Counted from the first letter of the stretch, positions 1 through 36,317 are shown. The stretch is DNA of 36,317 nucleotides from Oscillospiraceae bacterium (GCA_031288675.1 JAITQY010000064.1:1-36317), one strand, 5' to 3'. Numbers and translations: made by a program. The notes: a model not told the origin generated them from the letters alone.

Positions 1-541
1 ATAGGATGATAATCAAAGCGCCGCATACAAGGGTAACGACGTTCCGCAGGGTTACAAACCCCCGTGAGATTTCCAAATGCGCGTTGACTTTTACGATACC
101 GGGAACATTTATCAGTGATTTTTGTACAACGTCTGTATAAGCAATATCGTCAAGGGATATTTCATAGCGGTTGCGGAAAACGGATTCATCAATTTCGTCA
201 AAGAGGCGGTTATCGTGATATTGCTCCATAAAAGAAGCGAGGGCTTCCGCGCGGGAGACGAACTGCGCTTCGCTGATGTTGGTGATTTTTTCGATTTCAG
301 GCTGGATTGAGCGCGCCTGATCGTCGGTATAGGTTTCGTTAATAAACGCGACTATCTTGTTCTGCTGCTCTAAAGTTGCGATGATGTTGTCAATGTTGAC
401 GGAAAGGAGGGCGAAACTTCCTGTAATCAGCAGACAAGCGGCAATTACAAGAACGCTCGCAAAGGACATAAAGCCATTAATGAACATCCCTGAAACGCCC
501 TCGCGGATATTGTAGGCGATTTTACTCGCTAATCTGTCCAT
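1..541 (-). CDS. ftsX: Cell division permease FtsX (partial; runs off the left edge)
   Basis: Minus-strand reading from ATG at 541 gives MDRLASKIAYNIREGVSGMFINGFMSFASVLVIAACLLITGSFALL..., typical FtsX N-terminus; strong SD (AAAGGAGGAAT) just upstream; lies downstream of ftsE. Confidence 0.88.
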   Translation of the reverse strand, partial: MDRLASKIAYNIREGVSGMFINGFMSFASVLVIAACLLITGSFALLSVNIDNIIATLEQQNKIVAFINETYTDDQARSIQPEIEKITNISEAQFVSRAEALASFMEQYHDNRLFDEIDESVFRNRYEISLDDIAYTDVVQKSLINVPGIVKVNAHLEISRGFVTLRNVVTLVCGALIIIL

Positions 542-953
542 TGTCGGATTCCTCCTTTTCTGCGGGTTCTGTATCTGTGGAAGCGGCGTTGTCAATCGTT
601 TCGGTAATGATTTCGATAGTGTCATCTAACGCATCATACTGCTGAACCGGGACGTCAATATTCGTTACCGAAGATTCATCGGATGTAATATCGTTTTCAG
701 GGATTTCGTCATCGCCGGGGAAAGATACATCTGATTCTTCGGCGGTTCCGGCAAGGGTAGACGCGTCTTCCGTGTCCGTAAGCATACTGTCAAGCATTGC
801 CTGTACGAACTCCTTTACGGCGTCAATGTTCGGAGTAATAGGCTGAATAGGCTCGTCAGAATTCAAAGCCTCCTCAATCGGGTCAACTTCCGCTTCAGGC
901 TGAGCGGCGGTCTCCGAAGGTTCTTCCGGGGACGTTTCGTCCGTAACCATCAT
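522..953 (-). CDS. Acidic low-complexity ORF, in frame with ftsE after a single TAA; possible C-terminal extension of FtsE
   Basis: 143-aa E/D/P/T-rich ORF. Same frame as ftsE (1682-953 = 729 nt). No SD before its ATG. Overlaps the ftsX start by 20 nt. Confidence 0.5.
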   Translation of the reverse strand: MMVTDETSPEEPSETAAQPEAEVDPIEEALNSDEPIQPITPNIDAVKEFVQAMLDSMLTDTEDASTLAGTAEESDVSFPGDDEIPENDITSDESSVTNIDVPVQQYDALDDTIEIITETIDNAASTDTEPAEKEESDNGQISE

Positions 954-980
954 GACAGGCGGCGGAGCTTCTGTTTGAGT

Positions 981-1682
981 TTATTCAGGTTCCGGAACAG
1001 GAGCGGGCGGCATATATTCGCCGATACTGTCGCGGATTATCAACCCGTCGTCTATGGCGATAACGCGCTTCTTCATCCGGTCAACCAAAGATTTCTCGTG
1101 CGTTACAACCAGAACCGTAGTTCCCTCTTGATTGATTTGTTCAAGAAGCGTCATAATTTCAAGGCTGCGCACAGGGTCAATGTTTCCTGTAGGCTCATCC
1201 GCGATAATTATCTGCGGATCGTTAACGAGGGCGCGCGCGATAGAAACACGCTGCTGCTCGCCGCCGGAAAGCTCGCTCGGGAATTTGTATTCGTAATCGG
1301 CAAGTCCGACTAACGCAAGTTTTTCCGGCACCTGACGGCGAATCTCCTTGTTGCTTTTGCCGATTACCCTTGCCGCGAGAGCGATGTTTTCATATACGGT
1401 TTTCTTCTCCATGAGACGGAAATCCTGAAAAATCGTACCGAGAGTTCGGCGAAGTTTTGGCAGGCGACGATGTTTCATATTGCCGACGTCGAAGTTATTA
1501 ACTATGACAGAACCTTGCGACGGCATTATTTCTCCGGTAATAAGCTTCATTATCGTACTCTTGCCGCTTCCGCTGGGACCGACAAGAAACGCAAATTCTC
1601 CGTCCTCAACGCTGAAGCTTATCCCTCGCAGAGCGTCGGTTCCGTTTTCATAGCTTTTGAATACATTTGTAAATTGTATCAT
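981..1682 (-). CDS. ftsE: Cell division ATP-binding protein FtsE
   Basis: ABC ATPase with Walker A GPSGSGKST, LSGGEQQR signature, IIADEPTGNIDP; directly upstream of ftsX. Confidence 0.92.
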   Translation of the reverse strand: MIQFTNVFKSYENGTDALRGISFSVEDGEFAFLVGPSGSGKSTIMKLITGEIMPSQGSVIVNNFDVGNMKHRRLPKLRRTLGTIFQDFRLMEKKTVYENIALAARVIGKSNKEIRRQVPEKLALVGLADYEYKFPSELSGGEQQRVSIARALVNDPQIIIADEPTGNIDPVRSLEIMTLLEQINQEGTTVLVVTHEKSLVDRMKKRVIAIDDGLIIRDSIGEYMPPAPVPEPE

Positions 1683-1738
1683 TTTATGTCAGTTATCCAA
1701 TCGGCGCAGACGGAAAGCCCGTTACGCCAGACCTCCCT

Positions 1739-2848
1739 TTATTTTTGTCCGCGCGACGTCAGGTAACGCCGAATCATCAGCGCGACCTTAAAGATTATCG
1801 CGTGGTCGAATTCCCTAATATCCAATCCGGTGATTTTCTTTATCTTTTCTAATCTGTAAACAAGGGTGTTTCGGTGTACGAATAGTTTGCGTGAAGTTTC
1901 CGAGACGTTAAGATTGTTCTCAAAGAACTGATTGATAGTGTGCAGGGTTTCGGATTCGAGGTCATCAATAGAGTTCTTTTTGAAAATTTCGGCAAGGAAG
2001 CGTTCGCAAAGCGTTCGGGGAAGCTGATAGATTATGCGTCCGATACCGAGATTGTCATAGCGCGTAATCATCTTCTCATCGGAGAAGACCTTTCCGATTT
2101 CAATGGCGACCTGAGCCTCTTTGTACCGTTCGGGAAGCTCGCGGAGATTTTTCGCGGTGCCGCCGATACCGATAGTAGCGTTGACCATAAGTTCGTCCCG
2201 CAGCGCGTTGAGAATGCTCTGCGCGACGGCTTCGTATTCCTCGCCCTCCGTGTCAAATTCTTCAGAAGGTTCAGGGTCAAAGGATTTAATCAGCACACAA
2301 TCGGCGTCACTGACAACGAACGCGAAATCCTTATTTTTATCAGGAAACATTCCGCTTAACAGGTCGGAAACATAGCTTTCTGTACGCTCAGAATCTTGGC
2401 GTATAAGGAAAACGGCACGGCGTTCCTCCAGAGGCAAACGAAGCTCCGCCGCTTTTGCGTAGGTCTCGCTAAGCAGAGTGTTGTCAGAAATCAGGTTTTT
2501 CAAAAACAGCGACTTGTCAACGCGCTCCGCCGCATATTGCTTAGATTCGCGCAGCATAAAAGCGGCAAGAGTAACGATAGTTTTCGCGTTTTCGTCCTCA
2601 CCTTCGACGAAAGCGGCGTATTCAAAATCTTCGCCGTCGGAAAGGTCTTCTACCGCATGAAAAGTGTAGCCGTCAAGAATCAGTATCTCCCCGTCCGCAT
2701 CGGCAAATGAGGCGGCAGCGGCGGTGAAGCGGTTCGGCGCGCTTGGCGTACTTGCCGCAACCGTATAACCGTTGCTGTCAATTACGCCTAATATTCTGTC
2801 GGTAGCGGAGCGGCAACGCTCCACTAAACGCTCAAACAGTTTGTCCAT
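1739..2848 (-). CDS. PucR/CdaR-family transcriptional regulator with C-terminal HTH
   Basis: C-terminal NNLNVSETSRKLFVHRNTLVYRLEKIKKITGLDIREFDHAIIFKVAL matches the PucR/CdaR HTH. Start moved to the internal Met (MDKLFERL) preceded by AAAGGGGATACAA. Confidence 0.8.
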   Translation of the reverse strand: MDKLFERLVERCRSATDRILGVIDSNGYTVAASTPSAPNRFTAAAASFADADGEILILDGYTFHAVEDLSDGEDFEYAAFVEGEDENAKTIVTLAAFMLRESKQYAAERVDKSLFLKNLISDNTLLSETYAKAAELRLPLEERRAVFLIRQDSERTESYVSDLLSGMFPDKNKDFAFVVSDADCVLIKSFDPEPSEEFDTEGEEYEAVAQSILNALRDELMVNATIGIGGTAKNLRELPERYKEAQVAIEIGKVFSDEKMITRYDNLGIGRIIYQLPRTLCERFLAEIFKKNSIDDLESETLHTINQFFENNLNVSETSRKLFVHRNTLVYRLEKIKKITGLDIREFDHAIIFKVALMIRRYLTSRGQK

Positions 2849-3002
2849 TTGTATCCCCTTTCGTATCGCGATAATCATCATTCAAACAGTGAAAGACAAT
2901 TATGTAACGTTATTCAGACAACATTACATAATACATTATAACATTTATTCGTGACATAAGCAAGCACTTTTTTTGAATTTTCCGTATGAATAAAAACATT
3001 CT

Positions 3003-4109
3003 TCATGCGAGCGCTTCAAATACCTTAAATTCCGCGAAAGAGCCATCGTCAATGGAGCTTCGTATACGGCTCATCAGATTATTAAAGAACGTTAGGTTGT
3101 GTATAACGGCGAAGCGGAGCGCAAGCATTTCCTCCGCCTTAAACAAGTGGCGGATGTATGCGCGGCTGTAGTTCCGGCACACAGGACAACCGCAATTGCC
3201 GTCAACCGGGGAAAAATCCCGAGCGTACTTTTCGTTCTTGATATTCAAAGTTCCGCAGGAGGTGTAGAATTTGCCGTGCCGCCCGTTTCGGGCTGGCAGC
3301 ACGCAGTCGAACATATCTACTCCGCGCTTGACGGCTTCCACGATGTTCTCCGGCGTGCCTACTCCCATTAGGTAACGCGGCTTGCCGACCGGCATTTCTT
3401 CCTCGACCGCTTCGATGGTATCATACATCTCCTGAGCGGATTCGCCGACCGCAAGTCCGCCTATAGCGTGGCCGGGCAAATCAAGCTCCGCGATTTCGCG
3501 CATCATACCGCGTCGGAGCGCGGCATTGGCGCCGCCCTGACTGATACCGAAGAGTACCGTGCGTTCCGAACCGCCGTCAAGTCTGAGCAGTTCGTCGTTA
3601 CAGCGTCGCAGCCAACGGACAGTACGTTCGCAGGAGGCTTTAATGTATGCGTCGGGAGCGGGCAGACCGATGCACTCGTCAAACGCCATAGCAATGTCTG
3701 TTCCAAGCGCGTACTGTATACGGATACTGTCCTCCGGCGACATAAAAATCTTGCGACCGTCAATGTGACTGCTGAACGCGACGCCGTCCTCCGTGATTTT
3801 GCGCAGGTTCGCGAGCGAGAAGATTTGAAAGCCTCCGCTGTCGGTAAGTATAGGACGGTTCCAGCGCATAAACCCGCGCAGACCGCCCGCATCGCGCACT
3901 AAATCTTCACCGGGACGCAGGTGCAGGTGATAGGTGTTACACAGAGCGATTTGGCAGCCGGCGGTTTCAAGGTCGGCTGCAGACAGCCCTCCTTTAATTG
4001 CCGCCTGTGTCGCGACGTTCATAAAGGCGGGGGTTTGAACGGTACCGGAAGGCAGGGAAATCTCGCCTAAACGGGCTTTTTGAAAAATTTTTTTGATTTT
4101 GAATGTCAT
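3003..4109 (-). CDS. tgt: Queuine tRNA-ribosyltransferase
   Basis: MTFKIKKIFQKARLGEISLPSGTVQTPAFMNVATQAAIKG..., LTDSGGFQIFSL, zinc-site CGTLN...CGCPVC. Start moved to 4109 (SD GGAG). Confidence 0.93.
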   Translation of the reverse strand: MTFKIKKIFQKARLGEISLPSGTVQTPAFMNVATQAAIKGGLSAADLETAGCQIALCNTYHLHLRPGEDLVRDAGGLRGFMRWNRPILTDSGGFQIFSLANLRKITEDGVAFSSHIDGRKIFMSPEDSIRIQYALGTDIAMAFDECIGLPAPDAYIKASCERTVRWLRRCNDELLRLDGGSERTVLFGISQGGANAALRRGMMREIAELDLPGHAIGGLAVGESAQEMYDTIEAVEEEMPVGKPRYLMGVGTPENIVEAVKRGVDMFDCVLPARNGRHGKFYTSCGTLNIKNEKYARDFSPVDGNCGCPVCRNYSRAYIRHLFKAEEMLALRFAVIHNLTFFNNLMSRIRSSIDDGSFAEFKVFEALA

Positions 4110-4187
4110 TTTGCTCTCCAAACGCGTATATTGGTATGAGGCAAACGCCTCGGGAAATCTATAATAGAAAGCGAGCAATATTTAATC

Positions 4188-4751
4188 ATGAGTTGTTGCT
4201 ATAAAACACCGGCGCCGTTTAATGCGTCCGCGTCCGCAGTCAGCAGTCCCATGCTCCATTATATGCCCGTTACAGGCACGCAAGGTCCGGCAGGAGCACG
4301 CGGCGCAACGGGAGCGACCGGCTTACAAGGTCCGCGCGGAATAACGGGAGCAACTGGCATGACCGGTGCTACCGGAATGACTGGGGCGACAGGCGCGACA
4401 GGATTAACGGCGATCACGTCATTTGGAACCGGATATAATGCCACAGTCAGGACAGTGGGACCGATAACAACCGGCAACTCGGTAGCTATTCCGGTAGACA
4501 CTCTTACCGGCAACAGCGCGACCGTAACGGCGAGTTCACCGACGATTACACTTGCCGAACCGGGAGTGTACCAAGTCACATTCTCCGTAAATCCGACCTC
4601 CAGCGCGGATACAAACGCTTCGTTCACGCTGACTTCTAACGGGACTCTGTCTCCCGGAGCGGTACAGACCACTGCGCTGACAGCGAACACCCCGGCAAAC
4701 GTCTCCAAAACAGTAAACGTAACGGTAACTAATCCAAACACCCAAATCTGA
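4188..4751 (+). CDS. Collagen-like (GXX-repeat) surface/exosporium-type protein; in-frame TGA, coding-like sequence continues to TAA at 4845-4847
   Basis: [43 protein letters not shown] collagen repeat followed by a BclA-like C-terminal beta domain. Confidence 0.8.
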
Positions 4752-4927
4752 TTGCAGGTTACTCCGACAGCAGCCGCTACACTGACCGGTCCCGCGGGCG
4801 GCGCAATGATTACCGCTACGCGAATCGCGGATCTGCCGACGCCGTAAACATTTAAGGATAGCTTTTTGCGTATGCCGGCTAAAATCAGGAAATATTGTAC
4901 CGGCTGCTAATAGCTGGCGAGCAATGC

Positions 4928-5210
4928 GATATAGTCGGCAGTCCGAAGTCGGCAGTCGGCAGGGGACGGGGAACGCGGTTGAATGGCAAGTCGCAAGTGG
5001 CAAATTGAAAATTAGGACGGGGGATACGGCGGGAGAGCAATGCTCGCCCCTACGAAAAACGAGACAGTCAGTAGTTAGTAGTCGAGAGTGGACGAGGGAC
5101 GTTAATCATTAAATATTAGTCATTAATCATTACGCAATCATTATAGCATAAAGTTTCTGATTTGTCTAGAAGAAAATTGCGTGTAACCGTAAATAATTTG
5201 TGAACATAAT
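4928..5210. repeat. Intergenic repeat, copy 1 (AGTCGGC-rich head, GGGCGAGC-type hairpin, TTAATCATTA direct repeats, embedded minus-strand promoter)
   Basis: Shares ordered blocks with 33808-34108: GGGGATACG..CGGG, GAGC..TGCTCGCCCCTACG, GTTAATCATTAA.TATTAGTCATTAATCA, ATTATAGCA, TTTCTGATTTGTC, CGTAAATAATTTGTGAACA. Confidence 0.75.
5140..5168 (-). promoter_or_regulatory. Sigma-A-like promoter on the minus strand inside repeat copy 1
   Basis: TAGACA-N17-TATAAT (reverse complement of 5163-5168 and 5140-5145). Confidence 0.6.
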
Positions 5211-5342
5211 TATTGACATATATTTAGATCAAACTCTAAATAATAAATAATATTCAAGGAATATTTGCGGTCACAGTTCCTGTGCTGTTAATTTACTCAT
5301 ACAGGGAATATAGGAAAGAAACGCCGCGCTGACATGTTCATT

Positions 5343-5374
5343 ATAACCGGGACGGTAATTACCGTCCCGGTTAT
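5343..5374. terminator. Perfect 32-nt palindrome, probable terminator; T-rich tail on the + strand
   Basis: ATAACCGGGACGGTAATTACCGTCCCGGTTAT followed by GGTTTGTTTTAATT; 3' of the Mo-hydroxylase gene. Confidence 0.7.
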
Positions 5375-5386
5375 GGTTTGTTTTAA

Positions 5387-7741
5387 TTATATTATATCTA
5401 ACGCCGCAAGTACTCTGTCCGGAGTTGCCGGGGGATCCACCCATTTGCCGATAGCGTTATGGATGGCACAGATAATCAGGTGAGTATTCGCTAAACTATG
5501 GCTTATTCCGTTAGCCCCGTATGCGGCATTGCCCGCGCGGGTTTCAAGGAAGTGACGTGTGATAACGGGAACGTCAAGCATAGTCGGCTTTTTATAATCA
5601 ATCATATTGTTGTTGAGCATAACGCCGGTAGCGGGATCGTATACAAAGTCCTCTAAAAGCTGACAACCCTGAGAGAAGTACATAACCTGATCAATTTGGC
5701 TCTCCAGCGAGGTCGGGCGCATGATTTTTCCGGGGTCGGCAACCGCGCCGAGTTTAAGAAGCTCCACAACGCCGGTTTCCGTATCAACGGCTGCTTCGCA
5801 GAACGCGACGTTCATTGTATCCAGCTTCCGTCCCATATCGGTAGCCCACAAAGCGAGTGGAGGCTTGCCCTTATAGGTAGCGAACAAGTTCTCCCTAACT
5901 GCCGCAGCAAGCGGAAGCCGTTTGCCCGGATCAGCTTTGACGATTACGCATCCGTCCGCCATATCAAGGTCGGCGGCGGTAAGCCCTTTGAACGGATTAG
6001 GCTCCGGCGGCAGACCGAAGAAGAACATAGGCGGCGGCGCGTCCGCTTCCTTTATCGCTGACTCAAGTATTTTCTGCTTTAAGATGTTTGCGCACTCTTT
6101 TGTCACCCATGCAGAGGCTGTAGTGCCGTCGCTTCCTCCTCCGACCGGAGTAAACGTCTCGCGATAATCAAAGTCGATTTTCACATCGTCATATGATAAT
6201 CCAAGCTCCTCCGCAACGACCATAGCGTTGCACTCCACCGCGAATACGCCGAACAGAGGACCCTGTGTCGGCAGGTGAACCTCCCCGTTGCGAAGTTCTA
6301 ATTTGGAGCTGTAATCGGTGAAGCTGTGGCGCGGACACATCTGATAACGGAAGCTCACACCGTGTTTACGACCGTCAGGAAGCGTTTTTGTTCCGGCGCT
6401 GTGCCATTCCCAGCCGATTACTTCTTTAAGCGCCTTGACGCACGCCTCAAAGCTGGGAACCGCGTCACCGTCATCCTGACTGTTCGGACCGTGCAGATTA
6501 AGCCGCGCTACGTCGATCGGGTCTTTGCCGAGTTCCTCCGCGATTAGATAAATCGCCATAGTGCCGCTGTCCCAGTTAAACGGGCAGTGCTGACCGGAAA
6601 CATACATAAATCCGCGGTTGCTGTCCACTATCTCCATCTGCTGACGGATATTCTTGCACTTGAAAGTGAAGTAGGGACCGTAGCTTTGATCGCCGGAGGT
6701 TCCGAAGCTACTGCTTCCCCAGCCTCCGCCGTCCGCGATAGAATAATCGTCAACCGCGGTGATTAGTCCCTCGTTCGTGAAACCGACTTTCATCTTCATA
6801 TAGCGTTCCATCATTATCATATCGAAGGTTTCTTCACGCGTATCCACGCAACGTACAGGGCGTCCGGTGCGCTTGGAAAGAAGCGGAGTTATCTCCTGCG
6901 ACTTGCGAAGCCCCCAGTCGCAGTATTTGCCGCCCATAAACAAGCCCTCTTGCACGACTTTCTCAGACGGCAGGCGGTACATCTGAGCGATAGCGCTGCG
7001 TTCCCGCACCGCGCCCTCTATATGCAGACTTTGACCGCCCTCTCCGTAATACGGGTCGTCGAACCAATACGCGAAACTGCCGCTCGGATTCGGCATATGC
7101 GACGCAAACGACGGCATATAAAGCTCGTACTCCAATACCCTGTCCGCTTGCTTAAAGCCCTCGTCAATATCGCCCTGAATAGCTGTAGAGTAATTCACAT
7201 TGCCTTTTTTTGGCGGAGGAGGAGCGGGATTGCCCATTCCGCCGCTGGGAGCGTTCGCTTGCGGCGGCAATATTACCGTTGCGTCCTCCTTGCGGGATTC
7301 AAGCAAACTGGTATAGAAAGGAAGAACTTCCCATTCTATATCAAGGGCTTTAAGGGCTTCGTCGCAAATATCCAAGTCCTCAGCGACTACGATAACGCCG
7401 ACTTCCTGCTTTTCGTGGTCGGCATAGTTATCAAGCCATGCCCGCGCCGCACCGAAGCTTTCTCCGAAAGACTTCAGCGCGATAATATCGGGGTCATCCC
7501 ATTTTACAATATCGACTACCCCGGGAATCGCGGCGGCTTTAGCGGCGTCAACACTCTTTATACGCGCGTTAGCATAAGGACTGCGAAGGAATTTAGCTTG
7601 CAGCGTACCCGGCTGAAAATAGTCAATGCCGAACTTTGCCACTCCGCTTGCAAGCTGCGGAGAAAGTTTTCCGGGAACGTTTGGTTTCCCTACAACACGG
7701 AAAGTTTCGCGGTTTCCGTTTGCTCCGATAATGTCTGCCAT
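5387..7741 (-). CDS. Xanthine dehydrogenase/aldehyde oxidase-family molybdopterin-binding subunit (divergent)
   Basis: 784 aa; VVGKPN..., RSPYANARIKSVD, C-terminal TPDRVLAAL, substrate-channel segments typical of Mo-hydroxylase large subunits. SD AAGGAGG upstream. Confidence 0.8.
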   Translation of the reverse strand: MADIIGANGNRETFRVVGKPNVPGKLSPQLASGVAKFGIDYFQPGTLQAKFLRSPYANARIKSVDAAKAAAIPGVVDIVKWDDPDIIALKSFGESFGAARAWLDNYADHEKQEVGVIVVAEDLDICDEALKALDIEWEVLPFYTSLLESRKEDATVILPPQANAPSGGMGNPAPPPPKKGNVNYSTAIQGDIDEGFKQADRVLEYELYMPSFASHMPNPSGSFAYWFDDPYYGEGGQSLHIEGAVRERSAIAQMYRLPSEKVVQEGLFMGGKYCDWGLRKSQEITPLLSKRTGRPVRCVDTREETFDMIMMERYMKMKVGFTNEGLITAVDDYSIADGGGWGSSSFGTSGDQSYGPYFTFKCKNIRQQMEIVDSNRGFMYVSGQHCPFNWDSGTMAIYLIAEELGKDPIDVARLNLHGPNSQDDGDAVPSFEACVKALKEVIGWEWHSAGTKTLPDGRKHGVSFRYQMCPRHSFTDYSSKLELRNGEVHLPTQGPLFGVFAVECNAMVVAEELGLSYDDVKIDFDYRETFTPVGGGSDGTTASAWVTKECANILKQKILESAIKEADAPPPMFFFGLPPEPNPFKGLTAADLDMADGCVIVKADPGKRLPLAAAVRENLFATYKGKPPLALWATDMGRKLDTMNVAFCEAAVDTETGVVELLKLGAVADPGKIMRPTSLESQIDQVMYFSQGCQLLEDFVYDPATGVMLNNNMIDYKKPTMLDVPVITRHFLETRAGNAAYGANGISHSLANTHLIICAIHNAIGKWVDPPATPDRVLAALDII

Positions 7742-7789
7742 ATATGAAATCCTCCTTTTTTACCCGTTAAATATTTATCTAAAAGTTTA

Positions 7790-8200
7790 TCAATGTTCGT
7801 TATGCTCGTTGTGATCGTGTTCGCAAAGTTCTATCTCGGTTTCCTCTTGCAAAGCTGCGGCGGCAACCGATGCTATTTCGCGCTGAACGGTCTCGTCCGG
7901 CGCGTTATATACGATAAAAGTGATTCCGAGCGTAAACTCGAATTGACCGCTAACCGTAGCAGCTCCGCCCGTAGCTGATAGAGTGACCGCTCCGCCGGAC
8001 GGCTCTAAAAAAGCTTTCAAATGCCCGATTATAGCTCCTGCGGACTCTAACCGTTTTGAGGCGGCGGCAAGTTCTGCTTCTAACCGCGAAACCGCCTTGT
8101 CCGGTTCTGTTGTCCTGAACGGCGCGGTAACTGAAACGATTCGCGCTCCGTCATGCTCTTTACTGTGAGTGTGTAAACGTATCATAAAAGCGTACTCCAA
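7790..8200 (-). CDS. Hypothetical protein with His-rich N-terminus and C-terminal tail, candidate metal-binding partner
   Basis: Ends ELCEHDHNEHNEH, begins MIRLHTHSKEHDG from the likely start at 8185; overlaps/abuts the CobW-type GTPase stop. Confidence 0.65.
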   Translation of the reverse strand: MEYAFMIRLHTHSKEHDGARIVSVTAPFRTTEPDKAVSRLEAELAAASKRLESAGAIIGHLKAFLEPSGGAVTLSATGGAATVSGQFEFTLGITFIVYNAPDETVQREIASVAAAALQEETEIELCEHDHNEHNEH

Positions 8201-8781
8201 ACCTCATCCGCTATACTGTCTTTTGCGCTGACTGTATAAATCTTCGCACCGGAATTGATAAACGCTATTTCCTCCGTTAATTCGTCTGCAACCGCTGAAT
8301 CTACCGTATCAATTTTATTAAGCAGGATAACGTCTGCGGCGTCAAGCTGAGCCGTTATAAGCTCGCTCATCGCGTTTTGCAGACGCTTCCAGCGTTCCGC
8401 GTCCGCAACGGCAAGTATCTTTACCTGCAAGCTGAAAAGTTCGGTAATTTTTTCGCGTATCGCTCTCGGATACGCTACTCCCGTAGCTTCGATTATAAGC
8501 CATTCCGGACTGATTTCGCGGGAGATACGGTCAATGTCCTGAAGCAAATCTCCGCCGGATGTACAGCAGGCGCAACCAGAAAAAAGCTCCCTCACCTGCA
8601 ATCCTCTGTTACGCAAAATCTTATCGTCAATGCCTATATCGCCGATTTCATTCTCGATTATCATTACTCGGACAGCGTCTGAATCAGCGCTTTGCCCGTC
8701 TTTGAGCAACGCCTCCGCAAGCCTGAGCAAAACCGTAGTCTTGCCCGATCCGAGAAATCCTCCAAGCAAAATAATTTTCAT
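8182..8781 (-). CDS. COG0523 (CobW/HypB-like) GTP-binding metallochaperone-type protein
   Basis: MKIILLGGFLGSGKTTVLLRLAEAL (Walker A), SGCACCTSGGDLL (CXCC motif of COG0523), IIEATGVAYP, LLNKID. Start moved to the internal Met at 8781. Confidence 0.87.
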   Translation of the reverse strand: MKIILLGGFLGSGKTTVLLRLAEALLKDGQSADSDAVRVMIIENEIGDIGIDDKILRNRGLQVRELFSGCACCTSGGDLLQDIDRISREISPEWLIIEATGVAYPRAIREKITELFSLQVKILAVADAERWKRLQNAMSELITAQLDAADVILLNKIDTVDSAVADELTEEIAFINSGAKIYTVSAKDSIADEVWSTLL

Positions 8782-8800
8782 TACACATATCCTCGAAGGT

Positions 8801-8829
8801 ATTATAATATTTTTAAGCCGGTTTGTCAA
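8801..8829 (-). promoter_or_regulatory. Sigma-A promoter of the cobW-like/His-tail/Mo-hydroxylase operon
   Basis: TTGACA-N17-TATAAT on the minus strand upstream of 8781. Confidence 0.75.
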
Positions 8830-8958
8830 CACAGAAATCAAAATTCAATATGATGACATAATTTTTTTACCAAAACTTTACTTCACGGCGATTTCAAGTT
8901 TACACTTTCTCTGTATAGTTAGAAAGTAACAAATAATTATATAAAAGAGGGAAATTAA

Positions 8959-10530
8959 ATGAAGCAAATCAAACGCTCCTTGTGCGCGGTAATAGCGGTT
9001 ATGCTCGCGCTGACAATGTTCGCGTGTACGGCGGCTCCGGGCAATAACACACCATCAAACACGACTGCTCCGGTTACGGCAGCGCCTGCCGCAAACACTC
9101 CGCCGGCAACGCCGGTTCCTGCGAAAGCGCTTAGCGCTAAATACGTATTCCTGTTTATCGGGGACGGAATGGGTTATCCGCAAATTAACACGGCGGAGAT
9201 ACTTGCTCAGCAAATTTCAAACCCCGGCATAATAGGCGTAGAGCGTATGGAGTTCACACAGTTCCCATATGCGGGCAGCGTTACTACATACGACGCGGAA
9301 AGCTTCTGTCCCGACAGCGCATCGACCGGCACGGCAATGGCGTCGGGCAACAAGACGTTAGGCGGCGTCATCAATATGGACGTGACCAAGACGAAGAAGT
9401 TTACGATAATCTCTGAGCTGGCTAAGGCTTCAGGCTATAAGGTCGGCGTTGTCAGCAGCGTTTCACTTGACCACGCTACGCCCGCATGTTTCTACGCCAA
9501 GCAGGCAAGCCGCGGCGATTATTATGACATCGGGCTGCAGCTTGTGAACAGCGGCTATGACTATTTCGCCGGCGGCGGACTGCTTCAGCCAACCGGCAAG
9601 GAGGGCGACAAGCCTGACCTGATAGAAATCGCGAAGCAGAACGGGTTTGCCGTTCCCACAACGAACGAGGATATTTTAGCGTTGAACGAATCCTCCGGAC
9701 GTGTTCTTGCAATTAGTCCGGTACTCGCCGATGCGAAAAGTCTGCCGTACGAACTTGACCGTCTGCGCGGCGGCGCGGATTCGCTGTCGCTTGCGCAGTT
9801 CACGCAAAAGGGCATTGACGTTTTAGACAACGACAAGGGTTTCTTTATGACGGTCGAGGGCGGCAAAGTAGACTGGGCGTGCCACGCAAACGACGCAGCT
9901 TCGGCAATGTATGACACTCTTGCTCTTAATGACGCGGTCGGCGTAGCATTGGAGTTCGCAAATCAGCATCTTGATGAGACGCTGATACTTGTCACCGGCG
10001 ACCACGAAACCGGAGGTTTGACAATCGGTTTTGCCGCAACGGGTTACAGCACTTTCTTTGAAAAGACGCTCAGCCAAGATATGAGCTTCATTAATTATGA
10101 TGAAACGTTTGTAAAACAGATGCGTGATAATAATGTAAGCTTTCAGGACGCAATGGCTTCTATAACGGAGACGTTCGGACTTATAGCTCCGGACGCGCCG
10201 GAGGCAAATAATGAAGCAAGCGCCGGAATGGTGCTTACCGAAGGCGAGTATCAAAAACTCAAGGAGGCGTATGCTCTCAGTATGGTTCCTTCCGGCGAGC
10301 GTCAGTTTGACGAGGCGCAAAATATCCTGTACGGCACATATGAGCCTCTGTCCGTAACCTGTACGCATATCCTTAACAATAAGGCGGGCATAGGCTGGAC
10401 CAGCTATGCGCACACCGGAGTTCCGATCCCGGTGTGCGCTTACGGCGCGGGCGCGGATGTATTCGGCGGAAGCTATGACAATACGGACATTTTCAAAAAG
10501 CTTGTAAAGCTTATGAACATCGGATCATAA
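8959..10530 (+). CDS. Alkaline phosphatase (lipoprotein-type signal)
   Basis: Lipobox-like MLALTMFACTAA; VFLFIGDGMGYPQ, CPDSASTGTAMASG nucleophile motif, TGDHETGG. Confidence 0.92.
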   Translation: MKQIKRSLCAVIAVMLALTMFACTAAPGNNTPSNTTAPVTAAPAANTPPATPVPAKALSAKYVFLFIGDGMGYPQINTAEILAQQISNPGIIGVERMEFTQFPYAGSVTTYDAESFCPDSASTGTAMASGNKTLGGVINMDVTKTKKFTIISELAKASGYKVGVVSSVSLDHATPACFYAKQASRGDYYDIGLQLVNSGYDYFAGGGLLQPTGKEGDKPDLIEIAKQNGFAVPTTNEDILALNESSGRVLAISPVLADAKSLPYELDRLRGGADSLSLAQFTQKGIDVLDNDKGFFMTVEGGKVDWACHANDAASAMYDTLALNDAVGVALEFANQHLDETLILVTGDHETGGLTIGFAATGYSTFFEKTLSQDMSFINYDETFVKQMRDNNVSFQDAMASITETFGLIAPDAPEANNEASAGMVLTEGEYQKLKEAYALSMVPSGERQFDEAQNILYGTYEPLSVTCTHILNNKAGIGWTSYAHTGVPIPVCAYGAGADVFGGSYDNTDIFKKLVKLMNIGS

Positions 10531-10535
10531 GGCAT

Positions 10536-11672
10536 ATGAAGATAAAAATCAACCGTAAAAATTTAATTACTACGGCTGTTTTAACTCTGCTTTGTATAAT
10601 ATTGGCAGTTCTGCCCGGCTTTGACGCCGGGCGGTTCTCGCCAGCAGGCAGTGTTAAAGCAGAAGTTATATCGGCTGACAACAGCGCGGTGTATCAGACC
10701 GGAATCATTCTGCAAGGCGACCAGTATTGCGAACTGCGCATCACGCAGGGTGAGCGGCGCGGAGAAACGGTGCGCGGAGTAAACAAACTTATCGGAAAGC
10801 TGGAGATGGACAAGATATTCTCCGCCGGCGACTTTGCTCTTATCGCTCTCGACTTTAATGCGGACGGAGAAATAATTCAGCCGGTTACAATAGTTGACCA
10901 CTACCGGCTTGGAGCGGAAACCTGGCTGTTCGGCGGATTTGTATTTCTGCTTGTGGTGTTTGCTGGGTTAACGGGATTTAACGCCCTGCTGTCGTTCGTC
11001 GTAACTGTACTGGCGGTGTGGAAAGTACTGGTTCCCGCCCTGCTGCGCGGAATAGACCCTGCCGGAGTATCGTTTGCTATAACAATCGGGTTGACTCTGA
11101 TAATCATATATGCTGTCGGCGGCTTTACGCGCAAGGCAACTGCGGCAGCGCTCGGCTCGCTGCTTGGAACAGCTCTGACTGCCGTACTCGCGCTATGCGG
11201 CGGCTCGGCGTTCAAAATACACGGGGCGGTAATGCCGTTTGCGGAAAACCTTCTGTACAGCGGCTATGCTCACCTTGACCTTACGCAGATTTTCCTGTCG
11301 TGTGTGTTTATCGCGTCTTCAGGGGCTCTGATGGATTTGGGAATGGATATAGCAAGCGCGGTAGAAGAAGTAGCCGTTAAAAATCCGAATCTTACACGCG
11401 GGGAACTCGTCCGTTCCGGCTTATCTGTCGGACGGTCAGTGATAGGAACGATGACGACCACCCTGCTTCTTGCTTACTCCGGAGGTTATCTTTCACTGCT
11501 GATGTTGTTTATGGCTCAAGGTACGCCGATAGTGAACATCCTGAATCTAAAATATGTTGCGGCGGAGATAATGCATACCCTGATAGGATCGATTGGATTA
11601 GTAACTGTTGCTCCGTTTACCGCGTTTGTAGCCGGAACACTCATAGGGAAAGCAAAAAAATCAGAGGCATAG
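10536..11672 (+). CDS. YibE/F family membrane protein
   Basis: 378 aa multi-TM; SGALMDLGMDIASAVEE and SVGRSVIGTMTTTLLLAYSGG segments typical of YibE/F. Confidence 0.85.
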   Translation: MKIKINRKNLITTAVLTLLCIILAVLPGFDAGRFSPAGSVKAEVISADNSAVYQTGIILQGDQYCELRITQGERRGETVRGVNKLIGKLEMDKIFSAGDFALIALDFNADGEIIQPVTIVDHYRLGAETWLFGGFVFLLVVFAGLTGFNALLSFVVTVLAVWKVLVPALLRGIDPAGVSFAITIGLTLIIIYAVGGFTRKATAAALGSLLGTALTAVLALCGGSAFKIHGAVMPFAENLLYSGYAHLDLTQIFLSCVFIASSGALMDLGMDIASAVEEVAVKNPNLTRGELVRSGLSVGRSVIGTMTTTLLLAYSGGYLSLLMLFMAQGTPIVNILNLKYVAAEIMHTLIGSIGLVTVAPFTAFVAGTLIGKAKKSEA

Positions 11673-11698
11673 AGTTCCATACAGATACAAAAGAAACC

Positions 11699-11720
11699 GG
11701 GCGGACAAGAATGTCCGCCC
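11699..11720. terminator. Hairpin between convergent genes
   Basis: GGGCGGACA-agaa-TGTCCGCCC, 9-bp perfect stem; no strong T-tract. Confidence 0.5.
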
Positions 11721-11740
11721 TTACTTAATCTTGGAGAATT

Positions 11741-13402
11741 TCAGGAATTTTCGTTTTGCCTGACGTCTTTTTCGCGGATCTCCGCACGGCGAATTTTACC
11801 GTTGATGGTCTTAGGAAGCTGGTCAACGAACTCTATCACGCGCGGATACTTGTAAGGAGCGGTCTCGTTCTTAACGTAGGTTTGAAGTTCTTTGATAAGG
11901 TCGCCGCTCGGCGCATAACCGTTAGCAAGCACGACAGTCGCTTTAACCAAATTGCCCCGAACCGGGTCCGGAACGCCAGTAACCGCGCACTCCAAAACCG
12001 ACGGATGCTGAACAAGCACGCTTTCGATTTCAAACGGTCCGATACGGTAACCGGAGCTTTTTATTACGTCGTCGTTGCGCCCGACATAGAAATAGTAACC
12101 GTCTTCGTCACGCCAAACCGTATCGCCGGTATGGTACCAGCCGTTGTGCATTGCGGCGGCGGTTTTATCCGGGTCGAGATAATATTCCATCATAAGCCCT
12201 TCGGGATGTTTCGGCTCGTAACGGATACAGATTTCGCCGGTCTCCCCGGGTTTGCAGCTTTCTCCGTCATTGTTGAGCAAATCAACCTCATACTGCGGCG
12301 AGGGCTTGCCCAAAGAACCGGGAACTGGCACGGTGCCTTTAAGGTTGCACATCGTTAGCGTCGTTTCGGTCTGTCCGAATCCTTCCATAATATTCAGCCC
12401 CGTGCGTTTTTTCCATTCGAGGAAAACATCCGGATTAAGCGCCTCTCCGGCAGTTGTGCAGTAGTGAAGACTGCTGAAATCATACGGACTGAAATCCTCT
12501 TGCAGGAAGAAACGGTACATAGTCGGCGGACAACAGAGGGTAGTAACGCGGTATTTCTCCGCTAAACCGAGTATCTCCGCCGGAACGAAATTATCAAAGT
12601 CATAAGTAAATACGCACCCTTCCATAAGCCACTGTCCGTACAGCTTGCCCCAGACGGCTTTGCCCCAGCCGGTATCGGCAATCGTGAAGTGCAGACCGTC
12701 CGGCTCCACGCAGTGCCAGTGCTTGGCAGTAAGCAGATGTCCCAGCGAGTACAGATGGTCGTGCATAACCATTTTCGGATTGCCGGAGGTTCCGCTGGAG
12801 AAGTATATCAGCATAGGTTCTTTGACGTTTGTATCTACACGCACCCAATTGTCGGGGGCAAGCGGCATATCCGTATCAAAGCTCTCCCAGCCGCCGCGCT
12901 GACCGTTGACGATGATTTTGGTCATAAGGCTCGGGCAGTCTGCGGAAACAGCGTCAAACGCGTCCGGCGCGCCGTTAAGCGCGGTACAGATAACCGCCTT
13001 GGCATTTGCGGCTTTGATACGGTACTCCGCATCGTGAGGTTTAAGCATAAACGTCACGGGAATCATAACCGCGCCCATCTTGTGCAGCGCTACGGTTATC
13101 GGCCAAAACTGCCAGTGGCGTTTGAGCGCGACGATTACCATATCCCCTTTGGTGATACCCAGCGAAGCAAGATAATTTGCCGTCTGATCTGACAGTTTCT
13201 TCATATCGCCGAACGAGAACGTATGTTCCTCGCCGGCAGGATTCAGCCAAACCATTGCGCGGCGGTTCGGGTCATTTATCCCTATATCGTCCACGACGTC
13301 ATAGCCGAAGTTATAGTTGTCCGGATATTTGAGTTTATAGCTTTTAAGGACGCCGCCGGCATCGTAAAGCTCGTCAGCGTAGCGTACGTTTATGTTTCTC
13401 AT
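11741..13402 (-). CDS. AMP-forming acyl-CoA synthetase (acetyl/medium-chain type)
   Basis: LIYFSSGTSGNPKMVMHDH, EGFGQTETT, YHTGDTVWRDEDGYYFYVGRNDDVIKSSGYRIGPFEIE, PKTINGKIRR. Confidence 0.92.
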   Translation of the reverse strand: MRNINVRYADELYDAGGVLKSYKLKYPDNYNFGYDVVDDIGINDPNRRAMVWLNPAGEEHTFSFGDMKKLSDQTANYLASLGITKGDMVIVALKRHWQFWPITVALHKMGAVMIPVTFMLKPHDAEYRIKAANAKAVICTALNGAPDAFDAVSADCPSLMTKIIVNGQRGGWESFDTDMPLAPDNWVRVDTNVKEPMLIYFSSGTSGNPKMVMHDHLYSLGHLLTAKHWHCVEPDGLHFTIADTGWGKAVWGKLYGQWLMEGCVFTYDFDNFVPAEILGLAEKYRVTTLCCPPTMYRFFLQEDFSPYDFSSLHYCTTAGEALNPDVFLEWKKRTGLNIMEGFGQTETTLTMCNLKGTVPVPGSLGKPSPQYEVDLLNNDGESCKPGETGEICIRYEPKHPEGLMMEYYLDPDKTAAAMHNGWYHTGDTVWRDEDGYYFYVGRNDDVIKSSGYRIGPFEIESVLVQHPSVLECAVTGVPDPVRGNLVKATVVLANGYAPSGDLIKELQTYVKNETAPYKYPRVIEFVDQLPKTINGKIRRAEIREKDVRQNENS

Positions 13403-13405
13403 TTC

Positions 13406-13981
13406 TTATCCCCCCCTTGCGCCGAGTACCACTGCAATAAATTCGCACGGCTTGCCGTCAAGCGCGATCATCCCGTGCTTACGCCCGCTGTCGTAATAAA
13501 CGCTGTCGCCGGCTTCAAGTATCTCCTCGTGGTTCTCGAATACGAAGCGCATTTTTCCGCTGAGGATGTAGTTGAACTCCTGACCTTCGTGGGTATTAAG
13601 CTCCACCGGCTTTTTTTGCTCCTCTTCGCTGAACGGAGCTACGACGCGGAAAGGCTCGGCAAGTTTATCGCGGAACAGCGGCGCACGGTGAAAGTACTGG
13701 AAGCTGTCCGTCCGGCTCATACGCAGACCTTTACCGTTGCGGACGACGCTGTATCCGTGCAAGTGCGGTGATTCGCCGGTAAGAAGCTCCACAACGTCCA
13801 CACCGAACGATTCGGCGCAGTGATGCAGAAAGCTATAGGGGAAATCGGCTTCGCCGTTTTCATAGCGGGTGTATTCCTCAACGCTGACTTGCGCGTTGGC
13901 GGCAAGTTCCTCAACCGTAAGTTCAAGGCTCTGCCGCAGTCCGCGGATGCGCTCCGCGATTTCAGTGATTTGAGTGTTCAT
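13406..13981 (-). CDS. XRE-family HTH regulator with C-terminal cupin domain
   Basis: N-terminal IRGLRQSLELTVEELAANAQVSVEEYTRYENGEADFPYS (HTH_3); C-terminal cupin NTHEGQEFNYILSGKMRFVFENHEEILEAGDSVYYDSGRKHG. Confidence 0.9.
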   Translation of the reverse strand: MNTQITEIAERIRGLRQSLELTVEELAANAQVSVEEYTRYENGEADFPYSFLHHCAESFGVDVVELLTGESPHLHGYSVVRNGKGLRMSRTDSFQYFHRAPLFRDKLAEPFRVVAPFSEEEQKKPVELNTHEGQEFNYILSGKMRFVFENHEEILEAGDSVYYDSGRKHGMIALDGKPCEFIAVVLGARGG

Positions 13982-14079
13982 AGCGTACCTCCAAAATGTT
14001 TAGTTAGTTGTTGGTTTGGAAAGCGAGGAGACGAGGGACGCAGCTCTGAACCAAGAACCACTTTTGCTGCAGACAAAAT

Positions 14080-14346
14080 AAAACGCCCCTATAGTCTTCT
14101 TAGACTATGGGACGAGCGTTAACCCGCGATACCACCCATATTGCGACGCCCTCACAGGCATACACCGCTCGCGAACTGCCAACACAGTTCCGGCACTAAC
14201 GCAGCCTGCGCGCAGTAACTTAATAAGGAATTTCCCGTTCAGTACCGAACTCCGAAGCGATCCGCTTGTAACTATCGTTATACGCTTTCACCAAACGCGT
14301 ACTCTCTGAGAACAATTCATTACAGCCGTTCTTCATCAACGTTTAT
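14080..14346 (-). ncRNA. T-box riboswitch leader with terminator
   Basis: Minus strand contains CAGAGAG...GCGTTTGGTGAAAGCGT (stem I AG bulge/distal loop), GGAGTTCGGTACTGAACGGG (specifier region), ATGGGTGGTATCGCGGGTTAACGCTCGTCCC (T-box/antiterminator), then CCCATAGTCTAAGAAGACTATAGGGGCGTTTTATTTT terminator. Confidence 0.9.
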
Positions 14347-14352
14347 AATCCT

Positions 14353-14381
14353 TTTATAACACAGTTCTCCGCGTTTGTCAA
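14353..14381 (-). promoter_or_regulatory. Promoter of the T-box transcript
   Basis: TTGACA-N17-TATAAA on the minus strand. Confidence 0.75.
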
Positions 14382-14426
14382 GTACTTTTTTTCAAGCCGT
14401 AAAAATTTTTCTGAATAAAAAAACAC

Positions 14427-14455
14427 TTGCATTTTGGGAAACACTATGTTATAAT
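14427..14455 (+). promoter_or_regulatory. Promoter upstream of the SLH protein
   Basis: TTGCAT-N17-TATAAT. Confidence 0.6.
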
Positions 14456-14645
14456 ATGTATTCAGATAAGTATATGTTCAGTCAGACATATGTATTAATA
14501 TGCTAAATTTATTATTTAAAACACTGTGGGGGTGCAAAATGCTTATCATAAACTCCGGATAACACACAAAATTTTTCTAATCCCGATTGGGAATACCAAG
14601 AAAACCACACACTCAAAAAAGTAAACACACAAGGGGTATAATATC

Positions 14646-15629
14646 ATGACACATGCACTCAAACGCCGAGCGCTCTCCCTCACCCTGGCGCTGGCGCTTA
14701 TTTTTTCGTTATTTGTCGGTTTAACCACACCAAATGCAAGCGCACTTTCATTTACACAAAATCAAGAAATCGAAATAACTGTTTATATAGGCGGCAAAAC
14801 TGTTGCGGCAGGAAATACTGTCTTTATCTGCTATGATACAGATAAACTTTCTTATGTTACTGGTACATTATCAGCATTATTAAATGAAAACGGGACAACT
14901 GCTAAGAGTATTACCTTTACTTCCGACAGAATAGATACTGACTTAGCTGTCACAGGTAATGAATCAGTAGTAGGTAAGACTGGCTCTCAAATAAAAATAA
15001 CCCCTACTGTGGCTTTAAGTTCATTACTCACACCAATTGAGGCATTTAGGCTTAAATTACGTGCAAAAATTGATGGAAACCTGACAGCATCGGATATTGA
15101 AGTAATAACTATAACAAGCGGAGCAACGGTAAGTTATTCTTCCGATCCTGACCTTACAAGCGCTGATACCGGTGGCGGCACAACCGACCCGACCACCTAC
15201 GCGGTCAGCAGTTACTCATCGACAAACGGCAGCGTAACCGCCGACAAGGAAACGGCGGCGGCGGGGGAAACCGTGACGCTGACGGTTGCGCCGAGTGACG
15301 GCTATCAGCTTACGGCGGATAGCCTCAAGGTTAAAAAGGCTGACGATAGCTTGGTGGAGCTGACGCCGGGCGGATATGATTCCGACGGGAAGGCTACATA
15401 TACATTCACGATGCCCGACGGAAATGTTACGGTGACGGCGGAGTTTGAGACGGTAGTGCCGCCCGTAACCAAGTACAACGTGAACTTTAGCTCAATGTCA
15501 AACGGAACGGTTACGGCGGATAAGTTAAGCGCGGAGGCAGGGGAAACCGTGACGCTGACGGTCGCGCCGGAGAGCGACTACAGGCTGAAAATCGGCGGGA
15601 TTTATTACCGTCCCGGCGGACTCAGGTAA
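14646..15629 (+). CDS. 5' part of SLH-anchored multidomain surface protein (signal peptide, cohesin-like domain, InlB B-type repeats); frameshifted
   Basis: Signal peptide RRALSLTLALALIFSLFVG; repeat YAVSSYSSTNGSVTADKETAAAGETVTLTVAPSDGYQL...YTFTMPDGNVTVTAEFE; second repeat is cut mid-unit at a frame change. Confidence 0.75.
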   Translation: MTHALKRRALSLTLALALIFSLFVGLTTPNASALSFTQNQEIEITVYIGGKTVAAGNTVFICYDTDKLSYVTGTLSALLNENGTTAKSITFTSDRIDTDLAVTGNESVVGKTGSQIKITPTVALSSLLTPIEAFRLKLRAKIDGNLTASDIEVITITSGATVSYSSDPDLTSADTGGGTTDPTTYAVSSYSSTNGSVTADKETAAAGETVTLTVAPSDGYQLTADSLKVKKADDSLVELTPGGYDSDGKATYTFTMPDGNVTVTAEFETVVPPVTKYNVNFSSMSNGTVTADKLSAEAGETVTLTVAPESDYRLKIGGIYYRPGGLR

Positions 15630-15675
15630 TAAATTCGCTCCGCAAAGGCTTTCTGAGACACAATACAGCTTCACT

Positions 15676-18600
15676 ATGCCGGCCAATTACGTTTTTGTCG
15701 ACGCGGAATTTGAGCAGATACCCCAGAATGAGCCGGAGCGAGACGAAAACGGCTTCTACAAAATCGCCACGGCGGAGGAACTTATATGGTTCGCGGCGCG
15801 TGTTTCGGGTACTACCCATGGCGTCAACAACGACCAGAACGGCGGAATCAGCGCGATTTTGATGGACAACATAACGGTCAGCGCGGCGGCTGGCTTCAAA
15901 GCTGTCGGAGAGTACATTGTGAATATAGGCGTCAAAGACCAGCTGAACGCCGTGGAATACAACGGTACGTTTGACGGCAACGGGAAATCTATAACGTTTG
16001 ATATGACCGTTCAAAACGGCATTGCCTCGCTGTTTGGATACATTGGCAGTAATGGCGTTGTGAAAAATCTGACGGTAAAAGGTTCAATCCTTAAAAAATA
16101 TCACAACAATATTACTCTTTCGAGTGGCAGCGAAGTCAAGTCATTCGTTGGCGGCATTGCCGCAACCAGTGATGGGTTGATTGAGAATTGCGCATTTGAT
16201 GGAACAATCAGCACTACAGACGGCAGCGTTAACAACGTTGGCGGCATTGCAGGTTATGCCACAGCGTTGGCTGCTATTAAGGATTGTACCGTTAAAGGCA
16301 CGATTACCGCTAATGGCGTGAGTAATTACATTGGCGGCATCGCTGGACATAGCAGTGCTGAGATATTGGGGTGCGTTAACGAAGCGGCTGTCGCTGGAAA
16401 CGCTTACGTGGGTGGTATCGTAGGTAATAGCTCGTCCGGCGATGTCACGGATTGTGAGAACAAAGGGTCTGTCACAGGCAGGAACAACAACGTTGGCGGT
16501 ATCGGCGGTAACTTCAATGCCGTTGTAACGAATTCAATCAACAGCGGAGAAATTCGCGGAATAAACAACGTAGGCGGACTGATTGGCAGCTACGGCGCAG
16601 GCGCCGACGCATCGTCAAACCACCGCTCCTCCGGGAACGTTAATTTCGGTGAGGTAAGCGGTGTGAGTTATGTAGGCGGTTTAATCGGGTGGCATAACTG
16701 GACTATGGAGAATTCCATAAACTTCGGTAATGTGTCCGGTAACGGCGTTCGTGTTGGCGGAATTTCTGGCTCAGTCAACGTTAATGGAGAACTAAACGAT
16801 TGCTTCAACGCGGGCGCGGTTACGAACACAATTACTGCAAGTGAGCCTCTTCCTGCTGATGGCATTCCTACTGGTGGCATTGTAGGCTACTTTGCTGGTT
16901 CGCATACCGACAATGGCGGAACTAAATACGGCTCGCTTAAAGGCAACTACAACGTAGGACTGGTGACCGCTCCTAATCTCAGCGGTGACGCGGCGAACAA
17001 TGTCGGCGTAGTTGCGGGGAGCTACGGCAACGATGGTCTTGGCAAGACACAGGACAACTACTATTCTGTCAGCGCGGGTAACGCGAAAGCCGCGGAGAGC
17101 GGGATGACGCTTGTTGCCGCCACGAATATGTCATTTGTGGGCGAGAAGCTCAGGGAGATCCTCGACGCCGCGGGAATTGACGATGAAGTCAAGTACAATG
17201 ATGGCGATTACCCCGTTCCAGAGCGGCTTTGGGATCATAGTGGCGACGGTCAGACCGGACCGGAAGCTCCGGTTAGTGTACAAATCACTTTCAACGTCAC
17301 GCCGGAGAATGCTGTAGTTAAGGTTTTTGGCAGCGGCAACAATGAAGTCTCCGCGCAATCGGCTAACGTATATTTGCTGGAAACCGGCGGTACATACACC
17401 TATACGGTCAGCGCGAGCGGCTACACGCAAAAAAGCGGAAGCTTCAACGTCAGTGCGGCGCGTACGTACACGGTAGCTTTGGAACTAACTAATCCGGATT
17501 ATGCTCCCGGTTGGGCAAAGTGGCGGCCCAGCTTTGGAATATACATCACAAACCGCGACGGAACAACCGGCACAAGAATCGGCAACTGGAATTATGACAC
17601 CGCACAGCAAACCTACGTAGACACAAACGGTAACAAATCAGAGCTTATAACAGATTTTAGCTCCAGCCCGCTGTTGTTCTCCGGAGTTGACCGCAAACCC
17701 GCTGCGAGGTTGGGCGTTGTGCTGGAGGGCATTTATCCAGAGGCTATAGTTGATTACTACAACTCCGCCAGCGGCGGCTCATACCCGGAAATCACGGCGG
17801 AAAATTACACACAGTTTATTATGAACTGCGCAACGAACTCGGTTGCAGCGGAGAATCCGTACACAAGCAACAGTCCCTTAAATCCCGGTAAATGGGATTG
17901 GTTTGGCGCGTTCGATTATCTGAGCGGTACTACTAGGTACTATTATGAGGACTTCCTGATTGGCGTAAATGATTGGGGCGACGCAACGAATAACGAAAGC
18001 GCGAACTACACAAACAAGCCCCTGGGCGCGGGACAGCAGGTGGATTCTATTCTGGCGGTCAAAAGCTACAACTCCCGTATTATCGAGCTTCCCTATGACG
18101 GCACGATTTCCGGTCTCGAGGACAGAAAAATAGATAGCAAAGCGGAGCTACAGAACGCCGTTGATTATCTGCTGTCCGTGGCGGACACGGAACTCGCCCT
18201 GCGTAACTTTGAGGGCATGGCACCGCTTGACCCCAGCTCCGGCGTATACGGTACGGGCAACCCGAGATTGCCGCTTGGCATGGACGGCTCGTATTGGATC
18301 GGCAGCGTGTGGATCACGCCGCCGTACCGCACCATCACATTTAGTGGCGATGCCGGCGTTATACTGACAGGCGCGGTAGACTACCCGAAGGCTCTTGCGG
18401 GCGAAACGGTGACATTCCACGTGAGCGCTCCGGCGGAGACAATCAAAAGCGTAAAGCTTGGCGGCGAAGCACTCACCGCGAACGCGCAGGGCGATTACAG
18501 CTTTACCATGCCGGATAGCAACGTTACGGTGACGGTTAAGACAACCGTGTCCTCTGACGCGACGCTCAAGTCGCTGACGCTGAGCGAGGGTACGCTCTCT

Positions 18601-19461
18601 CCGGCGTTCAGCCCAAGTGTTACAAGCTACACGGTAACAGTTGCAAACAGTGTATCGGATTTAACAGTAAATGCTTCTGCGAATGACATAAACGCGAGCG
18701 TCAGCGGTGCGGACTTGCACTTACTGACAGTTGGGGTTAACACGATCGCAATTACGGTTACTGCCGAGGACGGCATTACAACTCAAGTATATACTATAAC
18801 AGTCACACGCAAAAACGGCGGAGGTTCAAGCGGCGGAGGCGGATCAAATGCTCCGGTTACGAGTCCGTCACCCGACATAAGTCCGCAACCGTCTGAAACA
18901 CCTGTGCCGACGGCACAGCCCATTAAAGATATAAAACCAGTGACGGACGAAACCATCAAAGAGACGGTCGCAAAATACGATGACATTCATTCATCCTCTT
19001 GGTTCGCAGAAGCGGCGGCATTCACAATCAGCAACGGTTTGATGTCCGGCACGGAAGAAACTACATTTGCTCCGCTGTCCCTAACCACGCGCGCAATGAT
19101 TATTACTGTACTTGCACGAATTAGCGGCGAGGACACTAACGGCGGCGATACGTGGTACTCCAAAGCCGTCGAGTGGGCAAAAATACAAGGTATTTCTGAT
19201 GGAAGCGCGCTGAACGACAAAATAACGCGGGAACAGCTTTTAACAATGTTATGGCGGTTTTCAGGAGAACCAAAGGCGAACGCTACTTTGTCATTTGCTG
19301 ACACGGGCAAAATCAGAGGCTATGCTTCGGAGGCTGTACGGTGGGCTGTCGAACAAGGTATAATCACAGGTTATGAAGACAATACTTTCCGTCCGCAAAA
19401 CAGTGCGACACGTGCGGAAACCGCTGTTATTCTTCAACGCTGGCTCAATAAATATATATAG
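15676..19461 (+). CDS. 3' part of the same surface protein: GLUG repeats, cadherin-like beta-sandwich domain, three SLH domains
   Basis: Multiple VGGI(A/V/S)G... GLUG-like units; DATLKSLTLSEGTLSPAFSPSVTSYTVTV (cadherin-like); C-terminal SLH repeats. Frame is open upstream of the ATG to at least 15601. Confidence 0.82.
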   Translation: MPANYVFVDAEFEQIPQNEPERDENGFYKIATAEELIWFAARVSGTTHGVNNDQNGGISAILMDNITVSAAAGFKAVGEYIVNIGVKDQLNAVEYNGTFDGNGKSITFDMTVQNGIASLFGYIGSNGVVKNLTVKGSILKKYHNNITLSSGSEVKSFVGGIAATSDGLIENCAFDGTISTTDGSVNNVGGIAGYATALAAIKDCTVKGTITANGVSNYIGGIAGHSSAEILGCVNEAAVAGNAYVGGIVGNSSSGDVTDCENKGSVTGRNNNVGGIGGNFNAVVTNSINSGEIRGINNVGGLIGSYGAGADASSNHRSSGNVNFGEVSGVSYVGGLIGWHNWTMENSINFGNVSGNGVRVGGISGSVNVNGELNDCFNAGAVTNTITASEPLPADGIPTGGIVGYFAGSHTDNGGTKYGSLKGNYNVGLVTAPNLSGDAANNVGVVAGSYGNDGLGKTQDNYYSVSAGNAKAAESGMTLVAATNMSFVGEKLREILDAAGIDDEVKYNDGDYPVPERLWDHSGDGQTGPEAPVSVQITFNVTPENAVVKVFGSGNNEVSAQSANVYLLETGGTYTYTVSASGYTQKSGSFNVSAARTYTVALELTNPDYAPGWAKWRPSFGIYITNRDGTTGTRIGNWNYDTAQQTYVDTNGNKSELITDFSSSPLLFSGVDRKPAARLGVVLEGIYPEAIVDYYNSASGGSYPEITAENYTQFIMNCATNSVAAENPYTSNSPLNPGKWDWFGAFDYLSGTTRYYYEDFLIGVNDWGDATNNESANYTNKPLGAGQQVDSILAVKSYNSRIIELPYDGTISGLEDRKIDSKAELQNAVDYLLSVADTELALRNFEGMAPLDPSSGVYGTGNPRLPLGMDGSYWIGSVWITPPYRTITFSGDAGVILTGAVDYPKALAGETVTFHVSAPAETIKSVKLGGEALTANAQGDYSFTMPDSNVTVTVKTTVSSDATLKSLTLSEGTLSPAFSPSVTSYTVTVANSVSDLTVNASANDINASVSGADLHLLTVGVNTIAITVTAEDGITTQVYTITVTRKNGGGSSGGGGSNAPVTSPSPDISPQPSETPVPTAQPIKDIKPVTDETIKETVAKYDDIHSSSWFAEAAAFTISNGLMSGTEETTFAPLSLTTRAMIITVLARISGEDTNGGDTWYSKAVEWAKIQGISDGSALNDKITREQLLTMLWRFSGEPKANATLSFADTGKIRGYASEAVRWAVEQGIITGYEDNTFRPQNSATRAETAVILQRWLNKYI

Positions 19462-19484
19462 CCCTTTACAAATTTGTGTAATAC

Positions 19485-19518
19485 GATGCGGCGGTCTCTT
19501 TTTGCAGACCGCCGCATC
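19485..19518 (+). terminator. Hairpin terminator candidate after the SLH gene
   Basis: GATGCGGCGGTCT / AGACCGCCGCATC, 13-bp perfect stem with an 8-nt loop. Confidence 0.6.
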
Positions 19519-19613
19519 ACGTATGCACGAGAAGTCAATTCGTCTTTTTGATATTGGTATAAAGGTCGCACAAATGCGATACCAACGGATTCAAGCAAAC
19601 TGCATTACTGTGC

Positions 19614-20687
19614 TTAACCTTTTATCATCTCTATTAACCGGTCAAACAAGAACCCCGTATCAAGCGGACCGCCGCGCGCTTCCGGGTGAAACTGCGCGCT
19701 GAATCCCGGAAAATCAGTGTAGTCTATCCCTTCGCAGGTACCGTCGTTTATGTTGACATACCGCAGCTTCGCTCCGTGCGGAAGCGAATCAATACTAACC
19801 TCATAGCCGTGATTCTGACTGGTAATAAAAGTCCGTCCTGTTTCCAAATCGCGAACCGGATGGTTCGCTCCGCGATGCCCGTACTTCAGCTTCTCTACTT
19901 CTGCTCCGCGAGCAAGCGCAAGAAGCTGATGTCCAAGGCAAATCCCCATAACAGGAATGCCGCTGTTGCTGAGTTTGCTTATCTCCGCGATAAGAGCAGT
20001 ATTTTCGCGTGGGTCGCCGGGACCGTTACTAAGCAAAACCGCATCCGGTTTTTCATCAAGAATTTGCTCGCAGACCGCATCGCTCGGCATGCGGACAACC
20101 GTAGCTCCGCGTTTAAGCAGATTGTCAACTTGTGCAAGTTTTAAGCCGAAATCCCAAAGCACAACGCGCTTACCGCTAACGCTGTCTCCTAATGGCTTTA
20201 ACTCCTCGCGCGGGTAATCGCGTACTTGCCCTAAAGCGCCTGCAACCTCATATTTTTTCAGTTCTTCAAGATTAACACTGTCCGGGTCAAGTGTAATTGC
20301 GCCGTTCATCACGCCGCGCTCACGCAGGATACGCGTAAGCTCACGCGTATCTATCCCGCAAATAGCCGGAATTCCGCGCGATTTCAAAAACTCTGATATA
20401 GATCCCTCGCTGCGGAAATTGCTTGGTTCTTCACTCGGCGTTTTTACGACATATCCGCGCACATAACTGCGTCCGCTTTCCTCGTCCTCACGGTTAACGC
20501 CATAGTTGCCGATAAGCGGGAAAGTCTGCACGACAATCTGACCGGCGTAGCTGGGGTCGGTAAGCGTTTCAAGATAACCGGTCATAGACGTTGTGAATAC
20601 AACTTCCCCGACCGTCTGCGTTATATCAGCTCCGAACGATTCGCCCTCAAATATCCTGCCGTTTTCAAGTATCAAATATGCTTTCAT
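19614..20687 (-). CDS. carA: Carbamoyl-phosphate synthase small subunit
   Basis: AYLILENGRIFEGESFGA, TSMTGYLETLTDPSYAGQIV, class I GATase GICLGHQLLALA and FSAQFHPEA. Confidence 0.94.
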   Translation of the reverse strand: MKAYLILENGRIFEGESFGADITQTVGEVVFTTSMTGYLETLTDPSYAGQIVVQTFPLIGNYGVNREDEESGRSYVRGYVVKTPSEEPSNFRSEGSISEFLKSRGIPAICGIDTRELTRILRERGVMNGAITLDPDSVNLEELKKYEVAGALGQVRDYPREELKPLGDSVSGKRVVLWDFGLKLAQVDNLLKRGATVVRMPSDAVCEQILDEKPDAVLLSNGPGDPRENTALIAEISKLSNSGIPVMGICLGHQLLALARGAEVEKLKYGHRGANHPVRDLETGRTFITSQNHGYEVSIDSLPHGAKLRYVNINDGTCEGIDYTDFPGFSAQFHPEARGGPLDTGFLFDRLIEMIKG

Positions 20688-20731
20688 TTAACTCCTCCCG
20701 CTATAATCACCGCATTGTCCAAATGTTGCGG

Positions 20732-21274
20732 TCATTTGTTCTCTTCGTATGTCTTCAAAATGCCGAGCGCTACCTCGCGCTTGGATACGCGCCTGTCCAT
20801 TGCCTGACGCTCAAGAAATTTATGCGCCTCCGGTTCCGTCATTTTAAGGTTTGTCACCAGAGTAAGCTTTGCGCGGTCAATCAGCTTCGTATCCTCAAGT
20901 TTAACGGTCAAGCCCTCTATACGGCTTCGCAGTGAGCGCAGGGTTTTAATTACGTAGCCGAACACCGCACTGTTTATCGGCTTCGCTAAAGTTATTACTC
21001 CGCGCGGCTCTGCAATCGTGTCCGTCTGCTCATAACGCTCTTTTTTGACTATAAGAAATGTTATTGTTTTCTTCGCCGCGCTGATAGCAAAGCTCGTTCC
21101 GAATTCGTCCTGCAACGGCGTATCAACGATTAAAAGCGTATAGTTTATCTGCGATAAGCACACCGAAGCCTCCTCCGCGGAGCATACTACTTCTATCTCG
21201 GCGTCAGGGAAAAACTCGGAGAAGAATTTACCCCCTTTCTCACTGCCGGAGACTATCAATACACGTTCGGACAT
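20732..21274 (-). CDS. Response-regulator-like protein with C-terminal ANTAR domain
   Basis: C-terminal LIDRAKLTLVTNLKMTEPEAHKFLERQAMDRRVSKREVALGIL matches ANTAR. Confidence 0.85.
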   Translation of the reverse strand: MSERVLIVSGSEKGGKFFSEFFPDAEIEVVCSAEEASVCLSQINYTLLIVDTPLQDEFGTSFAISAAKKTITFLIVKKERYEQTDTIAEPRGVITLAKPINSAVFGYVIKTLRSLRSRIEGLTVKLEDTKLIDRAKLTLVTNLKMTEPEAHKFLERQAMDRRVSKREVALGILKTYEENK

Positions 21275-21360
21275 ACAAATTAAAAATAACGGTCAACAAA
21301 AAATCTGTGATACTCAATTGTGTGTACACGTAAAGTTTACAATCTGTTCGCGTTTAACTC

Positions 21361-21389
21361 TTGACATTTAACTCGGCTTGTGATATAAT
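21361..21389 (+). promoter_or_regulatory. Full-consensus extended -10 promoter pointing antisense into the glutamate synthase operon
   Basis: TTGACA-N17-TATAAT with TGA immediately before the -10 (TGnTATAAT). Confidence 0.7.
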
Positions 21390-21405
21390 TCGCATATATC
21401 AAATC

Positions 21406-22131
21406 CTAATTATTGACGTACAACTGGTGATACGGGTTTTTGCTGTCCGGAGTAAGCAGAATATAATCATCGGCAAGGAGCTTTGCCGCGTCGCCTCCGA
21501 AGTAGCCCGCAAACTCCTCCAACAGCGGTTTAAGTATTGCCTTATCCTCTGCCGCAGCGGTTTTTACCGAGACCTGAGGCGGTATCTCTTCCGGAACCGC
21601 AGTGCCCCGTATAAATATCTTGCCGCCGTGCATTCCCGTTCCGGTGAAACGCCCGATTCGCTCGTCATTCAGGCACAGCGCGACAAGGATTCCTCCTGCC
21701 ATATACTCACCAAGAAAATTACCGGAGCCCCCTCCGAAAACTATGGTCGGGAACATATCCTTGTACTGCTTCATATGGATTCCGGCACGGTATCCCACGC
21801 CCCCGCGAATGTACATCTTACCGCCGCGCATTCCGTAACCCGTTGCGTCGCCGGAGCTTCCGTAGATTATCATCTCGCCGCCGCTCATCGTATCACCGGT
21901 TGCGTCCTGCGCGTTGCCGTTGACGACTATTTTATCACCGCCGAGATAGCATCCAAGCGCGTTGCCGGGCGTACCGTTTATCGTCAAGTTAAGCTTTTCG
22001 CGACCTGCGCCGATATAACGCTGGCCCTCACAATTGTCGATTGTTATATCGCCGTTGCCGCCGTCAAGCTCGGCGCGAATAAGCTCGTTCAGGGTCTGAA
22101 AGTGCATTCCTTTTGCATCAATCGTTTTCAT
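21406..22131 (-). CDS. Glutamate synthase alpha-subunit C-terminal (GXGXG) domain protein
   Basis: GNALGCYLGGDKIVVNGNAQDATGDTMSGGEMIIYGSSGDATGYGMRGGKMYIRGGVGYRAGIHMKQY is the GXGXG beta-helix. Confidence 0.9.
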   Translation of the reverse strand: MKTIDAKGMHFQTLNELIRAELDGGNGDITIDNCEGQRYIGAGREKLNLTINGTPGNALGCYLGGDKIVVNGNAQDATGDTMSGGEMIIYGSSGDATGYGMRGGKMYIRGGVGYRAGIHMKQYKDMFPTIVFGGGSGNFLGEYMAGGILVALCLNDERIGRFTGTGMHGGKIFIRGTAVPEEIPPQVSVKTAAAEDKAILKPLLEEFAGYFGGDAAKLLADDYILLTPDSKNPYHQLYVNN

Positions 22132-23408
22132 TATCTCTCCACCCCCGCAAGTTTTTTCTTACGCGCGTCCGCGGCGAATCCTTTAAGGCTCGCACGGTCT
22201 TTGATTGACTCAAAGTCCACCGTATCAAGCGGAGTTTTATCTTTTATCAGATTAGTGTAAATTCCCGCGCGGTCAAGCACACTGTGGTCGTGAATATCAT
22301 TACCGCCAATAAGGATAAATCCTTTCAACAACCCTGCGTCCCGGCAAATAAGCCTATAGCTGCCGTCATCGCCGAACACTTCGTGCTTTTCCCCGATATA
22401 GCTTCCCGCGCTGAGTATATGTTTGCCCCAAAACCCGATCGCGTTCATCGGCATCGCGCTGTCATACGGTTTATCCTCTAACCCGGCGGCGTTTCGTCCT
22501 GCTGCATATCCCTGAGCGTACGCGTTCGGCAGAAGCGCAAGTATCTTTGCCTGTTCCGAAGTAATATCAAAGCTTTCCGTACAGTCGCCCGCCGCATAAA
22601 CATCCTTTAACGATGTACGGCAGAACTGATCCGTTACAATTCCCTTATTGACGTCTCCTCCGGCGTCTTTAATAAGAGCAACGTTCGGACGCACGCCTAC
22701 CGCCAGCACAAGTACGTCAAACTCAACTACTGCGCCGGATTTCATCACCGCTTTGTTACCGTCGAACTTATCCGCAGTGTCGCCAAGCATAAATTTAACG
22801 CCGTTCTGCTCTATCCAATTCTGCATTATCTTCGCCAGTTCGTCCTCAAGGATACTTGGAAGAATACGCGGCGCAAGGTCGCAGACCGTGATGTTCTTAG
22901 TCAGCTTGCTTATTCCCTCCGCGCATTTTAATCCGATAAGCCCCGCGCCGATGATGAACACGCGCGTATCAGCCTTAACGTGTTCCTGCAGGAACTTAGC
23001 GTCGTCAAGCTTCATAAACGGAGTTTTCAGAGGAACCGTTTCTAAGCCATTCATAGGCGGCACAAACGGCACGGAACCGGTCGAAACAAGCAGTTTATCA
23101 TACTGAAGGCTGCCGGTATAGTCGTCTTTGCTCCAGCTAACTGTTTTCGCCGCCGCGTCGATTTGCGTAACGGTACAACCCAGCATTGCCGTAACGCCGT
23201 TTGCGGAATAGAACTCGTCCGGGCGGAATTTAATACGTTCCTCGTCCGTCTTGCCGAACAGCAGATAACTTATAAGCGGACGCCCGTAGGTATGATACGG
23301 CTCGTCAGAGATAATAACAATCTCCCAATCCTTATCAACAGCGCGCAAACCTTCCACCGCGCCCACAGCGGCGGCGGAGTTTCCGATAATAACGAATTTC
23401 TTAGCCAT
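22131..23408 (-). CDS. FAD/NAD(P)-dependent oxidoreductase of the split glutamate synthase operon
   Basis: FVIIGNSAAAVGAVEGLRAVD, RVFIIGAGLIGLKCAEGI, DVYAAGDCTE. Confidence 0.9.
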   Translation of the reverse strand: MAKKFVIIGNSAAAVGAVEGLRAVDKDWEIVIISDEPYHTYGRPLISYLLFGKTDEERIKFRPDEFYSANGVTAMLGCTVTQIDAAAKTVSWSKDDYTGSLQYDKLLVSTGSVPFVPPMNGLETVPLKTPFMKLDDAKFLQEHVKADTRVFIIGAGLIGLKCAEGISKLTKNITVCDLAPRILPSILEDELAKIMQNWIEQNGVKFMLGDTADKFDGNKAVMKSGAVVEFDVLVLAVGVRPNVALIKDAGGDVNKGIVTDQFCRTSLKDVYAAGDCTESFDITSEQAKILALLPNAYAQGYAAGRNAAGLEDKPYDSAMPMNAIGFWGKHILSAGSYIGEKHEVFGDDGSYRLICRDAGLLKGFILIGGNDIHDHSVLDRAGIYTNLIKDKTPLDTVDFESIKDRASLKGFAADARKKKLAGVER

Positions 23409-23866
23409 TACAGCGTCCCCCTTTCTTCGTAAACTATCGCGCGGTTCGGGCAGTGTTCCGCACAGGCGGGCGCGCCGACCTTATTCCGCAGGCAAAGTTC
23501 GCACTTCTGTACGACCTTACCGTCTCCGTCCGGCATTACGCATCCATAAGGACAAGTCAGTACGCAAGTAAAGCACCCCACGCACTTGTCCGGATTGTGT
23601 GTAACTACACCGTCCTCAACCGTAAGCGCTCCGGCAATACAACTCTTTACGCACATCGGGTCGTAACAATGACGGCATTGCACCGCAAAGTTGATTTTAC
23701 CGCCGTCCGCGCCGTCCTCTACGCGGATACGGGGATGTATCTTCTTTCCGCGCAGATTCCTGACCATATCCTGCGCCGTAACCCCGCCCATATTGGCGTT
23801 AGCGCAATGATACTCGCAAAGATGACATCCGAGACACCATTCTTCGTTAACAAATACTCTCCTCAT
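23408..23866 (-). CDS. 4Fe-4S dicluster ferredoxin
   Basis: CLGCHLCEYHC, CRHCYDPMCVKSC, CVGCFTCVLTCPYG. Confidence 0.9.
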   Translation of the reverse strand: MRRVFVNEEWCLGCHLCEYHCANANMGGVTAQDMVRNLRGKKIHPRIRVEDGADGGKINFAVQCRHCYDPMCVKSCIAGALTVEDGVVTHNPDKCVGCFTCVLTCPYGCVMPDGDGKVVQKCELCLRNKVGAPACAEHCPNRAIVYEERGTL

Positions 23867-25383
23867 ATGTTTTCACCCGCGTGCTTGATTCCTAACAGCT
23901 CAAGCTCTTTCTCATTTAGTCCGACCCCGCGCAGCATCAGGTGATTGCCGCGCAATGCCTCAATGGAGTTGATTCCCATTCCGCCCATCATTTCCATTAT
24001 TTCATGCTTCCACGCGCTGACGAGGTTAACAAGCCGCTTATAGCCCCAATCGGGGTTAAGCCGTTTGACCAAATCCGGCTCCTGCGTCGCGATTCCCCAG
24101 TTGCATTTATTCAAATGACAGCTGCGGCACAGATGGCAGCCTAACGCAAGCAGCGAAGCCGTTCCTATATATACTGCGTCCGCACCGAGCGCGATTGCCT
24201 TTACTACATCGCTGCTGCTGTGGATACTGCCTCCGATTACGACGCTTACGTTGTCGCGGATTCCCTCTTCGCGCAGACGCGCGTCTACCGCCGCAAGCGC
24301 TACCTCAATGGGGATCCCCACATTATCGCGAATCCGGCTCGGCGCCGCGCCTGTTCCGCCCTTAAATCCGTCTATCGCGATAATATCCGCGCCTGAACGC
24401 GCGATTCCGCTCGCTATGGCTGCTACGTTATGCACGGCGCTGATTTTAACAATTACAGGCTTAGTATACGCCGTCGCCTCTTTAAGGCTGTAAACAAGCT
24501 GGCGCAAGTCCTCTATGCTGTAAATATCATGGTGCGGAGCCGGGCTTATCGCGTCGCTTCCCTCCGGTATCATACGCGTACGCGACACGTCCGGACCGAC
24601 CTTTCTCCCGGGCAGATGTCCGCCGATTCCCGGTTTTGCGCCCTGACCCATCTTGATTTCGATTGCGGCGCCCGCCATCAAATAATCGCCGTGTACTCCG
24701 AACCGTCCGCTGGCAACCTGAACGATAGTATTCGGACCGTACTTATAGAAATCCTCGTGCAGTCCGCCCTCGCCTGTATTATAACATGTACCCAGCTCCG
24801 TAGCCGCGCGCGCAAGACTTTCGTGCGCGTTATAGCTTATCGAGCCATAGCTCATCGCGCTGAACATAACCGGTACGTCAAGTTCTATCTGCGGCGATTT
24901 GAACTTCGTAATGATTTTTCCGTTAGCGTCACGCTCCGGCTTCTGATTCTTCTTACCCAAGAACGTGCGCGTCTCCATCGGCTCGCGAAGCGGGTCAATA
25001 GACGGGTTGGTAACCTGTGAAGCATTGATAAGCATATGATCCCAGTATGTCGGGTAATCAAGCGGAGTACCCATAGCGCCTAACATCACTCCGCCGGAGT
25101 TTGCCTGCAAATAAAGCTCACGTATTTTTGTCTCGTTCCAGTTATTATTCTCGCGGAAACGGTTTTCACAGCGCCGGATTTTCAGCGCGTGCGTCGGACA
25201 CAAACTGACGCACCTCTGACAGTTGACACAGTTTTCGTCACAGGCGAGCATTTTGTCAATGTCCGCGTCGTAGCTGTGGACTTTATTCGCGCACTGACGC
25301 TCGCATACCTGACAGCGTATGCACTTGTCATTGTCGCGAACGACCTCGTGTTCCGGACTTAAATAGATTTTTCCTTGTTCCAT
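23863..25383 (-). CDS. Glutamate synthase FMN-binding (central) domain protein with N-terminal ferredoxin domain
   Basis: CIRCQVCERQC, CVNCQRCVSLCP; GQGAKPGIGGHLPGRKV, IIAIDGFKGGTGAAPSRIRDNVGIP. Confidence 0.92.
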   Translation of the reverse strand: MEQGKIYLSPEHEVVRDNDKCIRCQVCERQCANKVHSYDADIDKMLACDENCVNCQRCVSLCPTHALKIRRCENRFRENNNWNETKIRELYLQANSGGVMLGAMGTPLDYPTYWDHMLINASQVTNPSIDPLREPMETRTFLGKKNQKPERDANGKIITKFKSPQIELDVPVMFSAMSYGSISYNAHESLARAATELGTCYNTGEGGLHEDFYKYGPNTIVQVASGRFGVHGDYLMAGAAIEIKMGQGAKPGIGGHLPGRKVGPDVSRTRMIPEGSDAISPAPHHDIYSIEDLRQLVYSLKEATAYTKPVIVKISAVHNVAAIASGIARSGADIIAIDGFKGGTGAAPSRIRDNVGIPIEVALAAVDARLREEGIRDNVSVVIGGSIHSSSDVVKAIALGADAVYIGTASLLALGCHLCRSCHLNKCNWGIATQEPDLVKRLNPDWGYKRLVNLVSAWKHEIMEMMGGMGINSIEALRGNHLMLRGVGLNEKELELLGIKHAGENI

Positions 25384-25446
25384 TATGTTATCCCTCTTAG
25401 GTGGTATGTTTTGAGAAGCCGGTTTACGCCGAACTCCGCATAAGGA

Positions 25447-26562
25447 CTACACCTTAGAACTCCTTTCTTCTAAGCGAACTATAACGGCTTCGCCAGCGTC
25501 CGGCGCCCATACACGGTCAAGTTCCGGCTGTATCAGCCGTATCGCGCTCTCTTCGCTCGCGCCGTAGAATGTGCCGCCGTGTTCCGCAACTACCATTGAC
25601 CGCAGCTTCAAACGGTCGCCAAGTACAAGCATTCCTCCGGTGAAACCTAATATAACGCTGAACGGACCGTTGATCAGCAGCGCGTGATACCGTTTCCGCA
25701 GGTATGTGTAATACTCTTTTTTATCATCCGGCATAAGGTTGATAGTAGACCAGAACGGCGCGGACACCACATCACAGGCTTCCTCAAGCGTAAGCCCTTC
25801 TTTGCGCGTCAGATAATCGAATATGTACGTAATGACTTCCGTATCCGTCATCAGCGAACACTTATATCCGAACATCTCCACGTTACGGCGGTTAGCGTCA
25901 TAGCTGGAAATCTCACCGTTATGCACGATGGAGTAATCCAACAGCGAGAACGGATGCGCTCCGCCCCACCACCCCGGCGTGTTCGTAGGATACCGTCCGT
26001 GAGCCGTCCATGCGTAAGCCTCATAGTCGTCAAGCATATAGAACCGCCCTACGTCTTCAGGAAAAGCGTTCGCCTTGAATACGCCCATATTCTTGCCGCT
26101 GCTGAAAACCGCCGCTTTCTTGTCGAACTTCGTGTTGATAGAGAACACGCACTGCGCCGTGTACTCGCGCTCGTCAAGTTCGCTGCTGTCTAATTTAGCT
26201 TTTAGCGGAAGGATGAAGTAACGCCAGATTTTAGGCGCGTTAGTGATTTCCGGCATCTTACGCGTTTTGATTTCGCCCTGATTGGCAATTTCAAAATGTT
26301 CCTTTATGAAGTTCTCTGCGTCTTTTTGAAAGTTAGCGTCAAGATAGAATACGTGCAGGGCGTAATAGTCCTTGTACTCCGGGTAGATGCCATAGCCCGC
26401 AAAACCTCCGCCCAACCCGTTGCTGCGGTCGTGCATAAGCTCAATGGAACGAATTATCCGATCGCCGTTCTCGCGCGTTCCGTCTTTGTGAAATATTCCG
26501 GAAATTGCGCAGCCGGACGGGATGCGAACTTCGCCCTCCAATGGAATGTGTTGCGAAGTCAT
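25447..26562 (-). CDS. Glutamate synthase class II glutamine amidotransferase domain protein
   Basis: CAISGIFHKDG N-terminal region, AHGRYPTNTPGWWGGAHPFSLLDYSIVHNGEISSYDANRR. Confidence 0.9.
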   Translation of the reverse strand: MTSQHIPLEGEVRIPSGCAISGIFHKDGTRENGDRIIRSIELMHDRSNGLGGGFAGYGIYPEYKDYYALHVFYLDANFQKDAENFIKEHFEIANQGEIKTRKMPEITNAPKIWRYFILPLKAKLDSSELDEREYTAQCVFSINTKFDKKAAVFSSGKNMGVFKANAFPEDVGRFYMLDDYEAYAWTAHGRYPTNTPGWWGGAHPFSLLDYSIVHNGEISSYDANRRNVEMFGYKCSLMTDTEVITYIFDYLTRKEGLTLEEACDVVSAPFWSTINLMPDDKKEYYTYLRKRYHALLINGPFSVILGFTGGMLVLGDRLKLRSMVVAEHGGTFYGASEESAIRLIQPELDRVWAPDAGEAVIVRLEERSSKV

Positions 26563-26629
26563 ACTGTCTTTCCTCTCTTCAATTTATCGTGTGATAATAG
26601 TGTCGAAAATTATAGTTGTCTAATCCAGT

Positions 26630-26658
26630 AGTATAATACGATTTTGCAAGTTTGTCAA
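26630..26658 (-). promoter_or_regulatory. Promoter of the split glutamate synthase operon
   Basis: TTGACA-N17-TATACT on the minus strand. Confidence 0.7.
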
Positions 26659-26779
26659 CAAAAAATTTCAAACCAATATCAGTAGTTTTTACCGGATTAT
26701 AGCTAACAGCAAATCCGTCTTCAAATTTTTGGTTGACAAAAGCTCCTGTCTGTGATATAATGTAAGGCGTTCAAAAAAT

Positions 26780-26867
26780 GCCGGCGTGGCGGAATTGGTA
26801 GACGCCCGGGACTTAAAATCCCGTGTGAGTTAATCGCGTACCGGTTCGATCCCGGTCGCCGGCACCA
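26780..26867 (+). tRNA. tRNA-Leu (anticodon UAA), CCA encoded
   Basis: GCCGGCG acceptor pairs with CGCCGGC; long variable arm; anticodon loop CTTAAAA; GGTTCGATCCC T-arm; upstream TTGACA-N17-TATAAT. Confidence 0.96.
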
Positions 26868-26921
26868 CACCCTGTTGTATCGAAAAGCGGAAATGCTGTA
26901 TAATATTATAAGGAATAAGAA

Positions 26922-27593
26922 ATGCTGAGATGGCTGCTTTTCGATATTGGTTCTACGTTGCTGGACGAAACTGACGCTATACGCGCTCGTGCAGAAACCT
27001 CTGTCGAAGCATTACGCGGAACTCCGCAGGAGTGCAATTTTGACACATTTTGGACGCTAATGAGCGAAGCGGCGGCGGCAGGGAACGCTCACCCATATCA
27101 TAGCGTAATGAAAACTTTGGGTTCAGACGTCTTTATGCCGTGGAGAAAAGAACTGGAGTATCCTTATCCTGATGCTTTAGGATTGCTTGAGTTTCTTTAT
27201 CCCCAGTACAGACTCGGAATCATTGCCAATCAAAGTGCGGGGGCAAGGCAGCATCTCGGTCGCTGGAACTTAGATAAGTATTTTGACGTAATCATCGCTT
27301 CTTCTGAGGTCGGTATAGCGAAACCTGATTTGCGTATATTTCAAACGGCATTGTCGCAAGCTAATTGTAATCCTGAAAATGCCGTAATGATTGGCGACCG
27401 CCTGGACAACGACATTTATCCGGCAAAACAACTGGGGATGAAAACAATATGGGTTCGGCAAGGCTGGGGCGGTATGCCTGAACCTGCTTCTGAAGAATAC
27501 CAGCCGAATTATACGGCGTCGTCACTTACGAAAATCGTGCCTGCGTTAATCAAATTAACATCAACATCAAACCGGGATCAAATAATTTTATAA
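26922..27593 (+). CDS. HAD-superfamily hydrolase
   Basis: WLLFDIGSTLLDE, IIANQS, KPDLRIF, MIGDRLDNDIYPAKQLGMKTIWVRQG. Confidence 0.9.
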   Translation: MLRWLLFDIGSTLLDETDAIRARAETSVEALRGTPQECNFDTFWTLMSEAAAAGNAHPYHSVMKTLGSDVFMPWRKELEYPYPDALGLLEFLYPQYRLGIIANQSAGARQHLGRWNLDKYFDVIIASSEVGIAKPDLRIFQTALSQANCNPENAVMIGDRLDNDIYPAKQLGMKTIWVRQGWGGMPEPASEEYQPNYTASSLTKIVPALIKLTSTSNRDQIIL

Positions 27594-27598
27594 TATTT

Positions 27599-28420
27599 AT
27601 GACTTACAAACGCTTACCTCTTGAAACATTAGTAAACGCGCGCGACTTGGGAGGATTTCCCCTGCCGGGCGGCGTAGCTACGCAATTCGGGCGCTTCATC
27701 CGGTCGGAACTTCCGGAGCGCATAAACGAACACGATAAAAAATTCCTGAAAGACTACGGTGTGACAACCTCCGTTGATTTCCGCGGCTCGTTTGAAATAA
27801 CCGAATCCCCGAGCACTCTGCGCGGAGAAGACTGGCTGCGCTATATTCACAATCCGCTGTGGAGCATCGAAGCGGCGCACGGAAAGCCTCAGCTGCCCGC
27901 CGTTACCGTCGTTGCCGAAGAGATTGAAACCGAACATTTCACCGAAGAGCAGAAAGCGGCTCGTCACCGCAGGAAACACGAACGCCGTCTTGACAGCATT
28001 GAATGGATAGCTGTATATATCGCAATGGCGGAGGAGAACAAGGACTGGGTACGCAAGAATTTTGAGCTGTTCGCGGAGACAGAAGGTTGCATCCACTATC
28101 ACTGCATGACCGGCAAAGACCGCACGGGTATTTTTACCGCTATGCTGCTGAAAGCCGCCAGAGCGGCTGACGATGACGTTATTGCGGACTACTCCGTTTC
28201 GCAGATTTATCTGCGTCCGTTCTATCAGGTATTCCGCGAGGGCGATCCTGCGTTCCCCGGCGACCCGGATTTGACGCTGTCATTTTATATAACCAGTCCG
28301 GATACGATGAGAGGCTTTTTAGACCACATACACGGCGCATACGGAAATATGCGTAAGTATTTGAAAAGCTGCGGACTAACGGAAAAAGTAATTGATAACG
28401 CGCTGAAAGATCTGATATGA
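27599..28420 (+). CDS. Tyrosine-protein phosphatase (DSP/PTP-like)
   Basis: NARDLGGFPLPGG N-terminal motif and HYHCMTGKDRTGIF (CX5R-type P-loop). Confidence 0.9.
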   Translation: MTYKRLPLETLVNARDLGGFPLPGGVATQFGRFIRSELPERINEHDKKFLKDYGVTTSVDFRGSFEITESPSTLRGEDWLRYIHNPLWSIEAAHGKPQLPAVTVVAEEIETEHFTEEQKAARHRRKHERRLDSIEWIAVYIAMAEENKDWVRKNFELFAETEGCIHYHCMTGKDRTGIFTAMLLKAARAADDDVIADYSVSQIYLRPFYQVFREGDPAFPGDPDLTLSFYITSPDTMRGFLDHIHGAYGNMRKYLKSCGLTEKVIDNALKDLI

Positions 28421-28574
28421 CCGCTGTCCGGTAACGGCGGTCATTGAATAAAATATGAAACAGGGCAGGGCAATCTGTATTCCTGAATTATTAGCTTTAT
28501 AAAATACGGTACAAAAAAATTTTCTTAAATAATTCCGGCAAAATTAAAAAAAGTGTTGACAAAGCCCATTTTGT

Positions 28575-28614
28575 CTGATACACTTGACACACCTGATACA
28601 TATAACACTGTTAT
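28575..28614 (+). promoter_or_regulatory. Candidate GntR operator region
   Basis: Direct repeats CTGATACA (28575, 28593) and inverted repeat ATAAC-ACT-GTTAT (28602-28614), overlapping/downstream of TTGACA-N17-TACACT (28556-28584). Confidence 0.5.
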
Positions 28615-28641
28615 CAAACCTTAGGAAAGGAGTTTACGGAA

Positions 28642-29031
28642 TTGTTTTTCATTGACACCAGAGCTCGAAAACCGATCTCCGAGCAAGTGCTTGACAATGC
28701 GAGGGAACTGATTATAACCGGCGTACTCGCGGCAGGAGAAAAACTGCCGAGTGTACGGGAATTATCAGAAAAGCTTGCCATCAGCCCCAACACCGTCCAA
28801 AAGGCATACCGGGAACTTGAACGTGACGGCTATGTATACAGCGCGGCGGGTTTAGGTACGTTCGTTTCCCCTCCGGAGCAATGGCGGAATAACACGGCAT
28901 TACTAAAGCGACCTGCCGATGCTATGAAACGGGCGGTAACAGAACTTAGGATGCTTGGACAGACAAAAGAGCAGGTACTGCAACTGACAACAAAAATATA
29001 TGAGGAGGCGGAACAGCGTGATAAGAGCTGA
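28642..29031 (+). CDS. GntR-family regulator (YtrA-like, short)
   Basis: PISEQVLDNARELIITGVLAAGEKLPSVRELSEKLAISPNTVQKAYRELERDGYVYSAAGLGTFV; TTG start with SD AAAGGAG. Confidence 0.92.
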   Translation: MFFIDTRARKPISEQVLDNARELIITGVLAAGEKLPSVRELSEKLAISPNTVQKAYRELERDGYVYSAAGLGTFVSPPEQWRNNTALLKRPADAMKRAVTELRMLGQTKEQVLQLTTKIYEEAEQRDKS

Positions 29032-29926
29032 ACACTTACACAAAAACTTTGACGACTTTGCGGCGCTGAGTGATATGACAATCAATGTAAAAAGCGGCTC
29101 TGTTTACGGATTGATTGGCGTAAACGGAAGCGGCAAGACGACGGCGCTGAAAACGATTACGGGCATTATACGTCCGGACGGCGGCGAAGTAGATTTCGAC
29201 GGCGAACCGGTTTATGAGAACCTTAAAGTCAAGCAGAGAATGGGATTTATACCAGACGACCTGCATTTCTTCGGATCGTACACACTTAAGGACAGCGCGC
29301 AGTTCTATAAGCGGTTATTCCTGCGCTGGGATAACGGGCGTTACCGGGAAATGTTAGAACTGTTTGCGCTGCCGGAAAGCAAACGTCTGAGCCGGTTCAG
29401 CAAAGGGATGCTCAAGCAGGCGGCATTTATACTTACGATGGCGACGAAGCCGGACTATCTGATTCTTGACGAGCCGATCGACGGACTTGACCCGATCGTA
29501 CGCAAACTTGTATGGAAGTACATAATGGCGGACGTTGCCGAGCGCGAGATGAGCGTTTTGGTCAGCAGCCATAACCTGCGTGAGATGGAGGGCGTATGCG
29601 ATACGGTAGGCATCGTGGACAAGGGACGAATCGTATTAGAGCGCGACCTTGACGAGCTGCGCAGCGATATACATAAGGTTCAGGCAGCGTGGAGCAAACC
29701 TGCAGACAGCGAAGTAATAGGCAATGACTCTGATTTGAAGATTTTGCGTAGAGAGAAATCCGGCGCTGTGGAACATTTGATTATCCGCGCGAACCGCGAT
29801 TTATTGGAAACTAAAATCGGAGAGCTTCAGCCGCTTGTATTTGACTTACTTCCACTGTCGCTTGAAGAAATTTTTATTTATGAACTTGGAGGTGAGCGTG
29901 ATGCCCTCAAACAATTACTATTCTGA
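29018..29926 (+). CDS. ABC transporter ATP-binding protein
   Basis: GLIGVNGSGKTTALKTITGI, LSRFSKGMLKQ, LILDEPIDGLDP; GTG start preceded by GAGGAGG. Confidence 0.9.
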   Translation: MIRAEHLHKNFDDFAALSDMTINVKSGSVYGLIGVNGSGKTTALKTITGIIRPDGGEVDFDGEPVYENLKVKQRMGFIPDDLHFFGSYTLKDSAQFYKRLFLRWDNGRYREMLELFALPESKRLSRFSKGMLKQAAFILTMATKPDYLILDEPIDGLDPIVRKLVWKYIMADVAEREMSVLVSSHNLREMEGVCDTVGIVDKGRIVLERDLDELRSDIHKVQAAWSKPADSEVIGNDSDLKILRREKSGAVEHLIIRANRDLLETKIGELQPLVFDLLPLSLEEIFIYELGGERDALKQLLF

Positions 29927-31712
29927 ACCGGTCAGCAAGCAGAGAGAAAGTACGCTTGGGCAGTATTTTCAGCTATCCGGAGCGTGGATACGCGAAAATC
30001 TGAAGCGCTTCTGGGCGATACCGGCGTTAGGGATGCTGTTCTATTTCTTCACTTTTCTGTTTCCTCTGTTTGTTGAGGACGTATATCAAAATACGGAAAG
30101 CTATTTAAGAGACATTAGCCGGTTCCAAAATGCAGGGTTGGTGCTGTACTCCGTGCTGTTTCCTTTGATTGCGAGCGTCGCGCTTAACCGGTACCTGTAT
30201 AGCTCAGGCTCGGTGAATACAATGCACAGTTTGCCTGTAACGAAGGGACGGTTGTGGCTAAGCAACCTTATCAGCGGATTAATTATGGTATGGCTGCCCG
30301 GAATAATCACATTTGCGGCGCTCATACTTGGCTATGCAAAATACGGTTATTCCGCCGGGATAGCCGCAAGCTTAGGGAAACTGCTATTGTGCAGCGCGTT
30401 TTACCTGACGCTGTTCAACCTTGCGGCAATGCTGACCGGAAATGTCCCTGTACATATAATCGCAAGCGGGTTCATCAGCGCGCTTCCCGCGGCGGTAGTG
30501 CTGATGATAATAGGTCTTTGCCAGACTATGGTATACGGTTATACCACGCGCGGCGACTGGGACGGAGTAATGCTTGCGACGTTCTTCCCGCCGATAGCCG
30601 CCGCGATAAATGATACCGGCGTGTTAACGGCGTCGCTGGACGGATGGTACTATATAATTGCGGCGGTTATGGCAATCGCGTTCTACTTTGCGGGGGCATA
30701 TCTGTACAGCCGAAGAAAGCTTGAGCGCGCCGGTGACAGCTTTGCGTTTACGTTCGCGCAGGTTATCTTTGTCAGCTGCATAACTGTTGCGGGCGCATTG
30801 ATTTTAGGCGCGCTGTTTTGGTCGATATGGGGCGGAGCGTTTCCGTGGAATATCGGAATGCCGGCAGGCGGAATAATCGCGTTTGTCATCGCAAAGATGG
30901 TCGGCGTGAAAAGCCTGAGAATATTCAGCAGGCGAAGCGCAGTTCATTTTAGCTTAACTTTTGCGCTTTTACTCGCTTTGCTGGGCATATTTGAGTTCGG
31001 AGCGTTCGGGTATGAAGAGCGGATTCCAGCGGTATCGGAGGTAGAGGAAGTCGATTTTCAAAGCTGGAATATCGTGCCATATTACTCCGTAGTGGGTAAC
31101 AACAATTTTATAACGATGAAAGACCCCGAAACACTTGAAGCAATCAATGCTCTGCACAAGCTACTCGTTAAGGACTCGCCCTTGATCACAGAAGATTATG
31201 ATTATTACCAAAGCAGTTTTGGTCTTACTCTTAATTACTACCTTAAAAACGGAAAATATATGACGCGTTACTATTGGGTTCCTCACTCTGTGTTAGAGGG
31301 CAGCGGTATATTAGAGCAAATCGTTATGAGCGGCGAATATCAAAAAGCAATGGGAATTGAGAATTGGATCGGCGACGCAAAAATAGAGGATTTGTCAATA
31401 AACCACTGGACTTATCATTATAACAGTAGCGTAACGCTTGGCTCCGCGGAGTATCAGTCATTCTTGAACGCGCTTCAGGCAGACCGCGATAAAATTGACT
31501 GGGTGTCGCTTATCGGTCAGGAGAACGATGATTCACCGTTGTTCCATATGAGCCTGTCAATTGACCGCAACCCGGAAATGGATACCTATGCGTATGATTA
31601 CGCAGACGTCGGTATATTGGAAGATTACACGAATACGATCCAATGGCTGAAAGATAAAGGGTATTACGACATTTTAACGGCGTCAAACGAGATATATAGA
31701 GGTAATAATTGA
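29901..31712 (+). CDS. ABC transporter permease
   Basis: Multi-TM protein overlapping/following the ATPase; SD GGAGG before the start. Confidence 0.75.
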   Translation: MPSNNYYSEPVSKQRESTLGQYFQLSGAWIRENLKRFWAIPALGMLFYFFTFLFPLFVEDVYQNTESYLRDISRFQNAGLVLYSVLFPLIASVALNRYLYSSGSVNTMHSLPVTKGRLWLSNLISGLIMVWLPGIITFAALILGYAKYGYSAGIAASLGKLLLCSAFYLTLFNLAAMLTGNVPVHIIASGFISALPAAVVLMIIGLCQTMVYGYTTRGDWDGVMLATFFPPIAAAINDTGVLTASLDGWYYIIAAVMAIAFYFAGAYLYSRRKLERAGDSFAFTFAQVIFVSCITVAGALILGALFWSIWGGAFPWNIGMPAGGIIAFVIAKMVGVKSLRIFSRRSAVHFSLTFALLLALLGIFEFGAFGYEERIPAVSEVEEVDFQSWNIVPYYSVVGNNNFITMKDPETLEAINALHKLLVKDSPLITEDYDYYQSSFGLTLNYYLKNGKYMTRYYWVPHSVLEGSGILEQIVMSGEYQKAMGIENWIGDAKIEDLSINHWTYHYNSSVTLGSAEYQSFLNALQADRDKIDWVSLIGQENDDSPLFHMSLSIDRNPEMDTYAYDYADVGILEDYTNTIQWLKDKGYYDILTASNEIYRGNN

Positions 31713-31715
31713 CGA

Positions 31716-31835
31716 ATGATTAATCGGATGGCGCATGTGCTGTACAGCGCAGTTATCGGCACAACGGAGGTGAATAGCATAATCAAAGGTTGGTTTGTTT
31801 TCGCGGTCATTTCATCTACTCCTATTACAGAATAA
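31716..31835 (+). CDS. Possible 39-aa small ORF between permease and terminator
   Basis: MINRMAHVLYSAVIGTTEVNSIIKGWFVFAVISSTPITE; no clear SD. Confidence 0.2.
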   Translation: MINRMAHVLYSAVIGTTEVNSIIKGWFVFAVISSTPITE

Positions 31836-31856
31836 TATTGCACTGAACTTTCAGAA

Positions 31857-31885
31857 GAGAGGAGAATGTCTCCTCTCATTTTTTT
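31857..31885 (+). terminator. Rho-independent terminator of the GntR/ABC operon
   Basis: GAGAGGAGA-ATG-TCTCCTCTC followed by ATTTTTTT. Confidence 0.88.
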
Positions 31886-31918
31886 GCAATTTACAACAAA
31901 CAAAATTGCAAAAAGTAG

Positions 31919-31947
31919 TTGACAAACACACTGCGATGGTGTAATAT
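31919..31947 (+). promoter_or_regulatory. Promoter of the aminotransferase gene
   Basis: TTGACA-N17-TAATAT. Confidence 0.6.
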
Positions 31948-31985
31948 AGAATGAATTTAATTGAAGCCGCAAGGAGATTTCATTT

Positions 31986-33167
31986 ATGGACATCAGCGCC
32001 GTTCAAAAGGAATACGAATCGCTTAAAGCGAAAGGTCTCAAGCTTGATATGTCTCGCGGGAAACCCTCGCCGGAACAGCTTGATTTGTCGCTCGGAATGC
32101 TAACTATTAACGCATACAAGGATGAAACCGGCGCAGACGCGCGCAATTACAGTCACCTTGAGGGCTTGCCGGAGGCGAGAGAGTTCTTTGCACCGCTGTT
32201 AGGCGTCACGGCGGCAGAGTGCATCGTAGGCGGAAACAGCAGCCTGGAGCTTATGTACCACTGCGTTAATCTTCAGCCGAAGCGCGGTAAGTGGATATGC
32301 CCCGTACCAGGCTATGACCGCCATTTTAGAGTAACCGAAAAACTTGGATATGAGCTTATCAGCGTTCCGATGACGGCAAACGGTCCGGATATGAATGCGG
32401 TCGAGAAGCTTGCAGGCGATCCGGATGTTCAGGGTATTTGGTGCGTGCCTAAATATTCCAACCCTGACGGATACACTTACAGTGATGAAACCGTAACGCG
32501 TCTTGCCTCTATGAAAACGGCAAATCCGGACTTCCGGATTTTCTGGGACAACGCATATTCATTCCATTACCTTGATCCGGAGAAGCAGGATTATCTGCTT
32601 AACATTTTAGACGAGTGCCGCGCCGCCGGTAACGAAGACCGTCCGATTATTTTCGGTTCGACCAGCAAGATAACTTTTGCCGGAGCCGGAGTAGCCGCGC
32701 TCGGCGCAAGCGCGAATAACATTAAGGCGATAAGCGATTATTTAAGCGCAATGACAATCGGTTTTGATAAGATAAACCAGCTTCGCCACGTGAGGTTTTT
32801 CAAGGCGGAGGGCGGGGTTGATTCGCATATGAAAAAGCACGCGGCGATTTTGAAACCTAAGTTCCAAATCGTACTTGATATATTTGAATCGGAGTTCCGC
32901 GACTGCCCGGAACTTGCGTACTGGACAACTCCGCGCGGAGGATATTTTATCAGTCTGTTCCTGCAACCCGGCAACGCGAAGAAGGTGGTTCAGTTGTGCA
33001 AGGACGCAGGGGTAACGCTCACCGGAGCCGGAGCCGCATATCCGTATGGTATTGACCCTGAAGACAGGCACATTCGTATCGCGCCGAGTTATCCGAGCAT
33101 TACGGAGCTTAATCAGGCGGCTAAACTGCTCGCGCTTAGTGTAAAACTGGTCGGAAGCAACAACTAA
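31986..33167 (+). CDS. Aminotransferase class I/II fold, PLP-dependent (bacterial aspartate aminotransferase-like)
   Basis: LDMSRGKPSPEQLDLS, NSSLELMYHCV, CVPKYSNPDGYTYSDETV, STSKITFAGAGVA (PLP Lys). Confidence 0.87.
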   Translation: MDISAVQKEYESLKAKGLKLDMSRGKPSPEQLDLSLGMLTINAYKDETGADARNYSHLEGLPEAREFFAPLLGVTAAECIVGGNSSLELMYHCVNLQPKRGKWICPVPGYDRHFRVTEKLGYELISVPMTANGPDMNAVEKLAGDPDVQGIWCVPKYSNPDGYTYSDETVTRLASMKTANPDFRIFWDNAYSFHYLDPEKQDYLLNILDECRAAGNEDRPIIFGSTSKITFAGAGVAALGASANNIKAISDYLSAMTIGFDKINQLRHVRFFKAEGGVDSHMKKHAAILKPKFQIVLDIFESEFRDCPELAYWTTPRGGYFISLFLQPGNAKKVVQLCKDAGVTLTGAGAAYPYGIDPEDRHIRIAPSYPSITELNQAAKLLALSVKLVGSNN

Positions 33168-33194
33168 AGTTAACAGTTAATAATCAGCTGGAAT

Positions 33195-33225
33195 TGGGCG
33201 GGGCTTGACCCGCCCAGTGTTTTAT
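33195..33225 (+). terminator. Terminator after the aminotransferase gene
   Basis: TGGGCGGG-GCTTGA-CCCGCCCA then GTGTTTTATT. Confidence 0.8.
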
Positions 33226-33262
33226 TGCGGATTTTGGCTTGCTCTGTCTTGCAATAACGGGT

Positions 33263-33706
33263 TTATTTCAGCAGATAGTAAATCAGCCCGTAGATAGCGC
33301 TGGCGGTCATACCGAATACGAGTACAGGTCCGGCGATTATAAACATCTTGGTACCCATTCCGGAGATAAATCCCTCCGTTTTGAATTCGATAGCGGGTGA
33401 CGCAATACTATTGGCGAATCCGGTTATAGGCACAAGCGTTCCGGCGCCGCCGAATTTAGCGACTTTGTCGTATATTCCCAGCGCGGTTAGAAGTACTCCA
33501 AGAAATATCATTGTTATACTTGTCAGGGACGCAATAAGTTTGGCGTCCGAAACATGCCTTCCCAATAGTTCTACAACAAGCTGAGCGAACGCGCAAATTA
33601 GTCCTCCGGCAACAAAAGCTTTTAGTAAATCTTTCGCCAGCGGTGACGACGGCGACTTCCGCATAACATACTTTTTATACTCTTCGTTTGTCATCTTGTA
33701 CATCAT
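33263..33706 (-). CDS. spoVAC: Stage V sporulation protein AC
   Basis: MTNEEYKKYVMRKSPSSPLAKDLLKAFVAGGLICAFAQ..., VPITGFANSIASPAIEFKTEGFISGMGTKMFIIAGPVLVFG are SpoVAC hallmarks. Confidence 0.9.
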   Translation of the reverse strand: MMYKMTNEEYKKYVMRKSPSSPLAKDLLKAFVAGGLICAFAQLVVELLGRHVSDAKLIASLTSITMIFLGVLLTALGIYDKVAKFGGAGTLVPITGFANSIASPAIEFKTEGFISGMGTKMFIIAGPVLVFGMTASAIYGLIYYLLK

Positions 33707-33807
33707 ATACCCCTCCTCGTCCGGCTTTTATATAATAATAGTATTTGATTGTTTTTTACAAAATATGCACAAGAATTAAAGTACAAACAGCATACAAAAG
33801 GGTCGAG

Positions 33808-34108
33808 ATAGTCGTTAGTCGGCAGTCAACAGTCGTGAGTAGACAGTGGACGAGGATGCGCCCTGTGGGGGACGTGGAGGAACGGCGGGCGAGCGGTGCT
33901 ACATAGTCGGAAGTCAACAGTAGACAGTCGGCAGTGAACGGGGATACGTCGGGCGAGCGGTGCTCGCCCCTACGGTGGCGGGTTCACATTACAGAGATGT
34001 TAATCATTAACTATTAGTCATTAATCACTACGCGAGTATTATAGCACAATATTTCTGATTTGTCAAGAGATAAATTGTGTGCAATCGTAAATAATTTGTG
34101 AACAATTT
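33808..34108. repeat. Intergenic repeat, copy 2, with an internal partial duplication
   Basis: Same ordered blocks as 4928-5210. Perfect GGGCGAGC-GGT-GCTCGCCC hairpin; a second, incomplete unit (GGCGGGCGAGCGGTGCTAC) near 33886. Confidence 0.75.
34038..34066 (-). promoter_or_regulatory. Consensus promoter inside repeat copy 2, minus strand
   Basis: TTGACA-N17-TATAAT; same position as in copy 1. Confidence 0.7.
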
Positions 34109-34175
34109 CTTTAGTACAAAAATTAACGGAAGCTGACCACATGGGTCTGCTTCCGTTAATTTGATTATATTGTGG

Positions 34176-35291
34176 TTAGTTAGTAATAGTCTTTTCGTCT
34201 TCCGGATCAAAGAGGTGAATCTTATCCGTATCGAAAGAAAGCTTAATCGTATCGCCCATCTTGCAGTGTACCGAGCCTGTAGGGACAACAGAAATGAACT
34301 GAATGTCGCCGACAGAGAAGTACAAGTTAGTCTCAGCGCCGAGAAGCTCGGTCAGTTCTACCTGAACGTCAACTAAACGTTCCGGATTTGCCGCAAGAGA
34401 TTCTTCGTCCGCATAGATAAAGTTCGGACGGATACCGAAGATGACTTTCTTTCCGTCGTATGTCAGAACGTTCTCTTTGTTTCCTTTGTCTTCCGGAAGA
34501 AGTACCTTAGCGCCGCCGAAGCTGAGGTAGGTCTTGCTGCCCTCACGGGTAAGAGTACCCTCCGCAGTGTTCATGGTCGGCGTACCGATAAATGTAGCGA
34601 CAAAGAGGTTAGCCGGATTCTCGTACAATTCCTGAGGAGCCGCGACCTGCTGTACATATCCGTCTTTCATAACTACGATACGCGTACCCATCGTCATAGC
34701 CTCAGTCTGGTCGTGCGTAACATAGATGAACGTCGTCGCAAGCTTCTGGTGAAGCTTGATAAGCTCCGAACGCATTGAGGTACGCAATTTGGCGTCAAGA
34801 TTTGACAGCGGCTCATCTAATAAAAACACCTTAGGGTTACGGACGATAGCGCGTCCTAACGCAACGCGCTGACGCTGTCCGCCAGAGAGCGCCGCCGGTT
34901 TGCGGTCTAAAAGGTGTGAAATCTCTAAAACTTTTGCCGCTTCATCAACGCGGCGGCGAATCTCGTCTTTCGGCATCTTGCGTATACGCAGACCGAACGA
35001 CATATTCTCAAACACGGTCATATGCGGATAAAGCGCATAGTTCTGGAACACCATCGCAATATCGCGCTCTTTCGGCGGAACGTCATTGACCAAACGACCG
35101 TCGATAGATAACTCGCCCTGTGTAATTTCTTCTAACCCTGCGATCATACGCAGTGTAGTGGACTTTCCGCAGCCGGACGGTCCGACCAAAATGATAAACT
35201 CCTTGTCCTCGATTTCAAGGTTGAAATCAGATACGGCAACAACGCCGCCGGCATACTTTTTGTAGATGCCTTTTAAGCTTACGCTGGACAT
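34176..35291 (-). CDS. Sugar ABC transporter ATP-binding protein (MalK/UgpC/MsmK type)
   Basis: GPSGCGKSTTLRMIAGLEEI, LSGGQRQRVALGRAIVRNPKVFLLDEPLSNLDAKLR, C-terminal TOBE domain. Confidence 0.93.
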   Translation of the reverse strand: MSSVSLKGIYKKYAGGVVAVSDFNLEIEDKEFIILVGPSGCGKSTTLRMIAGLEEITQGELSIDGRLVNDVPPKERDIAMVFQNYALYPHMTVFENMSFGLRIRKMPKDEIRRRVDEAAKVLEISHLLDRKPAALSGGQRQRVALGRAIVRNPKVFLLDEPLSNLDAKLRTSMRSELIKLHQKLATTFIYVTHDQTEAMTMGTRIVVMKDGYVQQVAAPQELYENPANLFVATFIGTPTMNTAEGTLTREGSKTYLSFGGAKVLLPEDKGNKENVLTYDGKKVIFGIRPNFIYADEESLAANPERLVDVQVELTELLGAETNLYFSVGDIQFISVVPTGSVHCKMGDTIKLSFDTDKIHLFDPEDEKTITN

Positions 35292-35311
35292 AGGTTTAGT
35301 ACCCCCTAATC

Positions 35312-35376
35312 ACAATATATATTGTTTGCATTATAGCACACGTTTTTTGAAATGTAAATTGTGAGTATTCACAATT
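35312..35376 (-). promoter_or_regulatory. Promoter of the ABC ATPase gene flanked by two perfect palindromes
   Basis: TTTACA-N17-TATAAT (35353-35358, 35330-35335); palindromes ACAATATATATTGT (35312-35325) and AATTGTGA-GTAT-TCACAATT (35357-35376). Confidence 0.6.
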
Positions 35377-35639
35377 TTTCTTACCCAAATTTGTGTACTT
35401 CAACTATGTAGTTCGGCAAATGGAAGTTAATGGGAATTTATCCTAATCTTATGATTGCTGAAGCGCGCTCAGGAATATAGATGGTTTTGAACTAAACGCA
35501 AATAAGCAGGTAATATCCTGCCTCTTTATGTTTAATTTGGCGCAAAGTATTTCCGCAGATTCCACAGCTGATTGCTACCTATCGGTTAATGAAAATATAG
35601 CTAAGTTCGCACCGCAGAAAGACAATCGGTATAGCGGAC

Positions 35640-35843
35640 TTAGCTCGCTTCATCAGTTGAAAACTCTCCCTGATAGCCTGTAAAAATCAAAAGTCCCTTT
35701 CCGTTTCCCGCCGCAATAATATAGGCGGTACGCATCATTGCAAACTCCGCTCAAAGAGAGGTGACAATATAATCCGCTTCTTTTTTGACCAAACGCTTGT
35801 CGTACCCATCCAGCCAACCGGATTTGAGCAATTGTGTTGCCAT
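35640..35843 (-). pseudogene. Possible coding remnant with an in-frame TGA
   Basis: MATQLLKSGWLDGYDKRLVKKEADYIVTSL*AEFAMMRTAYIIAAGNGKGLLIFTGYQGEFSTDEAS* reads as protein-like sequence either side of a TGA. Confidence 0.3.
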
Positions 35844-35878
35844 ACGATTAACTCGCTTTTGAATAATTTAAATATCTG

Positions 35879-36317
35879 TTAAGCGGCGATTTCACGTGAA
35901 ACATAGTCGAACCCAATAGCTTTGAATTCATTTAAGGATGTAAATTGTTTATCCGCCATATTAGTAATTTGGTTACGATAAAAAGAGCTTATACCGCTGT
36001 TAAAATCATTATGCACAACAATGCTTCTAAATGGAATTTTATTTTTTTGGAACGACAAACAACTAATAACTACTTTTGACGCTTTTGTTTCCCCATTTAC
36101 TCCGAAAATAAATAGCGGACGCGTTGCTTCAAATTTATAGTCAACAACAAGTTCCCGATCGTCAACGGGTGTAAAATCTTTATATATTTTGTAGTCGGAA
36201 AAATTTTTATCTATAAATTCATCCAAATAATCGTAAAAAAGAGACTGCACGACATGCCGCTGAAGCAAATCAATATTAGATATTTTCGCTACCAATTGGC
36301 TAAATTGTAAAATAGAT
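35879..36317 (-). CDS. Hypothetical protein, DUF1828-like C-terminal region (partial; frame open to the right edge)
   Basis: VDYKFEATRPLFIFGVNGETKASKVVISCLSFQKNKIPFRSIVVHNDF resembles the C-terminal part of DUF1828-type proteins; reading frame continues upstream of the TTG to the window end. Confidence 0.5.
   Translation of the reverse strand, partial: SILQFSQLVAKISNIDLLQRHVVQSLFYDYLDEFIDKNFSDYKIYKDFTPVDDRELVVDYKFEATRPLFIFGVNGETKASKVVISCLSFQKNKIPFRSIVVHNDFNSGISSFYRNQITNMADKQFTSLNEFKAIGFDYVSREIAA

Follow-up and report, generated by a model that had tools for sequence, protein, structure and literature searches.

Three co-oriented genes in a 36,317-nucleotide stretch of Oscillospiraceae DNA (hereafter the window) appear, with a probability of roughly one half, to represent two independent units under one promoter: a split metallochaperone module and an active-site-divergent enzyme that shares partners encoded elsewhere. 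The first unit would be a split G3E metallochaperone whose metal is probably Ni, Co, or Zn, handled on behalf of the metalloenzymes of the cell. The second would belong to a clade of the xanthine oxidase family that is multi-copy, uncharacterised, and divergent in its active site, and whose fold is like that of 4-hydroxybenzoyl-CoA reductase (HCR). It would most likely be an oxidoreductase that depends on Moco, and probably a reductase, whose substrates may be plant-derived or aromatic, and it would use 2Fe-2S and FAD subunits encoded with its paralogs on C35 and C141 of the same genome.

Organization of the locus

The features considered here are as follows, in window coordinates.

8801 to 8829, minus strand: sigma-70-type promoter, TTGACA-17-TATAAT, a 12/12 match with a 17-base spacer
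8182 to 8781, minus strand: gene for a CobW-like GTPase, a short COG0523 G3E protein (PF02492, GCACC motif)
7790 to 8185, minus strand: gene for the His-tailed partner protein, 131 aa, without Pfam or PDB match
5387 to 7741, minus strand: gene for the xanthine-oxidase-family-like large subunit, 784 aa (Ald_Xan_dh_C, MoCoBD_1, MoCoBD_2)
5340 to 5377, strand not assigned: 17-pair hairpin 3′ of the large-subunit gene, a possible terminator
3003 to 4178, minus strand: tgt, which within the genus lies downstream of the CobW pair in conserved synteny
11741 to 13402, minus strand: acyl-CoA synthetase (AMP-binding), which within the genus lies upstream of the pair in conserved synteny and in the window is outside the operon

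The original prediction of three minus-strand genes behind a consensus promoter is borne out, the promoter being a perfect match, and the coordinates have been refined. The GTPase gene begins with an ATG preceded by a GAGG ribosome-binding site, and its stop codon is overlapped by 4 bases by the start of the small-protein gene. In a sister species (G003/L023) the gene order of the trio is kept, and TTGACA-17-TATAGT (11/12) occupies the equivalent position. Because the 36-kb window contains four perfect promoter sites of this type, compared with 0.01 expected, the promoter at 8801-8829 is typical of the genome and not special. The T-run of the hairpin lies on the plus strand. In line with the original prediction, the main ORFs of the window yielded no gene for a 2Fe-2S or FAD partner, for XdhC/MobA, or for Moco.

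Elsewhere in the window, a split glutamate synthase set (21406-26562, minus strand; GXGXG, pyridine nucleotide reductase, 4Fe-4S, synthase core, and class-II amidotransferase components) adjoins an ANTAR regulator, and a gene for a collagen-like protein with a BclA-like, exosporium-like C-terminal domain (4188-4751, plus strand) adjoins tgt.

A xanthine oxidase clade with a divergent active site

The three Pfam domains of the large subunit score above their cut-offs, and the top Foldseek hit of its AF2 model is HCR alpha (1rm6, TM 0.76), with TM values of 0.75-0.77 to HCR, quinoline oxidoreductase (QOR), CODH, and PaoC; domains and fold are thus those of the xanthine oxidase family. Against TIGR03194, which describes 4-hydroxybenzoyl-CoA reductase, it scores 149 bits and falls short of the cut-off of 995.

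An active-site glutamate is the mechanistic hallmark of the xanthine oxidase family. When the large subunit was mapped by profile alignment to HCR, QOR, 6-hydroxypseudooxynicotine dehydrogenase (Kdh), and CoxL, His748 aligned with a glutamate present in all four, the established catalytic residue of the family. A motif census found histidine at this position in 93/93 clade sequences, among which Y273-C274-D275-W276, G383-Q384, W390-D391, G535-G536, D538-G539, and H754 are likewise invariant. The Moco-pocket motifs GGGFG, RGxG, and GQG are absent from these 93 sequences, and largely invariant replacements (GGKYCDWG, SGQHCP, and mostly G[IV][YF]) are found in their stead; in the AF2 model, the loops with these motifs rank among the parts of lowest confidence. 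Among XO-type controls from the same taxonomic family, the glutamate is kept in all six that were readable (of 11 control loci, the other five not being counted), and most retain GGGFG or GQG. Comparison with the sister species yields a dN/dS of 0.033 for the large subunit, with synonymous sites near saturation, a sign that purifying selection on it has been strong. In the literature we found nothing direct on the trio or on a Glu-to-His Mo hydroxylase.

Relatives were collected in a single genome scan with a two-peptide pattern, in which 286 stretches matched and 248 were confirmed. The 80 that were fetched derive from Oscillospiraceae/Clostridiales, Peptococcaceae, Acidobacteriota, and deltaproteobacterial MAGs. 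Clade members occur in Sporobacter termitidis DSM 10068 (L081, L100), in a Papillibacter MAG, and in termite, rumen, and digester MAGs (habitats as given in record titles), often as several paralogs per genome. The notion that the large subunit is unique to this locus was rejected, given these 248 relatives and two more paralogs in the same genome, and so was a viral or mobile origin, no relative having been confirmed in viral contigs. Genes near the enzyme encode SDR proteins, URO-D methyltransferases, OYE-type proteins, and glycyl-radical enzymes. The examples of 4-HBCR, the urolithin C dehydroxylase Ucdh, and a C-S-cleaving enzyme establish that the xanthine oxidase family performs reductive chemistry in anaerobes (PMC12771579); reductive chemistry by the clade would fit its organisms and gene neighbours. 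In digester-type MAGs (L067, L071, L121), the enzyme gene has DUF4213/DUF364 genes, annotated as 'heavy-metal chelation', next to it or close by.

The GTPase and the His-tailed protein as a two-gene module

The GTPase has both the domain and the motif expected of COG0523 proteins (PF02492 at 131 bits, 5e-38; GCACC). It ends at 199 aa and has no CobW_C domain, its PDB relative is YjiA (1nij), and its dN/dS relative to the sister species is 0.08. Scored against NF041053, a model of a CobW-related selenoprotein, it reaches 73 bits, below the cut-off of 180.

The small protein begins with LHTHSKEH, ends with CEHDHNEHNEH, and contains a conserved core, I-I-G-H-x-K. Profile and fold searches returned no Pfam hit and no convincing PDB match. 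Its AF2 model (pLDDT 87) is arranged as beta-beta-alpha-beta-beta-alpha-beta, and its best Foldseek matches are alpha/beta proteins at low TM. The possibility that it is a split-off CobW_C domain finds no support in Pfam, the PDB profile search, or Foldseek. In several homologs the His-rich stretches are very long and include repeats such as HDEHCECGCHDHDHEHHHHH; repetitive His/Cys tracts of this kind are seen in L135 (1156-1797), L140 (1492-2367), and L141 (1456-2019), and their position differs between genomes, being N-terminal in some and C-terminal in others.

Of 151 genomes from the window's family, 15 contain a homolog of the small protein, and in 15/15 loci a short CobW gene directly adjoins. 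This pair lies mostly away from any Mo-type subunit, and the short CobW GTPase and the His-tailed protein are a free-standing two-gene module, separate from the enzyme. A neighbourhood analysis detected the contiguous trio in the window, in one sister species, and nowhere else, contrary to the predicted co-conservation of the three genes. Two congeneric genomes share the order acyl-CoA ligase, CobW, small protein, dipeptidase, tgt; in the window the ligase is likewise upstream and tgt downstream, with the Mo-type gene between the small-protein gene and tgt. The operon is real, and the trio neighbourhood is a recent local, lineage-specific arrangement. Other settings of the pair vary. In one genome (G090) its neighbours encode Mrp/MinD-type ATPases, a NifX-like protein, and a heavy-metal protein with DUF364; here the DUF364 gene (L151, 8687-9430) lies beside the pair, independently of the cases near the enzyme.

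Association of the pair with the enzyme and with acsB

Co-occurrence was assessed by profile search of the same 151 genomes, which were treated as independent, so that relatedness inflates the significance of the values given here. The small protein was detected in 25 and the enzyme clade in 16 genomes: 12 contain both, 13 only the small protein, 4 only the enzyme, and 122 neither (p=3.5e-8). Among carriers of the closest small-protein subtype, the enzyme is present in 10/12. The acsB gene accompanies the small protein in 19/25 genomes (p=3e-7) and the enzyme in 15/16, and when only the 46 genomes matching acsB strongly are considered, the small protein occurs in 12/15 enzyme genomes versus 7/31 others (p=3e-4). 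This co-occurrence counts against the reading of two independent units, since it fits a functional link better than chance adjacency.

One tentative but serious alternative is that the pair serves CODH/ACS as a chaperone for nickel (or in a corrinoid-related role), in which case its correlation with the enzyme would reflect a shared acetogenic, methoxyaromatic-degrading lifestyle. The acsB counts point in this direction, and in G132 the pair directly follows cooS-cooC-acsB-URO-D (L150, 2316-10359), while in G001 it is within about 10 kb of acsD/acsC-type genes. However, 27 acsB-positive genomes have no detected small protein, so the pair is not a general CODH/ACS factor, and a universal role of this kind was rejected; moreover, the association of pair and enzyme persists within acsB-positive genomes.

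We consider it unlikely that the GTPase and the His-tailed protein form an insertion system for a metal or cofactor that is specific to this enzyme family, acting in cis at this locus and in trans in other cases. Consistent with such a role are the shared transcription unit and conserved promoter in two sister species, the co-occurrence both across the 151 genomes and within the acsB-positive subset, the high frequency of the enzyme among closest-subtype carriers, and the DUF364 genes beside both the enzyme operon (L067, L071) and the pair (G090). On the other hand, the small protein was detected in 0/9 Acidobacteriota and deltaproteobacterial enzyme-bearing genomes and went undetected in several enzyme-bearing Oscillospirales genomes, whereas 13 family genomes have it without the enzyme; physical linkage is limited to one lineage, and the statistics include relatedness. 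The original prediction of a dedicated metal- or cofactor-insertion system for an atypical enzyme therefore stands in its parts, a metallochaperone-like pair and an atypical enzyme, but the dedication of one to the other is mostly unsupported, the pair being a separate module. A weaker form survives, in which pair and enzyme may be linked functionally or ecologically at the genome level within the window's family.

Electron-transfer partners

The original prediction also proposed an enzyme independent of the usual electron-transfer partners. None is encoded in cis, but at the level of gene content the genome speaks against this proposal: in the window's genome (G000), paralogs on C35 and C141 each have adjacent family-type 2Fe-2S and FAD subunit genes. 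On C141, a GltD-like NADPH flavoprotein is fused to the FAD subunit. The paralog FAD subunit has a Cys-rich insertion that may correspond to the extra 4Fe-4S insertion of the HCR FAD subunit, but its best alignment was to the medium subunits of aldehyde oxidases, in which an insertion of this type also occurs. FAD subunits with a GltD-like/Fer4_20 insertion are the common form in the clade; in one of 781 aa (L022, 2889-5234), a GltD-like NADPH oxidoreductase and Fer4_20 are inserted between the halves. In many 2Fe-2S subunits of the clade, the usual two-cluster domain is preceded by an N-terminal extension resembling a C2H2 zinc finger (CPxC...HYxxEHP), and the second cluster has a motif of the CICGTYPRH type. 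Extended forms are found in L021 (5016-5687), L031 (11195-11842), L032 (10965-11621), L033 (1982-2644), L034 (873-1613), and L028 (10304-10969).

With partner genes called by tblastn, and with a member called solo when each flank extends for 1.5 kb or more and shows no partner, 47 of the 93 members have a partner nearby, 29 are solo, and 17 are undecidable. The two states are intermingled on the tree, which requires at least 13 changes between them, and tandem large subunits lie beside one partner set in four loci (L065, L066, L069, L074). A high-scoring family-type 2Fe-2S subunit was found in 25/28 family-bearing genomes tested, the exceptions being G015, G197, and G179; G015 and G197 carry solo clade members, which weighs against the main reading. 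Because of the interspersion and the near-general presence of the 2Fe-2S subunit in these genomes, the partner data favour a model in which catalytic subunits would share an electron-transfer module in trans.

A solo large subunit might instead act without an electron-transfer partner in a redox-neutral reaction such as transhydroxylation or isomerisation, an explanation in keeping with the 29 solo members, with subclades that have no partnered member (for example, a rumen clade), and with G015 and G197. We nevertheless find it quite improbable, given two family-type partner sets in the window's own genome and the mixing of solo and partnered members among close relatives.

Cofactor

The absence of Moco genes from the window does not extend to its genome, where moaA, moaC, and moeA are present; a genome devoid of Moco genes was thus rejected. 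MoaC was detected in 22/31 family-bearing genomes and undetected in 9/31. Those MoaC-negative genomes that were checked for MoCoBD_1 also carry canonical-type Mo subunits, and for this reason MoaC absence is uninformative as proof of Moco independence. One 96% complete genome (G138) has only family-type XO subunits and yet possesses moaC, which mildly favours the use of Moco by the clade. Moco use is not secure, because the canonical pocket motifs and the catalytic glutamate are missing. XO-family Mo-type subunits without detectable MoaC were noted in G015, G140, G090, G132, G120, and G007; G015 is also without MoaA and MoeA, and the MoaC-negative G140 is its congener.

It is very unlikely that the clade has abandoned Moco and that the rebuilt pocket binds another metal centre through invariant Cys/His residues (candidates among C274, H417, H447, H460, H472, H748, and H754). 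The replacement of the glutamate and pocket motifs by largely invariant alternatives in 93 sequences and the missing MoaC of some family-bearing genomes would agree with such a change, but most of these genomes have MoaC, G138 keeps it, and the MoaC-negative cases are confounded as described. Least probable of all is a rebuilt XO-fold active site in which histidine and the invariant Cys/His/Asp motifs hold a different or additional metal loaded by the co-occurring split COG0523/His-tailed pair.

The Glu-to-His clade is the part of the locus most worth following. It is widespread, and its 93 examined members uniformly have the histidine; together with strong purifying selection and the existence of 2Fe-2S/FAD partners, this points to a different chemistry, plausibly a reductive one by which anaerobes of termites, rumen, and digesters act on aromatic compounds from plants. 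The module of a one-domain COG0523 protein and a His-tailed protein constitutes a second uncharacterised family.

Comparison with known systems

The window GTPase shares the P-loop, GCxCC, and NKxD motifs and PF02492 with COG0523 G3E GTPases such as YjiA, CobW, ZigA, and Nha3; unlike these, it has no CobW_C domain and is paired with a separate His-tailed protein. The clients of COG0523 proteins are an acknowledged knowledge gap (PMC9164220). The NF041053 selenoprotein is also a one-domain GTPase, of about 195 aa, but where it has Sec, the window motif has Cys.

For the large subunit, the best PDB match by both sequence profile and fold is HcrA (4-hydroxybenzoyl-CoA reductase alpha, 1rm6), at about 21% identity. 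In contrast to HcrA, the large subunit has histidine in place of the catalytic glutamate, replaced pocket motifs, and a solo position in the window. Its paralog operons resemble the HCR system in having 2Fe-2S and FAD subunits, and the paralog FAD subunit of the clade has HCR/PaoB-like extra cysteines. Ucdh, a reductive enzyme of an anaerobic clostridial gut bacterium whose closest characterised relative is 4-HBCR (32.7% identical), is encoded by three subunit genes together, with XdhC co-induced (PMC12771579). By its description it belongs, like the window enzyme, to the xanthine oxidase family, but its subunit genes stand together, whereas the window large subunit is solo.
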